DNA of 64,000 nucleotides from the NCBI RefSeq assembly GCF_002906575.1, contig NZ_CP026309.1, forward strand, positions 3,162,001 through 3,226,000. The letters are read 5' to 3'. The notes below the pieces were generated by a model that saw nothing but the letters and a program-made list of their open reading frames with translations, had not been told where the DNA came from and made no database searches. Source of the stretch: Salinigranum rubrum. Its GTDB lineage: Archaea > Halobacteriota > Halobacteria > Halobacteriales > Haloferacaceae. Position 1 is the first letter of the stretch. Each line of letters starts with the position of its first letter. This document shows positions 1 through 64,000 of the stretch, one piece after another. A program made the translations under genes and the position numbers.

Positions 1-780
1 ATGTTCCTCGCCCAGTGGACCCTCCGCGGGCTGTTCGTCCTCTCGTTCGGGCTGTTCGTCTTCGGGTGGGTACGTCGACGCGAGCGGTTCGGCACGCTCG
101 TGATACTCGCCAGCGGTGTACTCGGATTCGGCGTGCTCGCGACGAGCTTCGTGGCGACGTTCGTCAACCCGAGCCGGGTGCTGACGTTCTTCGCCCTCCC
201 GTACGCACTCACCTACGCGGGAGGGCTCTGTTACGCGTTCCACGAACGTCGGTGCGAGGAGGACGTCACCACGACCACGACACCACGCCGGTTCGAGGCA
301 GTTCACCGCTTGCTCGACCGGACCGACCGGCTCCTCAGCGGACCGACCGCCAGAACGGTGGTTCGCGTCATCGTCGTCGCCGTCGTCCTGATCGCGGTCA
401 CGTCGACGTTGATGAAGTTCCCCGCGTTCATCGTCGGCGAGACCGAGCCGATCCGCACCCACCAACCGATCGACGACCTCCCCTACCTGCAGTTCGACGG
501 CTACGAGACGTCGGCACGGACGTTCGTCCTCTCCCACCACGCAGGACCAGTTCAGTACGCGTACGGCGACTGGACGAGAGCGACAGCGCCGTTCTACTCG
601 TCCGTCATCGAACAGCCCGACGAGGACATCGCCGACGAACTCGACCGGCTCACGCTCGTCGGCGTGGAGTATCACGCGTGGGCCGATTCGGAGGTCGAAC
701 TCGCGCCGGACGCCGACCGCGTCTACGACAACGGAGAAGTCGTCCTGCATCACGAGACGGCAGTGGTGAACCGCCCGTAG
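1..780 (+). CDS. C-terminal part of a multi-pass membrane protein (probably glycan-related), 5'-truncated by the window
   Basis: The reading frame is open from the first base, so the 259 residues seen are probably the end of a longer protein; the ATG at base 1 need not be the start. Two hydrophobic stretches lie near residues 8-75 and one near 120-137 (a Val/Ile-rich run before a Thr-Leu-Met-Lys turn). They are followed by a roughly 120-residue acidic soluble tail that ends in a short beta-like segment (YDNGEVVLHH). That layout, membrane core then extracytoplasmic tail, is common in haloarchaeal membrane glycosyltransferases and polymerases. The next genes (beta-helix protein, GT2, sulfatase-like) fit a surface-polysaccharide locus. 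I do not recognise a specific family, and the function is inferred from context only. Confidence 0.6.
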   Translation: MFLAQWTLRGLFVLSFGLFVFGWVRRRERFGTLVILASGVLGFGVLATSFVATFVNPSRVLTFFALPYALTYAGGLCYAFHERRCEEDVTTTTTPRRFEAVHRLLDRTDRLLSGPTARTVVRVIVVAVVLIAVTSTLMKFPAFIVGETEPIRTHQPIDDLPYLQFDGYETSARTFVLSHHAGPVQYAYGDWTRATAPFYSSVIEQPDEDIADELDRLTLVGVEYHAWADSEVELAPDADRVYDNGEVVLHHETAVVNRP

Positions 781-1217
781 CGAACCGGCGGACCGAAGCG
801 AGTTTCGAGAGACGGGGAGTCTGCGTTCGGTGCCTCGGCCGGTGTAAATTCCACCACATTGATTATAGAAACATATAAAATCAACAATTATTGGCTAATT
901 TCCGAACAATAAGTTTATGTAAAATATCACCGTTTAGTCGAATGCGATGGCACGCGAACGCAGCGAACGAGTCGAGAGAAGTCGCAGACAGGTCTCAGAC
1001 TCCTGGTCTACGGCTGTCGGCTCTCACCGACCCGAGCGACTGCCGGTTCGAACGGCTTCGTTCGGCCTCGCTGCGGTGGGCACGACACATCAGTATGTCG
1101 ACAGCCCGAGCTGTCCATCCAAACTGGACAGAGTCCGGCACGACTCACGGCGACGCGGCAGTTCCGCGCCGGAACAGTGAGCCGAGCCGAAGCCACCACC
1201 AACCAGGAACTACGACC
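781..1217. other. 437-bp gap with TATA-like element; long leader of the beta-helix gene
   Basis: No convincing gene is seen. An AT-rich stretch at about 895-935 contains a TATA-like element (AAGTTTATGTAA, 911-922). The following 300 bases stay open in the frame of the beta-helix gene, but their translation is Arg/Ser-rich and unlike a haloarchaeal protein, so I read them as leader rather than coding sequence. Confidence 0.4.
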
Positions 1218-2423
1218 ATGACCCCAAACCACGGCTACAACACGCCGACTGAAGGAACGCTCGACTGGCACCTCCCGCTGAACGACAACTTCGACCGACT
1301 GGAACGAGACGTTCCCGTCGTCGACGTCGAATCGAATCTGGACACGTACGTCCCCCACACCGGCACCCTGTTCTTCGCCACCGACACCGGCCGCCGGTTC
1401 GTCGGTGACGGTGAGAACTGGAGCGAACTCCCGTACCCCGACGGGACGACCAGCAACGACAGCGGCTCGTCGTCGGACGACGGCAGTTCGACCGACAGCA
1501 CCGCGAACGTCGTCGTCTCGATCAGCAGCGGAACGGCCTCTGCGGCCCGGGACGGCTCGGAGTTCGCCTCCGGCGACGCCGACTCGGTCTTCGACTCGGT
1601 GATGAACGGGCTCCGAAGCGGTGATCACGTTCTCATCGAATCCGGGACCTACGAGATCAACACGCTCAAACAGACCAACGGCCTCACCGACATCACCTGG
1701 GAGAGCAAGGGCGAGGTGTACCTCGACGACAAGGGCACACCGCAGAACCGCATGTTTGGGTTCTGGAACTGCGATGGCGTCCTCATCACGGGCGGAACGT
1801 ACGACTACGATCAACCGAACAACGTCGACGACGGGAAACCCGGTACACAGAGCATCCTCAACGTCAAATACTCGACCAACATCGAAATCGAGGACACGAC
1901 CCTCCTGAACGCCGAGGACATGTTCGTCGGCGGGAACAACGCCACCTACGTCAACATCCACCACAACGAGATGCGCAAGAGCGGCGAGCGAGGGGTCTAC
2001 ATCTCCGAGGACGCGCACGACATCGAGGTCCACCACAACGTCATTCGTGGCGTAGACTCGGGTGCGCTCCGCTCGAACGAGGCCCCCACGGGCTGGTACA
2101 TCCACGACAACGACATCGTGATGGAGCCGAACGACTACGGTGTCGTCTACCTCTTCGGCACCGGTGCCAGCGACATCCGCATCGAGAACGACACGGGGAA
2201 GATCAGCGCCTCCGGCGAGATCCTCCACTGCAAGAACACCGACTCGAACGGGAACCCCAACCGCAACATCACCATCACCGGCGGCTACTACGAGGGGAAC
2301 CCAGAGAAGCAGAACTACCAGCGGTTCTCCGTGCTCGAAGAGTCGGACCTCTCGACCATCTCGGTGTCGGCGGAGACCGAGATCGTCAACCTCCCCATCA
2401 ACAACCCGGAGATCCACGAGTAA
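1218..2423 (+). CDS. Right-handed parallel beta-helix protein with tail-fibre-like N-terminus
   Basis: 401 residues from ATG 1218. The same frame runs 109 codons further upstream, but that part is basic and low in hydrophobics, so it was rejected as coding. Residues 1-80 form an acidic head beginning HGYNTPTEGTLDW, then a Ser/Asp/Gly linker (about 85-105). The rest shows the rung pattern of pectate-lyase-like beta-helices: repeated short beta segments with Asn/His/Asp turns such as VNIHHNEM, IEVHHNVI and WYIHDNDI. No signal peptide or transmembrane segment is visible, which is odd for a surface glycan enzyme. The head resembles N-terminal modules found in front of beta-helices in phage tail-spike-like proteins. 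It could bind or cleave a polysaccharide; catalytic residues cannot be assigned. Neighbouring glycosyltransferase and sulfatase-like genes fit a glycan role. Confidence 0.75.
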   Translation: MTPNHGYNTPTEGTLDWHLPLNDNFDRLERDVPVVDVESNLDTYVPHTGTLFFATDTGRRFVGDGENWSELPYPDGTTSNDSGSSSDDGSSTDSTANVVVSISSGTASAARDGSEFASGDADSVFDSVMNGLRSGDHVLIESGTYEINTLKQTNGLTDITWESKGEVYLDDKGTPQNRMFGFWNCDGVLITGGTYDYDQPNNVDDGKPGTQSILNVKYSTNIEIEDTTLLNAEDMFVGGNNATYVNIHHNEMRKSGERGVYISEDAHDIEVHHNVIRGVDSGALRSNEAPTGWYIHDNDIVMEPNDYGVVYLFGTGASDIRIENDTGKISASGEILHCKNTDSNGNPNRNITITGGYYEGNPEKQNYQRFSVLEESDLSTISVSAETEIVNLPINNPEIHE

Positions 2424-2536
2424 GACGGCCAACTCGCGATTGTCTCGTTTCGCGGATCCCTCGTTTTTTACGCACGTCCGTCACAGAGCCACAGGAGTAC
2501 CGAGCGGTGACGGTGCGCGTCACACGATGGAGACGA

Positions 2537-3502
2537 CTATCGGGGATCGGGACGGATAGACGACGCACCACGTAGCGTACGCCGGGCGAGTCGCCGGAGG
2601 GTCGTGCGGACGCCGAGTGTGAGGCCGAACCCGAGACTGAGACACTGGCGGACGGAAGTAACGTGTGACCGACGGAGGTAGGACGTCCCGCGGCGGAAGT
2701 TCCCGTCGGCGTAGTGTCTGACCGCGACCTCGAACAGGTGACGACCGACGACGACGTGGCCGCGCTGTTCGAGGGTCGCGACGTCGGCGGCGAACGTGTC
2801 GAGGAAGTGTAACGACGCCCGCTCGACGGTCTCCGCCGAGGGCTTTCCCGAGCCGTGCTTCCGAACGAGTATCTCGTCGACGTACGCGAGTTTCCCCCGC
2901 TTGAGCAGCCGGGTACGGAACTCCCAGTCCTGTCGCCGCTGGAACGACTCGTCGAACCCGTCCATCGCGTCGACGACAACTCTTTCGACGACAAGCGTCG
3001 ACATCCCGCCGGTCGAAAAGCCCCTGAGTAACAGCGAGTCGGCGACGAGTTCGGCGCCACCCTCCTTCCGAGTGTTCTCCCGTCCACCGACGCGGGTCGC
3101 GATGAGCCCTCGAAGGCCGCTGAGCCGCCCGTTTCGAATCCGGTCGAACCCGCAGTACGCTGCGACCCACTCGTCGCCACGGGACGTCAGACAGTCCACC
3201 TGTCGTTCGAGTTTGCGTGGATACCACTCGTCGTCCGCGTCGAGAAACGCGACATAGGTCCCACGGGCGTTCGCGATTCCCGTGTTCCGCGCCGCGCTCC
3301 CGCCACGGTTAGTCGGGTGTCTGACGTACCGGATACGGGGATCGTCGTACCCGGAGACGACGGACTCCGTCTCGTCCGTCGAGGCGTCGTCGACGACGAT
3401 GAGTTCGAGGTCGGAGAGCGTCTGTGCGAGAACGCTCTCGATGGTTCGGGGGAGCACGTCCGCGCAGTTGTACGTCGGGACGACGACGCTCACCGTCGTC
3501 AT
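2537..3502 (-). CDS. Glycosyltransferase family 2 (GT-A fold)
   Basis: 321 residues. The N-terminus SVVVPTYNCADVLPRTIESV is the classic GT2 nucleotide-sugar-binding strand. It is followed by LIVVDDASTDET, the NRGGSAARNTGI helix and the AFLDADDEW metal-binding D-x-D region. The C-terminal third (about 220-321) is basic and carries no obvious transmembrane helix, so the enzyme is probably cytoplasmic or membrane-peripheral. It should transfer a sugar from a nucleotide-sugar donor to a lipid-linked or polymeric acceptor; donor and acceptor cannot be read from sequence. It lies on the strand opposite the beta-helix gene and follows the sulfatase-like gene in the same direction 174 bp downstream, so the two may share a transcript. 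Confidence 0.92.
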   Translation of the reverse strand: MTTVSVVVPTYNCADVLPRTIESVLAQTLSDLELIVVDDASTDETESVVSGYDDPRIRYVRHPTNRGGSAARNTGIANARGTYVAFLDADDEWYPRKLERQVDCLTSRGDEWVAAYCGFDRIRNGRLSGLRGLIATRVGGRENTRKEGGAELVADSLLLRGFSTGGMSTLVVERVVVDAMDGFDESFQRRQDWEFRTRLLKRGKLAYVDEILVRKHGSGKPSAETVERASLHFLDTFAADVATLEQRGHVVVGRHLFEVAVRHYADGNFRRGTSYLRRSHVTSVRQCLSLGFGLTLGVRTTLRRLARRTLRGASSIRPDPR

Positions 3503-3676
3503 CGTGTGTCCCGCGGGTTTCCAGTGAGACAGGAGATGGTCATTAACTGACCGAGAGGACGCGGCGGTTACACTTGGTTAGTCACCGAGTAGCGCGGGAG
3601 AGTTCCCAGAGATCAGTCGTCGTGAGGCGTGAGACGGGTGGAGAGATGGTGACGACGGGACGCGAGTACGCCCCGT

Positions 3677-5068
3677 TCAGAGGTAGCCGAGGTTGTCGAG
3701 GTGCTCTTGGACGTCGCGGGTGATGGCGGCCCGCTCGCCAGTGTACTGGGTGTCGCCGACGCGACGGAGTTCGTCGGCGATCCGGCCACGGAGTTCGTCG
3801 CGTTCAGACGGGTAGTCGGCACTCCGGTCGAGTTCTTCGTCCGGGAGGCGATACAGGCACTCCGTGTCGTCGCCCGCGACGAGTTTGAACTCGCGGCTCC
3901 GCACGCTCGTCGCCGTCCCCGCGTGGTACGCCGACGCGTCGAACTCCGGGTTGTACTCGAGCACCTCGTTCATCGTCTTCCAGTAGTACGCATCACTCCG
4001 CTGGGAGAAGACGACGTCACGGGTCTCGGTCCGGAGGTCGACACCGTGAAGTCCGGTGGTGTCGCCGCCGGCAGCCGCGACGAGCGTCCGGATGACGTCG
4101 ATGTGCTGGACGAGGTTCTCGGCCTGCTGAGAGATGTCGTCCCAGCCGTGGATGACGAGCGGAACGTTCGTGAGCCCGTCGTGGAGTGCGACCTTGTGAG
4201 AGAGAAGGCCGACCTCCCCGAGGAGATCGCCGTGGTCGGCAGTGACGACGAAGATCGTCTCGCCGAGGTCGAGCGACTGCAGATGTGAGAAGAGACTCCA
4301 AAGCTGGTCGTCGAGGTAGGCGATGAGGGCGTCGTACATCGCGCCGAACGCGCGCCACTGGTCGGGTGTGTAGTCGAGACCTGCGGCGATTTCGCGGTAG
4401 AGGTTCTGGTGTGCGTCGTAGACGAACTCGCGGGCCGCTTTCGGGCTCATTTCGAGACCGTCGGTGAATCGGTCCAGATACGGTTTCGGCGGGAAATACG
4501 GCGTGTGTGCGCCCTGGGTGTGGACGTACAGAAAGAACGGGTCCTCCGCGTTCTCGAAGCCCGTGAGCTTCTGTTTCGCGAGTTCGTAGACGAGGTACTC
4601 CGACCGATGGGCGGGTATCCGGCGTGTCAGCCCGGCGGAGTGCGAACCGATACCGGCGAGGAAGCGCAGGACAGTCGGGACACCAGCGGCGAGGACGTTC
4701 GACTTGTTGAGGTAGACGAACTCGTCGAACCCCCTGTCGAGTTTCCGAGCAGGGGAGAACCACGGGTTCGCGGAGAGACCGACCGTCCGATAGCCGACGT
4801 CGGAGAGCAACTCCGGAACGGTTCGGATACTGTCGGGGAGGACCTCGTTCGGACCGCCGACGCCGTGGAACGACGGCAAGGTACCGGTCAGAATCGACGC
4901 CGCGGACTCACACGACCAGATACCCTGGCTGTGACAGTGAGAGAAGGAGACACCGTCGGCTGCGATAGTCTCGAGGTTCGGCGTCGTCTCCCGGCCGTAG
5001 CCGCAGACGCTCGTGTGGTCCGCACGGATACTATCGACAGTAATCCAGACGACGTTCGGTTGAGGCAT
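3677..5068 (-). CDS. Sulfatase/alkaline-phosphatase-superfamily hydrolase with a non-canonical sulfatase signature
   Basis: 463 residues from ATG 5068; an in-frame TTG at 5095 would add nine residues, but the strand beginning MPQPNVVWITVDSIRADH already starts the conserved core. Asp12 lies in the first metal-binding strand. The signature region reads WSCESAASILTGTLPS: Ser52 sits where sulfatases have the formylglycine Cys/Ser, and the conserved Arg four residues on is Ala. FVVTADHGD supplies the second metal-binding cluster. Family knowledge: members remove or transfer sulfate, phosphate or phosphoglycerol groups. Because Arg is missing, true sulfatase activity is doubtful and a phosphodiesterase or transferase role on surface glycans is possible. 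A TATA-like CTATAACA (complement of about 5108-5115) precedes it. Confidence 0.85.
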   Translation of the reverse strand: MPQPNVVWITVDSIRADHTSVCGYGRETTPNLETIAADGVSFSHCHSQGIWSCESAASILTGTLPSFHGVGGPNEVLPDSIRTVPELLSDVGYRTVGLSANPWFSPARKLDRGFDEFVYLNKSNVLAAGVPTVLRFLAGIGSHSAGLTRRIPAHRSEYLVYELAKQKLTGFENAEDPFFLYVHTQGAHTPYFPPKPYLDRFTDGLEMSPKAAREFVYDAHQNLYREIAAGLDYTPDQWRAFGAMYDALIAYLDDQLWSLFSHLQSLDLGETIFVVTADHGDLLGEVGLLSHKVALHDGLTNVPLVIHGWDDISQQAENLVQHIDVIRTLVAAAGGDTTGLHGVDLRTETRDVVFSQRSDAYYWKTMNEVLEYNPEFDASAYHAGTATSVRSREFKLVAGDDTECLYRLPDEELDRSADYPSERDELRGRIADELRRVGDTQYTGERAAITRDVQEHLDNLGYL

Positions 5069-5234
5069 GCTGTTCACTGTATCGCTGGTCGACAAGCGCG
5101 CGCATTGTTATAGATGTCCTACACTCACGGGAGAGTTCCCGACCGAACGAACGCCGTCGAGAGCCGACCTGGCCGGGTGGTCCGAAGCCAGCGCCGGTGT
5201 AGCGCTCAGTCGTGGCGGGACCGGCAGAAGGGTC

Positions 5235-7717
5235 TCAGTCGTCGAGACGACTCACGTCGTGTCGAATCAGCTCCGAATAGCGGTCCGTGGAGACGCGCCC
5301 GTTCGGGTGAGACAGCGTCGCTGGCTCGCCTCCGAGGGGTTCGACGAGATTCCGTGCCTCGGTGAGCGCGGCGGACGCCTGGTCGACCGAGAGTTCGCGG
5401 GCCCCGAACACCGCCTGTTCGTACCGCTCGGTGAGTGTACCGAACCGCTCGCCGTCAGCGTCGTCGAGCCTCGCCGCGCAGGCGGCGGCGAACCGACGGT
5501 GGGTCCCCTGGTTGGGAATCGCGTGTCGCGCCGACACGCCGACCCGGGCGCCGAGATACGCGTACTCGACGGCGAGACGGGGGTCATCCGCGTCGAGACG
5601 GCCCCGGGCGATGTCGAAGAGGAGTCCCGGGAGTTCGTCCGTGCCGATAGCCGCAACGGGAGACGGCGTCGAGGGAGCGGCCGGGTCGGTGCCGCGACGG
5701 GCCTCCGGCGCAGCGCGCCGACGCCACCGAAGCACGGCGACGGCGAAGCCGACGGGAACGAGGAGGCCGACGAGGACGAGCGCCGCGCCGAACCAGGGGG
5801 CCGACATGAGGCCGCGCACGCTGACACCGTAGAACTCGACGGCGGCGAAGGGTCCAGCGATTCCGAGGACGGTACGACTGACGGAGTCGGACGCACCCCT
5901 GATGGCGCCGCCGACACCCCCACCACCGCCGCTACCGCCGCCACCACCACCGCCGCCACCGGCAGCACCGTCTCCACCACCCTCCCCGGACCCACCGCCG
6001 TCGCCGGAGCCGCTCCCGTCTCCAGTTCCACCACCGCCGCCTCCCGGACCGGTTTCGACGAGCGAGATACGGACGACCGCGCGAGACGGTTCGAGGTTGG
6101 TGCCGTTCCCCTCGAACAGGACGCCCACGAGAGCGGCTGAGCGACCGGCAGCGGACGACGGGAGCCAGACGTCGGTGTCGAACGTGCCGCTCCGAGACGT
6201 CTCGACGACGGCGACGGCCTCCTCCTCCCCGCGATGAACACGTACACCGGCTGCCCGGGGACCGGGCGGCCGTCGGCGGTGAGGAGTCGCCCGGAGATAG
6301 CGAGCGACTCCAGTGCGGCCTGCCTCCCGTCGACGGTCATCGAGGTCCGAGTGGGCCCGACGGTGATCGGGGTGGTCGTTCGGTTCGGGGCGAGCGCTCG
6401 GTTCTCGAAGGGGTACGCGACCGAGAGCTGCTGGGCGCCGCTGTCGACAGCGGCGGGAAGCGTCCCCTCGAACCGGAACGCGCCGAGGTCGTCCGACGTG
6501 ACCTGCCCCACCACGACGTCGTCGACGCTGACGTTGAGGGGGACGCCGGCCGCGGGGTGGCGGTTGACGGCGACGGTGCCCGAGACGACGACACGGTCAC
6601 CGAACCTCGCCCTCGTGGTCGCGTCGTCGATCGCGAGCGTCGGCGTGTTCTGCCTGATGACCGCCGAGGCGGTCGTCTGCGAGCCGAGATAGATCGAGTC
6701 GACTCGTGGGGCGTACTCGACGGTCAGGTTCTGTTCGCCGAGTCCGTCCGTGACCGGTCGGTACAGGACGGAGAAGGTGGCGTTACCGTCCGTCTCGGTC
6801 TCGGCGTTGGTCCCGTTGATCGCGATCCGAACGGTCCGGTTCGCGAGCAGCGTCCCGTTCTCGTCGACCACGGTCCCGGAGACGACGACGGGGTCGACGA
6901 ACGAACCTCCTCCGCCGACGTCGGTGACGCTGATCGACGTCTCGACGAACTCCGTCTCGCGGATGACCGCCTGCTCGGCGGAGATGTTCTGCTGGACGTC
7001 CGAAACCGACTGCTTCGCCACCGAGAAGTCCCGTCCGGAGCCGGCGCCCAGCGCGTCGTACTCGCGTGAGAGTCGCTCGCTCCGCTGCTCGGCCTCCGCT
7101 GCGAGCGTGTTCAGTTCGCGCGCGAGTTCACGCGCTCGTCCCTCGTCGCCGTCCTGTTTCGCCCGGTCGTACTCGGTCCGTCTCTCGCGGTACGTGCGGA
7201 CGGTGTCGACGAACGCCGACTGCTCGTCGCGGGTCGACCTGAACTGCTCGGTGTCGTCGCGTTGCTCGGGAGTCTCGCGGGTGACCCGAACGTACCGCTC
7301 GAGCACGGCATCGTAGCGGTCGCCGATGATCGACCGGGCGCGGTCGTACTCGCCGCGGTCGATGGCGACGGAGCTCTCGTTCAGGTCCGACACGAGCAGG
7401 TCCGCGAGTGCCTGCTCCAACTCGGAGAGGTCTCCTTGCTCGGAGAGTCCCCGCGGGTCGCGGTGGCGGACCGGCGTCGCCCCCGACTCGTTCGTCGTCG
7501 AGCCGTTCGACTGGGCCGCAATCTGCCGTACCGGGGGAACCGTCACGTCGGGGACAGAGCGCGCAGAGAGCGCCGGTTCAGCGTCGGCAGTTCCCCCCGA
7601 GGCCACCGCAGTGAGCGGGACGAGAGACACCGCACAGAGGAGAACGACGAGAAGCACCGCCGTCCACCGACGCGGCCCGTGGGGCGGCGGTGGTGTCCGG
7701 GGTGCAGTCGTGGTCAT
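5235..7717 (-). CDS. Secreted/membrane-anchored DUF4129 protein with Ig-like domains and Gly-rich linker (single-base frameshift)
   Basis: Start ATG 7717. An N-terminal hydrophobic segment (about 17-40) acts as signal or anchor, followed by an acidic Arg/Glu-rich coiled-coil region (about 90-235), then several Ig/carboxypeptidase-regulatory-like beta domains (repeated VVVSGTVVDENG and VVVSGTVAVNR motifs). The frame then breaks at the C4 run 6227-6230. Adding one C continues the protein as IAGEEEAVAVVETSRSG, through a roughly 50-residue Gly-rich linker, a transmembrane helix (near WFGAALVLVGLLVPVGFAVA) and a C-terminal DUF4129-type domain ending RLDD. Corrected length is 827 residues. DUF4129 is usually fused to or encoded beside transglutaminase-like and DUF58/MoxR proteins; here the transglutaminase part is absent. 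Likely an envelope-assembly or surface protein. Confidence 0.8.
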
Positions 7718-8088
7718 TACACGAAGGAGCACAGCAACGGGCAAAGTTACCGCGGGCATACCGTGAGCGCCGGGCGACGACCGGGCCGGTCCGTCGCGAG
7801 CGCCCGCGAGAGTAGTTCACGGCCCCGGCCGCCGTCGTCGACTCTCACCCGTACGACGTGGGTTCGGTCCGGTGTCCGTCGGTTAGGTTCGTGTTATCGG
7901 TATCCCGCACGGTATCGCCTCGACTCACACGCGAGGAGCCACCAGTGGGGAGACTGACCCGGTCGGCAGCCCGAGCGCTCGACCGTTTGGGGGTGACGTT
8001 CATGTCGGTGTTTTTGTACTAATCCTGCCGGGAGAGACACATCAGCTAGTCGACCTATAACTTTACTCGCTCCACGTACAGAACTCGT
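7718..8088. promoter_or_regulatory. Divergent intergenic region between the DUF4129 and DUF58 genes
   Basis: 371 bp without a credible gene. A TATA-like CCTATAAC at 8054-8061 lies about 30 nt before the GTG at 8089, supporting a leaderless start for the DUF58 gene. No clear operator or terminator is seen. Confidence 0.45.
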
Positions 8089-9650
8089 GTGAACACCAGT
8101 CTTCTCTCCGCCACGCACCGGTTCTGGGGAGTGTCTCGACGGGGGCACTGCTCCTCGCGGCGGGGGCGGTCCTCGGGCGGCCACTGCTGTTCGGCGGGGC
8201 GGCGGCGGTCTTCGGATGGCTTCTCGTCCGACTGTATCGGTTCGTTCGGCTCACCCGTCGCGTTCAGGCGTCGGCGACAGTCCGGCAGCGACTGGCACGG
8301 GGCCGCCCAACCGTCGACGCACTCGTTCCGCTGGCGGTGTCGGTGAGCCTTCCGGAGCCGGTCGATGCGGACCTGGCCGTCGAAATCGAGACGCCGATGG
8401 CCTCGCGGCAGACGACGACGGGGCCGACTGCCACGATGGACGCTGGCGTCCGTGAGGCGACGGGGGAGACCACGCTCGTGTGGGACGTCGCCGGTCACTA
8501 CCGGCTCGACGCTCCGACAGTGACGCTCCGGGACCGAGCAGGACTGTTCGTCGCCCGCCTCGCCGTCGGGGACGCGTTCGACGTGAGCGTCGACCCTCCA
8601 CACGTCGGTCGCGTCGCCCTCGGAAGGACCGGCCGGGAACTCGTCGAAGACGCAGAGCGGAAGTCGAAGCTCAACATCCGGAGCGGAATCGAGCCGGAGG
8701 GAGTCAGACCGCACGTCCTGGGAGACTCGATACGCTACGTCGACTGGAAGGCGACGGCCCGTCGCAACGAACTCCACGTGAGAGAGTTCAACATGGAACG
8801 GGGGCGCTCTGCGGGTCTCGTCATCGACACGCGGCAGTCGATGAGCGAGGGGCCGGTCGGGCGGACGAAGCTCGACCACGTCCGCCACCTCGCGCTCTCG
8901 CTCCAAGAGTCCGCGCGGGCCCAACACCTCCCGGTCGGAGTGTTCGTCTGTGATGAGACCGGCGTCGTCCACCGGATTCCCGCACGGTTACGGTCCGACG
9001 CCGTCAGAAAACGGATCCGCGAACTCCAGGCCGACCCCGTCGACCGGGGCCACAGAGGCACGTCAGGCCGTCACGGCGTCGGTCGTGTTCGGACGCGACG
9101 CTCACCCGTTGCCGCGTCGCGCACCGCTCGGGCACTCGACGGTGACGGCTCACCCTTCGCCACGCGACTGCGGCCGTTCTTCGCGCGAAACGAGCGCCCT
9201 TCACGGCTCGGGTTGGTGTCCGACGACCCCCTCTACGAAGCGGTCATGTCGTTCCGCGGTCAGCAGTCCGGTCCGGCAATCACGTATCTGTTCACCGACG
9301 ACACCCACCGAGAGACGCTCCCCGAGTCTCTCCGCGCGGCGACACGGGGCGACGGTGAGGCCGTCGTGTTCCTCACACCGTCCGTGTTGTTCGACCCGGA
9401 CACCCTCTCGAATCCGAAGGTCGCGTACGACCGGTTCGTCGAGTTCGAGCGGTTCCGGCGAAGCATCGCGGCGTTGCCGCGAGTCAGTGTCTACGAGGTC
9501 GGCCCGGGCGAGGAACTCGCGATGGTGCTCTCGAAGTCCGGTGGACGCCGTCGACAGCGAACGAACGGGCACACCCGTCAGACAGCCGGGGGGAGCGGCG
9601 GGTTCGCCGCGACTCCCACGACTGCGGCGGCGGTGGAGGACGGAGAATGA
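8089..9650 (+). CDS. DUF58 family protein (MoxR-associated vWA-like), N-terminal single-base frameshift
   Basis: The body in one frame contains the DUF58 signature GDSIRYVDWKATARRNELHV followed by LVIDTRQSMSEGP, a vWA-like strand with a MIDAS-like D-x-R-x-S. The in-frame GTG at 8337 would drop the usual N-terminal hairpin of two hydrophobic helices. That hairpin is encoded upstream but is split: GTG 8089 reads MNTSLLSATHRFW, and adding one G to the GGGG at 8126-8129 continues GSVSTGALLLAAGAVLGRP and then LLFGGAAAVFGWLLVRLYR into the body. Corrected length is 520 residues. The segment 9045-9115 has weaker codon periodicity than its +1 frame. DUF58 proteins normally work with a MoxR AAA ATPase in envelope complex assembly. 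The stop overlaps the next start (ATGA). Confidence 0.85.
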
Positions 9651-10267
9651 ACGAGAACGAACGCCCTCTCGCGGACCGCGAGAGCGAGACGACCGACCCC
9701 GTCGCGACCAGCGCCGTGCGTGACAGCGTCGGCCGACTCGTCCGCGGGGCCGGGCGAGACACGAGGCCGACGGCGCTCGAACTCCTCGGTGTCGTCGGCG
9801 TCGGCGTCGGGTTCGGACTCCTCGGCGGCCCCGCCGGCGTCGTCGTCGCACTCGCCGTTGCGCTCCTGTGGTACACCTTCTCCGGCGTCTACGGCTTCGC
9901 GGCGGGCCAGTTCATGCTCGCCGCCGTCCTGCCGGCGCGAATCGGACTCGACCGCCTCACCCCGGAACTGGTCGCAGTCGAGGCAGCGCTGATACTGGTC
10001 CTCGTCGGCGGGGACTACCGCGACGGGGCCGCCAGAGGATACCGCCGTCTCCTTCGAACGGGTGTCGTCGGCGTTCTCCTCGGCAGCGTCGCCCTCGGCG
10101 TCGGCGTCGGCTCGGCACCGGTCGCCGACGAGACGCTCGTCGTCGTGGTCGTCGGCGTCGCGTTTCTCGTCGCCGCGACCACTCTGTACGCGTGGGGTCG
10201 AATCGTCGTCTCACCCATCGTCGACGACCCGGTAGGAAGCGACGTCGAGGGAGAGTCGGCCGCATGA
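9647..10267 (+). CDS. Haloarchaeal multi-pass membrane protein of the DUF58 cluster
   Basis: 206 residues. The ATG overlaps the DUF58 stop by four bases, so translation is probably coupled. An acidic, polar N-terminus (1-40) precedes about five hydrophobic segments between residues 43 and 190 (LLGVVGVGVGFGLLG, GVVVALAVALLWYTF, FMLAAVLPARIG, VVGVLLGSVALGVGV, VVVVVGVAFLVAATTLY) and an acidic tail. No catalytic motif is seen. Small membrane proteins of this kind (DUF7519-like, from memory) recur next to haloarchaeal DUF58 genes. It probably forms a membrane complex with the DUF58 product. Its own stop overlaps the next start (ATGA), continuing the coupled chain. Confidence 0.8.
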   Translation: MNENERPLADRESETTDPVATSAVRDSVGRLVRGAGRDTRPTALELLGVVGVGVGFGLLGGPAGVVVALAVALLWYTFSGVYGFAAGQFMLAAVLPARIGLDRLTPELVAVEAALILVLVGGDYRDGAARGYRRLLRTGVVGVLLGSVALGVGVGSAPVADETLVVVVVGVAFLVAATTLYAWGRIVVSPIVDDPVGSDVEGESAA

Positions 10268-11520
10268 GCGAGTCCCTCGACGCTGCGGACAGTGACGCGA
10301 ACCGAACCGAGGCGACCGGCACGCGGTCGAACGGTCGGACGCACCCGCCCGCGACGTCGCAGTCGCCGTCTTCGTCCGTCGTCGAGCCCTGGAACGGGAG
10401 GCGGGTCCGATCCGAATACGCGGAGGAAGATACAACTGGTGTCATCCCTGATGGGCGTACTGGCATGTCAGGCGACCCCGCGTCGAGACCCGACGACCCG
10501 CTCGAACCGAGCGTCTCGGACGAGAGCGAGCAGACGGGTCTCGCAGCGCGGGTCCAACTCCTCGAGTTCGAGAACGCGCGGCTCCGGAAAGAACGTGTCC
10601 GGACGACCGAGCGCCGTCACCGACGGGGTGCGCTCGGATTCCTCGCGCTGGGCGCGCTGTCGGCGGTCGCGGGGTACGCCCTCCCGGAGTCGCGGACGCT
10701 CCTGTTCTCGCTGGCCGGAATCGGCCTGTTCAGCGCCGTCTTGACGTACTATCTGACGGGGAGCAGTCTCATCAGCGTCAGCACCATCGAACGGGTGTAT
10801 CTCGCGCACGCCGAGACGCTCGCAGAGGTGGTCAGTGAACTCGGTCTGCAGGACGTCGGGGTCTACGTCCCCACCGCCAGCGGGAGCGAACGCGAAGGGC
10901 TCAGCAACGTCCGACTGTTCGTGCCCCAACAGGCGGAGTACGAACTCCCCGACGATCTGGAGTCCGTGTTCGTCGTCACCGACGACGGACGCCGGCGAGG
11001 CGTCGCGGTTCACCCCGTCGGCTCTGCGCTCTTCGCGACGTTCGCCGAGTCGCTCCGCGACCCACTGGCAGAGACGCCCGACGAGTTGGCGACACAGCTC
11101 TCGGTCGCCCTCCTCGAAGAGTTCGAGCTGGTTTCGGAGGCGACACCGGAGTACGACCCGACGAACCACCGGATTACGGTTCGGGTTCGCGACAGCGCGC
11201 TCGGTCCCGTCGACCGGTTCGACCACCCCGTCGCCTCCTTCGTGGCGACGGGTCTCGCCCACGGACTCGGCCGTCCGATCCGCGCCGAGGTCCACCACCG
11301 GGACGACGACGTCGCGCTCGTCGTCTGCTCGTGGGACGACACCGAGACGGCCGAGGGGACGAACGAGAACGAGACCGAGGCCGGCGGGGACGAACACGTC
11401 GGTCCCGGGGCGGACGGCGACGCGAGAGCCGGCACCGACATCGACAGCGAGCGAGGCGACGACGAGACCGAGGCGAGCGATGGACCGGCCGTCGAGGCCG
11501 ACGGCGACGGACAGCGATAG
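10264..11520 (+). CDS. Haloarchaeal membrane-anchored protein of the DUF58 cluster (DUF7982-like)
   Basis: 418 residues from ATG 10264, overlapping the previous stop. An internal ATG at 10465 (MSGDPASRPDDPLE) is an alternative start, because residues 1-65 are low-complexity and polar. A short coiled-coil (LAARVQLLEFENARLRKERV) precedes two transmembrane helices (about residues 120-160, GALGFLALGALSAVAGYAL and LLFSLAGIGLFSAVLTYYL). A roughly 200-residue mixed alpha/beta domain follows, then a long acidic disordered tail rich in Glu, Asp and Gly. I recognise it as a haloarchaeal family regularly linked to DUF58/DUF7519 genes, with no known activity. It ends the plus-strand half of the envelope cluster. 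Confidence 0.75.
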   Translation: MSESLDAADSDANRTEATGTRSNGRTHPPATSQSPSSSVVEPWNGRRVRSEYAEEDTTGVIPDGRTGMSGDPASRPDDPLEPSVSDESEQTGLAARVQLLEFENARLRKERVRTTERRHRRGALGFLALGALSAVAGYALPESRTLLFSLAGIGLFSAVLTYYLTGSSLISVSTIERVYLAHAETLAEVVSELGLQDVGVYVPTASGSEREGLSNVRLFVPQQAEYELPDDLESVFVVTDDGRRRGVAVHPVGSALFATFAESLRDPLAETPDELATQLSVALLEEFELVSEATPEYDPTNHRITVRVRDSALGPVDRFDHPVASFVATGLAHGLGRPIRAEVHHRDDDVALVVCSWDDTETAEGTNENETEAGGDEHVGPGADGDARAGTDIDSERGDDETEASDGPAVEADGDGQR

Positions 11521-11743
11521 CATAGCGGAGCGCGTCCTCGACGAATCTCGCCGTTCTGGCGCTGCTGGCGTCGACGACCGGTCCGGTGGCTTCATTTCTA
11601 ACACGCATAGATCATCGACACACGTCTATCAACGTCCAACGCGTGACGGCGCGGGAGAGGGCGTCGCTATCGCGACGGGCGACTCGGTCTCCGGTGGGAC
11701 ACGAGACCGAGGACGAGAACGAGGCAACGACCCGGACCCGAAG

Positions 11744-12889
11744 CTACTGCTCTGTCGCGTCGACCGACGACTCCCGGGCGAGTTCTCGAATGGCCCGTGC
11801 GACTCGCTCGACCCGGTCGTCGTCCCACTCCGGTCGGTGGTCGTGGAGCTGTTCGACGAGGGCCGCCTCGTCGACCTGTGACGGGGTCGTCTCCCGTCTC
11901 TTCCGGAAGCGCGCACCCAACGACCCAGGGGTGCGGTTGCGTGACGTCACCGCCGCGAGTGTACGAGCAGCGCGGCGTCGGAACCGGCGTCGAACCGACG
12001 ACCGCCCGACGAGCGTGGTCAGGAGGCCGACCACGAGGACGCAGGCCACGCCGACGGCGACCTGGAGTGTCGGAACCGTCTGGACGGCCTCGACCGCTCG
12101 GCCGACGGGCGGGACGGGCCCGCCGTGTGAGTAGTCGAGCAACACGCGGTCGTGTCTGGAGAAGACGTTTCGGACGAACGCGGCGTTGCCCGGCCGGTCG
12201 AGCATGACGTTGATGAGCGCGCTCGAATCGGCGACGACGAGGACGGTGCCCGCACCGATTCGCTCTGCCGTCACGAACGGGTAGGGGCCGAACGACGTGG
12301 GAACGACGCTCCCGTCGGCGTCGACGACGGTGGCGAACTCCGAGGACTCGACGAGGGTCTGCGCATCGTTGGGGACGACGTACGTGCCGTGGTTCAGCGT
12401 GAACGTGTCGACGCCGGTGAGGAGACTCGACGTCGTGTCGGGGCGCGCGACGGGCATCGTCGGGGAGTTGTAGTACGCCTCCTCGTCGACCAGCAGGCGC
12501 CCGTCGAGTCGACTCGTCGCCCCGATGTCGGTCAGAAGGGTGTTGGAGTGGGGCCCGAAGTCCTCGGCGACGACGAGCGTCCCGCCCCGACGGACGAACC
12601 GCTCGACCTGAGCGGCTTCCTCGGGAGCGTACGGACGGGTCGGCGAGAGGACGACCGCGACGGTTCCCGGCGCAGGGGTCGTCCCGTACGCCGCGACGTC
12701 GAGCGTGATGTCGCTTTCGACCTCGGCGTCCGTCGCGAGCGCCTGGAGTTCGGAGCCACCGTGCCACTGGCCGTTGTACGGGCTGAACGAGGCCGTCGAA
12801 GTCGCCGTCGCAGCCACGAGCGCGACGACGACGACGAGCGTGAAGACGAGCAGCGACCACTCGCTTCGCTGCAGTCGGCCGAGGGACAT
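11744..12889 (-). CDS. DUF4350 domain membrane protein
   Basis: 381 residues. The start ATG 12889 was chosen because it overlaps the stop of the upstream 89-residue gene; the frame runs further upstream, but that stretch is antisense to that gene. Residues 12-35 form an N-terminal transmembrane helix (LLVFTLVVVVALVAATA). A GATase-like DUF4350 domain follows, with VAVVLSPTRPYAPEEAAQV, VRRGGTLVVAEDFG and VLVVADSSALINVML. A second transmembrane helix lies near residues 275-300 (VAVGVACVLVVGLLTTLVG), followed by a basic then acidic cytoplasmic tail. DUF4350 proteins sit beside DUF58/MoxR/DUF4129 genes in many genomes and are thought to be part of the same envelope module; the reaction is unknown. 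The convergent plus-strand gene ends 223 bp away. Confidence 0.85.
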   Translation of the reverse strand: MSLGRLQRSEWSLLVFTLVVVVALVAATATSTASFSPYNGQWHGGSELQALATDAEVESDITLDVAAYGTTPAPGTVAVVLSPTRPYAPEEAAQVERFVRRGGTLVVAEDFGPHSNTLLTDIGATSRLDGRLLVDEEAYYNSPTMPVARPDTTSSLLTGVDTFTLNHGTYVVPNDAQTLVESSEFATVVDADGSVVPTSFGPYPFVTAERIGAGTVLVVADSSALINVMLDRPGNAAFVRNVFSRHDRVLLDYSHGGPVPPVGRAVEAVQTVPTLQVAVGVACVLVVGLLTTLVGRSSVRRRFRRRAARTLAAVTSRNRTPGSLGARFRKRRETTPSQVDEAALVEQLHDHRPEWDDDRVERVARAIRELARESSVDATEQ

Positions 12890-13158
12890 CAGAGCGTCCC
12901 GGCCCACGCGGCCATGACCGCCGTCACGACGACGTAACCGAAGCCGACGACTCCGACCAGTGTGATCGGCAGGAGGCGGCGGCGCCAGTTCGCCGTTCGG
13001 TTGACGGGCGCTGTCAGTTCGCTCAAGACGAGATACCCCAAAAACGAGACGACGTACAGCCGCTCGAAGGAGAGCGAGTCGAGAACCGAGAGGACGGCGG
13101 CACCGAGGACCATCCACAGCGTGACCAGGCGGACGAATCGGAGCCGTTGCGGTACCAT
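12889..13158 (-). CDS. Small membrane protein coupled to the DUF4350 gene
   Basis: 89 residues with a basic N-terminus (MVPQRLRFVRL) and probably three hydrophobic segments: VTLWMVLGAAVLSVLDSL, LYVVSFLGYLVLSEL and LLPITLVGVVGFGYVVVTAVM. Its stop codon overlaps the ATG of the DUF4350 gene, so the two are translationally coupled and likely form one membrane unit. No enzymatic motif is visible, and the protein looks like a small scaffold or assembly subunit. This is inferred from coupling and size only. Confidence 0.75.
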   Translation of the reverse strand: MVPQRLRFVRLVTLWMVLGAAVLSVLDSLSFERLYVVSFLGYLVLSELTAPVNRTANWRRRLLPITLVGVVGFGYVVVTAVMAAWAGTL

Positions 13159-13675
13159 TACACGGATCTAACGCGGTCCCCAGCGTTAGTTTGTCAGCAC
13201 ATAACCCCGCGACGTCGCCGTCTCGACACCGACGAGCGACCGCTCGCCGTGCATACCGAGGCCGAACCGTACGTACAGAGACCGAGCCACGGGTACTGAA
13301 ACCGAAACGCCGACTCGCGTGATTCGCGCGACGCGTACAACACCGGAAAACGACGACTGACCGACCGTGTCGACGAGCGGAGCGGCGCCAGTCCGAAACA
13401 GGGGCCAGTCCGAACTGCGAGCCTGTTCGTCTGCCGCTCGTCGGTTTTCGGCAATCAGATGTGAACGTTAGGAGACCATTTGTGATCGATCTATCCGTCG
13501 AAACGCCCGAAACCGCGGGCGGAAGGCTACGCCGTGGACCGGCAAAAGCGACCTGACAGGCGCTGAGACCGTCGATTTATACTGGTAATACAACCACGCG
13601 TATAGCTTCGCGATAATCATGATAGCTGTATTATAACTATCCACGTTCCTCGCCTCGGTTCTGACCGAACATAAC
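13159..13675. other. 517-bp gap, divergent promoter region
   Basis: No credible coding sequence: possible frames are short, Arg-rich and antisense-like. An AT-rich block at about 13600-13640, with a TATA-like GTATTATAAC at 13628-13637, lies about 40 nt before the epimerase gene and probably drives it. Confidence 0.4.
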
Positions 13676-14692
13676 ATGCACACAACCTGGAACCAGACCC
13701 CGGTCCTCGTCACCGGCGGAGCAGGCTTCATCGGTTCGTTCCTCGTCGAACGACTCGTCGCACTCGGTGCCGACGTCGTCGTCGCGGACAACCTCTCGCG
13801 TGGAGGCGCCGACAAGCTGGCCGCCGTGGTCGACCAGGTCGAACTCCGCCCCGTCGACCTCACGACGATGGAGGGCTGTCTCCGCGCGACCGAGGGGGTA
13901 GAGGTCGTCTTCCATCTCGCGGCTAGCGTCGGCGGCGTCCACTACATCGAGCGTGAGAACGTCGGCGGATTGACGCCGAGCGTGCTGATGAACCAGCACG
14001 TCCTCGAAGCCTGCCGCATCCGCGGTATCGACCGTCTCGTCTTCGCGTCGAGCGCCTGTATCTACCGGCAGCGGACCGACGACCTCAACGAGTTCAGCGA
14101 GGACCAGGGCTACCCCGCACACCCCTTCTCCACGTACGGCTGGGCGAAGGTCCTCGGCGAAGTCGCCTGCAAGGCGTACCACGACGACTACGGGATGCAG
14201 ACCGTCTCGGCCCGTATCTTCAACGCGTACGGCCCGCGCGAGAGCTTAGACCCCGACTCCAGCCACGTCATCCCGTCGCTCTGTCGGAAGGTCATCGAGG
14301 CTCCCGACGGCGGCAGCATCGAGATTTTCGGCGACGGCACCCAGGAACGGGGCTTCATCTACGTGACCGACCTCGTCGACGGACTCGTCCGCGCGGCCGA
14401 GGTGAAAGGCGACGGCGGCGTCGTCAACATCGGAAACGCCCACGAGGTCGTCAGCATCGCCGACCTCGCCGCCCGCGTCATCGCTATCTCCGGGAAAGAG
14501 CTACAAATCGAACACGACCTCTCCGGGCCGACCGGAACCAACCGCTACTGCGCAGATATGACTACTATGAAGAAGGAACTGAACTGGGAACCGACCGTCT
14601 CTCTCGACGACGGGTTGAAACGCGTGTACGACTGGGCGGCCGACGAACTCGGCGCCAAACGGCCCGTGCTGGCCGACGGAGGGGACCGATGA
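13676..14692 (+). CDS. NAD-dependent epimerase/dehydratase, extended SDR (nucleotide-sugar)
   Basis: 338 residues. The dinucleotide-binding motif TGGAGFIGS is at residues 13-21. The catalytic region has Ser125-Ser126 (FASSACIY) and Tyr154-x3-Lys158 (YGWAK), all intact. NAYGPRES and GDGTQERGFIYVTDLV are typical nucleotide-sugar-binding segments of the UDP-glucose 4-epimerase / GDP-sugar epimerase branch. The cytoplasmic product would interconvert or dehydrate a nucleotide-bound sugar for surface glycan synthesis; the exact sugar is not readable. It is the first gene of a three-gene set with a second SDR (overlapping ATGA) and a GT4 transferase. A TATA-like element lies about 40 nt upstream. 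Confidence 0.92.
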   Translation: MHTTWNQTPVLVTGGAGFIGSFLVERLVALGADVVVADNLSRGGADKLAAVVDQVELRPVDLTTMEGCLRATEGVEVVFHLAASVGGVHYIERENVGGLTPSVLMNQHVLEACRIRGIDRLVFASSACIYRQRTDDLNEFSEDQGYPAHPFSTYGWAKVLGEVACKAYHDDYGMQTVSARIFNAYGPRESLDPDSSHVIPSLCRKVIEAPDGGSIEIFGDGTQERGFIYVTDLVDGLVRAAEVKGDGGVVNIGNAHEVVSIADLAARVIAISGKELQIEHDLSGPTGTNRYCADMTTMKKELNWEPTVSLDDGLKRVYDWAADELGAKRPVLADGGDR

Positions 14693-15705
14693 GCTTCGTC
14701 GGGGAGCGGGTGCTCGTCACCGGCGGCGCGTCGTTCATCGGCTCGCACCTCGTCGAGGACCTCGTCGCCGCCGGCGCGGACGTCCGCGTCGCCGACGACT
14801 TCTCCTCGGGGCGAAACGAGAACCTCACGGCGGTCTGGGACGACATCGAAGTGGTTGAGGGCGACCTCAAGGACCCCTTCTTCGCCCGCAAGGCCACGGA
14901 GGGAATGGATCGGGTGTTCCACCTCGCCGCCGACCACGGCGGCCGCGGCTACATCTCGAAGTACCCCGCGAACTGCGCGACCAACATGGCGCTCGACAAC
15001 ACCGTGTTCGAGGCCGCCGCGAAGAACGACGTGCCGAAGATCACGTTCGCCTCCAGCGCCTGTGCCTACCCGACCGACATCCAGCAGGAACGGACCCCCC
15101 TCCGAGAGGACATGATCTCCTTCGACGTGCGCGGCGGCGCGTTCGCCGACGAGACGTACGGCTGGGCGAAGCTCATGGGCGAACTCTCGCTCAGGGCGTT
15201 CCACGAGCAGTACGGCGTCGACGCCTCCTCGGTTCGCATCTTCACCGCGTACGGCCCGCGAGAGAACGAATCGCACGCCGTCATCGCGCTCATGGCGAAG
15301 GCGTACGCCGAGCAAGAGCCCTTCCAGATCTGGGGCGACGGCGAGCAGACGCGCAACTTCACCTACGTGAACGACATCACCCGCGCGCTGATGCTCGCGA
15401 GCGAACACATCACCGACGGCTCCGCCGTCAACGCGGGCGTCCCCGACTACATCTCCATCAACGAAGTGTGCGAGGTCATCTTCGACAAACTCGGCTGGCG
15501 TCCCGACGAGATAGACTACATGACCGACAAGCCCGTCGGCGTCAAACACCGCGCCGCGGACACGACCCGCGCCGAGGAACTGCTCGGCTGGACGCCCGAG
15601 TACTCCCTCGAAGCGGGCATCGAGCGGACCCTCGACTGGTACGTCACCCACCGGAAGAAGGAGGACGTCCGCCGCGACCTCGAGACGCTCCTGACCTCGC
15701 GCTGA
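14689..15705 (+). CDS. Second NAD-dependent epimerase/dehydratase, extended SDR
   Basis: 338 residues, starting inside the previous stop (ATGA). TGGASFIGSHL is the cofactor-binding glycine motif. The FASSACAYPT serine and Tyr157-x3-Lys161 (YGWAK) complete the catalytic set. FTAYGPREN and WGDGEQTRNFTYVNDI match the nucleotide-sugar branch. It is a paralogue of the gene before it (same length, same motif spacing, clear sequence similarity), so the pair probably arose by duplication and may act in successive steps or as a heteromer. Product specificity is unknown. Confidence 0.92.
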   Translation: MSFVGERVLVTGGASFIGSHLVEDLVAAGADVRVADDFSSGRNENLTAVWDDIEVVEGDLKDPFFARKATEGMDRVFHLAADHGGRGYISKYPANCATNMALDNTVFEAAAKNDVPKITFASSACAYPTDIQQERTPLREDMISFDVRGGAFADETYGWAKLMGELSLRAFHEQYGVDASSVRIFTAYGPRENESHAVIALMAKAYAEQEPFQIWGDGEQTRNFTYVNDITRALMLASEHITDGSAVNAGVPDYISINEVCEVIFDKLGWRPDEIDYMTDKPVGVKHRAADTTRAEELLGWTPEYSLEAGIERTLDWYVTHRKKEDVRRDLETLLTSR

Positions 15706-15750
15706 GGTTCGAGCCAGTCGCAGGCACGTCCTACGTTTCTCACACCAACG

Positions 15751-17106
15751 ATGACTCACACCGCATCCGCTTCTGAACCCGCCGGCACGCGCGACGACCG
15801 CGAGTACGTCCTCGTCACCGAGTACTTCGCGCCCGACACCGCCTCGACCGGCGTGTTGATGACCGACCTCGCCGTCGGTCTCCGCCAGCGCGGCCTCGAC
15901 ATCTCCGTCCTGACGAGCCAGCCGAACTACCACAGCGGCGAGAACGAACGTCAGCCTCGACGCACGGTGCACGAGGGGGTTCCCGTCCGCCGCATCCGCG
16001 CCCCACAGCTCCGACAGTCGTCGCTGCCGCGCCGACTGTTCAACTGGACCCTCTTCACGCTCGTCGCCGCGCTGACGCTGTTGTTCTCCTCCCCGCCGAG
16101 GGGACGCGACCGCGAACTCCTGTTCGTCTCGAACCCGCCGTTCCTCCCGCCGGCGCTGTGGCTCGTCGCGCGGCTCCGCGGCTGGGACTACACGTACATC
16201 GTCTACGACCTCTACCCGGACAACATGGTCGAACTCGGCTACCTGAGCGACGGTGTCGTCGTCCGCGTCTGGTCGTCGCTGCACCGCCGGGTGTTCCGGG
16301 CCGCGCGGGCCGTCGTCGCGCTCGGCCCGGTGATGCGCGAACGCATCACCCGCGTCGCCGGCACGGGGTTCGACGCCGAGAAGGTCGCCATCGTCCACAA
16401 CTGGCAGGACGGGTCGTTCGTCGTCCCTCGCGCGAAGGAGGAGAACTGGTTCAGCGCCGAACACGGCCTCGTCGACCGGTTCACCCTCGTTTACTCGGGC
16501 AACATCGGTACCTTCCACGACCTCGACACGCTGGTCGAGGCGGCCGCCCGCGTCGACGACCCCGGCGTCCACTTCCTCGTCGTCGGCGAGGGCGACAACA
16601 AGCGACACGTCCGCACTCTCGCGGCCGAACTCGGCCTCGGTCCCGACCGGGTGACGTTCCTCCCGTACCAGGAGTGGGATGACCTCCCCTACAGCCTCAC
16701 CGCGGGCGACGCGATGGTCGTCACGGTCCGAGAGGGGTTCGAGGGGCTGTGCGTGTCGAGCAAGCTCTACACCGCGATGGCGACGGGGCGGCCCGTCCTC
16801 TGCATCGCCCAGCCGGATTCGGACGAGGCGCGCATCGTCGAGGGGTTCGACGCCGGCCAGCAGGTCGCCCAGGGCGACGTCGAGGCGCTCGTCGTCGCCG
16901 TCGACCGCTGGCGCGCCGACCCCGCGTTCTACCGCCGCCAGGCTGAAAACGCCCGGCGCGCGTTCGACGCACACTTCGCGCGGGACGAGGCCATCGGCAA
17001 CTACCACGCCCTGCTGACCCGCGGGCCGACAGCGGTGAGCGACGTGACCTCACCCGAGCGCGAGACCGAGATGGTCGACACCGGGGCGGCCACGGCAGAC
17101 GACTGA
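15751..17106 (+). CDS. Glycosyltransferase family 4 (GT-B fold, WbuB-like)
   Basis: 451 residues. The N-terminal Rossmann half begins VLVTEYFAPDTASTGVLMTD, a donor of the WbuB/WcaI-like style. Residues about 95-150 include a hydrophobic patch (LFTLVAALTLLF; PPFLPPALWLVARL), suggesting membrane association. The C-terminal half has LVYSGNIGTFHDLDTLV, VVGEGDNKRHV and the donor-site region VTVREGFEGLCVSSKLYTAMA with the conserved Glu. It probably uses a nucleotide sugar made by the two upstream dehydratases. It starts 45 bp after them and is likely in the same transcript. Confidence 0.9.
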   Translation: MTHTASASEPAGTRDDREYVLVTEYFAPDTASTGVLMTDLAVGLRQRGLDISVLTSQPNYHSGENERQPRRTVHEGVPVRRIRAPQLRQSSLPRRLFNWTLFTLVAALTLLFSSPPRGRDRELLFVSNPPFLPPALWLVARLRGWDYTYIVYDLYPDNMVELGYLSDGVVVRVWSSLHRRVFRAARAVVALGPVMRERITRVAGTGFDAEKVAIVHNWQDGSFVVPRAKEENWFSAEHGLVDRFTLVYSGNIGTFHDLDTLVEAAARVDDPGVHFLVVGEGDNKRHVRTLAAELGLGPDRVTFLPYQEWDDLPYSLTAGDAMVVTVREGFEGLCVSSKLYTAMATGRPVLCIAQPDSDEARIVEGFDAGQQVAQGDVEALVVAVDRWRADPAFYRRQAENARRAFDAHFARDEAIGNYHALLTRGPTAVSDVTSPERETEMVDTGAATADD

Positions 17107-17120
17107 CGACGACCGCTCGG

Positions 17121-17648
17121 TCACTCGCTCCCGTCGACGACGCGACCGTGGACGTCGATTTCGCCGTTTCGAATCCGGGTGCTGCTGATCCGCGTGCCGT
17201 CCTCGGCGACGACGAACGGCGCGGTGTGGATTTCGAGGGGTCGCAGCCCTTCTTCGATACGCTGTCGGTTGATCTCGTGAGCGCGTCGCTGCGCCTTCGA
17301 CTCGGGCGAGGCGATGAGCGCGTCGACCCCCTCGTCGGTCGCGGCCGGCCCCCGCGTGTCGGTCAGTTCCGTGATCTCGTACGAGGCGGAGTACGCGCGG
17401 CTCAGGCGGGCGAGTTCCTCGTCGAGCGCCGCCCACCGCTCCTCGTCGGATCCGAGGAGGCTCCCCTGGTCGGGGTCGCTCCGCGTCCGGGCGGCGAGGT
17501 CCGAGGACGTGAGGCCGACGACGACGTGTCCGTCGCCGGGGCCGTCGTGGCTGGCCGTCTGGAACGCCGCGTGTAAGAGCGCACGGTGGCCGTTGTGGAT
17601 CGGTGTGAACGTCCCGCCGACGATCGCCGTGCGGTCAGTGTCCGTCAC
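17121..17648 (-). CDS. coaD: Phosphopantetheine adenylyltransferase, archaeal type (coenzyme A synthesis)
   Basis: 175 residues from GTG 17648. The nucleotidyltransferase motif GGTFTPIHNGH (11-21) has the H-x2-H pair at 18 and 21 used for ATP binding, and ISSTRIRNGEI near residue 155 is the second conserved nucleotide-binding motif. Family knowledge: transfers AMP from ATP to 4'-phosphopantetheine, giving dephospho-CoA. Length and motif style fit the archaeal branch rather than bacterial CoaD. The same frame extends far upstream, but that part is antisense to another gene. Convergent with the GT4 gene (stops 15 bp apart); housekeeping rather than locus-specific. Confidence 0.9.
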   Translation of the reverse strand: MTDTDRTAIVGGTFTPIHNGHRALLHAAFQTASHDGPGDGHVVVGLTSSDLAARTRSDPDQGSLLGSDEERWAALDEELARLSRAYSASYEITELTDTRGPAATDEGVDALIASPESKAQRRAHEINRQRIEEGLRPLEIHTAPFVVAEDGTRISSTRIRNGEIDVHGRVVDGSE

Positions 17649-17753
17649 GGTCGTGCCTTCCGTCCCCACGTTGGTATAGGTACCTGTCGCCTCCTGAGCG
17701 TGAGCCGACAGAACGCTTTTGTCCGTCGGATTCACACCGGACGGTGAACCACC

Positions 17754-18401
17754 GTGTCCCTCCCGAGCGCGGCCGCGCGAGCGACGGAACGAGTCATCCG
17801 CGCCGGCATCGTCGCGGTCCTCGTCGTCGGCGTCCGTCGTCGCGACCCCGGCGCGGTCGTCAACGCCGTGCTCGCGCTCGCCGGCAGCTACCTCCCCAAC
17901 GCCATCGAGCGACGCTATCCCGTTCGGTTCCACCCGTGGCAGCGCGTCTACACGGAGACGGCGATGCTCACCCACGCCGTCGGCATGCTCGGCCCCTACG
18001 ACGACGTCTGGTGGTGGGACCACCTGACGCACGTCCACACGGCGACGCTCCTCGGCGGCGTCTCCCACGCCGTCGCGCGACGCGCGGGGTACGACCCCCG
18101 CCCGCACGTGGTCGCCGGCGTCGTCGGCGGGGGCGCCCTCTGGGAGGTCGTCGAGTACGTCACCCACGGGCTCTCCCGCCGGGTCGGGTTCGACCCCGTC
18201 CTCGTCTCGTACGGCCGGGTCGACACCGCCCTCGACCTCGTGTTCGACCTGCTCGGGGCGCTCGTCGTCGTCGCGCTCGGCGACGGTCTGCTCGAGAACT
18301 TCCACGACGACGACTCCGGCGTCGACGAGACCGACCACGACCGCGTCGACCCGAGTCACGACATGCAGGGGACCCCCTCCTCGGATCGGCGCAGTAGCTA
18401 A
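17754..18401 (+). CDS. DUF2238/YjdF-like integral membrane protein
   Basis: 215 residues, GTG start at 17754. Hydrophobic segments lie near residues 15-27, 35-48, 70-80, 92-105, 118-132 and 160-180. The signature WWWDHLTHVHTATLLGG with an HLTH pair, and later LWEVVEYVTHG and DLVFDLLGALVV, match the DUF2238/YjdF membrane family. The tail (about 180-215) is acidic and His/Asp-rich. Function is unknown; the conserved His/Asp/Glu residues inside the membrane suggest metal or proton chemistry, but that is inference. It stands alone between coaD (divergent) and the ATPase (102 bp downstream). Confidence 0.8.
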   Translation: MSLPSAAARATERVIRAGIVAVLVVGVRRRDPGAVVNAVLALAGSYLPNAIERRYPVRFHPWQRVYTETAMLTHAVGMLGPYDDVWWWDHLTHVHTATLLGGVSHAVARRAGYDPRPHVVAGVVGGGALWEVVEYVTHGLSRRVGFDPVLVSYGRVDTALDLVFDLLGALVVVALGDGLLENFHDDDSGVDETDHDRVDPSHDMQGTPSSDRRSS

Positions 18402-18503
18402 ACCGCCCGCCCGAGACGTACCGACAGCCACCATGTCCCCCACGACATCGCACGCCCCGCCCGAACCGCCGCGGCCCGCCGAACCCCGCCGCTCACGACA
18501 CGG

Positions 18504-21265
18504 ATGAGCGAGGCGCAGAGCCACCCCGGGGCCGCCGACGAGAGCGAACGAGACCGGCGGTGGCACGCGCAGTCGGTCGACGCCGTCTTCGACGCGCTCG
18601 GGACGGGCGAGTCGGGACTCACGGCCGAAGAGGCGGCGCGCCGACTCGACGAGTACGGCCCGAACGAACTGCACGACGACTCGTCGGTGTCGCCGCTCGC
18701 GCTGTTCGTCTCGCAGTTCCAAGACGCGCTCATCTACCTCCTCATTCTCGCCGCGGGGCTCTCGCTCGCGACGGGGCTGCTCCCGGGCGAGGAGCCGAGC
18801 TACGTCGACGCGGGGCTCATCCTGCTTATCCTCCTCGGCAACGGCGTGTTCGGCTTCGTCCAGGACTACCGCGCCGAGAAGTCACTGGAACGGCTGCGTG
18901 CGATGTCGACCCCGGACGCGACCGTCGTTCGCGACGGGAAGCGGAGAGTCGTCGACGCGACGACCGTCGTGCCGGGCGACGTCGTCGTCCTCGAAGCCGG
19001 CGACGCCGTCCCCGCGGACGCCCGACTCGTGGAGGCGCAGGCGCTCGCGGCGAGCGAGGCGGCGCTGACGGGCGAGAGCGCGAGCGTCTCGAAGACCACC
19101 GAGACGCTCGACGCCGACGCCCCGCTGGCCGAGCGCGCGAACATGGTCTACATGAACACCTCGGTGGTCGCCGGCCGCGGCGTCGCCGTCGTCGTCGGGA
19201 CGGGGATGGAGACGCAGGTCGGCGACATCGCGACGCAACTGCAGGCCGCTCCCGACAACGAGACGCCGTTCCAGCGTGAAGTCGACGCGCTCGGCCGCCG
19301 CATCGGCCTCGGCGTCGGCGCGCTCATCGCGCTCGTCGTCGTCGTCCAACTGCTCCTCACGGAAGCGAACGTCGTCGCCGTCCTCCTGACGGCCATCACG
19401 CTGGCGGTGGCGGCCGTCCCCGAGGGACTGCCCGCGGTGGTGACGCTGACGCTCGCGCTCGGAGCGCGCCGGATGGTCGACCGCAACGCTCTCGTTCGAC
19501 GGCTGCCGGTCGTCGAGAGCCTCGGCTCCGTCGACGTCATCCTCACCGACAAGACCGGGACGCTGACCGAGAACCAGATGACGGTCACCCGGGTGGCGAC
19601 GGGGAGCGGGACGTACGAGGTGACCGGGTCGGGGCTCGACCCCGAGGGCGAGTTCCGGCGCGACGGCGAAGCGGCGTCGACCACTGACGGTGACCCCGCA
19701 CCCGCTGCGGACCTCGAAGCCGTCCTCCGCTGTGGTGCGGTCTGTAACGACGCCGAGCGCGCCGGTGAGGGGGGAGAACGAGACGGGGAGAGCGAGTACA
19801 TCGGCGACCCCACCGAGGTCGCACTGCTCGTGTCGGCGCGGAAGGCGGGCGTCGACGGGGACGGAGAGCGCGTCGCGGAGGTGCCGTTCGCCTCGGAGCG
19901 CCAGCGGATGACGGTCGTCGTCCGGGAGGGAGACGGGCACACGGCCTACACGAAGGGCGCGCCGGAGGTCGTTCTCGACCGCTGTGAGACGATTCTCGTC
20001 GACGGCGAGGTCAGGGAGTTGACCGACGAGCGTCGGGAGGCGTTCCTCGACTCGGTCGACGCCTTCGCCGGGGACGCCCTGCGCGTGCTCGGGTTCGCCT
20101 CTCGACCGGGCGTCGACCCCGACGCGGACGCCGACGAGTTGGAGACGGGGCTCACCTTCCTCGGCCTCCAGGGGATGATCGACCCGCCCCGCTCGGAAGT
20201 GCCGGCCGCCGTCGCGGACTGCCGGTCGGCGGGCATCCGCGTCGTCATGGTGACCGGCGACAACGTCGAGACGGCGAAAGCGGTGGGGGAGCAGGTCGGC
20301 TTCGACCCGACGGGCGCGATGACGGGCAGCGAGATAGCCGAACTGTCGGACGAGCAGTTGCGCGAGCGGGTCGAGGAGGTGGAGGTGTTCGCCCGCGCGA
20401 CGCCCGAGCAGAAGGTCCGCGTCCTCCGCGCGCTACAGGCGAACGGTCGCACGGTGGCGATGACGGGCGACGGCGTCAACGACGCTCCGGGGGTTCGAAC
20501 GGCCGACGTCGGCGTCGCCATGGGCCGGCGGGGAACGGACGTCACGCGGGACGCCTCGGACATGGTGCTGCGCGACGACAACTTCGCCACCATCCGCGAC
20601 GCCGTCGCCGAGGGTCGGGGCATCTTCGACAACATCCGCTCGTTCGTCACCTTCCTCCTCTCGGCGAACGCGGGCGAGGTGTTCACCGTCTTCGTCGGCG
20701 TCCTGGTGGGGAGCGTGCTCTTCCCCCGACTGTTCGCCGCCCAGTCGGAGGCGCTCATCCTCACGCCCGTCATGTTGCTGTGGATCAACCTCGTCACCGA
20801 CGGGCCGCCGGCGCTGGCGCTCGGCGTCGACCCTACCGCCGACGACGTGCTCGAACGCGACCCCCGGGCGGACGACGACGGCGTCATCGACCGCGGCGTC
20901 GCCGTCTCGATACTCGTCATCGGGCTGACGCTCGCGGCCGTGGGCGTCGCCCTCTTCTTCGAGTCGCTCTCGACGTTCGGATCGCTCGCCCGTGCGCAGA
21001 CGGCGCTGTTCACCTTCTTCGTCCTCTCGGAGATGGGGCTGGTGCAGGTGATCCGCCGGCGGTTCGGCCAGTCACCCCTGTCGAACCCCTGGCTGCTGGC
21101 GGCCGTCGCCGCGTCGCTCTGTCTCCACGCGCTCGTCCTCTACACGCCGCTGTCGGGACTGTTCGGCGTCGTCCCCCGACGAGCGCCGACTGGGTACGGA
21201 TCGGCGTCGGGGTCGGGGTCGTCCTCGTCGTCAACGCCCTCCTCGTCGGGCGGGAGCGGAAGTAG
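18504..21265 (+). CDS. P-type cation ATPase, P2A (Ca2+-type) class, frameshift near the C-terminus
   Basis: An N-terminal cation-ATPase domain ([21 protein letters not shown]) and an actuator domain with the TGES loop are followed by [15 protein letters not shown] in M4 (Glu ligand typical of Ca2+-type pumps). The phosphorylation site [14 protein letters not shown] has Asp349. A nucleotide domain with KGAPE, the hinge [11 protein letters not shown] near 655, and the C-terminal M5-M10 helices follow. Translation as given leaves frame after LFGVVP at the C5 run 21173-21177 and adds a Ser/Arg-rich nonsense tail. One extra C gives [20 protein letters not shown] and a normal last helix ending VGRERK at 21265 (920 residues). 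It should export Ca2+ or a similar cation using ATP; Mn2+ or a monovalent ion is possible. Confidence 0.93.
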
Positions 21266-21267
21266 AG

Positions 21268-21612
21268 CTAATCTCGGTCGGTCCAGAAGTCGAACGACCG
21301 GCCGGGGGCGAACACGTCGAGGCCGACGGCGGGTTCGTCGCCCGTGTTCACGACCCGGTGGGACTCCCAGGCGTCGAGGTGGACCGAGTCGTACTCCCCG
21401 AGCGTCACCGACTCGGATTCGGTCTCGACCGTGAGTTCCCCCCGGAGGCAGACACACACCTGTTCGTTCTCGTGGTCGTGCATCGGCGAGGCGTGTCCCG
21501 GCGGCTTCTCGAACCACTCGAACGAGAACCGGTCGCTCCCGGCGAGCGAGACCCGTTTCCACCCTTCGTCGGGTTCGTACGACTCGGCGGCGTCGAACTC
21601 GACGGGCGTCAT
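21268..21612 (-). CDS. Cupin-domain protein
   Basis: 114 residues from ATG 21612, which overlaps the stop of the upstream SDR gene (ATGA). The cupin motif 1 region is HASPMHDHENEQVCVCLRGE, with His residues and the Glu placed as metal ligands. Motif 2 contains HLDAWESHRVVNTGDEP with the last His. A single-domain beta-barrel, cytoplasmic. Such small cupins may be isomerases, dioxygenases or ligand sensors; nothing in the sequence decides. Coupling to the SDR suggests they act on the same substrate. Confidence 0.88.
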   Translation of the reverse strand: MTPVEFDAAESYEPDEGWKRVSLAGSDRFSFEWFEKPPGHASPMHDHENEQVCVCLRGELTVETESESVTLGEYDSVHLDAWESHRVVNTGDEPAVGLDVFAPGRSFDFWTDRD

Positions 21613-22394
21613 AGGTTCGACCCCGAACTCCCGCCGTCGATGGGGACGGCGGCACCGGTGATGAAGCCCGACCGGGGCGAGGAGAGAAAGGCGACGGTGT
21701 CGCCGAGTTCCATCGGGTCGCCCACCCGTTCGAGGGGGTTGTTCGCCCACGCCGCGACGCCCTCTTCGTAGGAGTCGGCCTCGCCGCGCTCGACGCGTGC
21801 TTCCACGAGTTCGCGGATGCGAGCCGTCTCGTGGGCGCCCGGCAGCACCGCGTTCGCTCGCACCTCGGGCGCGAACTCCTTCGAGAGCGTCTTCTCTAAG
21901 CCGATGACGCTCATGCGGACGGAGTTCGAGAGCACGAGGTCGTCGAGCGCCTCCTTGACGCTCCGGGAGGTGATGGTGACGATGGTCCCGCCGTCCTCGC
22001 GCAGGTGCGGCGCGGCCTCGCGGGCCAGTCGCACGACGCTCATCACCAGGAGTTCGTAGGCGTCGTACCAGTCCTCGTCGTCGGTGTCGAGGAACGACCC
22101 CGGCGGCGGCCCGCCCGCGCTCGTCACGAGGTGGTCCAGCCCGCCGAACGCCTCGACGGTGGTCTCGACCAGCGCCGAGACGTCCTCGGGGTCGGTGATG
22201 TCACCCGACTGGGCGACGACTTCGCCGCTCGCGACGTCTCGAATCTCCGCTGCGGCCGCCGAGAGGCGTTCGTCGTCGCGTCCGTTGACCACGACGTTCA
22301 CACCCTCGCGGGCGAGCGCCTTCGCGGAGGCTTTCCCGAGGCCACTCGACGACGCCGTCACGAGCGCCGCGTTGCCCTCAATTTCCAGGTCCAT
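21609..22394 (-). CDS. SDR family oxidoreductase with non-canonical active site
   Basis: 261 residues. The NAD(P)-binding motif TASSSGLGKASA and the NNAG-equivalent VTSAGGPPPG are present. In the catalytic helix the usual Tyr-x3-Lys is replaced: SNSVRMSVIGLEKTL aligns Ser at the Tyr position and Arg at the Lys position. Such LSN-x-VR forms are a known SDR subgroup often annotated as 3-oxoacyl-ACP-reductase-like, whose activity is unclear. The end, FITGAAVPIDGG, is a standard SDR C-terminus. Co-translated with the cupin downstream. A reductase/dehydrogenase role is likely but not assured, given the missing residues. Confidence 0.88.
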   Translation of the reverse strand: MDLEIEGNAALVTASSSGLGKASAKALAREGVNVVVNGRDDERLSAAAAEIRDVASGEVVAQSGDITDPEDVSALVETTVEAFGGLDHLVTSAGGPPPGSFLDTDDEDWYDAYELLVMSVVRLAREAAPHLREDGGTIVTITSRSVKEALDDLVLSNSVRMSVIGLEKTLSKEFAPEVRANAVLPGAHETARIRELVEARVERGEADSYEEGVAAWANNPLERVGDPMELGDTVAFLSSPRSGFITGAAVPIDGGSSGSNL

Positions 22395-22499
22395 GCCACG
22401 CTCTACCGCCGTCGAGGTGGAAAAACTAGCCGTAGCGGAAAGAGAGCGGGACAGGGCCGCGTCGCCTTCTCGGCAGCGACCCGGAACAGAAGGCGGCGG

Positions 22500-23798
22500 T
22501 CAGGACGGCTCGAACCGCGCCGTGCCGTCGTCGAAGGCGAGAGTCACCTCGCCCTCGACAGTCGTCGTGTCGGGGAGGTCGCTGACGACACCGCTGGAGA
22601 CGTACAGTTCGCCCAGTTCCTGCGTGTTGCGTATCCAGACGACTCTCACTGAATCGGGGTCGGGACTCCCCAGCGCCGACAGCGCGGTCCGGAGCGCGAG
22701 TTCGTCGTCCGGGGCGACGACGGGGAGCTTGGACTTCGCGAGCGACCCGCTCGTCAGCGCGTTCGCGTACGTCTTCTTCAGGTCGAGCTGGTCGACCGCC
22801 GCCCGCCGGGTGAGGTCGGCGAGGCCGATGCCGTTGCCGTTTCCCTCTGTGCGGTCGGTGAGTCCGCGGGCGTAGATGAGTTTGATCCGGGGGGAGTCGG
22901 GGTCGGGCGCGTTCAGGACGCGGTAGCGGCCGATGACGTTCGTGTCCATCCCCGCGCCGGAGACGTCCTTGCCGAGTTCGTCGACGACGAGCAGGTCGAT
23001 GTCCTCGACGGGAAGCGTCGCCATCTCCTCGTAGGCGCGTTCGAGGAGCGCCGGTTCGCGGTCGAGAATCTCGGACCCGGGAACGGCCTCGACGTGGGAC
23101 GTCTCCTCGTCGGCGTTCTCGACGAGAGCGATGCCTCCCACCAGCGGTGCCGCGTCGGCGATGGCCCCGAACGCGGCCTCCAGCGCCGGGACGTACCCCT
23201 CCGAGAGCGCCGTGGCGTGAAACGAACTCGCGCCGCGCCGCTTGCCGAGGCCCGCGACGAGCATCTTACACAGGCCGCTCTCGACCCGTCCCGAGAAGTT
23301 CGTGTGGGGCTTCACCCGGTTGACGACGAGGAGCGCGTCGGCCGCCAGCGCGGCCGAGGAGAGGAACACCGAGAAGGCGGTGTCGCCGACGGTGACCTCG
23401 GCGACTCGCTCGACGTCCATTCGGGCGTCGACAGGGGCGCCGACACGCGACTCGGTGACGCCGAGCGACGCCAGCGTCTCGCGCTGTCCCTCCGCCGTGG
23501 CGCCGCCGTGACTCCCCATCGCCGGGACGACGACCGGTTCGAAGCCGCGTCTGTCGAGTTCGGCGACGACGGCCGTGACGTACTCGTCGATGCGGTGGAT
23601 GCCCCGACTGCCGACGCCGACAGCGACGCTGGCACCGGGTGAGAGCGAGTCGAAGTCGAGTCGGGCGAGTTCCTCCCTCACTCGGGTGGTCGGCTCCGAG
23701 AGCGCCGACGTCGCGGGGGTGTGACGGACGCGGACGAACCCCGGGAGCGGCTGTGCATCGAGGAGTGAGGCGACGACGTCGTGGTCGGGAAACTCCAT
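22500..23798 (-). CDS. LarA-like (lactate racemase N-terminal / DUF2088) family protein
   Basis: 432 residues from ATG 23798; the 21 codons upstream are basic and were left out. VAVGVGSRGIHRIDEYVTAV and VVVPAMGSHGGATAEGQRE match the LarA-like/DUF2088 N-terminal domain, and VNRVKPHTNFSGRVESGLCK is another conserved stretch. Family knowledge: LarA racemises lactate using a nickel-pincer nucleotide, but haloarchaeal relatives with the SHGGAT motif are mostly uncharacterised and may act on other 2-hydroxy acids. Monocistronic, 105 bp from the SDR gene on the same strand. Racemase is a class-level call only. Confidence 0.82.
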   Translation of the reverse strand: MEFPDHDVVASLLDAQPLPGFVRVRHTPATSALSEPTTRVREELARLDFDSLSPGASVAVGVGSRGIHRIDEYVTAVVAELDRRGFEPVVVPAMGSHGGATAEGQRETLASLGVTESRVGAPVDARMDVERVAEVTVGDTAFSVFLSSAALAADALLVVNRVKPHTNFSGRVESGLCKMLVAGLGKRRGASSFHATALSEGYVPALEAAFGAIADAAPLVGGIALVENADEETSHVEAVPGSEILDREPALLERAYEEMATLPVEDIDLLVVDELGKDVSGAGMDTNVIGRYRVLNAPDPDSPRIKLIYARGLTDRTEGNGNGIGLADLTRRAAVDQLDLKKTYANALTSGSLAKSKLPVVAPDDELALRTALSALGSPDPDSVRVVWIRNTQELGELYVSSGVVSDLPDTTTVEGEVTLAFDDGTARFEPS

Positions 23799-24489
23799 CC
23801 GTGAGAGCGTACGGAGCCGTGAATAAATAGTCTCGCTCCGTCTCGGGCGTCCGACGGTCACTCTCTCCGTTCCCCGTCACCGTCCTGATATCCACTTGAA
23901 ACGATGTCGAACCCACATTGAATATTGTACTCTCGGAGGGAGACTGCTGAGCCGAGTCGGTCTCGCCTCCCGTCGTCGGGTCTCCGACGTCGAATCGGCG
24001 GACGATCCGTCGAAGAGACGGGGTTCGACGCGAATCGTCTGCGGACGCCGACGCGTCGGCGGCTCACAACGTTTACTCGCTACTGAGTAGCATCAACCAC
24101 CCGACTGAGCGGTGGTCGGCCCGAGAACTGGGGGAGAGTACCACCGGGGAGAGCGAGAACCGACCGTGTCGGAGACCCGTCCCTTTTCGAGTCGACATAG
24201 AGTACAATTATTTCTATTCATATACTCGAACCGTATCGACCTTCGCATCGCTCGCTGGAGTCGTCGAGTACGCTCGACATCCGCTGGTGGACTGGCCGCA
24301 AAGCGATGACGAACGAGAGTACCGCTCCGGACTCGCCGCGCGACTATATAAAGTTCAGCGATGCTGGACGACCTGTAAGAACGAGAACATAATTACACCG
24401 AACCGCCGCTTATCACAAACCCGTCGGTTCGCGGATTCATTACAGAAGTATGGATGTAATATTACGATGGTGGAGAACGTTAATCCAGG
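23799..24489. other. 691-bp gap upstream of the LarA-like gene and downstream of iclR
   Basis: No convincing gene on either strand. The block becomes AT-rich after about 24190 (CAATTATTTCTATTCATATAC) and contains one copy of a 15-bp element also found at the iclR promoter (24345-24359). This could hold an unrecognised promoter or operator, or gene remnants. Confidence 0.4.
24345..24359. repeat. 15-bp element TATATAAAGTTCAGC, copy 1
   Basis: An exact match to the element in the iclR promoter, in the same orientation, lying 130 bp beyond the iclR stop. It contains a TATA-like core. No start codon lies at leaderless spacing on either strand, so it may be an operator or a promoter for an untranslated RNA. 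Confidence 0.5.
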
Positions 24490-25233
24490 TCACTGATAGA
24501 CGAGGTTTAGTTCGACTTCGTTCGCCGTCCCCAGGAGGAGGCTGATTATCCGCGCTCGGTGTTCCTCGTTCCGGATGCGGTGGGCGGGGCCCGAGACGCT
24601 GAACGCGCCGACGACCTCCCCCAGTTTGTCGAGGACGGGCACACCGATCGCCATCTGTTTCGGGATCCGCTCCTCGTCGTTGACCGAGTATCCCCGCTCG
24701 CGGATCCGATCGAGTTCCGCGAGCAGTTCGTCCCGGTCCGTGATCGTGTGTTCGGTGTACGCGTCGAGCCCGTACTGGTCGATGATCTCGTCGACGCGCT
24801 CTCGGGGCAGGTGCGCCAGGATGGCCTTCCCCGCGGCGGTCGGGTGGAGGTCGACGATTTTCCCCATCCGGACGTCCGTCTGGACGGCCGTGTCGCTCTC
24901 GGTCTCCGCGTACAGGTAGAACCCTCTGCCGTTCTGCTCGGTGATGAACTGGGCCCGCTCTCCCGTCTCCTCGGCCAGCATCGTGACCTTCGAATCGAGG
25001 AGACTGTACTCGGAGTTCCCGTACAGGACGGCCCCGCCGTAGAAGAGGAACTTCAGTCCGAGGGCGTAGTGGTCGCCGCTGGATCGGACGAACCCGTGTC
25101 GCTTGAGCGCGGCCAGGTGGGCGTGAACCGTACTGTTCGGCATCTCCAGCCGATCCGCCAACTCCGCGACCCGCGCCCCGTTCGTCTCCGTCAGCGCGTC
25201 GAGGACTCGCACCGTCTTGTCGATGGTTTTCAT
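24490..25233 (-). CDS. IclR-family transcriptional regulator
   Basis: 247 residues from ATG 25233. The N-terminal winged helix (1-65: VRVLDALTETNGARVAELAD, then LEMPNSTVHAHLAALKRHGF) is the IclR HTH. The C-terminal GAF-like effector domain includes LHPTAAGKAILAHL, ERGYSVNDEERIPKQMAIGVPV and VVGAFSVSGPAHRI, all family hallmarks. A TATA box at 25256-25263 is placed for leaderless transcription from this ATG; longer starts would begin inside or upstream of the promoter. Haloarchaeal IclR proteins often control sugar or sugar-acid catabolism, activating or repressing adjacent operons. Here the likely targets are the carrier, FAH hydrolase and ABC transporter genes downstream on the other strand. 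Confidence 0.93.
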   Translation of the reverse strand: MKTIDKTVRVLDALTETNGARVAELADRLEMPNSTVHAHLAALKRHGFVRSSGDHYALGLKFLFYGGAVLYGNSEYSLLDSKVTMLAEETGERAQFITEQNGRGFYLYAETESDTAVQTDVRMGKIVDLHPTAAGKAILAHLPRERVDEIIDQYGLDAYTEHTITDRDELLAELDRIRERGYSVNDEERIPKQMAIGVPVLDKLGEVVGAFSVSGPAHRIRNEEHRARIISLLLGTANEVELNLVYQ

Positions 25234-25255
25234 TGGCTCCTCTCCGACGCGACGG

Positions 25256-25270
25256 TATATAAAGTTCAGC
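25256..25270 (-). promoter_or_regulatory. iclR promoter with 15-bp element, copy 2
   Basis: Read on the minus strand the element is GCTGAACTTTATATA: a TTTATATA box about 25 nt before the iclR ATG, preceded by a purine-containing BRE-like GAAC. The same 15 bp recur at 24345-24359. Position over the TATA box suits autoregulation. Confidence 0.6.
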
Positions 25271-25684
25271 ATTAATGGACACATGCCCCCGGACGACGCC
25301 GAGGGTACCGTATCCGTATATACGACGCCCCATGATATGCATCCTCACCCTCGTCTGTGCCGCGCGCCGTCCAGTAATGCTGAACGACGTCCCGGTCCGT
25401 CGAGGCGGCGACGGGTCGGGGGCGGCCTCCCGTCACGACAATCGGGACGAGCGGGCGGGGGACGGCCCGGTCGGCGGGACGCGTCTCGTGCTCGCCGACA
25501 CCCCCGGTCGGACAGCGAGTTCGCCCCTCCGACGTTCTCCTCCCACCGAAAACCATATGTACGTTCACATTTCTCGTTGAAGTCACGTGGAGTCGGAACC
25601 CGTTCCGGCCATCCAGCCGTCGTCGACAGGACGGTGAACCGACCGCGTGGAGAGGACGCGATACGTGATGCCGCGAGCACCCGA
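25271..25684. other. 414-bp gap between iclR and the SBF-like carrier
   Basis: No credible gene. AT-rich patches at about 25310-25335 (GTATCCGTATATACG) and 25550-25580 (CCATATGTACGTTCACATTTC) could carry promoter or operator sites for the carrier gene. Confidence 0.35.
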
Positions 25685-26608
25685 ATGAGAGCAGATACGG
25701 TCGTGGGGCGTCTCACGCACTTCAAGAACCTACTGGTGGTTCTCTGTGCGGTGTGTGTAGGGATACTGCTCCCGGGCTTTGCCCTCTACACCGAACCGCT
25801 CGTGACACCGCTCGTCGTGTTACTTGTCTTCAGTTCCCTGCGCGACCTCCGGTTCGACGAGATCGACCCGGTCGCCTACGGGGGACTTCTCACCCTGTCG
25901 CTTCTCATCTCGTACGCGCTGTTGCCGCTCGGGGGGATGCGACTCGCCTCCCAGTTCCTCTCTGAGGGTGCCCTGATCGGCGTGGCGATCATCCTCGCCG
26001 CTCCGACGACCGCGGGGAGCGCGATCATCTGGACGCGGCTGTCCGGCGGTGACGACCAGCTTTCGATCGTCATCTCGGTCGCTTCGCTGCTCGTCGCCCC
26101 GCTCGCCATGCCGCTCGTCTTCCAGCACCTCGTGAGCGCACACCTCGCGACGCCCGTCTGGCCGCTGCTCGTCGACCTCGCCGTCATCGTCGGTGGCGGC
26201 GTCTTGCTGACGCTCGTCGTCCCACGCCGGATGGTCTCGGAACGGACGGCGAGCCGCGGTGCCGCCGTCGCCATTCTGCTCCTCATCTACTCGAGCGTGG
26301 CGAGTCTCGACCTCGGCTCGGTCCGCCTCGACGACCTCGTTCCCGTGTTGTTCGTGACGCTGCTCCTCTTGGGCGGCGGACTCGCCCTCTCGCTGCTCGC
26401 CGGGTACGGGATGCGCCTGCGGCGGCGTACCGTCCTCCCGCTGTTCTTCACGAGCACGCTCAAGAACCTCGGTATCGCGCTGTTCGTCTCGCTCTCGTAT
26501 CGCTCGCCGATGACGGTCGCCGCCATCGTCACCTACTACATCCTCCAGCAGTTGGTCGGTGCCATCATCGCGGACGTCGTCCCCGTCCGGTCGCGAGACC
26601 GGGAGTGA
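25685..26608 (+). CDS. Bile-acid:sodium symporter (SBF)-like membrane carrier
   Basis: 307 residues from ATG 25685. About nine to ten hydrophobic helices run through the whole length. GALIGVAIILAAPTTAGSAI and FTSTLKNLGIALFVSLSY resemble the two crossover-helix motifs of the SBF/BASS/ArsB-like fold that form the substrate site. These carriers usually take up organic anions with Na+. It lies between iclR and an FAH hydrolase on the same strand as the hydrolase, so it may import that pathway's acid substrate. The start was chosen at the first Met before the hydrophobic core; the preceding open stretch is low-complexity. Confidence 0.75.
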   Translation: MRADTVVGRLTHFKNLLVVLCAVCVGILLPGFALYTEPLVTPLVVLLVFSSLRDLRFDEIDPVAYGGLLTLSLLISYALLPLGGMRLASQFLSEGALIGVAIILAAPTTAGSAIIWTRLSGGDDQLSIVISVASLLVAPLAMPLVFQHLVSAHLATPVWPLLVDLAVIVGGGVLLTLVVPRRMVSERTASRGAAVAILLLIYSSVASLDLGSVRLDDLVPVLFVTLLLLGGGLALSLLAGYGMRLRRRTVLPLFFTSTLKNLGIALFVSLSYRSPMTVAAIVTYYILQQLVGAIIADVVPVRSRDRE

Positions 26609-26684
26609 ACGGCCCGTGCGTCCTCGCATCGGAGGAGGCACAATCTATTTAACCCGAATCGTCAATCAGGCTGTCGAGGCAACA

Positions 26685-27479
26685 ATGCGAAAGGTACGAT
26701 TCAGAGATCAGGCGGGAGCGACGCGCGAAGGGGAGTGGGACGACGACGGCATCCAGTTCGGCGGAACCGAGTACGACCCGGCGGAGGTCGACATCCTCCC
26801 GCCGGTCGAGCCGACGAAAATCGTCTGTGTCGCGGCGAACTACATCGAGCACATCAAGGAGGCCGGCCGGAGTATCCCCGAGGACCTCCCGCCGCGACCG
26901 GGCTTCTTCCTCAAGGGACCGAACGCCGTCGCGGGCCACGGCGATACGGTCACGCTGCCGACCCCGGCGGCCACGGAGGAGGAACTCGCCGGCAGAGAGA
27001 AGGGTGACATCGTCCTCGGTCAGGGACGAATGGACTACGAAGGGGAGTTCGGCGTCGTGATCGGCGAGCAGTGCCGCAACGTCTCCGAGGACGACTACCT
27101 CGACGTCGTCGCCGGCTACACCTGTCTCAACGACATCTCGAACCGTGACGACCAGGACCTCGAACGGAACTGGGTGCGGGGGAAGGCGTTCGACGGGTCC
27201 GCACCCATCGGCCCGGTCCTGGCGACGCCCGACGAGGTGCCCGAAGAACCGCGTGTCCAGCTCTGGGTGAACGGCGAGCAGAGACAGGACTCGAACAACG
27301 ACGAACTCGTCTTCCCCGTCTCGAAGGCGATCAGCGAGGTGAGTCGCTTCCTCACGCTCGAACCCGGCGACATCGTCGCCATGGGAACCACCGTGGGCGT
27401 CGGCCCGCTGAGCGACGGCGACACCGTCGACATCGAGGTCGAAGGCGTCGGCCGGCTCACACACTACGTCGAGGCGTAA
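26685..27479 (+). CDS. Fumarylacetoacetate hydrolase (FAH) family protein, copy 1
   Basis: 264 residues. The metal-binding acids of the FAH fold are visible: Glu119 and Glu121 (DYEGEFGVVIG) and Asp150 (YTCLNDISNRDDQ). KGPNAVAGHGDTV and LEPGDIVAMGTTVGVGPLSDGD are the other family segments. Members hydrolyse or decarboxylate 2-oxo or diketo acids with Mg2+/Mn2+, including diketo intermediates of sugar-acid pathways. Compared with copy 2 at 35.0 kb it carries an extra roughly 20-residue loop (about 93-113). A TATA-like TCTATTTA at 26644-26651 suggests a short leader. Likely part of the IclR-controlled catabolic set. Confidence 0.92.
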   Translation: MRKVRFRDQAGATREGEWDDDGIQFGGTEYDPAEVDILPPVEPTKIVCVAANYIEHIKEAGRSIPEDLPPRPGFFLKGPNAVAGHGDTVTLPTPAATEEELAGREKGDIVLGQGRMDYEGEFGVVIGEQCRNVSEDDYLDVVAGYTCLNDISNRDDQDLERNWVRGKAFDGSAPIGPVLATPDEVPEEPRVQLWVNGEQRQDSNNDELVFPVSKAISEVSRFLTLEPGDIVAMGTTVGVGPLSDGDTVDIEVEGVGRLTHYVEA

Positions 27480-27713
27480 GCCCGACTGCGGACGCTCGGT
27501 GTCGGCGACGACGCCCGGGCACGGTTCGCTTCTACCACCGGTGCGCCGATTCGACGCTCGCCGTACGTTCGGTGTGTACCGGAGACGCTCACCGTGGCAC
27601 CGTTCGTGTACGACGGCCGCGCTTCGTCCGAGAGGCCGACCCTCGACCGGCTGTCGCCGAGCGGGTCGTCCCGAGCAACAGGACTATATTCATCCCCGCG
27701 CTCTCTCACGGCA
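27480..27713. promoter_or_regulatory. Intergenic region with a leaderless promoter for the thioredoxin-like gene
   Basis: A TATA-like CTATATT at 27684-27690 is centred 27 nt before ATG 27714. The rest shows no gene. Confidence 0.45.
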
Positions 27714-28373
27714 ATGACACGCGCGACGGACACCGAACTCCTCTTCGAGGCTGGCGTGCTGACCGCCGAGGGCGAGGACGTGTCGCTGACGGACGCGTTC
27801 GCCTCTGCGGTCGACGACTACGAGGAGGCCTTCACCGACTGTTCGGACGACCGCACACGCGCGGTGCGCGAGCGCATCGACGGCGAGACGCTCGTCGAAG
27901 CGTTCGTCGAGTTGGGGGCGGTCGACCCCCGATCGGTCGCGGAGCTCTGTGCGCTCTCGGATCGGCTCGACACGACGGCCGAAGACGCGTGGCTCGCGCT
28001 GCTCCCCGTCTTGCGGCTCTTCCGACCCGATCCGGTCCCGGGACACGGCGCCCCCGCACAGGCGATTCCCGTCGCCGCCGACTGTCTCCCCGCGCTCACG
28101 CGGGTCTACTCACCCGCGCTGGTGTACGTCTGGCTCGACGACTGTCCGCCGTGCGAGTCGCTCAGCGCCCGCCTCGAATCGACGTTCGAGACGCCCCGGG
28201 GCGTGTCACTGTTCGCCGTTTACGGCCCCCGTGACCGGGCGTTTCTCGACGAGGAGTACAGCGTCACTGCGGGGCCGGCGCTGTTGTTCATGCGCGACGG
28301 AACCATCGACGCGCGCCTCTACGGTGACCAGAAGGGGAGCGTGCTCCGGACGGAACTCGAACGCCTCTCGTGA
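27714..28373 (+). CDS. Thioredoxin-like protein with CPPC motif
   Basis: 219 residues. The start ATG 27714 is supported by a TATA-like box 27 nt upstream; an in-frame GTG at 27594 is less likely. Residues 1-105 form an acidic helical domain of unknown function. Residues 125-219 form a thioredoxin fold with LVYVWLDDCPPCESLSARLE, placing the redox pair at Cys144 and Cys147, then YSVTAGPALLFMRDG with the usual cis-Pro position. Probably a cytoplasmic disulfide reductase or redox partner. The Pro-Pro dipeptide in the active site is unusual compared with CGPC. It is not obviously part of the catabolic operon. Confidence 0.82.
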   Translation: MTRATDTELLFEAGVLTAEGEDVSLTDAFASAVDDYEEAFTDCSDDRTRAVRERIDGETLVEAFVELGAVDPRSVAELCALSDRLDTTAEDAWLALLPVLRLFRPDPVPGHGAPAQAIPVAADCLPALTRVYSPALVYVWLDDCPPCESLSARLESTFETPRGVSLFAVYGPRDRAFLDEEYSVTAGPALLFMRDGTIDARLYGDQKGSVLRTELERLS

Positions 28374-28544
28374 ACGGGGCCGCAGCGGTCCCGTAGCACG
28401 ATTACCGGGCGAGCACCCGTTAGCGCGCCGAAAATCTTATCTAATCGGGTGGATTGAAACCAACTAACACGCCGGAACATTACAAACGATGATTCACTTT
28501 ACCCTCGCGACGGGCGTCATGGATCGATTCACCCCCCAGACGGG

Positions 28545-29459
28545 ATGGGTCACATGAGCATCGCGAACAAGATCAGCGGGGTCGGTGAGAGCGACTTCGC
28601 GGTCGTCTTCTCCAGTACGCTCAAGAAGTTGCTTCGCGAGCGGATGACCAGACTCGCCTTCCTCTGTCTCGTGTTCGTCCTGCTCTTGGGCCTCGTCGGG
28701 CCGTCGATCGCGCCGTACGAGTACAACGCTCAGCAGCGAACGGAGGAGGGAGAGTTACTGCGGTACGTCTCCCCGTCGCTCGAATACCCGCTGGGGACGA
28801 ACGACCGGGGCGAGGACGTCGCCTCCCGACTGCTGTTCGGCGCTCGTGCGACAGTCATCACCGGAATGCTCGCGGGGACGCTCATGCTCTCTATCGGGCT
28901 ACTCATCGGGATGGTCGCCGGCTACGTGGGGGGGCGAACCGAGGGACTGCTGATGCGCTTCGTCGACCTGATGTACGGCATCCCGTTCATCCCGTTCGCG
29001 ATCGTCCTCATCACCTTCTTCGGGGCGGGCTTCTACACGACCATCGCGATCATCGGGCTCGTCCTGTGGCGTTTCATCGCGCGCGTCATCCGGTCGCAGG
29101 TGCTCCAGATCAAACAGCGCGAGTACATCATGGCGGCCAAGGCGTCGGGCGCGAGCACACCGTGGATCATCCGCAAGCACATCCTCCCGAACATCGCCAA
29201 CATGGCCGCGCTGTTCTTCGCGATGGGCGTCGGACTCGCCATCCTCGAACAGGCCGGCCTCTCCTTCATCGGCGTCACCGACCCGTTCATCCCGACCTGG
29301 GGCATCATGCTCCGGAACGCCCACCAGTCGGGGCGGGTCGTCGAGGCGTGGTGGTGGTCGTTCCCGCCGGGAATCATGATCTCGGTGACCGTCCTCTCGC
29401 TGTACCTCCTCGGCCGGGGCTACGAGCAGGCGACGGGCGACGACGAGGTGGTCGTGTAA
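28545..29459 (+). CDS. ABC transporter permease, DppC/OppC type
   Basis: 304 residues (a second ATG at 28554 is equally possible). After a cytoplasmic N-terminus and first helix (LAFLCLVFVLLLGLVGPSIAP), the DppC-type region LEYPLGTNDRGEDVASRLLFGAR leads into five more helices. The EAA loop is EYIMAAKASGASTPWIIRKHILPN. It forms the membrane pore with the DppB-type permease encoded later in the operon, for uptake of peptides or oligosaccharides. First gene of a five-gene operon with gene order C-D-F-(small ORF)-B-A, not the usual B-C-D-F. An AT-rich TATA-like ATCTTATCTA at about 28434 may be the promoter. Confidence 0.93.
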   Translation: MGHMSIANKISGVGESDFAVVFSSTLKKLLRERMTRLAFLCLVFVLLLGLVGPSIAPYEYNAQQRTEEGELLRYVSPSLEYPLGTNDRGEDVASRLLFGARATVITGMLAGTLMLSIGLLIGMVAGYVGGRTEGLLMRFVDLMYGIPFIPFAIVLITFFGAGFYTTIAIIGLVLWRFIARVIRSQVLQIKQREYIMAAKASGASTPWIIRKHILPNIANMAALFFAMGVGLAILEQAGLSFIGVTDPFIPTWGIMLRNAHQSGRVVEAWWWSFPPGIMISVTVLSLYLLGRGYEQATGDDEVVV

Positions 29460-30505
29460 TGTCCGAACCGATACTCGAATTCGACGACGTCAGCATCAAG
29501 TACCGGACGAGAGGCGGCGGTGCCGTCCACGCGGTCAACGAGGCCTCGTTCACCATCGGCGAGCACGAGTACTTCGGACTCGTCGGCGAGAGCGGCTGTG
29601 GGAAGAGCACCATCGCCGACTCGGTCGTCGGCGGACTCGACGAGAACGGCGAGGTCACGTCCGGCGCGATCCGGTTCAAGGGGACGGAGATCCAAGACTA
29701 CAGCGAGAAGCAGTTCAACAAGCACATCCGGTGGAAGGAAATCGCCGTTATTCCCCAGTCGTCGATGAACAGCCTCGACCCGGTGATGAAACTGAGCGAC
29801 CAGGCCATCGAGATGGCCAAGTACCACACCGACCTCTCGAAGCGCGAGGCGGTCGACCGCCTCCGTGAGCTGTTCGGGGTGGTCGGCATCCCCGAGTCGC
29901 GCATCCACGACTACCCCCACCAGTTCTCCGGCGGGATGCAACAGCGGACGATCATCGCGTTCTCGCTGTTCTTGCGGCCGAGCCTCATCATCGCCGACGA
30001 GCCGACGACGGCGCTCGACGTCATCATGCAGGACCAGATCCTCGACTACATCAACGCGCTCAAAGACGACTGGGACGTGAGCATGCTGATGATCACCCAC
30101 GACATCTCCATCGTCTTCGAGAACTGCGACACGATGGCGGTCATGCACGGCGGGCAGATGGCCGAGTCGGGGAGCGTCATCGACGTGTTCGACCGCCCCC
30201 GTCACCCCTACTCCATCCTCCTGCAGAACGCCTTCCCGGACATCCGGTATCCGGACCGCGAACTGGCCGTCATCGACGGCTACCCCCCACAGCTGACCGA
30301 GCGGCCCGACTACTGCACGTTCGCCGACCGGTGTCCGTGGGCGACACAGGAGTGCTACGAGGGCGCGCCCGGCCCCGAGACGGTCGACGGCAACCCCGCA
30401 CACCGCGCCTGGTGTATCCGCGCGGACGAGATGGAGTCGCTCGCGGAGGAGCACCTCACGGCGTCGACGCAGGCGACGAACATCCTGGAGGAAACCCATG
30501 AGTAA
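29459..30505 (+). CDS. ABC transporter ATP-binding protein, DppD/OppD type
   Basis: 348 residues. The ATG overlaps the stop of the permease gene (TAATG). Walker A is GESGCGKST, the signature is FSGGMQQR, Walker B is SLIIADEPTTALD, and the switch His is in MITHDISIVF. The C-terminal oligopeptide-transporter extension has Cys-rich motifs (CTFADRCPWATQECYE) typical of DppD/OppD, some of which bind an iron-sulfur cluster. Powers solute import as a heterodimer with the DppF-type ATPase next door. Confidence 0.95.
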   Translation: MSEPILEFDDVSIKYRTRGGGAVHAVNEASFTIGEHEYFGLVGESGCGKSTIADSVVGGLDENGEVTSGAIRFKGTEIQDYSEKQFNKHIRWKEIAVIPQSSMNSLDPVMKLSDQAIEMAKYHTDLSKREAVDRLRELFGVVGIPESRIHDYPHQFSGGMQQRTIIAFSLFLRPSLIIADEPTTALDVIMQDQILDYINALKDDWDVSMLMITHDISIVFENCDTMAVMHGGQMAESGSVIDVFDRPRHPYSILLQNAFPDIRYPDRELAVIDGYPPQLTERPDYCTFADRCPWATQECYEGAPGPETVDGNPAHRAWCIRADEMESLAEEHLTASTQATNILEETHE

Positions 30506-31574
30506 CACCGACGACCCCGTGTTAGAGCTCCGCTCGCTAGAGAAGCACTTCAGCACGTCGAACGGCATCTTCGACGCGGTGAGACACCGCCTGACCGGCA
30601 GCAGTCCCGGCTCCGTCCGGGCGGTCGACGGCGTGAACATGGAACTGCGGCGGAACCAGGTACAGGGCGTCATCGGCGAGAGCGGCTGTGGGAAGACGAC
30701 CCTGCTCCGGACGCTGATGGGGCTGTACGAGCCGTCCGGCGGCGAACTGTACTTCCACGGCGAACCCGTCTCGGAGTTCTCCAAGTCGGACTGGAAGGAC
30801 TTCCGACGGCAGGTCCAGCTCGTCTTTCAGGACCCGTTCAACTCGCTCGACCCGAAGTTCAGCGTTCGACGGACGCTGGCTGAGCCGCTTCAGATTCACG
30901 GGCTCGACTACGACAAAGAGCGCATCGTCGAGATGCTGGAGTCGGTCGGACTGACGCCCGCCGAGAAGTATCTGACCCGGTTCCCCAGTCAGCTCTCCGG
31001 CGGGGAGAAACAACGGGTCTCCATCGCCCGCGCGCTCATCACGGAGCCGGACGTCATCTTAGCGGACGAGCCGGCGTCGATGCTGGACGTCTCGACGCAG
31101 GCGGAGATCCTGAACCTCCTGAACCGCCTCACCGACGAGTTCGGGGTGTCGATGCTGTACATCTCACACGACCTCTCGACCGTCTCGTACATCTGCGACC
31201 GGATCAACGTGATGTACCTCGGCCGCGTCGTCGAGGAGGCGCCGACGAAGGAACTGCTCACCGATCCGAAACACCCCTACACCGACGCGCTCATCAGGTC
31301 CATCCCGATTCCCGACCCCCACTACGTCCGCGAACGCCCGGACATCCACGGCGAACCGGGCGACCCGATCAACATGCCGACCGGCTGTCGGTTCAAGAAC
31401 CGGTGTCCGAAGCGGATGGACATCTGCGACCAGAAGCCGCTCGACGTCACCGTCGAGGGCGAGGAGACGCGCACCGTCGCGTGTCACCTCTACTACGACC
31501 ACGACGCGACCGACGGGCGTGTCCAGGACCACCAGCCGGCGATGACGGACCAGCCCGTGGAGGAAGCACGATGA
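30498..31574 (+). CDS. ABC transporter ATP-binding protein, DppF/OppF type
   Basis: 358 residues, overlapping the previous gene by eight bases. Walker A GESGCGKTT, signature LSGGEKQR, Walker B VILADEPASMLD and switch YISHDLSTV are all intact. The C-terminal extension CRFKNRCPKRMDICDQK is the oligopeptide/dipeptide-transporter C-terminal motif. The acidic tail (about 335-358) is variable. It pairs with the preceding ATPase. Its stop overlaps the start of a 41-codon ORF (ATGA). Confidence 0.95.
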   Translation: MSNTDDPVLELRSLEKHFSTSNGIFDAVRHRLTGSSPGSVRAVDGVNMELRRNQVQGVIGESGCGKTTLLRTLMGLYEPSGGELYFHGEPVSEFSKSDWKDFRRQVQLVFQDPFNSLDPKFSVRRTLAEPLQIHGLDYDKERIVEMLESVGLTPAEKYLTRFPSQLSGGEKQRVSIARALITEPDVILADEPASMLDVSTQAEILNLLNRLTDEFGVSMLYISHDLSTVSYICDRINVMYLGRVVEEAPTKELLTDPKHPYTDALIRSIPIPDPHYVRERPDIHGEPGDPINMPTGCRFKNRCPKRMDICDQKPLDVTVEGEETRTVACHLYYDHDATDGRVQDHQPAMTDQPVEEAR

Positions 31575-31696
31575 CGACACGCACGAGGCGACCGACGGCC
31601 CCGACAGCCACGAGACCGAGAGCGGGAGACACCGCGTCCGGTCCGACGAGCAACGACCGCTGCGAGGCGACGCCCCGCGGAGGTGACCGCCGATGA
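31571..31696 (+). CDS. 41-codon ORF translationally coupled at both ends
   Basis: ATG overlaps the stop of the DppF-type gene and the TGA overlaps the ATG of the DppB-type permease, giving an unbroken ATGA chain. The product is Thr/Arg/Pro-rich and basic (MTTRTRRPTAPTATRPRAGD), unlike the acidic proteome. It has no motif I recognise. It may be a real microprotein, or only a ribosome-relay spacer that keeps the permease coupled to the ATPase genes. Confidence 0.4.
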   Translation: MTTRTRRPTAPTATRPRAGDTASGPTSNDRCEATPRGGDRR

Positions 31697-32691
31697 GCCG
31701 CCTGCAGTACTTCGTCAAGCGGACGCTCGTCACCGCCGTGTTGATCTTCCTCGTCGCAACCGCGCTGTTCGCTTTCTTCCGGGCGATGCCCGGCGACTAC
31801 ACCGCGCTGTTGATACAGCAGGGGATGAGCGCGGAACAGGTCGAGCGCCTCCAGACGAAGTGGGGACTCAACCAGCCGTTCCACCAGCAGTACATCTCGT
31901 ACGTCACCAACCTGCTGACCGCCGACGCCGGCGTCTCGTTCCGTCACGGAACCGACGTCTGGGAACTCGTCCGTCCCCGCATCATCAACTCGTTCATCCT
32001 CGTCGCCCCGGCCATCACCGCGACGTACGTCATCGGCTCCGTCGTCGGTGCGCTCATCGGCCGGTACCGCGGCGGGCTCTTCGAGAAGACGAGCATCATC
32101 TCCGTCTCCGTCTTCCACTCCGTGCCGGAGTTCTTCCTCGGCATCCTGCTCATCGCGGGCTTCTCCGAGGCGCTCGGCGTCTTCCCCACCTCCGGGATGC
32201 TGACGGTCCGAACGTCGATCATGATGCAGGAGCAGCCGTTCTGGGAGATGTTCTTCCTGCGGGAGTTCTGGATGCACTACGCGCTCCCGTTCGCGACCAT
32301 CACGCTCTACTTCATGCAGTACCCGGCGCTGATCATGCGCAACAGCGTCGTCGAGATCAGCGGACAGGACTTCCTCCACTACCACCGACTGAAGGGGTTA
32401 CCGCGGGTGGCGCTCCTGCGGAAGCTCTACCGACACGCCTGCCTCCCGGTCGTCACGCTCTACCCCATCTCGCTCGCGAACGCCATCAGCGGCCTCGTTT
32501 TGGTCGAGGTCGTGTTCAACTGGCCGGGCATCGGCCGCCTGCTGGTCGACTCCGTCCTCGCCAGGGACTTCCCCGTCATCCAGTTCGTCTTCCTCATCGC
32601 GGCGGTCTGGGTCATCCTCGGCAACTTCGTCATCGACCTCCTCTACGGCGTCATCGACCCGCGCGTCTCCGTCGACGGCGACACGGACTGA
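31693..32691 (+). CDS. ABC transporter permease, DppB/OppB type
   Basis: 332 residues. The first helix is TAVLIFLVATALFAFFRAMPGD, followed by the DppB-type periplasmic loop (LNQPFHQQYISYVTNLLTADAGVSF, where the PGD and long first loop are characteristic) and five further helices. The EAA-like loop is LHYHRLKGLPRVALLRKLYRHA. Forms the heteromeric pore with the DppC-type permease. Coupled to the small ORF before it; the binding-protein gene follows after 285 bp with its own promoter. Confidence 0.94.
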   Translation: MSRLQYFVKRTLVTAVLIFLVATALFAFFRAMPGDYTALLIQQGMSAEQVERLQTKWGLNQPFHQQYISYVTNLLTADAGVSFRHGTDVWELVRPRIINSFILVAPAITATYVIGSVVGALIGRYRGGLFEKTSIISVSVFHSVPEFFLGILLIAGFSEALGVFPTSGMLTVRTSIMMQEQPFWEMFFLREFWMHYALPFATITLYFMQYPALIMRNSVVEISGQDFLHYHRLKGLPRVALLRKLYRHACLPVVTLYPISLANAISGLVLVEVVFNWPGIGRLLVDSVLARDFPVIQFVFLIAAVWVILGNFVIDLLYGVIDPRVSVDGDTD

Positions 32692-32940
32692 GGGTCTGTT
32701 CGCCACCGCTTCGTCTTTTCTCGTCCCCACGCTCGACTGTTCAGTTCGACGCGTGGTCCGTCGGGCCCACGGGACGACGAGTGCCAGTCCCTGTCTGGTG
32801 GGGCGAACCGCAGTACTCCGCCGAAAAATCGGTCATCCGTCCGGACCAGCAGGAGCGGTCTGACGGATTCTGTACGTTCCGCCACGAACTGCGGTGGTGT
32901 GTCCCAAAACCGGTGCAGGCGATAATCCTACATGAACGAC

Positions 32941-32956
32941 CGAAACGATTATGCTA
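32941..32956 (+). promoter_or_regulatory. Promoter of the solute-binding lipoprotein gene
   Basis: A BRE-like CGAAAC (32941-32946) is followed by a TATA-like GATTATGCTA centred about 26 nt before ATG 32977. Its spacing indicates a leaderless mRNA, so the binding protein can be expressed above the level of the rest of the operon. Confidence 0.55.
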
Positions 32957-32976
32957 TCTTGTGTGAAGATTCCTTC

Positions 32977-34851
32977 ATGCCATCAAGTGGCACGAATGGG
33001 CCGGAGACGTTAGTCAATCGACGGCGTCTGTTACAGGCCATCGGCGTTGCATCGGCGGCAGGACTGGCAGGGTGCGGGAGCGGCGGCGGCGGCGACGGCG
33101 GCGGAGGCGGTGGTGGCGGCAGCGACGGCGGAGGCGGCGGTGGCGGCAGCGACGGCGGAGGCGACGGTGGCGGCAGCGGCGGCGGCGGTGGTGGCAACGG
33201 GAATCTGGGCGAACGCGTCCCGACGCTGACGTTCCAGTACTGGTCCGACCAGGGTCCGCCGACGGTGCTCTTCGAGGAGACCATCTCGCAGGTCCAAGCG
33301 AACATCGGCGAAATCGGCGTCGGCATCGAGACGATGGCGATGACGACCGGCCAGGGAATCGACGAGGTGGCGAACGACACGCGACAGTTCCACTTCGCCG
33401 TCAACAGCCACGGCCCCGACCCCGCGCGACTGGACCCGAACGACCTGCTGACCAACTACAGCGCGTACGGCGCCGGTGCGAACGGCCGGTACAACCCGTC
33501 GAACTACGCCAACTGCGAGTTCACGGGCCTCGCCGACCAGCAACGCAACATCGGGGACCGAGAGGAGCGACAGGGGGTCGTCGACCAGGCGATGTCGGTG
33601 TACTCCGAGGACATCGCGTTCATCACGACGATCGAGCGGCCGACCATCGCGGCCGCCAACACGGATCAGATCTCCGAGATCGAATTCGGAGCCGCCGGGC
33701 TCACCGACATCCAGTGGGCGGCGTTCCTCGAATCGGGCGTACAGACCAAGAGCGGCACCGACGCGGTCGTCGCGAGCCTGCCGTCGGAGCTGTTGACGAG
33801 CAGCTTCTACCCGACCGTCGCGGACAGCGACGCGCTGGTGCTGTACACGAACATGACCCACTCCCCGCTGGTCATGTACGACTCGAACTACGAGCTACAG
33901 CCGAACCTCGCGGAGAGCTGGGAGACCAACGCCGAGGGCACCCGGACGGAGTTCACCCTCGCGGACGCGACGTTCCACAACGGCGAGCCGGTGACGCCGG
34001 AGGACGTCAAGTGGACCTACGAGTTCCTCAGAGACAGGTTCCACGAGGGCACGTACGCGTGGACGGACCTCCCGGAGGACCTCACCGTCGAGGTCGTCGA
34101 CGACAGCACGGTCGCGTTCGTCACGGAGTCGTCGTCGCCGACGCTCGTGACGTCGAGCCTCGCGGTATTCGGCGTGCTTCCGCAAGAAGCCTACGTCAAC
34201 GCCGGCATCGAGGAGAACCCGACGGACTTCGACGACCCGATGATCGGTGCGGGACCGTACCAGATCACCGCCTACAACAACCAGCAGAACATCGCGCTGG
34301 AGCCCCACGACGGCCACCCGCGCTACAGCCCCACCGCGGACGTGTTCGCGCAGATATACGAGTCGGTCGACGCCGTCGTCAGAGCGATGGAGAGCGGTGA
34401 ACTGAACCTCGCGGTCGCGCTGCATCCCGAGGCGTCCCAGCAACTCCGGGACAGCATGGGCGACAGCGTGCAGATCATCAACGGCAAGGCGCACCTGCCG
34501 TTCGGCGTCATGCCGCAGATGTCGTTCGCCCCGGCGATGTTCCGCGAGTTCCGCCTCGCGCTCTCGAACCTCATCGACCGGCGGAACCTCAACGAGACGT
34601 ACGCGTTCGGCGAGTCCGACATCGTGCTGCACTCGACGTTCAACTCGAACGACCACCCGTGGCACAACGCCGACGTCCTCACGCAGATCGCGGACGAGAC
34701 GGCTAACCCCGAACGCGCGCGACAGGTGCTCGAAGACGCCGGCTGGGGCTGGGACAGCGACGGCAACCTCCACTACCCGCCCGACGCCGAACTCGAAGCG
34801 TGGGCGCAGGGCGACACCCCGGGCACCGACGACTTCCCCTGCCTGGGCTGA
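32977..34851 (+). CDS. Tat-exported lipoprotein, family 5 extracellular solute-binding protein
   Basis: 624 residues from ATG 32977; the 15 codons upstream overlap the promoter. The signal peptide has NRRRLLQ (Tat-like twin Arg) and a lipobox LAGC, so it is exported folded and lipid-anchored. A 45-residue Gly/Ser/Asp linker follows the Cys and is unusually long. The body has the SBP_bac_5 hallmarks: LVLYTNMTHSPLVMYDSNYE, LAESWETNAEGTRTEFTL, FHNGEPVTPEDVKWTYEFL and MIGAGPYQITAYN. An extra N-terminal lobe of about 190 residues (70-265) precedes the canonical region and looks like a partial second copy. It delivers peptide, oligosaccharide or similar solute to the ABC pore. Confidence 0.92.
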   Translation: MPSSGTNGPETLVNRRRLLQAIGVASAAGLAGCGSGGGGDGGGGGGGGSDGGGGGGGSDGGGDGGGSGGGGGGNGNLGERVPTLTFQYWSDQGPPTVLFEETISQVQANIGEIGVGIETMAMTTGQGIDEVANDTRQFHFAVNSHGPDPARLDPNDLLTNYSAYGAGANGRYNPSNYANCEFTGLADQQRNIGDREERQGVVDQAMSVYSEDIAFITTIERPTIAAANTDQISEIEFGAAGLTDIQWAAFLESGVQTKSGTDAVVASLPSELLTSSFYPTVADSDALVLYTNMTHSPLVMYDSNYELQPNLAESWETNAEGTRTEFTLADATFHNGEPVTPEDVKWTYEFLRDRFHEGTYAWTDLPEDLTVEVVDDSTVAFVTESSSPTLVTSSLAVFGVLPQEAYVNAGIEENPTDFDDPMIGAGPYQITAYNNQQNIALEPHDGHPRYSPTADVFAQIYESVDAVVRAMESGELNLAVALHPEASQQLRDSMGDSVQIINGKAHLPFGVMPQMSFAPAMFREFRLALSNLIDRRNLNETYAFGESDIVLHSTFNSNDHPWHNADVLTQIADETANPERARQVLEDAGWGWDSDGNLHYPPDAELEAWAQGDTPGTDDFPCLG

Positions 34852-35044
34852 AGGCCCTCTCGACCGAACGCACGTGCCGCCGGCCTCGCGCAAGCGCGTT
34901 CGACACCCCCTCTGAGACGGTCGTGGCTGTGAACGCGACAGGGTGGCTCACGACCCGTTCCCCCGCGGTCAGAGCCGTCTCCACGGCGCGATCCGACGCC
35001 GGTACCACATGCTTTATCGTGACTGCGTTCGAGTCACACACGCC

Positions 35045-35818
35045 ATGGCACGAGTCAGATTCAGAGACCCGTCGGGTAGCACACGGATCGGCGAATGGGT
35101 CGACGGCGGCGTCGCGTTCGCCACGGAGCGATTCGACCTCGACGACGTCACCGTCCTCCCGCCCACCGACCCCTCGAAGGTCGTCTGCGTGGGGTTGAAC
35201 TACCAGGCACACGCCGAGGAGACGGACTCGGAACTGCCCGACCGCCCGCTGTTGTTCTTGAAGACGCCGAACGCCCTCGCCGCCCACGGCGATACGATCG
35301 CGCTCCCGAAGGACAAAGAGCGGATCGACTACGAGGGGGAACTCGGCGTCGTCATCGGCGAGCAGTGTCGGAACGTCTCCCGAGCGGAGGTCGACGACGT
35401 CATCGCCGGCTACACCTGCGTGAACGACCTGTCGAACCGGGACGACCAGCGCGTCGAGCAGAACTGGGTGCGGGGCAAGTCCTTCGACAACTCGGCCCCG
35501 ATGGGTCCGGTGCTGGCACCGCCGGACGCGCTCGCCGACGACGCGGCCATCGAACTCCGGCAGAACGGGGAGGTGAAGCAGTCGTCGACCATCGACGACA
35601 TGATCTTCTCCGTCCCCGAGATCATCGAGGAGATCACGAAGCTCATGACGCTCGAACCGGGCGACGTCATCGCGACGGGAACCCCCTCCGGTATCGGACC
35701 GATCAGCGACGGCGACACCATCGAACTGGAGATAGAAGGCGTCGGGACGCTCGTCAACGACTTCGTCGCGAAGGAGTTCACGGGCGACACGGCCCACGAC
35801 TTCATGCCCGACCAGTGA
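35045..35818 (+). CDS. Fumarylacetoacetate hydrolase (FAH) family protein, copy 2
   Basis: 257 residues. The ATG 35045 lies about 30 nt after a TATA-like CTTTATC (35012-35018), arguing against longer starts. Metal ligands Glu97 and Glu99 (DYEGELGVVIG) and Asp128 (YTCVNDLSNRDDQ) are present, as are KTPNALAAHGDTI and GDVIATGTPSGIGPISDGD. Lacks the roughly 20-residue loop of copy 1. Probably hydrolyses a related 2-oxo/diketo acid. Copies 1 and 2 flank the ABC operon, so they may handle successive or alternative intermediates. Confidence 0.92.
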   Translation: MARVRFRDPSGSTRIGEWVDGGVAFATERFDLDDVTVLPPTDPSKVVCVGLNYQAHAEETDSELPDRPLLFLKTPNALAAHGDTIALPKDKERIDYEGELGVVIGEQCRNVSRAEVDDVIAGYTCVNDLSNRDDQRVEQNWVRGKSFDNSAPMGPVLAPPDALADDAAIELRQNGEVKQSSTIDDMIFSVPEIIEEITKLMTLEPGDVIATGTPSGIGPISDGDTIELEIEGVGTLVNDFVAKEFTGDTAHDFMPDQ

Positions 35819-35852
35819 GCGTCGCCGCGCCCGCACTCGCTCTCCTCGCCGG

Positions 35853-36670
35853 TCACCAGTCGGGCGCGTAGTCGGGGAGTACTGTCGTTCCTCGCGGTCG
35901 ATGGCGTCGATTGCCTCGCAGTCCTCGGGCGGGAGTTCGAAGTCCCAGGCCCGCCAGTTCTCCTCGATGTGAGGGCGAGTGGAGGCTTTCGGAATCGGGA
36001 CGACCCCCTGTTCGCGCGCCCACGCGAGACTGACGGTCGCCTCGCTCACCCCGTGTTTCTCCGCGATTTCCTGGAGTTCGGGCACCTCGAAGACGCGTCC
36101 GTTGCCGAGCGGGGCGTAGGCGACGACCGTGATGTCGTGAGCCGCACAGTACGCCCGCAGGTCCGCCTGTGGGAGCAGCGGGTGCAACTCGACCTGGAGC
36201 GCCGAGATGGGAACGGGCGAGTGCGCGCGGGCCTCGTCGAGCAGGTCGACAGTGAGATTACAGACGCCGAGACGGTCGAAGGCCCCTTCGTCGAAGAGCG
36301 TCGCACACGCGGCGAACGTCGACTCGGGGTCGTACGCGCCGCCGGGCCAGTGCACGCCGTAGAGCAGGTCGACCCGGTCGACGCCGAGGCGGTCGAGACA
36401 GTCCCGGATGCTCGATTCGATGGCCGCCTGGGAGTAGTCCTCGGTGAACTTCGGGTGGAGCACCTTCGTCGCGAGGAAACGTTCGTCCGGGGGGACCGAC
36501 GACGCCGCGAGCGCGTCGCCGACGGCCACCTCGTTGCCGTAGGCCTCCGCGGTGTCGACGTGTCTGTACCCCACGTCGAGCGCCGTACTGACGGCCGAGA
36601 CGCACTCGTCGTGGTCCGTTATCCGGTACGTGCCGAAACCCGGTGCTGGGATGGCTGCGTTCCGTGCCAT
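35853..36670 (-). CDS. Aldo/keto reductase, single-base frameshift near the C-terminus
   Basis: The start ATG 36670 gives the AKR core. The catalytic tetrad is Asp39, Tyr44, Lys69 and His107 (GYRHVDTAEAYGNE, LATKVLHPK, YGVHWPGG), and GVVPIPKAST is the NADPH-site motif. As written, the frame leaves homology after RQYSP and runs on for about 380 codons antisense to the FAH gene. Adding one base at the GGGG 35874-35877 gives RQYSPDYAPDW then stop at 35853, the standard AKR ending (272 residues). Reduces aldehydes or ketones, or oxidises sugar alcohols, with NAD(P)H. Its place beside FAH and the aminotransferase fits carbohydrate or oxo-acid metabolism. Confidence 0.93.
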
Positions 36671-36854
36671 GACCTCACGTCCCGCGCGAGCGTAATAGCC
36701 GTTCCTGCGGGCGCGACGTTTCCCTCTTCCCGACCGAAACGCCGTCGCGTGTTCGACTGTGGACACCGTCGCGCGCTCGACCGAAGAGACGGTCGCGCTC
36801 GCCGACGGTCAGCACGTGGGAAACGTATTTACACTCCGGAACGGAGGTGAGCGT

Positions 36855-37301
36855 ATGTCGATACTCGCAGCCATCGGTGAGGAGGAACACTCGGACGAAG
36901 TCGTCTCGGTCGCGTACAGCATGGCGACCGCGTACGGCGAACCGCTCGTCGTCTTGCACGTCGTTCCCGACGAGGAGTTCGAAGCCCACAAGGAAGCCAT
37001 CGAGAGCGTCCCCGACTTCTCTGACATGTCGTTCGAGCAGGAAGAACACAGCGCGGCCAGGTACGCCTGGCGGGTCGTCGAGAGGCGCCTCGGCGTCGTC
37101 GACGAGGAGCGCGTCGAGACGCGGGGTCGCGTCGGCGACCCGACGGAGCAGATACTCGCCGAGGCGGACGCGCTCAACGCGAGTTTCGTCGTGATCGGCG
37201 GTCGCCGTCGGTCGCCCGTCGGCAAGGCGCTGTTCGGGAGCACGACGCAGGAGGTCCTCCTGGGCGCCACCGCTCCCGTCGTGACGGTCATGACCGAGTG
37301 A
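36855..37301 (+). CDS. Universal stress protein (UspA) family
   Basis: 148 residues from ATG 36855. A strong Shine-Dalgarno GGAGGTGA (36843-36850) precedes it, unusual in this window where many genes look leaderless. The Usp fold shows MSILAAIGEEEHSDEVVSVA, LVVLHVVPDEE and the nucleotide-binding loop VVIGGRRRSPVGKALFGSTT with G-x2-G-x9-G(S/T)-like spacing. Probably an ATP-binding stress or signalling protein in the cytoplasm. The aminotransferase start lies eight bases after its stop, so the two are co-transcribed. Confidence 0.9.
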   Translation: MSILAAIGEEEHSDEVVSVAYSMATAYGEPLVVLHVVPDEEFEAHKEAIESVPDFSDMSFEQEEHSAARYAWRVVERRLGVVDEERVETRGRVGDPTEQILAEADALNASFVVIGGRRRSPVGKALFGSTTQEVLLGATAPVVTVMTE

Positions 37302-37309
37302 GACGAACG

Positions 37310-38482
37310 ATGACAGAGCAACCGATACCGCTCGCCAGGCGCGTGGCCGAGGCGGACGAGACGATGATCCGAACGATGTACGACCTCGCCGAGCAGCAGT
37401 CGGGCGACCTCGTCAGGCTGGAGATCGGCGAACCCGACTTCGACACGCCGGCACACGTCATCGACGCGGCAGCGCGAGCGGCCAGAGCGGGCGCGACGCA
37501 CTACACCCCCAACGCGGGCGTCCCACAGCTTCGGGAGGCTATCGCCGAAAAGATGGAACGGGACCACGGTCTCGTCACCGACCCGAGCGAGGTCGTCGCG
37601 GCCGCGGGAGCGACCGAGGCGCTCTTCCTCACACTTTTGACGACCGCAGACGTTGGTGACGAGGTCGTTATTCCCACTCCGGCGTGGCCGCAGTACCGCC
37701 TACAGGTCCAACTCGTGGGCGCGACGCCGGTGGAGGTCCCCCTCTCGGCGGCGGAGGGGTTCGACCTCGACGCCGACCGCGTGATCGACGCGATAGGAGA
37801 CGAGACGGCGTGTGTCGTCCTGAACTCGCCGTCGAACCCGACGAGTCGGGTCTCCGACCCGGAGGTCGTGGACGGAATCGTCGACGCGGCGGCCGAACAC
37901 GACGCCGTCGTGGTGCTGGACGAGGTGTACGCCAGTCTCGACTACGCCGGCGACGGTCGGAGCCTCGCCGCCGACCGCGCTGCCGACAACGTCGTCGTCA
38001 TCAACGCCTGCTCCAAGCAGTACGCGATGACCGGCTGGCGGCTCGGCTGGCTCGTCGCCCCCGTACACCTTGCGGCGGCGGCGATCAAACTGCATCCGGG
38101 GACGTCCTCGTGTCCATCGAGCCTCTCACAGCACGGGGCGGTGGCCGCACTCACCGGCCCACAGGACGACGCGGAGGCGATGGCCCGCGCGTTCAGAGAG
38201 CGCCGCGACTACGTCCTCCAGCGCGTCGAGGAGATCCCCGCGCTCTCGTGTCCCACGCCCGAGGGAGGCTTCTACGCCTTCCTCGACGTGCGAGCGCTGG
38301 ACGGGACGAGCTTCGAGGTGGCCAGCCGACTCCTGAAGTCGCACGGCGTCGTGACCGTCCCCGGCGAGGGCTTCGGGGCGGGGGGCGAGGGGTTCGTCCG
38401 CGTGAGCTTCGCGAGCGGGATGGACGAACTCGAAGCGGGGTTCGACCGCATCGCCCGGATGGTCCGCGACGAACTCGCGTGA
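37310..38482 (+). CDS. PLP-dependent aminotransferase, class I/II
   Basis: 390 residues from ATG 37310; a GTG at 37298 overlaps the UspA stop but the ATG fits better. The PLP lysine is Lys236 in NACSKQYAMTGWRLGW, with LNSPSNPTSRV, VVLDEVYASLDY and the C-terminal Arg region GEGFVRVSFAS. The fold type I aspartate/aromatic aminotransferase-like group transfers amino groups between an amino acid and a 2-oxo acid. Substrate cannot be set from sequence; aspartate, alanine or aromatic acids are all possible. Confidence 0.94.
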   Translation: MTEQPIPLARRVAEADETMIRTMYDLAEQQSGDLVRLEIGEPDFDTPAHVIDAAARAARAGATHYTPNAGVPQLREAIAEKMERDHGLVTDPSEVVAAAGATEALFLTLLTTADVGDEVVIPTPAWPQYRLQVQLVGATPVEVPLSAAEGFDLDADRVIDAIGDETACVVLNSPSNPTSRVSDPEVVDGIVDAAAEHDAVVVLDEVYASLDYAGDGRSLAADRAADNVVVINACSKQYAMTGWRLGWLVAPVHLAAAAIKLHPGTSSCPSSLSQHGAVAALTGPQDDAEAMARAFRERRDYVLQRVEEIPALSCPTPEGGFYAFLDVRALDGTSFEVASRLLKSHGVVTVPGEGFGAGGEGFVRVSFASGMDELEAGFDRIARMVRDELA

Positions 38483-38535
38483 ACGGTGGGCGAGAGGTCG
38501 CTCGGACGGGAGACGTTGGGGCCTGGACGGAACGT

Positions 38536-39534
38536 TCAGAAGCGCCGAACGAGTGCTCGGTGGACCGCTCGTCTCTCCTCGTCGAGGGCTGCGAGGAGGC
38601 TCGTGCCGTCGGCGAGGATCGGATAGTTCGTCGCCGCGTCCAGATACAGGTATTCGTGGAGTTCGTCGAGGTCGTACCCCGACCAGCCGTTCGTCCGCTG
38701 CCGCTGACGGTCGTACAGGACCCGCTCACACGTCCGCGCGTGGGCGTCGAGGAACTCGTATCTCGCCACGAGGGGCCCGAACGGGTGCCGGTGGTACTCC
38801 CCGTCGTGGTCGGCCAGCGCCGTCGCGGCGGCCTCGAACGCCTCCCGCGCGGAGTCGAGGGCGTCGAGTTCTCGCTCGAGCGTCCTGACGTACGACCGGC
38901 GCATGTCGGCCGCCAGCAGCGCACCCCGAACGAACAACCGCTTGAACTGCGGCGTGAGCGTGTCCGTCGCCTCGAAGCCGCACGCGACCTCCTCGCCGAA
39001 CTCGACTCTGAGGCTCTCTTCGAAGTCGTCGCCGTAGTCGTCGTCGTAGTGCGGGACCGCCATCACCGTCTCGCGGTACGCACGTCGCACCGTCTCCAGT
39101 TGCGAGTCGCACGTCGGCGACCGGGCCAACATCCCCGTGTTCGTCGAGAGCCCCGTCGACAGCTGCGATCGGTGGGTCTCGAGGTCGGCGACCCGACCGG
39201 CGAACCGTTTGAACGCGCCGTGTTCGCACAGCGTCCGACACCGCTCCGTCCGGACGGTCTCGATGGCGTCCGCGACGTGTCTGGTGTAGCCCGCGACCAC
39301 ACACCCCGCACCGACCGTGGTCGGAGTCGTCGGACCTCGATGAGAGAGCGAGTGGCCCGCGACCGCTCCGCCGAGCGGCTGGGTCGTCTCCGCCGCGACC
39401 CGAGAGACCTCCACGAGATGCGCGACCGGCAATCGGAGGTGAAGCGACGACACGCCCACTCCCGTCCAGAACAGCGCGGTTCCGAGGGCGACGACGCAGA
39501 GACCGAAGATGCGACTCCAACGGCTGGCAATCAT
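38536..39534 (-). CDS. Haloarchaeal protein of unknown function with N-terminal membrane anchor (DUF7260-like)
   Basis: 332 residues. The N-terminus SRWSRIFGLCVVALGTALFW is a signal or anchor helix. The remainder is alpha-helical and acidic, with a conserved-looking stretch of paired Cys (ETVRTERCRTLCEHGAFKRFA) and long helices near 205-260 (RRSYVRTLERELDALDSARE). I recognise it as a haloarchaeal lineage-specific type (DUF7260-like, from memory) with no known function. A monocistronic gene convergent with the aminotransferase; the extracellular or membrane-proximal location is inferred from the anchor. Confidence 0.7.
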   Translation of the reverse strand: MIASRWSRIFGLCVVALGTALFWTGVGVSSLHLRLPVAHLVEVSRVAAETTQPLGGAVAGHSLSHRGPTTPTTVGAGCVVAGYTRHVADAIETVRTERCRTLCEHGAFKRFAGRVADLETHRSQLSTGLSTNTGMLARSPTCDSQLETVRRAYRETVMAVPHYDDDYGDDFEESLRVEFGEEVACGFEATDTLTPQFKRLFVRGALLAADMRRSYVRTLERELDALDSAREAFEAAATALADHDGEYHRHPFGPLVARYEFLDAHARTCERVLYDRQRQRTNGWSGYDLDELHEYLYLDAATNYPILADGTSLLAALDEERRAVHRALVRRF

Positions 39535-39647
39535 GGCGCATGATAGTTGTCCTCACGTGTCATAGTTGTTTGTAAACGTCACAGTAGACTGTTACCACTC
39601 AGAAGTGGCGCGGCGCTGTCGACAGCGAACCGACCCGCGGCGGTGTC

Positions 39648-40922
39648 TCACCCCTCACTCGCTGCGGACCGCCGCTCGGGGGCGAACCTGGTGACGGCCA
39701 GAACCGTGACCGCGGTCGCTCCCAGCGCCACCGCGGCGATTGCCCCGAACGTCGCCTGCACGCCGAACCACTGGATGAGATAGCCGAAAACCGGCGGCGC
39801 GATGGCGTTCCCGAGCATGATTCCGATGGTGACGATGGCGAAACTCTTCGCGATGGTGTCGCCGGTGGCCAGTCGCTCGGTCAGTTCGTCCCGGGCGGGA
39901 ATCGCGATACTCCTGACGCCACCCAGCACGAGGAACAAGCCGATCACGACGAGGGCGGGGACGACCTGCGCGGCGATGAGGACGAGTAACGCCGTGAGGC
40001 CGACGTAGCTGACGACGAGGACGCGACCGCCGCCGAAGTGGTCGGTGAGATACCCGCCGACGAGGATGGAGCCCGCGCCCACGACGAAGAGACCGGTCAG
40101 GACCAGGTTCGCGGCGCTCAGCGACAGGTCGTACCCGTCGGTCAGGAACACGACGGTGTAGGAGGTCAACCCCCAGTTGGCAGTCGAGGCCAGCAGGGTG
40201 AGAAGCGCGACCGCGAGGATACCGCGGTCGCCGAGGAGCGTCCCCAGTTCGGCGCGGACGCGGTGTGTGAGCGATTCGTCGGCCGACGACCGCGAGGTGT
40301 CGACGTTCGGTGCCGAGACGTCGTCGTCGACACGCCAGGCGACGACGGCGGTGACGACCACCGCGTACACGAGTCCGACGGCGGCCAGCAGGCCGATGGC
40401 GTGACGCCAGGTGAGTCCCACGACCGCGATGGCGACGGTGAAGACCACCGGCGGCGTCGCGAAGCCGAGGCTTCCGCCGAAGTTGTACACGGCGAACGCG
40501 CGACCGCGGGTGTCCGACGTGGTAGCGTCCGTGAGGAGCGGGTAGTGTGCCGCGTGGTGGCCGGCGACGCCGATGCCGAGAACGACCTGTCCGACGACCA
40601 GTTCCGGGAATCCGGGCGCGAGCGCGACGATGAACGCACCGACCGCACCGAGCACCGACGAGAGCCCGAGGGCGATGCTCCGGTCGTAGTTGTCGGCCAG
40701 GTAGCCGAACGGGAGTTGGAAGGCGGTGTTGACCAGCGCCTGTACCCCCATCGCCAGCCCCAGCATCGAGATGGAGACGTTCAGGTCCGTCGAGAGGATC
40801 GGGAGAATCGGTGGGAGGAGCACGAGGAACGCGTGGTTGACGAACTGCGACCCGCTGATGAGTCCGACGACCACCGCCGTCTGCTTCGAGACGGACGTCG
40901 CTCCGTCACCGACATCGAACAC
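39648..40922 (-). CDS. MFS transporter
   Basis: 424 residues from GTG 40922. Twelve hydrophobic segments; the loop 2-3 motif is GYLADNYDRSIALG (major-facilitator motif A, G-x3-D-x2-R), and VLGIGVAGHHAAHYPLL is the GxGxxG-containing helix. This style resembles NNP/fosmidomycin-resistance-like and nitrate/sugar exporters; direction and substrate are unclear. A TATA box (complement of 40948-40954, CTTTATA) is about 28 nt from the GTG, giving a leaderless transcript and supporting this start. It is the last clearly core-type gene before the accessory region. Confidence 0.92.
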   Translation of the reverse strand: MFDVGDGATSVSKQTAVVVGLISGSQFVNHAFLVLLPPILPILSTDLNVSISMLGLAMGVQALVNTAFQLPFGYLADNYDRSIALGLSSVLGAVGAFIVALAPGFPELVVGQVVLGIGVAGHHAAHYPLLTDATTSDTRGRAFAVYNFGGSLGFATPPVVFTVAIAVVGLTWRHAIGLLAAVGLVYAVVVTAVVAWRVDDDVSAPNVDTSRSSADESLTHRVRAELGTLLGDRGILAVALLTLLASTANWGLTSYTVVFLTDGYDLSLSAANLVLTGLFVVGAGSILVGGYLTDHFGGGRVLVVSYVGLTALLVLIAAQVVPALVVIGLFLVLGGVRSIAIPARDELTERLATGDTIAKSFAIVTIGIMLGNAIAPPVFGYLIQWFGVQATFGAIAAVALGATAVTVLAVTRFAPERRSAASEG

Positions 40923-41613
40923 TCCCTACAGGTAGATGCAACCGAGGTATAAAGACGGAGTATTGCGGAACCCCCTTCCGCTTTCGAGCGGGTCGACAGG
41001 GATTACTCGACTGGACGACCGTCCCCAGCGGGGCGAGTGGAGGGTGATCGGACCGAAGGCTGTCGACCTCGGAAAATTGTTAAAATTAATTGCTCGATTA
41101 TCTTCGAGACGATCGTGTCTGTCAGTGTCGAGTGATTCTGCTCGGTTTGGTTTCGTTATCCGAAATAAACCAGGGTTTAAACGCGTACTTCTATCGATAT
41201 CGTGGGCAATTTTCCATTCTGATCAGAAATCACAGCTGGTCCATCGATCGTGACCGATCGTATCAATCACGTGGTAGCGCGTTCTCTTGTCGTGGTCTTA
41301 GGGCTTCTAATCCGAAAATTCTCGGATCTCGTCGCAATCGCTCGACAGTGCGCCGAGGAGAGTACACAGACACGCGTCGTGTATCGAGTACAGTCTAATG
41401 AGTATTTAGTTCTAATTTCTTTTTCGGGCTCGGTGGGGAAAACGACCCGGGAGATGTCGCTCTCTCACACGGGAGGGCGGGATTCGAGCGCTGCCGCTGG
41501 CCGGTCAGCGTAAATAAAAGTGGAGCCAGCCGTTCGTCAGTTGCCGCCGCCGAACATCTGGCGCCTATTAGGCCGTAACCAACTAATACCTGGAGTGAAT
41601 TAGGCAATATAAG
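40923..41613. other. 691-bp gap at the core/accessory boundary
   Basis: The left end holds the MFS promoter. From about 41070 AT content rises sharply. No gene is convincing. A minus-strand stretch at 41463-41497 (CTCGAATCCCGCCCTCCCG) superficially resembles the T-arm/acceptor end of a tRNA but lacks the other arms. This is where an attachment site for the adjacent integrase would be expected; none could be proven. Confidence 0.4.
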
Positions 41614-42891
41614 ATGAACGTAGACGACACCAACAACACCGCTCGAAAGCTCGAACGGCAGTGGGAATTGCTTGAGGAAGCCGATATCAACGACACTGAC
41701 CGCAAAACCATTGCCAGGTTCGTGCGGGTCCAACGCAAGGGCAACGAAGCACTTGAGAAAAACACATTGATCGCAGACCTTAGCCGGCTGCGATGCGCTT
41801 CGACGTGGTCGGAGAGTCCGCTCGTTGAGATGAACTATGCCGACGTTCAGGATTTGATGGATTTTCTTCTCACTAGCAAACGTCAGGGGGGGAGGGGACT
41901 TTCGCCCGATGGAACCGCATTTAATGGATACAAAGACATCTTCCGAGTCTTTTTTCGCTGGCTCACCGAACAGCCGAACCAGTCTGATTTCCCCTTTTGG
42001 GAGGAGATTGAAACCAAGAGTCAGTCGATCAATCGTATCGATGAGGAACAACTCCTCAGTGAGGAGGACATCAATCTGCTGAAGGAAGGAACTCGGAACC
42101 CTAGAGATGCCACCATTATCGAATTTCTCGCTGACTCCGGTGCGCGCATCACGCTCGCCACTCAGCTTCGCGTTAAGGATATTCACGACCTCGACACGAA
42201 ACGTCCGTACTTCACCCCGAACCCGAATGGTGAGGGTCATAAAGGGGCCCCGGACAAGCAATACCCAATTCTCCGGAGCCGGGCGGATATTAGGGCTTGG
42301 ATCAACCAGTATCATCCCGATCCGAGGCCCATTGCCCCACTGTGGCCGGTTCTTAGAGGTTATGACGTCGGAAATCCGCAGGACTGTGCCGTGAGCAGTG
42401 ATAGCCTCCGAGGAGCTCTCTCGCGGGCAGCCGGCCGTGTGGATATTGAGAAGCCTGTCAACCCTCACAACTTTCGACACATGGCTATCACTCGACTGTC
42501 TCAAGAGGGATACTCGCCGCAAGAGATCCGACACATCGCTGGCTGGGCGGACGATCGAATGCTGGAGAAGTATGACAACACCAACGACAGGCGGCGTAAC
42601 GAGCAAATCGGCCTCAAGGCGGGATTTCTTGACGAGACTGAGGCTGAAACCGGACCTTCTGTGCCCCAGTCCTGTGGAAACTGTAGGGAGACGCTGGCAC
42701 CCGAGGCCCGGTTCTGCCCCAGATGTGGCACGTCCACTACCGAAAAAGCAATCGAGGCTCTCCAAGAGCAGGACAATCGAATATTCGAATCGGCTGTAGG
42801 TGCGGATGATGAACTCGCTACTGCTGTACTCCAGCTTCGAGAACTGTTCGAGGAGTATCCAGTCCTCCGTGAGGTCACACTGAGTGTGTAG
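41614..42891 (+). CDS. Tyrosine recombinase/integrase with C-terminal zinc ribbon
   Basis: 425 residues. An N-terminal SAM-like core-binding domain (1-135) is followed by a catalytic domain with Arg178 (ADSGARITLATQL), His285-x2-Arg288 (NPHNFRHMAITRL), His307 (RHIAGW) and the nucleophile Tyr320 (LEKYDN). A zinc ribbon is formed by Cys354/Cys357 and Cys368/Cys371, and a short helical tail ends the protein. Catalyses site-specific DNA strand exchange for integration or excision. Codon usage is less GC-biased than the genes before it. The zinc ribbon is a feature of many haloarchaeal XerC/D-like integrases of proviruses and islands. It marks the left side of the accessory region. Confidence 0.92.
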   Translation: MNVDDTNNTARKLERQWELLEEADINDTDRKTIARFVRVQRKGNEALEKNTLIADLSRLRCASTWSESPLVEMNYADVQDLMDFLLTSKRQGGRGLSPDGTAFNGYKDIFRVFFRWLTEQPNQSDFPFWEEIETKSQSINRIDEEQLLSEEDINLLKEGTRNPRDATIIEFLADSGARITLATQLRVKDIHDLDTKRPYFTPNPNGEGHKGAPDKQYPILRSRADIRAWINQYHPDPRPIAPLWPVLRGYDVGNPQDCAVSSDSLRGALSRAAGRVDIEKPVNPHNFRHMAITRLSQEGYSPQEIRHIAGWADDRMLEKYDNTNDRRRNEQIGLKAGFLDETEAETGPSVPQSCGNCRETLAPEARFCPRCGTSTTEKAIEALQEQDNRIFESAVGADDELATAVLQLRELFEEYPVLREVTLSV

Positions 42892-42896
42892 CAACA

Positions 42897-43055
42897 TCAC
42901 CATCCTCCCTCATCAACGAGTTCTAGTGCTCGTTCAGCGTCTTCGGCAACTGGGAGGTCCGACTCCGCTAGCCGTTTAAACGTCTCGTAATTGTCTTCAA
43001 CAACATCCGCAGGGTCAACCGATCCACTGTCATCGAAGTTCGTATTTTGGGTCAT
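42897..43055 (-). CDS. Small acidic protein (52 aa), unknown
   Basis: The ORF reads MTQNTNFDDSGSVDPADVVE and ends LVDEGGW, rich in Asp/Glu with two predicted helices. Composition and acidic character match haloarchaeal proteins, in contrast to shadow frames nearby. It is convergent with the integrase (stops five bases apart). No motif; could be an island accessory factor such as an excisionase-size protein, but that is a guess. Confidence 0.5.
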   Translation of the reverse strand: MTQNTNFDDSGSVDPADVVEDNYETFKRLAESDLPVAEDAERALELVDEGGW

Positions 43056-43300
43056 TTTTTACGTCGGGGGTTGCATGCGGCCGAACCACTGGTTCGATCG
43101 ACGCCGTAGGCAAATTCCGACGAATCACCCGGAACTCCTTTGACCGTGGAAGAGTCACATCTGATTGCGGAGTTTGGGCTCTCTGTGACCTACGAGGGTC
43201 GACCGCTCCGTACCGCTGCTTTCGGCGTCTGCAACCCACTCCGACCAAGAACCAGGTCGCAGACGTCGACTGTCTCTGAATTCGCATACTCAGCCGTATG

Positions 43301-43435
43301 TCATCTCGTATCAGGCTCGTACTGCTCTACCATCTTCCGCAGCAGGGTATCATACGATTCTCCAGCTCGCTTCTGTGCCTTAACGAGATCGCGCGTCTGG
43401 CACGAGCAGGGAATACGGGTCTCGTTCGCGCTCAT
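43301..43435 (-). CDS. Small antitoxin-like protein (44 aa, DUF7557-like)
   Basis: From ATG 43435 it reads MSANETRIPCSCQTRDLVKA and then QKRAGESYDTLLRKMVEQYE. The second part is the pattern of short haloarchaeal VapB/DUF7557-type proteins (x-LKxxKR-x-x-ESYDxLLxxM), usually DNA-binding antitoxins. No toxin gene is recognisable beside it, so it is orphaned or the partner is undescribed. The frame is open further upstream, but no conserved sequence is seen there. A BRE/TATA-like CCGAAATAGTTTTA (minus strand, about 43477-43490) precedes it. Confidence 0.55.
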   Translation of the reverse strand: MSANETRIPCSCQTRDLVKAQKRAGESYDTLLRKMVEQYEPDTR

Positions 43436-43526
43436 TTGTTCGTTGACCTCATTACACACGTGTACCGTACCGGTAAAACTATTTCGGACGAGGTGAATTG
43501 TATTTTTAGGCAGTAATCGATTAACT

Positions 43527-44198
43527 ATGTTCAACGGTGAAGACTCACTATCGGGAGATGATAGAGGCGATAATAACGAAGACCGAAGCCAGGAGGGGCC
43601 GATCCCGACTCAGATCTCGTCGGGGCTTCCGTTGTCCCCGAAAGAGCGGCCTCGTGGTATTCTGTCACAAACCGACCGCGAGTATCTGTGTGGATTGAAA
43701 GAGTACAAACACGAACAATCAGAAGCCAATCGTCGTCAAGATATAAGAAATCGAATAAAAAATGGCTTAGAGGATTTCATTTTTTTGTGGCTACTACTGA
43801 ATGATGATGACCGTAACCAACTGTTCACCGAGATGGGAACGGAGTTAGTCGACATAAGTATCGAGTCTGCAATCGCGTTCTTTTATTTAGGTATAGGTCG
43901 TGAAAGCGACCGGGTAGAGGATCTTATCGAGAAGGGGATTTATTTAGGTGCAAACTCTGGATCCGGCGACGACTTGACAGGAGAGGTTACTGACGTTCAG
44001 GTCTCGATCGATATTAAGCGAAATCCCGACGTGGAGAAAATAAAAAAGAAGATGGATAGAGGAAGTCATGACGAACTAACACCCGCAGAGATCGGTGTTC
44101 TTGTTCGGAAGGGTGAATTAAGCCCAGATGATCTAAAAAGGCTGGAAGGATCATGGTCTCCTGTTTCGATTGGTGAGTACTCCGATAGAATTGAGTGA
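43527..44198 (+). CDS. Haloarchaeal mobile-element protein of unknown function
   Basis: 223 residues, low-GC for this genome. A disordered N-terminus (1-45) is followed by LSQTDREYLCGLKEYKHEQS, EANRRQDIRNRIKNGLEDFI: a Tyr/Arg-rich helical block that I recall recurring in haloarchaeal accessory genes. A helical region follows with DVEKIKKKMDRGSHDELTPA and a last small helical domain (AEIGVLVRKGELSPDDLKRL). It does not match a named family I know. The plus-strand gene stands alone between two minus-strand groups. Confidence 0.65.
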   Translation: MFNGEDSLSGDDRGDNNEDRSQEGPIPTQISSGLPLSPKERPRGILSQTDREYLCGLKEYKHEQSEANRRQDIRNRIKNGLEDFIFLWLLLNDDDRNQLFTEMGTELVDISIESAIAFFYLGIGRESDRVEDLIEKGIYLGANSGSGDDLTGEVTDVQVSIDIKRNPDVEKIKKKMDRGSHDELTPAEIGVLVRKGELSPDDLKRLEGSWSPVSIGEYSDRIE

Positions 44199-44341
44199 GG
44201 GCCGGCATCGATGAATTGGGGACCCACATACTACAATTAATCAACATTTTTTCAATCAACACAACACTGTCACTTATCATACAAATTTTTACCAGATTAT
44301 ATTCCCCAATAGATGACTGCAGTCGTATTGTAAAATGTGTA
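44199..44341. other. AT-rich intergenic segment
   Basis: 143 bp of very AT-rich DNA (AATTAATCAACATTTTTTCA) between convergent genes. T-runs could terminate transcription in both directions; no coding content is seen. Confidence 0.35.
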
Positions 44342-45076
44342 TCATCGGAATACATCAAACGTTGTTTGTTCGTTATTAAGAGCGCTCCACCGAGCATCGG
44401 GTTCTGCCCAAGCCCAGAATTGCCTCGTTGAGCCGTGAATGACCTCGCCAGTGTTAACAGCACCACCGTGAGCGATGACGTGACAGCGATTACAGAGGAC
44501 AGCGAGGTTCTCCATTACCGCAGGTCCGTCTTGTCTCGCTGGGTCAATGTGATGTACAACGGTCTGTTCCGTTGATTCACAGCGAACGCAACGGTCGTCA
44601 TCTCGCTCACGCACTCGCTTTGCTAACGCGGGCGGGGCTTGGTGCTCTCGCTGTTTTCTTGACCACTGTTTTTCGCGGACTATTTGTTGCTCAGCATCCC
44701 ACTCGAACCGCCTTGCATGGCCTGCACTGCATCCGACGACCTCTGCGAGAATACGAGAGGGAATGCTGTACTCAAACACTAACAGGAGCTTCTTGATTTG
44801 TGCTTGGTACGTCTCATCCGGATCGCAGGCTCGACCAACATACTCCGTGTATACCCCTACAAGCTCGTTCTCTATCCAGTCACGCTCACCTCCGAAGTCA
44901 TAGCCTGTCTCACCACCATCCCTCCGGTGACGAGCTGACCCGTGATCATTATCTTGCCTCTTTTGATTATTACACCCACAGCTGGGCCGAAAGCGAACCT
45001 CTCGACGCTGTTTCAACAGAGCAGCGTGTCTATTCCGAAGTTCAGTCAGCCATCTTTGTGAGTCACCCAGTTCCAT
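44342..45076 (-). CDS. HNH endonuclease
   Basis: 244 residues from ATG 45076. The N-terminal 150 residues are acidic then basic, including a small Cys pair (PSCGCNNQ) and a helical DNA-binding-like part (VVGCSAGHARRFEWDAE). The C-terminal HNH domain carries structural Cys163/Cys166 and Cys195/Cys198, the His pair 175-176 (VVHHIDP), Asn190 and His199/His203 (CHVIAHGG). It should cleave DNA using one divalent metal. It follows the DEDD-exonuclease gene after 19 bp on the same strand, so the two are probably one operon facing away from the PhiH1-like repressor. Confidence 0.85.
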   Translation of the reverse strand: MELGDSQRWLTELRNRHAALLKQRREVRFRPSCGCNNQKRQDNDHGSARHRRDGGETGYDFGGERDWIENELVGVYTEYVGRACDPDETYQAQIKKLLLVFEYSIPSRILAEVVGCSAGHARRFEWDAEQQIVREKQWSRKQREHQAPPALAKRVRERDDDRCVRCESTEQTVVHHIDPARQDGPAVMENLAVLCNRCHVIAHGGAVNTGEVIHGSTRQFWAWAEPDARWSALNNEQTTFDVFR

Positions 45077-45095
45077 CGTTGCAATCGTCGTTCTA

Positions 45096-45821
45096 TTAGC
45101 GGCAGGGGTTGTCGAATGGACGCCGATCAGCAAGCGTGAACAGTGGTTCGACGTCAGACAACGCGTACTGCCTCAACATCTCTTCTAGCTCGTGGAACTG
45201 CCGCGTGTCCGTCTCGTCAGCGTCGTATTGGTCCAGATAGATCTCGCCCAATAGCGCTACATCAGAGCTGAGTAGTTCCGGAGTACCTCGATCACGTGGA
45301 GCACGGAGCTCGTCTATGTTTATTCCGTGGTTGTATTCTGTCCATCGGGTTTCAGCGACCTCAAAACCAGCTCGGTTGCATGCCTCTTCCAGACTGGTGT
45401 ACTGCCCATACGCGGACCACGCGTCATGGATGAGATCGTCGCTCTCGATTGTATCTAAAAATATCGTGAGTTCTACCTGCAGAGATTGTTGCGCGCCGAG
45501 ATTCTTCGCTGCAAGCCGTGCGCGACCCACGAGGTGGTGGAAGTCGAATGCGTCACCGTTGTAGCTCAGAATGGTTTCCGGCTCTCGCGAAATACATCGG
45601 TCAAGAGCTGCTCCAACAACCTCAAGTTCTGTATTTGATCCCCACCCCTTGCGGAATAGGACGGTGCTTTCGATATCTCCGGTAGAGGCGTGTTCATAAC
45701 CTATTGAAACCGCGAACACCTCAAAGTCTCGTGAGTCGGTGAAGTCCGGGCGTCGTCCATTGGGAATACTGGGGCTGACTGTCTCGATATCGAGGGCCAG
45801 CCGTCCACTTCTTTGGTTCAT
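45096..45821 (-). CDS. DEDD-type 3'-5' exonuclease-like (RNase H fold, PolB-exo related)
   Basis: 241 residues. The three exonuclease motifs are complete: Asp11-x-Glu13 (LALDIETVS), Asn88-x4-Asp93 (ILSYNGDAFDFHHL) and Tyr219-x3-Asp223 (RQYALSDVEP). This is the arrangement of the proofreading domain of family-B DNA polymerases, but no polymerase domain follows; it is a stand-alone exonuclease acting on single-stranded 3' ends of DNA or RNA. The region between motifs II and III is longer than a minimal exonuclease. Linked to the HNH gene (19 bp) and divergent from a PhiH1-type repressor across a palindromic regulatory region. Confidence 0.82.
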   Translation of the reverse strand: MNQRSGRLALDIETVSPSIPNGRRPDFTDSRDFEVFAVSIGYEHASTGDIESTVLFRKGWGSNTELEVVGAALDRCISREPETILSYNGDAFDFHHLVGRARLAAKNLGAQQSLQVELTIFLDTIESDDLIHDAWSAYGQYTSLEEACNRAGFEVAETRWTEYNHGINIDELRAPRDRGTPELLSSDVALLGEIYLDQYDADETDTRQFHELEEMLRQYALSDVEPLFTLADRRPFDNPCR

Positions 45822-45884
45822 AACGGGCCTGATGTCCTCCTGTTAGTTGGCGGCCGCAGCCGCTGGTGCTACAGTTTGGACGAT

Positions 45885-45955
45885 AGTCAATTACAATTGA
45901 CTCAAAGACTAAATATCTAACTCAAATAATTTTCATTTGACTATTCGATGAAAAT
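45885..45955. promoter_or_regulatory. Palindromic operator region between the exonuclease and PhiH1-like repressor genes
   Basis: Two inverted repeats: AGTCAATT-AC-AATTGACT at 45885-45902 (8-bp arms, 2-bp centre) and ATTTTCAT/ATGAAAAT at 45929-45936/45948-45955 (8-bp arms, 11-bp spacer). The half-site TTGACT recurs at 45937-45942 inside the second spacer. Very AT-rich, just before the repressor start at 45982. Likely binding sites for the PhiH1-like repressor. Confidence 0.6.
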
Positions 45956-45981
45956 ATACGACACATAAATAATTCTGGTAC

Positions 45982-46233
45982 ATGCGGCTCTCCGCGAACT
46001 GGATGTCTATCGCTGATGACCGTATTCTGGAATTTCTTCACGAGGAAGGGCCGCGGAGCCCCTCTAAAATCCATGAAGATGGACGTGTACGTTTCAGCCG
46101 CCAACATATCAATATGCGTTGTAAAAAACTAGAAGAGTATGACTTAGTCCAGAATCTAGGAAATGGTGTTTATTCAATCACAGAACAGGGAAGAGAGTAT
46201 CTCGAGGGAGATATCGACGCAAATGAATTGTGA
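45982..46233 (+). CDS. PhiH1-like repressor (winged helix)
   Basis: 83 residues. WMSIADDRILEFLHEEGPRS, SRQHINMRCKKLEEYDLVQN and GNGVYSITEQGREYLEGDID match the PhiH1 repressor family, a single winged helix whose recognition helix lies near residues 38-52. These proteins keep haloviral and plasmid genes silent by operator binding. It is divergent from the exonuclease/HNH pair, and the intervening palindromes fit as its operators. The 3' end overlaps on the opposite strand the end of a decayed nuclease gene. Confidence 0.9.
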   Translation: MRLSANWMSIADDRILEFLHEEGPRSPSKIHEDGRVRFSRQHINMRCKKLEEYDLVQNLGNGVYSITEQGREYLEGDIDANEL

Positions 46234-46666
46234 GTTCATCCACTTTGAGGTCGATAATTGACCTGCGGTGCTGATGTACGCCGACGTCTTCAAATGAGAG
46301 ATCCGCATCGTCTCGGTCGTTCCAGAATTCCCGATATTCATTCTGCAAGTCCTCGGCCGTGAGAGTCGGGCAATACCTCGCATACTTGATAGCCTGCAGG
46401 TCGGTGGTGCGATCCGCCCGATCACGTTTCAACTTAACCACCACGACCTTTCGGGTCCGGTCAAGTGCGAGAATGTCGAGTCGATCATGGGTGTCCTCGA
46501 AGTTCGCGTACTCCGATGTGATGACGAGCAGTTACTCACCGAGGATACGCGGCTCGTCGATAACCCACTCCTGGTGGTCTTCGCGCTTCAGAACGCCCCG
46601 TTCGGAGAGGTCTCGCTCGGGGAGATCTTCGAGATCCCCCGAGTCCCCGTCGACGCTGAAGAGCAT
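46178..46666 (-). pseudogene. Degenerate NucS/DUF91-like PD-(D/E)XK nuclease gene
   Basis: From ATG 46666 the frame reads MLFSVDGDSGDLEDLPERDL, then EWVIDEPRILGE, then a TAA at 46532-46534. In the same frame it goes on LLVITSEYANFEDTHDRLDI, then VVVKLKRDRADRTTDLQAIK. I recall this haloarchaeal nuclease-like family having VVELKRDRADGTTDLQAIKYA, so two changes stand out: a nonsense codon where Glu is expected (GAA to TAA) and a Lys in place of the catalytic Glu of the E-x-K motif. The C-terminus after EFWNDRDDADLSFEDVG also looks foreign, suggesting truncation. Inactive as a nuclease. Confidence 0.7.
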
Positions 46667-46824
46667 AGGACCGGATCGACTGGCCGGAAGCAAACGAGTT
46701 TCACTGAAGGAGGGCACAATAGCAGCGACTCACCCCCAGCTACTGTATTGAAACTGTCCGCTTCTGTACCCGTCTCCGGGCTGCTAGAATTCCCCACGAT
46801 GTGACTACTTGAACGGGCGAGGAG

Positions 46825-46830
46825 TATATC
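46825..46830 (+). promoter_or_regulatory. TATA box of the three-gene PLD operon
   Basis: TATATC centred about 28 nt before ATG 46855 (AGGAGTATATCTGGG context) gives a leaderless transcript and fixes the start of the first gene. Confidence 0.5.
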
Positions 46831-46854
46831 TGGGTGTGCCGAAACGTACCCATC

Positions 46855-48273
46855 ATGGCGACACCTGACGAGCGAATCTTCATTTCAGGAACGCAGGAGA
46901 CTCAGAGCCGGACAAACCTTTTCCGGCCGAAGGAGCTCCGCGAGGTGGTCTTCCCGGGGATGGGGATGATCATGCACTCGCTGTTCTGGGTCAAGCACAC
47001 GTTCGCCCTAGCCGAGTATGGCTACCCTCTTACGGACCAAGACGCGATCTTGTTGTGGGCGACGGGCGAGGAACCGGACTATACGGAGAGTCTCCTCTAC
47101 TACTGCGTGTACTCGAACATGGGAACCGCCGGTAAGATGACGGTCAACGCCGGGCAGCGGGCCACCCGGGACTGGCTCTTCCGGAAGGACCCCGACCAGC
47201 CGGGAGGAATTTACGCGCAGTTGGCAAGGAATCTGCACCGGCTCGCCGAACAGCAGCCGGTGCCGGACTACGAGACGTTCGTCGAGGCCTCGTTCGCGCC
47301 TTGGTTCCGGACACGATGCGATGAACTCGGTGTGGATCTCGTGGCCGAACTGGAGGATACGGTCGGCTCAGCGCTCGACGAGACGGAGCCAGAGTATCAG
47401 GAGCAGGCACTCGCCAGCGGGTTTGCGACGGCAGTCGGCCGGGTAGTGAAAAGTCACTCCTCCCTACGGAGCGGCAAGGACACGCTCGTGATTTCGACGA
47501 CGTTCAGTTTCGCCCGGCGCGTCTACGACACGGCGACGCCGGAGCAGCGCTCAACGCTCGGGAATACGCGACTGGAGTTCACCGCCGGTGAGGCGACGGC
47601 GCTGCTTGAGGCTGTCGGACGAATTGACCATGGCGAGCATTTCCTCCGGTCGCTCATGTTCATGCTCTATCTCGACCCGACGGCTCACCGTAGAGACGAA
47701 ATCACTCAGCAGATGCGGCACCTCTATGACACCGTCACCGAAGACCCGGAGGAAATCGTTACCACGGTCCAGACGGAATATTCGCTCTCGGCATTCGATG
47801 ACCGCGTTGTGGAGGGGCTGAATGCCACGGCGTTCTACTGGGTGTTGAACTTCTTCATGGCCGATGGCGAGACCATTGCTCGGGATCTCCTCGACGAAAT
47901 CGACTCTCCGATCGATGTGGGCGACGTGCGAGACTACTTCGACTCGAATTCATCGACCGCCGACCGGTATCGCTCGTTCTTCCGGTATACGGACGAGTGC
48001 CAACCCCATCTCTCGACGCTCCTGACGGAGCTCCGTGAGACCGACGCCGGAACGACCGTCACGTTCGTCGAGACGCTCACAGCGGGCCTCGACGAAGGCC
48101 TCGACCCGGCGGCCCTCTTCCTCGAACTGCTGGCCTCGCAGGGGACCGTCACGGAGAAATCGGAAGGACAGTACCTCAGCAGCACCCGCCCGCAGAACAC
48201 AAACGCCGCGAGCTTCTACGGCATCGGGCCGCTGATCTCGTGGGCTGAAACGCTCGCCACCTCAATCCGATGA
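46855..48273 (+). CDS. Unrecognised helical protein, first gene of the PLD operon
   Basis: 472 residues from ATG 46855 (seven codons after a possible GTG at 46834, which overlaps the promoter). No family is recognised. It starts MATPDERIFISGTQETQSRT and is mainly helical with aromatic-rich segments (GMIMHSLFWVKHTFALAEYG; NATAFYWVLNFFMADGE). No transmembrane segment, signal peptide, Walker motif or metal cluster is evident. The last four bases overlap the PLD gene start (ATGA), so expression is coupled. GC is higher than in neighbouring island genes. It could be a regulatory or target-recognition subunit of the nuclease; inference from operon structure only. Confidence 0.75.
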   Translation: MATPDERIFISGTQETQSRTNLFRPKELREVVFPGMGMIMHSLFWVKHTFALAEYGYPLTDQDAILLWATGEEPDYTESLLYYCVYSNMGTAGKMTVNAGQRATRDWLFRKDPDQPGGIYAQLARNLHRLAEQQPVPDYETFVEASFAPWFRTRCDELGVDLVAELEDTVGSALDETEPEYQEQALASGFATAVGRVVKSHSSLRSGKDTLVISTTFSFARRVYDTATPEQRSTLGNTRLEFTAGEATALLEAVGRIDHGEHFLRSLMFMLYLDPTAHRRDEITQQMRHLYDTVTEDPEEIVTTVQTEYSLSAFDDRVVEGLNATAFYWVLNFFMADGETIARDLLDEIDSPIDVGDVRDYFDSNSSTADRYRSFFRYTDECQPHLSTLLTELRETDAGTTVTFVETLTAGLDEGLDPAALFLELLASQGTVTEKSEGQYLSSTRPQNTNAASFYGIGPLISWAETLATSIR

Positions 48274-49949
48274 CGGGGGCAGACGACGTCCTTGGAAACG
48301 CCGGCCCGGAGTTCGAGCAGGATCTCCAGAGCAGTGAGTACGACCGCTATCTCATCTTCACCTACGGTATCAGCCTTGAGCTGTTGTCGTGGTTCGACGC
48401 CAGCGATACCGTCGTCGTCTGCGGTCCCGACGACACGACCGAGGAGGTGTATGAGAACGCGGGTGGTGTCGACGCAACCGTGAAGACGCGGACGATACCG
48501 TCCCACGCGAAACTATATCTCATGTGGGGCGAGGACCGGATCACCTGCTGGCTCGGGTCATTCAACTTCACCTACTCGGGCATCTACGAAAACGTCGAGT
48601 GGGCGGCACGGTTCAGCGACACACTTGAGTACGATCCCACGCCGGAGGAACTGCTCGACGGCGACGTGGGCGACGGACTCACGCCGAGCTGGCAGGTCCG
48701 CCAGGCAATCGAACTCATCGGATCCACGGTCACCGGCGACGACACCGGCTGGGCCGACTCCCTCCTGCAGAATACCAAGTATCCGTACGTGCTTGTGCAT
48801 TCGCACCGCTCGAACACGCTGAAGCGAGCGCTCCGAAACGAGCTCGCCGACGCCGCGGGCACGGTGTCAATTACTTACTACGCCCCCTTCGTGAACGCCC
48901 GAGGGGTGGAACTCTTCGCCGAAACGCTCGCTCCCGATGTCAGACCCGAAGATATCGACCTCACAGTTCGGACCTGCCGGCTCAGCAAGATCAGCAATCA
49001 GGACACTGGGCTGAGTTCGGGCCATGTCGCCGACTTCGAGCAGCGGTTCGATGACTTCGCGTATCAGGTCCGAGCGCCGGGCGACCAGGGGGACCAGTTG
49101 CGTGGCGGGCGCGAGTTGCGGTCGGGCTTCGCTCATCAAAAGATAGTGGGGCTCCGGTTCGTCGACCGCGAGGAACAGGAACAGCGTATCTCGCTGTTGA
49201 CGACGGCGAACCTGACGAAGAACGCGTGGCAGCACAACTCCGGCAATTTCGAGATTGGGCTCCTATTGCGGGACCACACGCAGAACGAACAGCTTCACGA
49301 CTTCCTCGGGTCACAGCTGCCGTACTGTTATGAACGTCCCCGAGAGGGTGAACTCGACGAGGCTGTCTCTTCGAGCTCTGAGAGCGTCTCGTTCAAGGAG
49401 GTCTGGCTGGAGGATCTGGTCAGAGATTGGCTGGAACTCCGCGAGGATGCCCTCGAACTCGCGTGGTCGGCATCGCTGCCGACGCTCGGTGCAGTTACGG
49501 CCACCGTGTACTACCGCAATCTCTTGGATGGGTCACGCTCGCCGGAAACAGTCACGCTCAAGCCCGTCGAGGAGGGGCGTCGTGCGGAAATTCCCACGCT
49601 CACTCCGCAGTCGAATGCCGTCATCGACTTCATCGAACTGGATATCGAGACCTCGTTCCGACCGCCGGAGCGTCGGCTGACCGGTCCGGGACTTGAGCGG
49701 CTCCGCAGCGGCGAGCTGTCCCTGTCGGAGTATCCCGGCGACGTGGTGGTGTGTGATGGCTCGGCTGTGCCGGTTGATGAGTTCGATATTGACACGACGG
49801 GGGCGTCAGAGATCTGGCTCCGTGCCGAGTACACGGAGTCGCGGACGCTCACGGTGCTACACGAGCCCCAGTCGCAACCCCATCTCGACGAGACCTTCGT
49901 GCAGGGCGTCTCGACCGGGGCGGTCACAGCTGACGGCGTCGGGGGGTAA
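48270..49949 (+). CDS. Phospholipase D-fold nuclease-like protein with two HxK motifs
   Basis: 559 residues. Motif 1: His79-x-Lys81 (IPSHAKLYL) then Gly96-Ser97-x-Asn99 (GSFNFT). Motif 2: His289-x-Lys291 (FAHQKIVGL) then Asn314 (LTTANLT) and Glu328. Two motifs in one chain give a complete PLD active site; the usual Asp after Lys is not obvious, so the site is of HxK...N style, as in Tdp1-like and many nuclease members. Residues 390-559 form a separate, beta-rich acidic C-terminal domain of unknown type. No signal peptide is seen, so the substrate is probably DNA or RNA in the cytoplasm. Coupled by ATGA to the upstream gene and followed closely by the third gene. Confidence 0.85.
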   Translation: MTGADDVLGNAGPEFEQDLQSSEYDRYLIFTYGISLELLSWFDASDTVVVCGPDDTTEEVYENAGGVDATVKTRTIPSHAKLYLMWGEDRITCWLGSFNFTYSGIYENVEWAARFSDTLEYDPTPEELLDGDVGDGLTPSWQVRQAIELIGSTVTGDDTGWADSLLQNTKYPYVLVHSHRSNTLKRALRNELADAAGTVSITYYAPFVNARGVELFAETLAPDVRPEDIDLTVRTCRLSKISNQDTGLSSGHVADFEQRFDDFAYQVRAPGDQGDQLRGGRELRSGFAHQKIVGLRFVDREEQEQRISLLTTANLTKNAWQHNSGNFEIGLLLRDHTQNEQLHDFLGSQLPYCYERPREGELDEAVSSSSESVSFKEVWLEDLVRDWLELREDALELAWSASLPTLGAVTATVYYRNLLDGSRSPETVTLKPVEEGRRAEIPTLTPQSNAVIDFIELDIETSFRPPERRLTGPGLERLRSGELSLSEYPGDVVVCDGSAVPVDEFDIDTTGASEIWLRAEYTESRTLTVLHEPQSQPHLDETFVQGVSTGAVTADGVGG

Positions 49950-49960
49950 CGTTCCTCGAG

Positions 49961-51082
49961 GTGACCGTCGATGGTGCGATCACGCCACGTCACGACCAGC
50001 TACTGTTGCGGCGGCCGACCGGCGGCCCCATAGAGTACCTCGGGCACGCGACCCCTGAAACGGGGATGCTCCGCTACTATTTCGATGAGCGTCACGGAGG
50101 CGACGTGGTCGAGATCACAATCGCGCCGCCACTTGATCGGTACTATCGGCTCGACGACCGCCAGGTGTCACTTCCACAGCCCGACGCAAGAACCGCTGAG
50201 GCCGTGCAGACCTTCGCATCCTTGCAGCTGACTGCGAAGCCGGTTGGGGAGTCCACGATAATCGACGACCAGACGGCGGTCAGTTTCGAGGCAGAAGAGA
50301 CCGAGTTGCCACAGGACGAGGGGGTTGAGGTTCACTGGGGCGTCCGGGGCTACGACCGCTTTGGGGAGACAATTATGCTTGACGAGACGCTGGCACCGCA
50401 AGAACCACACCGGCGGCTCTGGTTCCGTGGTGCCGTGTCGCTGGACGTGGATGGAACTGTAGTTACGATGCTAACGCAGCGCAACTCGGTAGGCATCAAG
50501 GAACAGCCGTTCGTGACCGAAGTTCCGGTTCGGGAGGACCTGCTTTCGACACACCTCGACCTTCGGTCTCTCTCCCGGCACAAGCTTCTCGCGTGGCTGG
50601 TTATCGACCGTTCAGAGCTGCTGAAACCCGCCGTTCGCGACACCGACCAGCATCTTAAGGTGAGCGTGTCCGAGTCGGGGACGGATTATAGAGGGGTTAT
50701 TTGTCCGGTATTGGACGACGGGGAGCTGCTATGTCTGCCCCTAATTGGAGCACACCAAGACAGAACCCTCCGATACGAGTTCGAGTTCGAACTCCAGGGA
50801 GGCCGGCCGGAAATCGATTACTACGCGTCCCGCCAGGCGACGCTTGACTTCAACGTGAGTACGGAGGAGACCGCTATCGAGCTATCGTGGGCGGACCATT
50901 CGCATGTCATTCGCCATCGCGATGGGGAACCGACGCCGACTCTCAATCTGTTGGATGATAGTGTGAGCGCCGGTGAGCTCTCGCAGATGTTGTTCCCGCG
51001 TGATCCGTTCGAACTCGAGGAGCGGGAGAGATTGGCGATTCGTATCAACGAGCCTGGATTATTACAGCTGGTGGATGAGTAA
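49961..51082 (+). CDS. Unrecognised beta-rich protein, third gene of the PLD operon
   Basis: 373 residues from GTG 49961, 11 bases after the PLD stop. The frame is open further upstream into the PLD gene, so an overlapping start cannot be excluded. Predicted mostly beta with alternating hydrophobics (DVVEITIAPPLDRYYRLDDR, RLWFRGAVSLDVDGTVVTML) and many Asp/Glu; the pattern suggests tandem beta-sandwich domains. No catalytic motif, signal or membrane segment. It resembles the C-terminal domain of the PLD protein in composition, which may indicate shared ligand or assembly surfaces. Probably a partner subunit of the PLD protein. Confidence 0.7.
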   Translation: MTVDGAITPRHDQLLLRRPTGGPIEYLGHATPETGMLRYYFDERHGGDVVEITIAPPLDRYYRLDDRQVSLPQPDARTAEAVQTFASLQLTAKPVGESTIIDDQTAVSFEAEETELPQDEGVEVHWGVRGYDRFGETIMLDETLAPQEPHRRLWFRGAVSLDVDGTVVTMLTQRNSVGIKEQPFVTEVPVREDLLSTHLDLRSLSRHKLLAWLVIDRSELLKPAVRDTDQHLKVSVSESGTDYRGVICPVLDDGELLCLPLIGAHQDRTLRYEFEFELQGGRPEIDYYASRQATLDFNVSTEETAIELSWADHSHVIRHRDGEPTPTLNLLDDSVSAGELSQMLFPRDPFELEERERLAIRINEPGLLQLVDE

Positions 51083-51112
51083 AATCGTTTACACAAATTG
51101 TACGGGCCTAGC

Positions 51113-52147
51113 TCAGTATTGGGGTTTGAGTTCTAGCGCCGAAGATTCATACGAGTACGCACTGATGTCGTGGTCATCACAATAGGCCTGTAATTCGTTC
51201 GGTACCCGGTAGAAATCGTCGCTAACGGTTTCTTCGAGATGATGGAGGAAGGCGACCGCGATATCACGATCCTCGTCTTTGTCGATATTGACTACCACTG
51301 CCAGGTCTGGGTCGTCGTAGTCGGGCTTAATCACGTAGTCGCCGAGGGCAAAGGGTTCTTTTGCCTGTTCAAGATTAGTGTGCTTGTACGTGTAGAGTTT
51401 GATATCTTGGTCGTCGCAGTAGGAGGCGAGCTTCGCTGGAGAGATCTTCCGCCAGTCGCTTGGACCGTCGTCAAGCATCTCGGGAAAGGCGACGTTGACA
51501 GCTTCCCCATCCATCGTCTGTCCAAATGCTGTCTTGTTCTTCTCCGGCGGCAGAACCTCTACAACGACTGCAACTGATGTGTTGTTGTCATCAGTTTTAA
51601 CAACCCTGTCGCCGGGTGCGAACGGATTCTCCGGCTTCTGATTCAGATGGGCGGTATTCGGCCCGAGGTCGTGGAGCTCGTTCATCGGTCTGGCAGACAG
51701 ATGTGCGAGCTTCTCGGGTTCTTCGCCAGAGTATTCCTCTTGTGTCTTGACTTTTGATTTCAGCGTCTCGGTTCGCTCCCAACCCAGCAAAATAAGCGCG
51801 TCTTCCTTGTCTCGATGCCAGACCATGACTATAATATCGTCATCTGGATCATTTTTTAGAATATTCGCTGGTCGGAACGCAGAGACGTCCCGCGATGTCT
51901 TCACGTCTATCTCGTAACCGAACACCTCAAAGTCGTATCCAGAGAAACTCTCAGGGTTACAACGACGGATTGCCTCCTCGTTCTTCCACTCCCACATCTC
52001 GACTGGGAGGTATTCGCGACAGAACTGCTCAAACGCCAGCTCGCCGAGGTTCCCGATGCGCTTCACGTCGATATCTTCAGAACCTTGAATGACCGCTTGG
52101 TGGTGGGCACGTTCCTGATCTATCTTATCCGGCGAATATAGATACAC
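51113..52147 (-). CDS. PD-(D/E)XK nuclease-like protein with duplicated C-terminal module
   Basis: 344 residues; GTG 52147 is the first start in frame. The N-terminal domain (25-125) has the restriction-endonuclease fold signature: Glu36 in RIGNLGELAFEQF, Asp72 in SGYDFEVFG, and Asp81-x-Lys83 in YEIDVKTSRDV. Two C-terminal modules follow, about 175-262 and 265-340. Each starts PFAxGDxVxKxD, continues with an AVVV strand, and ends with a helix and strand of the form LxxYCDDxDIxxYxYxxxxLE. The duplication is clear by eye. The modules may bind DNA or another ligand. It is convergent with the PLD operon (stops 30 bp apart) but not obviously co-regulated with it. Confidence 0.82.
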   Translation of the reverse strand: MYLYSPDKIDQERAHHQAVIQGSEDIDVKRIGNLGELAFEQFCREYLPVEMWEWKNEEAIRRCNPESFSGYDFEVFGYEIDVKTSRDVSAFRPANILKNDPDDDIIVMVWHRDKEDALILLGWERTETLKSKVKTQEEYSGEEPEKLAHLSARPMNELHDLGPNTAHLNQKPENPFAPGDRVVKTDDNNTSVAVVVEVLPPEKNKTAFGQTMDGEAVNVAFPEMLDDGPSDWRKISPAKLASYCDDQDIKLYTYKHTNLEQAKEPFALGDYVIKPDYDDPDLAVVVNIDKDEDRDIAVAFLHHLEETVSDDFYRVPNELQAYCDDHDISAYSYESSALELKPQY

Positions 52148-52201
52148 GTCGCATATTTATGTGATGTTGAAGGACATATTCTTGTTGCCGCGATATTCAT
52201 T

Positions 52202-52315
52202 ATGATAAGATTAGTACCGGCTCTTACCGAGGAACAACGAGTCGAGATAATCGAGTTGTTGTACAGCCGGTTTGAATTTCTACTTGATTCTCATCTACAA
52301 ACGAATTATTGGTAG
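52202..52315 (+). CDS. Possible 37-aa protein
   Basis: Reads MIRLVPALTEEQRVEIIELL then YSRFEFLLDSHLQTNYW, a good amphipathic helix pattern, unlike the random frames around it. It lies in the gap between two minus-strand groups. No clear promoter, though the region upstream is AT-rich. Existence is uncertain. Confidence 0.35.
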   Translation: MIRLVPALTEEQRVEIIELLYSRFEFLLDSHLQTNYW

Positions 52316-52326
52316 TTCCATGTACG

Positions 52327-52925
52327 CTATTGAATGAAATCTAGTGGATCCGCTCCAAATTCATGCGTGAGTGATGGAACTAGTGTACTTGAGCGGTCAT
52401 TTGTAATGACATCATACGTACTCTCCTCTTCCACCACGCCTTGCCAAAGTTTGTCCTCTCCTGTTGAATCTGGATAGCATAGAGGTTGGTCAAATGTCTT
52501 CCTGACACGGAACTCATGTAGACCGATGGACTGCGGTGGTGTTGCGTACTCCCATCTGAGATGCCAGTGTCCAGTGTCTCCGTACCTTCTAATGCCGTTC
52601 CAGTGGGTCGTTGCGTCCTCAATTGGTTCACCGTCTATGAAGAACTCGTATGAGACCGCGTCGCGGAATTGTCGCAGTACATCTGGTCCTTCGTCAGCCA
52701 CGGTCCGCCACCCGAAGCGGTGGATAATCCATGAAGACTCGCTAACCGGGGGTTGCCGAGAGAGTAATCGCCGTAGGGAGTTACGACCTCCGTGGTCACC
52801 TCTCTGTTTGGAAGTTGTCCCGTGCGTTGGCGCACAGAATCGTGTCTTCTCACAGTACTTGTCGTCGATAAGGCGGATCCAACAGCTCCGGACCCGACTA
52901 CGCGGAGGAAATAGCGTCGATTCAT
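52327..52925 (-). CDS. Tat-exported small protein, unknown, single-base frameshift
   Basis: The start ATG 52925 directly follows the TAA of the upstream gene. MNRRYFLRVVGSGAVGSALS is a twin-arginine signal. The frame breaks at the GGGGG run 52748-52752. Adding one base rejoins DYSLGNPP to VSESSWIIHRFGWRT, VADEGPDVLRQFRDAVSYEF and FIDGEPIEDATTHWNGIRRY, ending DPLDFIQ (199 residues). The mature part is rich in aromatic residues and beta-like, with no lipobox. No family is recognised; an exported binding or structural protein is possible. Co-transcribed with the 52926-53414 gene. Confidence 0.6.
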
Positions 52926-53414
52926 TTAAGTATCAGCCTGCGCTCTCACGCATTCCAGTATTTTCCAGCAGTCCTCTCTGAACGACGCTGTTGGGTTCTC
53001 GGGGTCGTATGCTTCGTCTCTAAGAGGGCCACTACCTTGTTCGTACGCCTCTGTGCAGGCAGCTCTGATCGTTGACTCACATCGGTCGTACGCCGCTGCA
53101 ACATCAGTGAACGCCCGATCTAGTCGATGTTCAGATTCGGTTCGAAACGGCTTCCCCTCAAGGCGTTTCGACTCCACCTCGCCGTACGCTACGTACTGAC
53201 AGACCACCGCGAAGCGATATTCGAGTGGCTTGAGGGGAGGTAACTCTGGCAACCGTTTAGCAGCCGCGAACGCAACGCTTCGGTCCGCTCGATTGAGTGC
53301 ATTCGGTGGGACACTATAAAGCGTAGGTTTGGTTGACCCGAACGGATTAAATTCCCCACCCCACTTTTTGTTGATTCTCTCAAATTCGTCGGGAGTATCA
53401 TTCTCACCACACAT
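52926..53414 (-). CDS. Unrecognised small protein, operon with the Tat-exported protein
   Basis: 162 residues from ATG 53414 (MCGENDTPDEFERINKKWGG). Helical, with a polar body and conserved-looking aromatic and Cys positions (LEYRFAVVCQYVAYGEVESK; REDCWKILECVRAQADT). No signal peptide, and the partner gene starts at the next base after its stop, so they should be co-translated. No function can be assigned. Confidence 0.6.
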   Translation of the reverse strand: MCGENDTPDEFERINKKWGGEFNPFGSTKPTLYSVPPNALNRADRSVAFAAAKRLPELPPLKPLEYRFAVVCQYVAYGEVESKRLEGKPFRTESEHRLDRAFTDVAAAYDRCESTIRAACTEAYEQGSGPLRDEAYDPENPTASFREDCWKILECVRAQADT

Positions 53415-53488
53415 GATTTGATTCGAGTGGTTCTTTTTCACGAGAGCGCATTATACCCGCCGGGGGCTAGACCGCCCCTAGAATTTTC

Positions 53489-53541
53489 CTAGCTCTCAGC
53501 AAGTTTCCCTAGAACTTGCCCATTCTCAGAGAGCTTCTAGT
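53489..53541. repeat. Imperfect 45-nt hairpin in an intergenic gap
   Basis: Arms AGCTCTC (53491-53497) and GAGAGCT (53529-53535) enclose a second perfect stem GCAAGTT (53499-53505) / AACTTGC (53513-53519) with loop TCCCTAG. It sits in the roughly 200-bp non-coding gap between divergent genes and could be a structured RNA, a protein-binding site or a terminator. Confidence 0.45.
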
Positions 53542-53652
53542 AAAGCCAGTCTATGTTGTTCAGTGTGATTCTACGGATCGAGTGATTCTATGTCTGGTCC
53601 ATATCAGCCAACTCCCCCCAATTTAAGATATCTTCTGTAGTAATTCTCCTAC

Positions 53653-53904
53653 ATGTCATCGGAGTTGTTGGACTACACGGACGACATCCGTCAGGAACTC
53701 ACGTCTGGTCGTCGAGCGAATTTCAAACAGGGATGGACTCGAGCGGTGGAGGGCAAGGAGTATGATGGAGACGAGACGCTTGATGTACTAACATGGAATA
53801 ACCTCGGATGGAGGCTCGGGAAAATTTTCGGAGACGTACCCGACGAAATGCGTGATTCCATGATCGACTGGTGCGAGCGACAACACTCGTTCTCAGACCA
53901 GTAA
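53653..53904 (+). CDS. Small haloarchaeal accessory protein
   Basis: 83 residues. The segment DVLTWNNLGWRLGKIFGDVP followed by a conserved DWCxRQ ending is a pattern I recall from many short haloarchaeal proteins beside restriction or phage-type genes. Acidic, helical, no metal motif. Preceded by an AT-rich region (TTTAAGATATCTTCTG) containing a TATA-like element. Function unknown. Confidence 0.6.
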   Translation: MSSELLDYTDDIRQELTSGRRANFKQGWTRAVEGKEYDGDETLDVLTWNNLGWRLGKIFGDVPDEMRDSMIDWCERQHSFSDQ

Positions 53905-54012
53905 TCGACTTGTCCCACAACCCGATTACGAATGGCCCGATCTCCCCACCTGAAGCCGATATCTGGACTTGTCGGCCGAAAGAACTAGACGTATATTCTG
54001 TGATATCCGATT

Positions 54013-54609
54013 ATGGTTCGCGTCGACGACTCGGGAGACGTCACGAAGTGCTGGCTCTCCCCAGACGAGCTGACGACTCTCGAACGGTCCGCTGGGAAAG
54101 ACGGTTGGGAGCGAGAGATCGCAGTCCAACTCATGGGACAATGTGGTCTTCGAGCGTCCGAAGTGGGTTACCCCGGTGACCACCACCTTCGCTACTCCGA
54201 AGACGGCAGTGTGTGGCTGTTTGAGGTCCGCGGGAAGAACACAAAAGGAGGCGACCGCAAAACGCGGGATGCCTGGATGCCCGATAACGTCGCTGACGAT
54301 GTCCACAAATACAGCCGTGAGCGGCAACTCGATCCATCGGAGTCGTGGGTCAACGTGAGTACGCCGTCGGTTCGTCGATGGGTGAAAGAGGCGGCTAAAA
54401 CGATTGCTGACAATCTGGACGAACCACGGTGGCGTTCTGTTTCCTCACACGACCTCAGACGCTCCTGGGCGACGTACCACCTCGTTGAGCGTCAGGTCGA
54501 CGTTCGAACGATGATGAGCATCGGTGGCTGGTCCGACTACTCCGCGATTGAGCCGTATCTCGCTGAACCGACAGAAGCGCGAATTGGTGAGGCGATGGGT
54601 GAGAGATGA
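54013..54609 (+). CDS. Tyrosine recombinase, catalytic domain only
   Basis: 198 residues. Arg47 (CGLRASEV), a Lys-containing beta hairpin (RGKNTKGGDRKTR), His146-x2-Arg149 (SHDLRRSWATY), Gly171-Gly172-Trp173 and nucleophile Tyr182 (AIEPYL) are all present. The N-terminal core-binding domain of normal integrases is missing, which is the usual form of a short haloarchaeal integrase group. It may excise or invert DNA rather than integrate alone. Together with the 41.6-kb integrase it brackets the accessory island and precedes csa3 and the cas operon. Confidence 0.85.
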   Translation: MVRVDDSGDVTKCWLSPDELTTLERSAGKDGWEREIAVQLMGQCGLRASEVGYPGDHHLRYSEDGSVWLFEVRGKNTKGGDRKTRDAWMPDNVADDVHKYSRERQLDPSESWVNVSTPSVRRWVKEAAKTIADNLDEPRWRSVSSHDLRRSWATYHLVERQVDVRTMMSIGGWSDYSAIEPYLAEPTEARIGEAMGER

Positions 54610-54667
54610 CTGAATCTATATCAGACCGTTAGATTGGGCGATTCCAGACAAAAGGTGCGGACTATAT

Positions 54668-55015
54668 TTAGTTCTCGAGCGCATCAATTATTACGGCCAT
54701 ATTAACAGAGCTGTGCTCATCGAGAATCACCTGTTCCTCCTCCTTCAGCCTCGCCAATTCCGCATCCCGTTCCTTCTTCAGTTGCTTGAGTTCACTTCGT
54801 GCCTTCGCGATAGCGACACGCATGTCTTCATCGGGCAGTGTATCGCGCTCTTCGAAGCAATCGATCCGATCTTCGAAATCGTCGACTCGATACTGGAAGT
54901 ATGCTGTAATTAGCGGTCTTGTCGGAATATGTGACCGGTCGACGGCTTGCACAGAGTTCATTTCTAATTGTTTCGAACAGATTAAAGAATGCATACGAAG
55001 CACCACAAGTGACAT
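54668..55015 (-). CDS. Coiled-coil protein of unknown function
   Basis: 115 residues if started at ATG 55015; the ATG at 54961 (MNSVQAVDRSHIP) is an alternative. The core VAIAKARSELKQLKKERDAE and LARLKEEEQVILDEHSS form a strong heptad-repeat coiled coil. No other domain. Convergent with the integrase and adjacent to csa3 on the same strand (30-bp gap), so it may be co-transcribed with csa3. Function cannot be assigned. Confidence 0.5.
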   Translation of the reverse strand: MSLVVLRMHSLICSKQLEMNSVQAVDRSHIPTRPLITAYFQYRVDDFEDRIDCFEERDTLPDEDMRVAIAKARSELKQLKKERDAELARLKEEEQVILDEHSSVNMAVIIDALEN

Positions 55016-55045
55016 ACATGTCTAATATATTCGAATTTTTGTATG

Positions 55046-55843
55046 TCACATACTATTCTGCAGTTTAATATCTCTGAGATAGAGTTCTGCACCGAGCGTC
55101 AACCGCCCCACTCGCTCTTTGCCCTCGCGCGACGACTTGACGACACCCGCTTCCTCTAACGAATCAAGATGCCGGCCGACCGTGCTTTTCGATTGGCCTG
55201 TCAACTCGGTTAATTCTGCGACAGAAAGCGTGGTGTTGACAGCGCTATCTCCATCCGTGATTCGGTCGTCGCTCAAAGTTTGCGTCGCCTTGATAAACGC
55301 CTCGAACGTCTTTTCTGCTCGATTCGGGATGTGCGGGTTGACCGTCGGGAGAGCAATCGAGGCTGGTTTCGTGTGTAGATCACCAACCATCACGACCTCC
55401 TCGATATGAGATGGGTGGGCGGCCGCGATCACACTCAACACGAAAAGCAGCTCTCGGACTCCGCCGCCGGGGCACACAATTGTCTCAACAGCCTTCGTTC
55501 CGAGAGATGGGGCCGTGGCTTCGGCATCGTTTTGTGGAATCCCGCGTTGTGCTGCACGCGCAGGGTCAGTCACGAGAGCGCTAACCTCTCGGATTGCAAC
55601 ATCGAACGGGGGGCAGATGACTGGGGCGCTGACGATTCGGATGTCGTCATCGATCCGCTCGAAGAACTCAACGAGTTCCGCTGTCGAGGTGGCTGCTCTC
55701 TCATTCACGAACCCACCGTCGTCGTCGAAGTTCGCAGCTGGTTGCAAGAGAACGATCTGGTCGCCACTGTCAATTCCCGATTTAATCACTGACCGGGTTA
55801 TTCGACGGGTGTCAAACCCAAAACTGGCGATATACTGCCGCAT
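55046..55843 (-). CDS. csa3: Csa3-type CRISPR regulator (CARF + winged helix)
   Basis: 265 residues from ATG 55843, 26 nt after a TATA-like box (complement of 55867-55872). The N-terminal CARF-type Rossmann domain begins YIASFGFDTRRITRSVIKSG with a nucleotide-binding-type Asp/Thr region and contains VCPGGGVRELLFVLSVIAAA, the Gly-rich CARF ligand loop. The C-terminal winged helix (about 205-265) is LSVAELTELTGQSKSTVGRH. Csa3 proteins sense cyclic oligoadenylate-type ligands or act as transcription regulators of cas and adaptation genes. Located divergently upstream of cas6, it is placed to control this operon. Confidence 0.88.
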   Translation of the reverse strand: MRQYIASFGFDTRRITRSVIKSGIDSGDQIVLLQPAANFDDDGGFVNERAATSTAELVEFFERIDDDIRIVSAPVICPPFDVAIREVSALVTDPARAAQRGIPQNDAEATAPSLGTKAVETIVCPGGGVRELLFVLSVIAAAHPSHIEEVVMVGDLHTKPASIALPTVNPHIPNRAEKTFEAFIKATQTLSDDRITDGDSAVNTTLSVAELTELTGQSKSTVGRHLDSLEEAGVVKSSREGKERVGRLTLGAELYLRDIKLQNSM

Positions 55844-55865
55844 ACACGCCAAAGAAAACGCGCCA

Positions 55866-55956
55866 GTATAGTTCTATCGCGCTACCGTAGTGAAATCCTA
55901 ATCTTGAATTGCACTGAATTGCAGACTCTTCTCCATCACACAAAACCTTATGTAAG
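55866..55956. promoter_or_regulatory. Divergent csa3/cas6 promoter region
   Basis: A minus-strand TATA-like GAACTATAC (complement of about 55866-55874) is 26 nt from the csa3 ATG, and CCTTATGTAA (55947-55956) is about 27 nt from the cas6 ATG. Both suggest leaderless mRNAs. Confidence 0.55.
55905..55924. repeat. Tandem 10-bp repeat in the csa3/cas6 promoter region
   Basis: TGAATTGCAC followed immediately by TGAATTGCAG. Ten-base spacing puts both copies on the same helix face, between the two TATA boxes. A candidate Csa3 operator. Confidence 0.5.
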
Positions 55957-55976
55957 AGAAGTTGTCACGAAACTGT

Positions 55977-56798
55977 ATGCAACGAATCGACATGGCACTC
56001 TCGCCGTGTTCGAGTTTCCCGGTCCCGTATTCGACGGGATATCCGACGTATGCTGCTCTATTAGACATATTAGACGGCGTATCCTCGGAGGTGAGCGCGG
56101 CCGTTCACGACTCACCGCTCAGCACCTTCCGGAATAGCGGGCTCCTCGGCGGATTCGGGAGTTCCGAACGGGATCACCATCAACTCGTCCGTGGAGACCG
56201 GACCTACCGAATGAGCATTGGCGTCACCTCTGATGAGGAGCAGTCGGTGTTTCGGTCACTGGTTGACGCGCTCATGTACGACCAGCGCCCCATCGAACTG
56301 ACCGATGGAGTGTTGGAGGTGAAGCAGTTCGAGTCCACACAGGCCACTCACGAGTCACTCCTCGAAGAGGCGACGTCGTATGTGTCGCCGCGCATCCGCG
56401 TCGCGTTCGAGACGCCGACGTGCATCGAAGACGGCACGGATATCCAGACCCGCGTCCCCCACCGGATTCCAGTCTTCGAGTCGCTGCGAAACAAGTGGAA
56501 CAAGACGGCACCGGAGCAGTATCAGTTAGACATCACGCGGGATGATATCCGACAGAACGTCATCGCGCAGCCGAACCCCCGGACGTACCGCAAACACAAG
56601 GTAATGAAGGGACGCAGTGAGGACGGCCAGCTCTTGTTCATTCACGGGTTTACGTGTGACTGGGAAGCGTGGTTCCATAAGGCATCCGATGCACAGCAGA
56701 CTGCCCTGACGGCACTCATGCTCTATGCCGAATATAGCGGCATTGGCAACGCCGTCGCGCGTGGGTGTGGCTCGGTCTCTGTGGAGGTACAGGACTGA
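55977..56798 (+). CDS. cas6: Cas6 family CRISPR RNA endoribonuclease
   Basis: 273 residues from ATG 55977; an ATG at 55962 is too close to the TATA box. The C-terminal Gly-rich loop SGIGNAVARGCGSVSVE is the Cas6 RAMP signature. The N-terminal ferredoxin-like half has short strand patterns (YRMSIGVTSDEEQSVFRSLV). It should cut pre-crRNA within repeats to give the crRNA for the type I-D complex. The His usually used in catalysis is not clear by eye. The stop overlaps the cas10d start (TGATG). Confidence 0.85.
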   Translation: MQRIDMALSPCSSFPVPYSTGYPTYAALLDILDGVSSEVSAAVHDSPLSTFRNSGLLGGFGSSERDHHQLVRGDRTYRMSIGVTSDEEQSVFRSLVDALMYDQRPIELTDGVLEVKQFESTQATHESLLEEATSYVSPRIRVAFETPTCIEDGTDIQTRVPHRIPVFESLRNKWNKTAPEQYQLDITRDDIRQNVIAQPNPRTYRKHKVMKGRSEDGQLLFIHGFTCDWEAWFHKASDAQQTALTALMLYAEYSGIGNAVARGCGSVSVEVQD

Positions 56799-59700
56799 TG
56801 CCGCAGGAAGACGGTGAGCAACGTCACCTCGGTGAGTTTGATGTCGGCGGTGACGAGGCTCTGGAGTCACCTCCAGCCGAGGGCAACGAGACAGGGCAGA
56901 TCGCCGCTGAACTCTACGCAGACCCGCTTCAGAACTTAGGCCGAGACGAGGAGTCCCCGAGTTCGACCCTCACAGAGAGGTTTTCGAGGAGTATGCGACT
57001 GAGATCGACCCCAAACTCATCGAGTCAGGGTGGCTGTTCAGCCAGAACAAGAGCGTTGAGTACGGAAAAGTGGATCAGTCGATGCTCAATCACACGCGGA
57101 ATCTGGTCTTTTTCCTCCACCGCCTCGCGACGGTTGCAGAGGAGAGCCGAATACAGCCAATCTCTCCAGATGAACTTCGTGAACTCATCGCGCTCGCTGT
57201 TGCTCACGACTTTCACAAACTCCGTGCTGAGGACGAGAACCCAGCGACTCGGTTCAATATCACCGAACAGGAGATGGATGCGTTTGTCGCCGACTTCGGA
57301 CTCGATGAGTTCGCCCCTAATCTCAACGTTCGCGACTTCCACTCGTGTGCAGTAGACCACCACGACAGCGATGCAGCCCGCTCGACGGAGGTAACGCTTC
57401 GGTGGGAAGACTATCGACCACTCATTCGGCTCGCAGACGGGATGGCCTCCTGTACGACACCACAGGAAGCAACGAATCAGCGGATGCAGTCAACGTTCCA
57501 TGAGGCGTTCCCTGGTGAGCCGGTGAAACTGGTCAACCACCAGATTGATCACGTTACCGGTGTCTTCACGAACCTGCTAAATGCGACTGTTTCGGAGTAT
57601 CTCAACGAGAACTTCGACTACACCTGCCTGACCATCTATCAGGATGGGTGCGTCTATCTCGCACCACGGGATGCCCCGGAGCCGGCCAACGACGCTGAGT
57701 TGGCGGACGCACTAATGCGGAAGGTTGGCGCGAACATCAGCGACAGTCATCCTGCATACCGCTCTATCGACCAACTCCAGTCGAACATCGGAAGTGGGGC
57801 GCGGTACAGCCTCAACGATCCTGACTTCTTTTACGCGGGGTCAGCGCGATTGCTCCGGGCAACGGTTCGCAAAGGCATGACAGATGGCGCCGCCGACGAT
57901 GAGCCGACTGACGCTGCCCGTACGTCGATGGAGTTGTTGGAGGAGGGACTGGACACTGAGTTCTCGATGACGAAGCAGCAACAGGGTGCAGCCCGCTTCG
58001 TCAACGCAATCAAATCCGACTTCGTGAGCCCACTCCGGCCAGATGCAGGTGGCTTTGAATTGATTCGACCGACTGTCGAAGCGTTCGGCTTCGATGAGGC
58101 ACTCGCGGACTCGCTTGAAGAACTCCCCGAAGGCGTACACAGCAACCTCGTGAGTGGAGGGAAATGGGACTATTCGTACGCTCTCGCTCAGCGGCTCCTT
58201 GATCAGTTCGGAGAGGGTGAGGCGCTTCGTGAGTCCTCCGACGAAATCATGGAGACGCTCGAAGAAAGACTCGAAGGCCTTGTCGAGACGGACGACCAGA
58301 ACGTCGGTTGGGCTACGGTCGTCCAGCAGGCGCACGCAGGGGCGCTCGCTGGCGAGGTGCGAGCGTTCATCGAAGAAAACCTGCGGGTCGGCAAAGGCGC
58401 GCTCAGCGACGAGAGCGCTACGACAGACACGTTCGATGAATACGTGAAGAAGTCACGAGCGAAAACCTGCACGCTGTGTAGTCGCGGGGTCAGAGCAGGT
58501 GGGAATCTCACTCCGATGAAGTCGAAAAAGTCACTCTCGACGCTCCAGGCTGGCTTCACCAATCGCAAGCAGATCGGCCGAAACAAGGAGGACAAACTGA
58601 TCCTCTGTGCCGCGTGTCGCATCGAATTCTCGCTCCGTGAGACGGCGGCTGAGCGCCGTCAGGATGGACGATTATTTTTCCACCTCGTCCCAGACTACTT
58701 CTTCACACCGTTCTCGTGGCAACTCACTGATCGGTTAGTAAACCGATTCACGGGCGAGAACCGCGTCCGATTGGGGCGCCTTGCTGAAGCGGTCTACGAT
58801 ATGCAGACACCGGAAGGTTTCGGCGCCATCATGGACGAAGTGACCCAGCCGGAGGGCAACGGCGGCCGGACGATGTTCGAGTCGCTCGGACGGGATTTCG
58901 ACCACAATCTCCAGTTCGGCTCACAGACGATTGGATATTTCAAAGTCCCCGACAACGACACTGAATTCCAGTTCTTCGGTGCATTCCTCGCGCTGTCTAT
59001 CAGCGCGTACACGGGAATGCGCGTCTACATGAGCCAATCGCCGGTGCCTGAGATGCGGGCTCGTGAATTCCCCGAGTTCGCCAAGCTAGGCGGCGGGTTC
59101 ACCCAAGTCACCCAGTTCTACGGCGAGTCTGTCTCGTTGAGTGAACTGCCGACGACACTCCGTCGAGCAGCAGCTCTGATTCAACTCGGGCACGCGCTGC
59201 AGGGGAGTTCGCGGAACGACTCCCTGTTTGCGAAGTATCTCCGAGTGAGCCGCAACGAGTTACTCCCCGGGGCGCACCTGCTCAAGCGGGCGATCCAATC
59301 CTCAGATGAGGGGCTCTACATTCCTGCCCTGATGAGATATGCAGTCGCGCTCGACGAAGGGCGCGGCATCGCACGATTCAATGACAGCATGAGTGAGACA
59401 CCTCACAGCCGCATCACCCGACTCGCAGAACTCGCGTTCGATGCAATCCGGCCGAACACTCGGGGCAACAAGCCCCACCGGGTTGAACGCGTCTTCCGCG
59501 AGAGTGTGAAAGCGGTCACGAAAACAGGCGGACAGCTCAGCCGAGAGGATTACACGATGCTCGTTTCGGGCCGAATACAGAAGATGCTCGACCGGCAGGC
59601 CGGCAACGGGATCTACCCAGTCAGCCACGAAGACTCTGAGGCCGGCACCTCGCTCCAAGAACGGATTGAAGACTATTCGGGGTTCTTCGTGGATGAAATT

Positions 59701-59874
59701 CTGTTCGGTATCGCGAACGGGCGCCCGTCGCAACTCAAGCGACTGGAGAACAACCTCGCAGACGGCTTCTTCGGGGCGACACTACGGCTGAGCAACGAGC
59801 AGTATCAAGAACAACACGGCGATGACGCCGAGACAGAGACGGCTGCGACTGCAGACAATAAGGAGGACATCTAA
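56798..59874 (+). CDS. cas10d: Cas10d/Csc3, large subunit of type I-D with HD nuclease domain; N-terminal single-base frameshift
   Basis: Starts at ATG 56798 inside the cas6 stop. The first 50 codons (MPQEDGEQRHLGEF and GQIAAELYADPLQNL) are followed by a break at the C4 run 56955-56958. One added C continues PEFDPHREVFEEYATEIDPK and LIESGWLFSQNKSVEYGKVD into the main frame; corrected length is 1025 residues. The HD-type nuclease domain has His137-Asp138 (AVAHDFHKL) and a second VDHHD cluster. A zinc finger uses CTLCSRG and CAACR, followed by the palm-like core. In type I-D this HD, not Cas3, cuts DNA. The split is probably a sequence error, not loss of function. Confidence 0.9.
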
Positions 59875-60851
59875 TGTTAGACGATTCCATTACCACGGCA
59901 CTCGAGAACAGCACCGTCCCGATGGATGGGATGACGAACACCCCAGGCACAAACTACACGACAATACTCGTGCTGCGGGAATTAGAGAGCCACGCCATCT
60001 TCACCACCAACGGGCAGGACGCTGACATCGCCTCCCTCTCGGTTGTCGGAGAGGAGGGGAGCATCGAATACTCGCCGGGGTTGATGTTCATGCGGAAACA
60101 GACCGGCAGCGACCGGCGTATGGGCAAGGCAATCCAGCGTGAACTACTGGACTACGAGAAGGACGATTCGATGGAGGTCAACGAGATGAACCCCCGCTCG
60201 GTCGAGTCGGCACTCTACGGGAGTGCAGCCAGCGGGGACGATGAGGTGGACATCGGCGTGACCTCACGAGTCATGTACGATACGGCGTTCAGCGTGCGTG
60301 ACGCGAGTGCCTGTATCGACGAGAAATTTCAGAACGCACCTGGTGAGGGCTACGCCAAGGGTTCGAAGGCCACTATCCGCGAGCCGGACTTCTTCGAACC
60401 GGGCACTCTCTTCCCGTGTGCTATCACGCTCCGAGACGCGACGCCTGCGGAGGTCGCGTTCGTCCTCGCCATCACGAAACGGAACAAGCGGTACGGGGCA
60501 GCGACCACGCGTCTCGGTCGGGTGAAAAATCACGTCCTCGGTGTGTACACCGGCTCTGAGGAAGGCCCATCGAACCGCGAACTGACTGCAGGTGTCATCA
60601 ATGCCTTCGCAAGTGAAGACGACCGCACGATGGCCGATGTTGTGCAGGCGGCTGCGCTCGATGTCGCCGTCGCCAAGGAGGCGACCCGCGCAACCTACGA
60701 CGCAGCGTGTGAGTCAGGTATTTCCCAGTCAGCGGTCGATGAGTCGATCGTGGACGATTTGCTCGAACTGACCGCGGATGAAGAACTTCGGGGTGTCCTT
60801 GAGGCACAGCGTGACCGCTCGGCGGCGTTCATCGACGCTGCACTCGACTGA
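59874..60851 (+). CDS. csc2: Cas7d/Csc2, type I-D backbone subunit
   Basis: 325 residues; the ATG overlaps the cas10d stop (TAATG), and an AGGAGG Shine-Dalgarno lies at 59861-59866. The Csc2 pattern is visible: an N-terminal RRM-like strand (YTTILVLRELESHAIFTTNG), the insertion VNEMNPRSVESALYGSAASG, and the loop RYGAATTRLGRVKNHVLGVY. The C-terminal half is helical. Several copies of Cas7d line up along the crRNA in the I-D complex. Follows cas10d as in known I-D operons. Confidence 0.9.
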   Translation: MLDDSITTALENSTVPMDGMTNTPGTNYTTILVLRELESHAIFTTNGQDADIASLSVVGEEGSIEYSPGLMFMRKQTGSDRRMGKAIQRELLDYEKDDSMEVNEMNPRSVESALYGSAASGDDEVDIGVTSRVMYDTAFSVRDASACIDEKFQNAPGEGYAKGSKATIREPDFFEPGTLFPCAITLRDATPAEVAFVLAITKRNKRYGAATTRLGRVKNHVLGVYTGSEEGPSNRELTAGVINAFASEDDRTMADVVQAAALDVAVAKEATRATYDAACESGISQSAVDESIVDDLLELTADEELRGVLEAQRDRSAAFIDAALD

Positions 60852-60862
60852 GGCATCCGCTC

Positions 60863-61621
60863 ATGCAGGTCATCGAAGCGACGATGCTGACACACGGGAA
60901 GGTCGGGTTCGCCTCCCGTGAGGTTGGACGAATGGCCGACACCGAGCCGTGCGTATTGAATACGGCCTTACACTACGCCCTTGGGCTGGCCAGTGGTCGC
61001 TACGTGGATGCCAGCCACCAGCCGACGTATATCGAAGACACCGCTGAGGTGGTGAACGACCTCTACGTCACACCGGCGATTCCGGCCAAGGAAGACAAGC
61101 GCGGCTCTGTTCGTGCGTCGTTCATCACCACTGTTCGGAACGCGCGAGGCGACAAGTACGCGACGCCGAACTACTCAGCCCAGGATGAGCGAAACGAGAA
61201 GGCAAACCTGAACGTGCCTTCGTTCGAGCGTGAGCGGGCGCTCGCACCGGGTAATCTATTTCGCTTCTACGTCTTCCCATACGGGCGGTCAGCCGAGGAG
61301 GCACTGGACGTTCTCCCACGCTATATCCGCCTTGGGAAGAAGCGTGGGAAAGCACGGGTTGCATACCGAACCGTCGGTGCTGAGCGGCGGTCAGGGACGT
61401 TCTCGCTCGGTCACCCACTCAGCATCTACGATCATGAGGCACGACCAACCGGTGGAGTCATCATGAAGCAACTGCAGCCCACCCCTCTCGTCTACGAGGG
61501 AGAGTTCGATACCGACCACTACGCCATCGACTCTCCGTTCAGTGAGAGCTCAGATTACGAAGCGCGCATCTGCTACCCAGCCGATGCGAAGTTCCTCTTG
61601 CAGAAACGAAGCGATGTCTGA
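60863..61621 (+). CDS. csc1: Cas5d/Csc1, type I-D subunit
   Basis: 252 residues starting 12 bases after the csc2 stop. MQVIEATMLTHGKVGFASRE is the first RAMP strand, with further strands at VRASFITTVRNARGDKYATP and KRGKARVAYRTVGAERRSGT. The Gly-rich loop and length fit Csc1, which caps the 5' handle of the crRNA. Its last bases overlap the cas3 start (eight-base overlap). Order csc2-csc1 after cas10d is the type I-D signature. Confidence 0.88.
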   Translation: MQVIEATMLTHGKVGFASREVGRMADTEPCVLNTALHYALGLASGRYVDASHQPTYIEDTAEVVNDLYVTPAIPAKEDKRGSVRASFITTVRNARGDKYATPNYSAQDERNEKANLNVPSFERERALAPGNLFRFYVFPYGRSAEEALDVLPRYIRLGKKRGKARVAYRTVGAERRSGTFSLGHPLSIYDHEARPTGGVIMKQLQPTPLVYEGEFDTDHYAIDSPFSESSDYEARICYPADAKFLLQKRSDV

Positions 61622-63767
61622 CTTCGAGCCACTCACGTTCCGGCTGGCCGGTCTCGGGTTGCGGATGTACCCCGGCGACTACCCGGCACAGAACCTCGAC
61701 CCGCATCGCCACCAGTGGGGGATGTACGACGCGCTGACGAGCGGCATCTCCGGCGCCTTCGTGAACGCAGCCCCAACTGGGAGTGGCAAGACTGAATCGT
61801 GGGTCGCACCGGTCGTCGAGAAGGGGTTAGATACCATCGCTGTGTATCCCACGAACGCACTGATCGAGGATCAGCGACGAGGTATCGATAGGCTGCTCGA
61901 AGACATTGACGGTGGCGACGACGTCGCATTGCTCAATGTCACGAGTGAGACGATCGGTCCGAACGGGAAGTACGCCGAGCAGTTCCCCGAAGCCAAGAGT
62001 AATGGTGAACGGTTGTCGCAGTTGCTGGGACAACAGCTCGGGCGCACATCATACAACACGACAATTCTGCTGACGAACCCCGATACGTTTGTCCTCATGC
62101 GTCGAGGGCTCTACAACAGCCGTGTCGAGAACGTTCGTCGGTTCGAGGTCGCTGTCGTGGACGAGTTCCACCGCGCGAACCGGAAGGAGCAGAACACGAT
62201 GCTGTTCCTGCTCGACGAAATGTATGACCTCGACGAATCAGTCTGTGGGCTGAACCAGCTTGTCTTCCTCAGCGCGACACCGGATGCCGAACTCGAAGCC
62301 AAATTCGAGAACAGTCTATCGGCGCCGTATTATCGGGCTGATGAGTTTGCGTGGGCCGATGACCCCTCGGTCCCGGACGTGCTCGATGGGGAACCCTCAC
62401 AAGTCGATTTTGAGCCTGATGGCCTCCCCGAAGGATACCGGGATATCTTGCCCCCGGTCGAACTCACGGTTTTTCCCTCACAAACGTTCCAGACGGCGAC
62501 GGAGATGCTCGATGACGACTCGTTCGTCTCGCAGGTTCGAGACGGGGAGTGTGTCATCATGCTGGACGGCATCCACGAAGTCGACCGTGTCTACCGAGCG
62601 CTGCGCAACGCTGGTGTTACGGGCGTCGCTCGAATCGATGGCTTTCATCGGAAGAACCTCGAAGAGAAACTGAAGGCTCCGACGCTAGTGAGTAACTCAG
62701 CAGTAGAGGTGGGTGTTAATTTCGACACTGAGCAGATCATGTTCTCCGGTCACGACGCGTCGAGCTTTTTCCAGCGACTCGGCCGCCTGCGGAACCGGGA
62801 GGACGAGTCGGTTGCACGCGGCTACGTGCCTAAATACACGTTCTCAAAGCTGACGGATCTCGATAAGGCGTCTGGCGATATGTGGCTACCACGTGGACGG
62901 TTCGAGGATGAATTGAAGGAAATCTATGTGGATGCCGGTCGCGCACCCGAGTCGTTCGACCGTCGCTACTCGGCTGTTGAGGCGTACGACCACATCAGGA
63001 GTCGCGAGGACAATGCGATGGAAGACCGAAAAAAGGAGCTTCGGCGCGATGGGTACCAGCGGCTCTCGCGTCACTTCTTCCCCGGGGAGACGCTCACGAA
63101 AGACGACGTACAGCGTCTTCACAACGCCGCGAACCGAGGGGTGCTTGACGGCCTGAAGACCTACCGCGGGGAGAGCATTCAAACGCTTGTCTTCGACCAA
63201 CAGGAGCAGAGTATGCAAGCGTACAATATCCCCTACCTGCTTCGACATGGCAGCGTCTCGTTTGTCCCTCGAGAAGAGTTTCTGAATCGAGTTCCCGAGA
63301 GCGAACACGCCGATGTGCGTCGGCTAAAAGAATACAGTGCTGGATACTGCATCTATCGAGGGTCGGCTGACAATGACGGTGAAGCAGCCGAATATGCTGG
63401 CCGGCACGTGGCGTACAAAGCGACTGGACAGCTGTACACCCTGCTGAGTGACCACCCGCGGAACTCACGCGAACCGAAGCGCGTGACAGGGCTGGAGGTT
63501 GAAGTCGACGGGCACGTCGAAGGGTTGAGTCACCTCAAAGACGCACTCAGTGAACGCGAGGTACTCTGCTATGCCCTCGAAGGCAACGCATCGAAAATTC
63601 AGAACCTCTACTCACTCGGCCCGTTTGGATTCATATATCCACTGAGATATTCGGGCGGGGATGCCGCAGTTGCGTTCGGCCATGACGCGCTACATCTCCA
63701 CTGTCGTGTTCAGGATCAAGCCGAGAAGGACGCGGCAGACAACCTGGACGAGGTGTTGGATTGGTAG
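61614..63767 (+). CDS. cas3: Cas3 helicase (Cas3'), type I-D, without HD domain
   Basis: 717 residues from ATG 61614. Motif I is NAAPTGSGKTES (Walker A at 53-60), motif II is VVDEFHRANR (DEFH, 183-186), motif III is FLSATPD, and QRLGRLRNRED is the arginine-finger motif VI. An SF2 helicase with no HD nuclease, as expected in type I-D where the HD is in Cas10d. It unwinds target DNA after the complex has bound it. The longer frame upstream (61542) overlaps csc1 and is not a better start. cas4 follows at once. Confidence 0.93.
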   Translation: MSDFEPLTFRLAGLGLRMYPGDYPAQNLDPHRHQWGMYDALTSGISGAFVNAAPTGSGKTESWVAPVVEKGLDTIAVYPTNALIEDQRRGIDRLLEDIDGGDDVALLNVTSETIGPNGKYAEQFPEAKSNGERLSQLLGQQLGRTSYNTTILLTNPDTFVLMRRGLYNSRVENVRRFEVAVVDEFHRANRKEQNTMLFLLDEMYDLDESVCGLNQLVFLSATPDAELEAKFENSLSAPYYRADEFAWADDPSVPDVLDGEPSQVDFEPDGLPEGYRDILPPVELTVFPSQTFQTATEMLDDDSFVSQVRDGECVIMLDGIHEVDRVYRALRNAGVTGVARIDGFHRKNLEEKLKAPTLVSNSAVEVGVNFDTEQIMFSGHDASSFFQRLGRLRNREDESVARGYVPKYTFSKLTDLDKASGDMWLPRGRFEDELKEIYVDAGRAPESFDRRYSAVEAYDHIRSREDNAMEDRKKELRRDGYQRLSRHFFPGETLTKDDVQRLHNAANRGVLDGLKTYRGESIQTLVFDQQEQSMQAYNIPYLLRHGSVSFVPREEFLNRVPESEHADVRRLKEYSAGYCIYRGSADNDGEAAEYAGRHVAYKATGQLYTLLSDHPRNSREPKRVTGLEVEVDGHVEGLSHLKDALSEREVLCYALEGNASKIQNLYSLGPFGFIYPLRYSGGDAAVAFGHDALHLHCRVQDQAEKDAADNLDEVLDW

Positions 63768-64000
63768 ATGACGACTGCCGGGCAGCGCGATGAACTCGTC
63801 CACGTCAGCGCGATAAATTCGTTCGTCTACTGTCCACGACGGTATTACTACCTTCGGTTCTACGATGTAACACGCCACTCTGTCGAACTCACGGAAGGGA
63901 GACACCAACACCAACGCCATACCCGACGAGGTGGACAGGTGAGAGAACTCTATCTCCGGTCGGACGAACTCGGACTTCACGGGAAAGTGGATGCAATCGA
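63768..64000 (+). CDS. cas4: Cas4 exonuclease, 5' part (runs off the window)
   Basis: ATG 63768 is the first codon after the cas3 stop (TAGATG). The 77 visible residues show HVSAINSFVYCPRRYYYLRF, with the first Fe-S cysteine of the Cas4 family in a CPRRYYL-type motif, then the helical EGRHQHQR and the start of the RecB-like nuclease fold (GLHGKVDAI, where the Asp would be metal-binding). Cas4 trims prespacers for Cas1/Cas2. The rest of the gene and any cas1/cas2/array lie beyond base 64000. Confidence 0.88.
   Translation, partial: MTTAGQRDELVHVSAINSFVYCPRRYYYLRFYDVTRHSVELTEGRHQHQRHTRRGGQVRELYLRSDELGLHGKVDAI

Follow-up and report, generated by a model that had tools for sequence, protein, structure and literature searches.

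A conserved haloarchaeal gene pair with a large phospholipase D-type nuclease, a candidate two-component defence module

A stretch of 64,000 nt from Salinigranum rubrum (NZ_CP026309.1, positions 3,162,001–3,226,000; hereafter the window) carries at 46,855–51,082 three closely spaced open reading frames, one of them with phospholipase D (PLD) motifs. The initial annotation read them as a three-gene, translationally coupled operon and a possible undescribed defence or mobile-element system, which raises the question of how many genes the locus really holds and what they do. The sizes of the ORFs (472, 559, and 373 residues), the ATGA shared by genes 1 and 2 at 48270–48273 and the 11-base gap between genes 2 and 3 were all reproduced from the sequence, as were the two HxK/N motifs of the 559-residue protein. 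The features of the locus are the following.

46824..46830, + strand: TATA-like GTATATC, from the sequence, about 28 bases 5′ of the gene 1 ATG
46855..48273, + strand: gene 1, helix-rich, 472 residues, no known family; winged-helix-like shape at about residues 331–444
48270..49949, + strand: gene 2, first part, 559 residues; predicted duplicated PLD nuclease domain and first beta-rich region; stop TAA at 49947–49949
48504..48569, + strand: half-site 1, HxK...N (HAKLYL ... GSFNF), H79-K81/N99
49134..49217, + strand: half-site 2, HxK...N (HQKIVG ... TTANLT), H289-K291/N314
49941..49946, + strand: G6 run abutting the gene 2 stop, where the frame of the conserved protein switches
49961..51082, + strand: "gene 3", 373 residues; C-terminal beta-rich part of the gene 2 protein, in the other frame

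The best start of gene 1 is the ATG at 46855, an in-frame GTG being present also at 46834, and the position of the TATA-like element is compatible with a leaderless transcript. The G+C content of the pair is about 0.62, vs. about 0.50–0.53 in both flanks and mostly 0.62–0.72 in the chromosome.

The main genome set comprised 391 Halobacteria genomes, which were queried with the gene 1 protein and with a gene 2 profile built from the continuous proteins of the relatives. Both searches matched the identical five genomes and no others, i.e., that of the window and four relatives, while a further locus (G717) came from a family search. This gave six intact-order loci in total: the window and five relatives (G331, G384, G368, G243, and G717). 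In all five relatives the gene following gene 1 is a single ORF of about 970–985 residues (in two relatives, taking the earliest possible start would give 1,035 and 1,050), and it aligns unbroken across gene 2 and then gene 3. The three-gene architecture is thus refuted. On the window genome the gene 2 profile matched two abutting pieces in different frames (profile positions 9–581 and 584–950). The frame of "gene 3" is open from 49934, upstream of its GTG start at 49961, and the residues read in it from 49934 align with the relatives. Since the relatives are continuous, the profile pieces abut and the frame switches at the G6 run, we conclude from these alignments that "gene 3" encodes the C-terminal portion of the PLD protein, broken off in the window. 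The resemblance in composition between the beta-rich tail of the PLD protein and the third protein, pointed out in the initial annotation, is accounted for as well, because the two are parts of one protein in the relatives.

The split of gene 2 in the window reflects damage to this copy, an error of the assembly, or translation in two pieces via re-initiation 11 bases downstream. The neighboring Cas10d gene is of full length, so the assembly is not obviously error-rich. It could be argued that the three-ORF form is a real functional fission, with the halves of gene 2 re-associating; this would concern the state of the window copy only. Such a split would fit the codon periodicity retained in gene 3, its 373 codons without a stop and the GTG start placed just past the gene 2 stop. 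Yet, 5/5 relatives have a single ORF and the break falls in a G6 run, G-runs being typical places of indels, which makes a functional fission unlikely in our estimate. A programmed −1 frameshift at the G run is a further candidate; the run offers no good slippery heptamer, so we place it below mutation or assembly error. The window copy of the system may be inactive, being split. With the architecture corrected to two genes, experimenters should use an intact relative, such as the pair of Halorubrum sp. SD626R with its 974-residue gene 2 protein, instead of the window copy.

The PLD assignment of gene 2 is supported by a match to PLDc_2 (PF13091) of 35.9 bits at a Pfam cut-off of 27. Across the five relatives, the alignment shows no variation in either HxK motif, in the Asn downstream or in the Glu after it, so that gene 2 displays what defines the PLD superfamily: two HxK motifs with a downstream N and a two-lobed fold. 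Structural comparisons used an AlphaFold model of the intact Halorubrum protein (pLDDT 50 overall, the PLD half being better). TDP1 was its best match in Foldseek (E 1.7e-9), and VIA-align recovered the PLD superfamily broadly (Z 14–17 over about 270–300 residues). Past approximately residue 390 the protein is beta-rich, and Ig-like matches there are weak. As modeled, the gene 2 product of about 975 residues has a TDP1-like PLD nuclease domain in duplicate and, C-terminal to it, beta-rich domains. PLD enzymes act on lipids too, and phosphatidylserine synthase, vaccinia F13, and phospholipase D are likewise among the matches of the fold, as would be expected if the domain were a phospholipase or another lipid or envelope enzyme. 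We regard this as very improbable: PADLOC and NCBIfam give weak matches to the defence PLD proteins DrmC and ZacB, one relative weakly matches RE_NgoFVII (E 0.002), and the neighbors of the pair indicate nucleic acid. For the beta-sandwich domains of PglZ and DndH, binding to the DNA backbone or to invader proteins has been proposed (PMC12839542).

Searches with gene 1 and its relatives (about 480 residues long) gave nothing credible in Pfam, PADLOC, NCBIfam, or PHROGs, and a profile search of the PDB returned only designed or helical chance matches. The structural model of gene 1, which is weak (pLDDT 59), had no Foldseek match at E <= 0.001. The model is helical, with a C-terminal helix-helix-hairpin that resembles a winged helix; matches to cullin-type winged helices are weak (Z ~5) and were given no weight. 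Gene 1 is perhaps a nucleic-acid binder acting through this putative winged helix.

Whether homologues keep the same gene order in other haloarchaea was a check proposed in the initial annotation, and the order held for the pair. Genes 1 and 2 are adjacent and in the same order in 6/6 loci, and among the 391 genomes they were not found singly or scattered. In each of the six loci there is a 4–11-base overlap between the gene 1 stop and the gene 2 start. Protein identity between distant pairs falls to about 21–31%, and the only genes conserved across all loci are the pair itself. In the trees of both proteins G384, G368, and G243 cluster together. The branch dividing them from the window, G331, and G717 is fully supported in the gene 2 tree; the gene 1 tree, with its long branches, is less certain. 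G717 (family f3) groups with the window and G331 (f1), and G384 and G368 (f3) group with G243 (f7). The pair moves horizontally between genomes, judging from these trees, because they conflict with taxonomy (G717 and G384/G368 belong to one family). It is absent from the three other genomes of the genus of the window. Degenerate peptide patterns run against about 85,000 species genomes, an approach that may miss more distant relatives, hit only two haloarchaeal loci, neither of them new. A truncated gene 1 remnant with about 90 matching residues lies at a contig end of another genome (G800, L024), beside a XerC-like integrase.

Strict pairing, an upstream partner, translational coupling, and a patchy horizontal distribution are also what a toxin-antitoxin or abortive pair would show. 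There, gene 1 would restrain the PLD enzyme, and its release would kill the host or block a mobile element, not specifically a virus. However, gene 2 is large, with a beta-rich tail of about 600 residues, gene 1 with its ~480 residues would be an unusually large antitoxin, and the neighbors are defence genes. We therefore rate this explanation as quite unlikely.

The surroundings of the window copy comprise an HNH nuclease, an integrase, a CARF/Csa3-like regulator, and a type I-D CRISPR-Cas operon. The initial annotation placed the three ORFs between two integrases and beside other nuclease genes. One integrase is indeed present 3 kb downstream of the pair (54013–54609, PF00589), while no second was found among the ORFs scanned; nearby nuclease genes are borne out by the HNH nuclease at 44342–45133 on the − strand. 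The HNH part of the latter weakly matches an IscB model (31 bits) and the PADLOC DpdF and ZorE models. Directly after the pair, and convergent to it, 51113–52147 (− strand) encodes a 344-residue protein with a PD-(D/E)XK-like motif seen by eye (GYDFEVFGYEIDVKTS) and a weak KOW match, a candidate accessory nuclease. The type I-D operon at 55046–63767 includes Cas6, Cas10d, Csc2, a Csc1-position ORF, and Cas3′, and the CARF/Csa3-like regulator lies on the opposite strand. Two congeners share an MFS gene at ~39.7–40.9 kb; when island edges were sought, synteny within 20 kb did not extend beyond this gene.

In the relatives, the neighbors include an HKD-SNF2 helicase, UvrD-PDDEXK and DEAD helicases, and a PbeA-like helicase fragment. 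Tiamat-like TmtA proteins (1645–1660 residues, 46% identical) lie beside two pairs (L007 12710–17647 and L019 13754–18736); TmtA is the PADLOC name for the Tiamat system. Most copies have PD-(D/E)XK-type nucleases nearby, assigned by Pfam in L009 and from the motif alone in L007, L008, and L010. A single-copy PD-(D/E)XK-like protein of 409 residues (L007 11419–12648, L008 4103–5326) is 86% identical between two loci whose pairs themselves are just 24–30% identical, and a distant version of it (25%) adjoins the L010 pair. Possibly, this protein is an accessory gene with its own recent transfer. A Tubulin/FtsZ-family protein of 595 residues (L010 5804–7591) was seen near one pair. The neighbors vary by locus and are mostly of defence type, and this gene content suggests that the pair sits in defence islands.

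A DNA-repair or mobile-element enzyme, performing TDP1-like end processing on a genomic island, could account for TDP1 being among the best structural matches, for the integrase downstream of the window pair and for the truncated gene 1 relative beside the XerC-like integrase. Yet, across the loci there is no constant integrase or transposase partner, and, at the search sensitivity applied, neither 50,697 phage records nor 72,556 plasmids nor IMG/VR contained a match to the pair. A role of this kind appears distinctly improbable to us.

Because of the strict pairing, gene order, coupling, horizontal spread, and defence-type neighbors, we favor the defence reading. Of the PLD defence module first suggested for the locus, these features and the lack of a known family for gene 1 speak in its support, while the three-gene architecture does not stand. 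We consider it somewhat probable, on six intact-order loci and distant homologues, that the pair is an undescribed two-component, helicase-free haloarchaeal defence module with gene 1 as sensor or regulator and gene 2 as a metal-independent nuclease. Gene 1 would be a helical sensor, regulator, or brake co-translated with gene 2. The gene 2 protein would be a single-chain PLD phosphodiesterase whose two HxK/N half-sites form one metal-independent active site. TDP1- and BfiI-type PLD nucleases cleave phosphodiesters without metal via a covalent phosphohistidine, and gene 2 may by analogy do the same. Its beta-sandwich tail would bind a target or partner. Upon infection, the putative complex of the two proteins would be released or recruited and nucleic acid, most likely DNA, would be cut; we infer the complex, the DNA substrate, and the trigger, just as we infer the antiviral role from gene content and linkage. 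More tentatively, and with a likelihood somewhat below even, the pair may be a self-contained archaeal immune system of two proteins, free of helicase and methylase, in which a new protein family detects invaders and sets free a large PLD nuclease, the immunoglobulin-like tail of which recognizes the target. Many prokaryotic defence systems contain PLD nucleases, which are normally aimed by an accompanying helicase or ATPase. If the proposal is true, a minimal pair without either, whose partner protein belongs to no known family and which diverges strongly while staying strictly linked, would be a simple test case for PLD nuclease control. The pair also adds one candidate to the short list of archaea-specific defence systems.

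Comparison with known systems bears out the initial view that the locus is not DISARM: Pfam, PADLOC, and NCBIfam detected no DrmA helicase or DrmB (DUF1998) in genes 1 and 3 or in the neighboring ORFs scanned, and no methylase match was found there. DISARM requires DrmA and DrmB, DrmC being a dispensable PLD nuclease (PMC9142583). Gene 2 shares with DrmC the HxK/N PLD nuclease type and the occurrence in defence islands, and the profile match is weak (NCBIfam 35.1 bits at a cut-off of 133; PADLOC ~19 bits); however, gene 2 is about four times longer, with a beta-rich tail and a unique partner. Azaca includes a PLD-like protein (PMC10952713), and its ZacB is the best PADLOC match of the PLD protein (42–45 bits, covering only the PLD part of a 586-position model). 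In contrast to Azaca, gene 1 and its relatives match no Zac model, including ZacA, and no ZacC-type helicase is conserved at the pair: none was found among the window ORFs scanned, and a ZacC match (28 bits) occurred only in a neighbor of one relative. In BfiI, CglI, and NgoAVII, as in gene 2, a PLD domain precedes a beta-rich region. In CglI and NgoAVII, the PLD-type endonuclease is accompanied by a methylase and a DEAD ATPase (PMC4267653), whereas the pair is without a methyltransferase or DEAD-type N-protein partner, and gene 2 has two half-sites per chain and a much larger beta-rich tail. Where the B3-like domain sits in BfiI and NgoAVII, gene 2 is beta-rich and the model has low confidence. 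In archaeal PbeABCD, the PLD domain is fused to a helicase (PMC6459918). TDP1 shares with gene 2 the two-lobed single-chain PLD fold and the HxK/N motifs, yet at ~12% identity; gene 2 differs also in its extra 600 residues, its pairing with gene 1, and its patchy horizontal distribution. In the literature searched, mainly open-access papers, the pair is undescribed. Judged by these sequence comparisons, it belongs to none of DISARM, Azaca, PbeABCD, or CglI/NgoAVII, and would work like a PLD-effector system.

Follow-up and report, generated by a model that had tools for sequence, protein, structure and literature searches.

A conserved 18-bp dyad between csa3 and cas6 as a candidate operator of Csa3 in the type I-D CRISPR-Cas locus of Salinigranum rubrum

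Introduction

Palindromes that accompany csa3 genes are already known from Sulfolobales. The Csa3a-associated palindrome CAPPa, TCCC-N8-GGGA, was reported there at acquisition genes of subtype I-A and in CRISPR leaders, 12 bp upstream of the BRE/TATA elements of cas genes (PMC8699464). The site of S. islandicus Csa3a on the csa1 and cas1 promoters, TTCNTAACTAAANANGGNNNGAAA, is an experimentally footprinted imperfect palindrome of a subtype I-A system, located on csa1 directly upstream of the core promoter and associated with activation (PMC4333418). Another regulator of the family, Csa3b, acts on the csa1, csa5 and cmr4 promoters, with footprints further upstream, from -168 to -128 and from about -230 to -190; it represses adaptation genes, its binding is strengthened by an analogue of cyclic oligoadenylate (cOA), and its host possesses a type III-B system (PMC7480081). 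Among haloarchaea, over-expression of the Csa3a-like regulator HFX_2341 of Haloferax mediterranei, encoded away from the cas loci of a type I-B host, repressed cas genes; the term 'binding site' occurs nowhere in the main text of that report (PMC11434293). No description of an operator of an archaeal type I-D Csa3 was found in a literature search with mostly open-access coverage.

The locus considered here belongs to type I-D and is contained in the window, the whole stretch of 64,000 nucleotides of the S. rubrum genome (4.97 Mb) that was analysed. As with CAPPa, an 18-bp palindrome is conserved in the vicinity of csa3 and of a cas promoter, and ends about 14 bp ahead of an A-rich, BRE-like stretch at position 55940; the letters TCCC-N8-GGGA, however, are absent, and the I-D consensus is GTTGCA-N6-TGCAAC. 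Up to two such dyads are located between csa3 and cas6, in contrast to the distribution of CAPPa, and the CRISPR leader of the locus itself contains none (best score 0.6 bits with the matrix described below). The I-D site shares imperfect symmetry with the S. islandicus site and differs from it in sequence and in having been read from sequence; with Csa3b it shares the occurrence of a Csa3-family regulator at cas promoters. The letters of the dyad and the I-D setting set it apart from the csa3-linked palindromes of Sulfolobales.

Materials and Methods

Searches with Cas6 gave a match in 45 of the order's 392 genomes, and contigs of named genomes contributed 45 loci; the set of relatives comprised 91 loci (L018–L108), the two sources overlapping. 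On the first pass, 69 loci had a divergent Csa3-like start, five were too short and 17 had none by that pattern. Removal of near-identical intergenic regions reduced the 69 loci to 48. With a better pattern, 12 of these 17 loci, all of the Methanothrix type, proved to have csa3 at a distance of no more than 900 bp. Five remained outside both sets: L061, L062 and L087, with no csa3 detected; L094, with no csa3 within the stretch examined and 17.1 bits ahead of cas6; and L101, where the csa3 start is 944 bp away (7.3 bits).

De novo motif discovery by expectation maximization (EM) was performed on 47 intergenic regions, with the window excluded and L098 included. L098 was not used in the leave-cluster-out test, in which the window was among the training sequences for other clusters and not for its own. 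The loci compared are related, and some are nearly identical. The held-out set consisted of 13 Methanothrix-type loci (the 12 recovered loci and L098), namely, Methanothrix and its relatives together with two bins, one of ANME-2 and one labelled Mesotoga, some with an identical site; the matrix applied to it was built on 46 different loci. Of the 45 genomes in which cas6 gave a match, 40 entered the whole-genome counts (all but G012, G039, G175, G342 and G375), and the search for a regulon covered the top five positions in each of 20 loci of 20 kb.

Results

Organization of the locus

The gene csa3 (55046..55843, minus strand, start codon at 55841–55843) encodes a CARF-wHTH regulator of 265 aa and is separated by 133 bp from cas6 (55977..56798, plus strand, ATG at 55977; PF10040, E 6.5e-10, TIGR01877 below cut-off), the first gene of the I-D operon. 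It is followed on the plus strand by cas10d/csc3 (57070..59874; TIGR03174, E 1.4e-242), csc2, encoding Cas7 (59874..60851; TIGR03157, E 3.3e-98), csc1, encoding Cas5 (60863..61621; TIGR03159, E 2.4e-62), and the gene of the type I-D Cas3' helicase (61611..63767; TIGR03158, E 1.7e-101), the last four above the curated cut-offs, which assigns the locus to type I-D. Past the end of the window, genes cas4, cas1 and cas2 exceed the cut-offs of TIGR00372, TIGR00287 and TIGR01573, respectively, and a CRISPR array of 50 exact repeats is present (positions 11762–15320 of the extended locus, L109).

The coordinates of cas10d are those of the listed reading frame, the N-terminus of which is apparently frameshifted upstream, in the region 56798–57070. 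A frame with ATG at 56798 opens at the cas6 stop and shows weak similarity to the N-terminal residues of a relative (34%, E 5e-5), the body of the gene being in another frame; this may be an assembly error, a restart or a real defect. Just past csa3, at 54013–54609, a tyrosine-recombinase-like frame (PF00589) was found, hinting at a mobile island.

The proposal of the preliminary description that csa3 and cas6 are served by two divergent leaderless promoters is plausible. TATA-like stretches, recognized by sequence and position only, are located about 25 bp ahead of both start codons: at 55865..55872 (minus strand) for csa3 and at 55947..55955 (plus strand, CTTATGTAA, about 25–26 bp 5' of the ATG) for cas6.

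Csa3 protein

Csa3 carries wHTH families, and the Csa3 family TIGR01884 matched in its wHTH part only, with 31.8 bits versus a cut-off of 60.2. The profile of alignment A2 matched the PDB structures of Csa3 6w11, 2wte and 6wxq with E from 2.5e-9 to 4.1e-9 over positions 1–206/207. In a Foldseek search with the AlphaFold model (pLDDT 88.3), the top four rows were Csa3 structures, with TM-scores of 0.65–0.67 by target and 0.52–0.55 by query. A full-length Csa3 fold of CARF and wHTH domains is supported by the predicted structure. The protein is divergent, with 20–33% identity to the other members of A2, and retains the consensus SKSTVGRH of the presumed recognition helix. The ligand-pocket motifs reported for Csa3 are GF[N/D]E-x4-R and L-x2-G-h-R (PMC8699464); the corresponding segments in the window, GFDTRRITR and PGGGVR, are close to these motifs and not identical.

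Neither the order's 392 genomes nor the plasmid collection yielded a closer relative of this protein; csa3 is annotated on the records of 10 of the 14 plasmid hits. The candidate H13, with a 54% match, was rejected: the match is a wHTH stretch, and no cas gene is present among the six features listed beside it.

Tandem repeat and 18-bp dyad

The tandem repeat noted in the preliminary description is present and exact, with the copies TGAATTGCAC at 55905–55914 and TGAATTGCAG at 55915–55924 (plus strand) between csa3 and cas6. As a unit of conservation it failed: TGAATTGCA occurs in one of the 81 divergent csa3/cas6 loci, namely, in the window, and is absent, near-copies included, from the 80 others. 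TGAA ahead of each copy is peculiar to the window. When up to three mismatches are allowed, the 20-mer pattern matches the own genome at a single place. Adjacent 10-mers matching in at least 9 of 10 positions occur at three places in the window (six overlapping hits), versus a mean of 4.35 and a maximum of 17 hits in 20 simulations of a first-order Markov null, and the tandem is thus not rarer than chance and alone proves nothing. Since TGCA reads alike on both strands, a dyad of this spacing also resembles a 10-bp direct repeat, and the weight is carried by the dyad that the tandem overlaps, at 55908–55925.

This 18-bp dyad, ATTGCACTGAATTGCAGA (ATTGCA and TGCAGA around CTGAAT), passed the comparison of relatives' csa3-cas6 intergenic regions that had been proposed as the check. 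EM on the 47 intergenic regions without the window yielded the palindrome GTTGCA-N6-TGCAAC, with the consensus RTTGCA-N6-TGCAAY and a right half that is often TGAAAY; its log likelihood was 223, with 53.2 as the highest value among 12 shuffled sets, and for 30 less closely related loci it was 149.4, with a shuffled maximum of 30.5. With the 47-locus matrix, 55908–55925 scores highest in the window (12.34 bits), by a narrow margin over a coding position (12.26 bits), and is again first with the 46-locus matrix (12.33 versus 12.28 bits). The site is imperfect in its right half, TGCAGA.

In the leave-cluster-out test, 33 of the 47 loci reached at least 10 bits, as did 23 of the 29 clusters represented by their first member, versus 50 of the 1805 control segments of the same loci; 14 held-out loci remained below 10 bits, five of them below 5 bits. 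Of the 13 held-out Methanothrix-type loci, 12 reached at least 12 bits, the exception being L098. The dyad accompanies csa3 in two groups of archaea, haloarchaea and the Methanothrix type.

Position and two-site layout

Best sites of at least 8 bits were found in 44 of the 47 loci, with a matrix trained on the same loci (window excluded). Their distance to the csa3 start is 35–38 bp in 23 cases, 31–32 bp in eight, 7 bp in five, 64–66 bp in three and other in five. In the orientation of csa3, a TATA-like stretch comes at most a few bases after the usual site, as judged by eye; in the one lineage with offset 7, the copy is located between this stretch and the start codon. Of 43 loci, 16 carry a second site of at least 4 bits at a distance of 29 or 30 bp, a count that never exceeded 2 in 200 shuffles; for the reduced set the count is 9 of 27, with 1 as the highest null value.

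The dyad of the window, with an offset of 64 from csa3, occupies the outer position, about 28 bp farther than in most relatives, and begins at -69 of cas6. The right half-site with the highest score in the intergenic region, TAGTGAAAT (55888–55896, 9.0 bits), stands 29 bp from this dyad, at the inner position; it belongs to a degenerate csa3-side copy at 55879..55896 with a poor left half, the whole 18-mer scoring only 0.6 bits. In Methanothrix-type loci, the cas6-side site lies at -71 to -75 and the other site, where seen, at -101/-102. Long intergenic regions of 537 and 420 bp (L091 and L095) contain one dyad close to csa3 (offset 46) and one close to cas6 (-71), a layout that suggests one operator per promoter.

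Occurrence outside the intergenic region and exceptions

The strict dyad RTTGCA-N6-TGCAAY occurs 10 times, in 10 of the 40 genomes, seven times within the csa3-cas6 intergenic region; since the same loci trained the matrix, this count speaks for specificity and not for discovery. The three dyads outside it, two inside long reading frames and one unclear, are at the background level, the reversed control pattern occurring six times in the 40 genomes. Thirty of the 40 genomes lack the strict dyad, including the own one, where the looser pattern RTTGCA-N6-TGCA occurs four times, once at this site, as often as its reversed control. The top-scoring position was in the csa3-cas6 intergenic region in 15 of the 20 loci of 20 kb; other positions outscored it in L110, L115, L116, L117 and L126. 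In three cas6 loci without detected csa3, a small sample, the dyad is absent (best scores 1.1, 0.9 and 3.7 bits).

A strong dyad in L110 (genome G148, 2488–2505, 16.3 bits) is located downstream of csa3, versus 6.5 bits in the csa3-cas6 intergenic region. Several non-coding matches resemble the ends of CRISPR repeats (ATTGAAAC).

Two loci, L057 and L098, possess csa3 and no good site at the usual place. Covariation of the dyad with residues R224-H225 of the helix, to which they had drawn attention, was dropped, as Methanothrix-type Csa3 proteins with RQ have good dyads. In L045 and L083, a perfect dyad stands beside a csa3 frame apparently shortened to 140 and 85 aa, respectively, which could result from recent loss of csa3. 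In the Halocatena-like loci L048 (36 and 66 bp from the csa3 start), L053 and L055 (37 bp), the usual places are occupied by variant dyads such as ATTCCATTCAATTGGAAT; the Csa3 helix of these loci has PKST in place of SKST, and operator specificity has perhaps shifted there. Bins labelled Spirochaetaceae (L065) and Mesotoga (L097) also contain csa3/cas6 loci of haloarchaeal-like and Methanothrix-like character, on contigs that are likely misassigned.

Cyclic oligoadenylates

Control by cyclic oligoadenylates, which the preliminary description had considered, is doubtful, because the enzymes looked for are rarely found and type I-D is, according to a review, not expected to produce cOA (PMC10212523). 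Csm1 (TIGR02578) exceeds the cut-off in three of the 40 genomes, G390, G339 and G327, all of one Halocatena-like genus, the sole one of 30 genera, and Cmr2 (TIGR02577) in none; neither is above cut-off in the other 37 genomes, including the own one. Some match to Csm1 at E 0.001 was obtained in 22 of the 40 genomes, again including the own one, and outside those three it covers only short stretches of the profile start. Cas10d of the window has no GGDD motif.

Discussion

The conservation of the dyad, its position and spacing, and its rarity elsewhere are computational observations. The element is most likely an operator of the type I-D Csa3, bound as a dimer on the 18-bp dyad in a two-site layout; the assignment of Csa3 as the binding protein is inferred from co-location and conservation. 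The operator proposed in the preliminary description for the neighbouring Csa3 is supported in the form of the conserved dyad and not of the direct 10-bp repeat. A Csa3 dimer would recognize RTTGCA-N6-TGCAAY via two winged helices. In the fullest layout, two dyads 29–30 bp apart, about three helical turns, would present themselves on the same face of the DNA, one adjoining the TATA-like stretch of csa3 and the other located ahead of the cas6 core promoter, with its centre about 60 bp 5' of the cas6 start; in the window, the cas6-side dyad is good and the csa3-side copy appears to have shrunk to a half-site. Bound to dyads that are in phase, Csa3 dimers would govern the two divergent promoters. 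For the csa3-side site, autorepression is the simplest and a moderately favoured reading, because this inner site directly adjoins the csa3 TATA-like stretch or, in the lineage with offset 7, falls between the stretch and the start codon. Activation and repression from the cas6-side site are nearly evenly balanced; its place upstream of the core promoter and the analogy with Csa3a of Sulfolobales hint at activation. Because genes from cas6 to cas2 are arranged head to tail, interference and adaptation genes would be set together.

Archaeal genomes encode many wHTH regulators, and the dyad might be bound by one of them, or be a core promoter part (a TFB/BRE variant or the site of a general wHTH factor). 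This is unlikely, though the foremost of the alternatives: the csa3-side site does adjoin the TATA-like stretch of csa3, and the two loci with shortened csa3 keep a perfect dyad, but seven of the 10 strict sites in 40 genomes fall within the csa3-cas6 intergenic region, the dyad goes with csa3 in two archaeal groups, and it is missing from all three cas6 loci without detected csa3, few as these are. Non-specific binding of purified S. solfataricus Csa3a to putative promoters has been reported (PMC8699464) and counts against the reading of the dyad as a Csa3 operator. That Csa3 binds two direct 10-bp half-sites is very improbable: the exact tandem exists, but its 10-bp phase also arises from the dyad, none of the 80 other divergent loci has TGAATTGCA, and the letters conserved in relatives are GTTGCA and its mirror image.

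Two further explanations dispense with a protein operator or with regulation altogether, and both are highly improbable. According to a review, the cas genes of Sulfolobales are repressed by Cascade acting together with Csa3b (PMC10013973), and spacer 9 has 9 nt in common with the dyad (CAGTGCAAT), the longest match found, as autoregulation by Cascade-crRNA through a partial match to a pseudo-repeat or spacer-like site might predict; however, the first 8 nt of none of the 49 spacers of the own array are present in the intergenic region, and the match between repeat and intergenic region is no better than in shuffles, 39 of 100 of which reach it. A chance promoter-region word without a regulatory role in the own genome would agree with the 12 of 2000 shuffles of the intergenic region that equal the dyad score, with the 50 of 1805 control segments at 10 bits and with a tandem no rarer than expected, but not with the start at -69 of cas6, which agrees with the conserved place, or with the best right half-site of the intergenic region 29 bp from the dyad.

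Read as a Csa3 operator, the dyad provides a precise candidate control site, open to experimental test, for I-D loci both in haloarchaea and in archaea of the Methanothrix type, with a rule usable as a guide in haloarchaea: an 18-bp dyad, steps of 29–30 bp and perhaps one site per promoter. A puzzle accompanies it, namely, a CARF regulator with near-intact pocket motifs maintained where Csm1 and Cmr2 were not found above cut-off (37 of the 40 genomes). Tentatively, and at somewhat less than even chances, the two-dyad Csa3 switch may be an old, self-contained control device of type I-D, common to haloarchaea and Methanothrix-type archaea and independent of type III cOA, in which the CARF domain would sense another signal or the I-D effector, and csa3 and the operon from cas6 to cas2 would be set via two separate phased operators.
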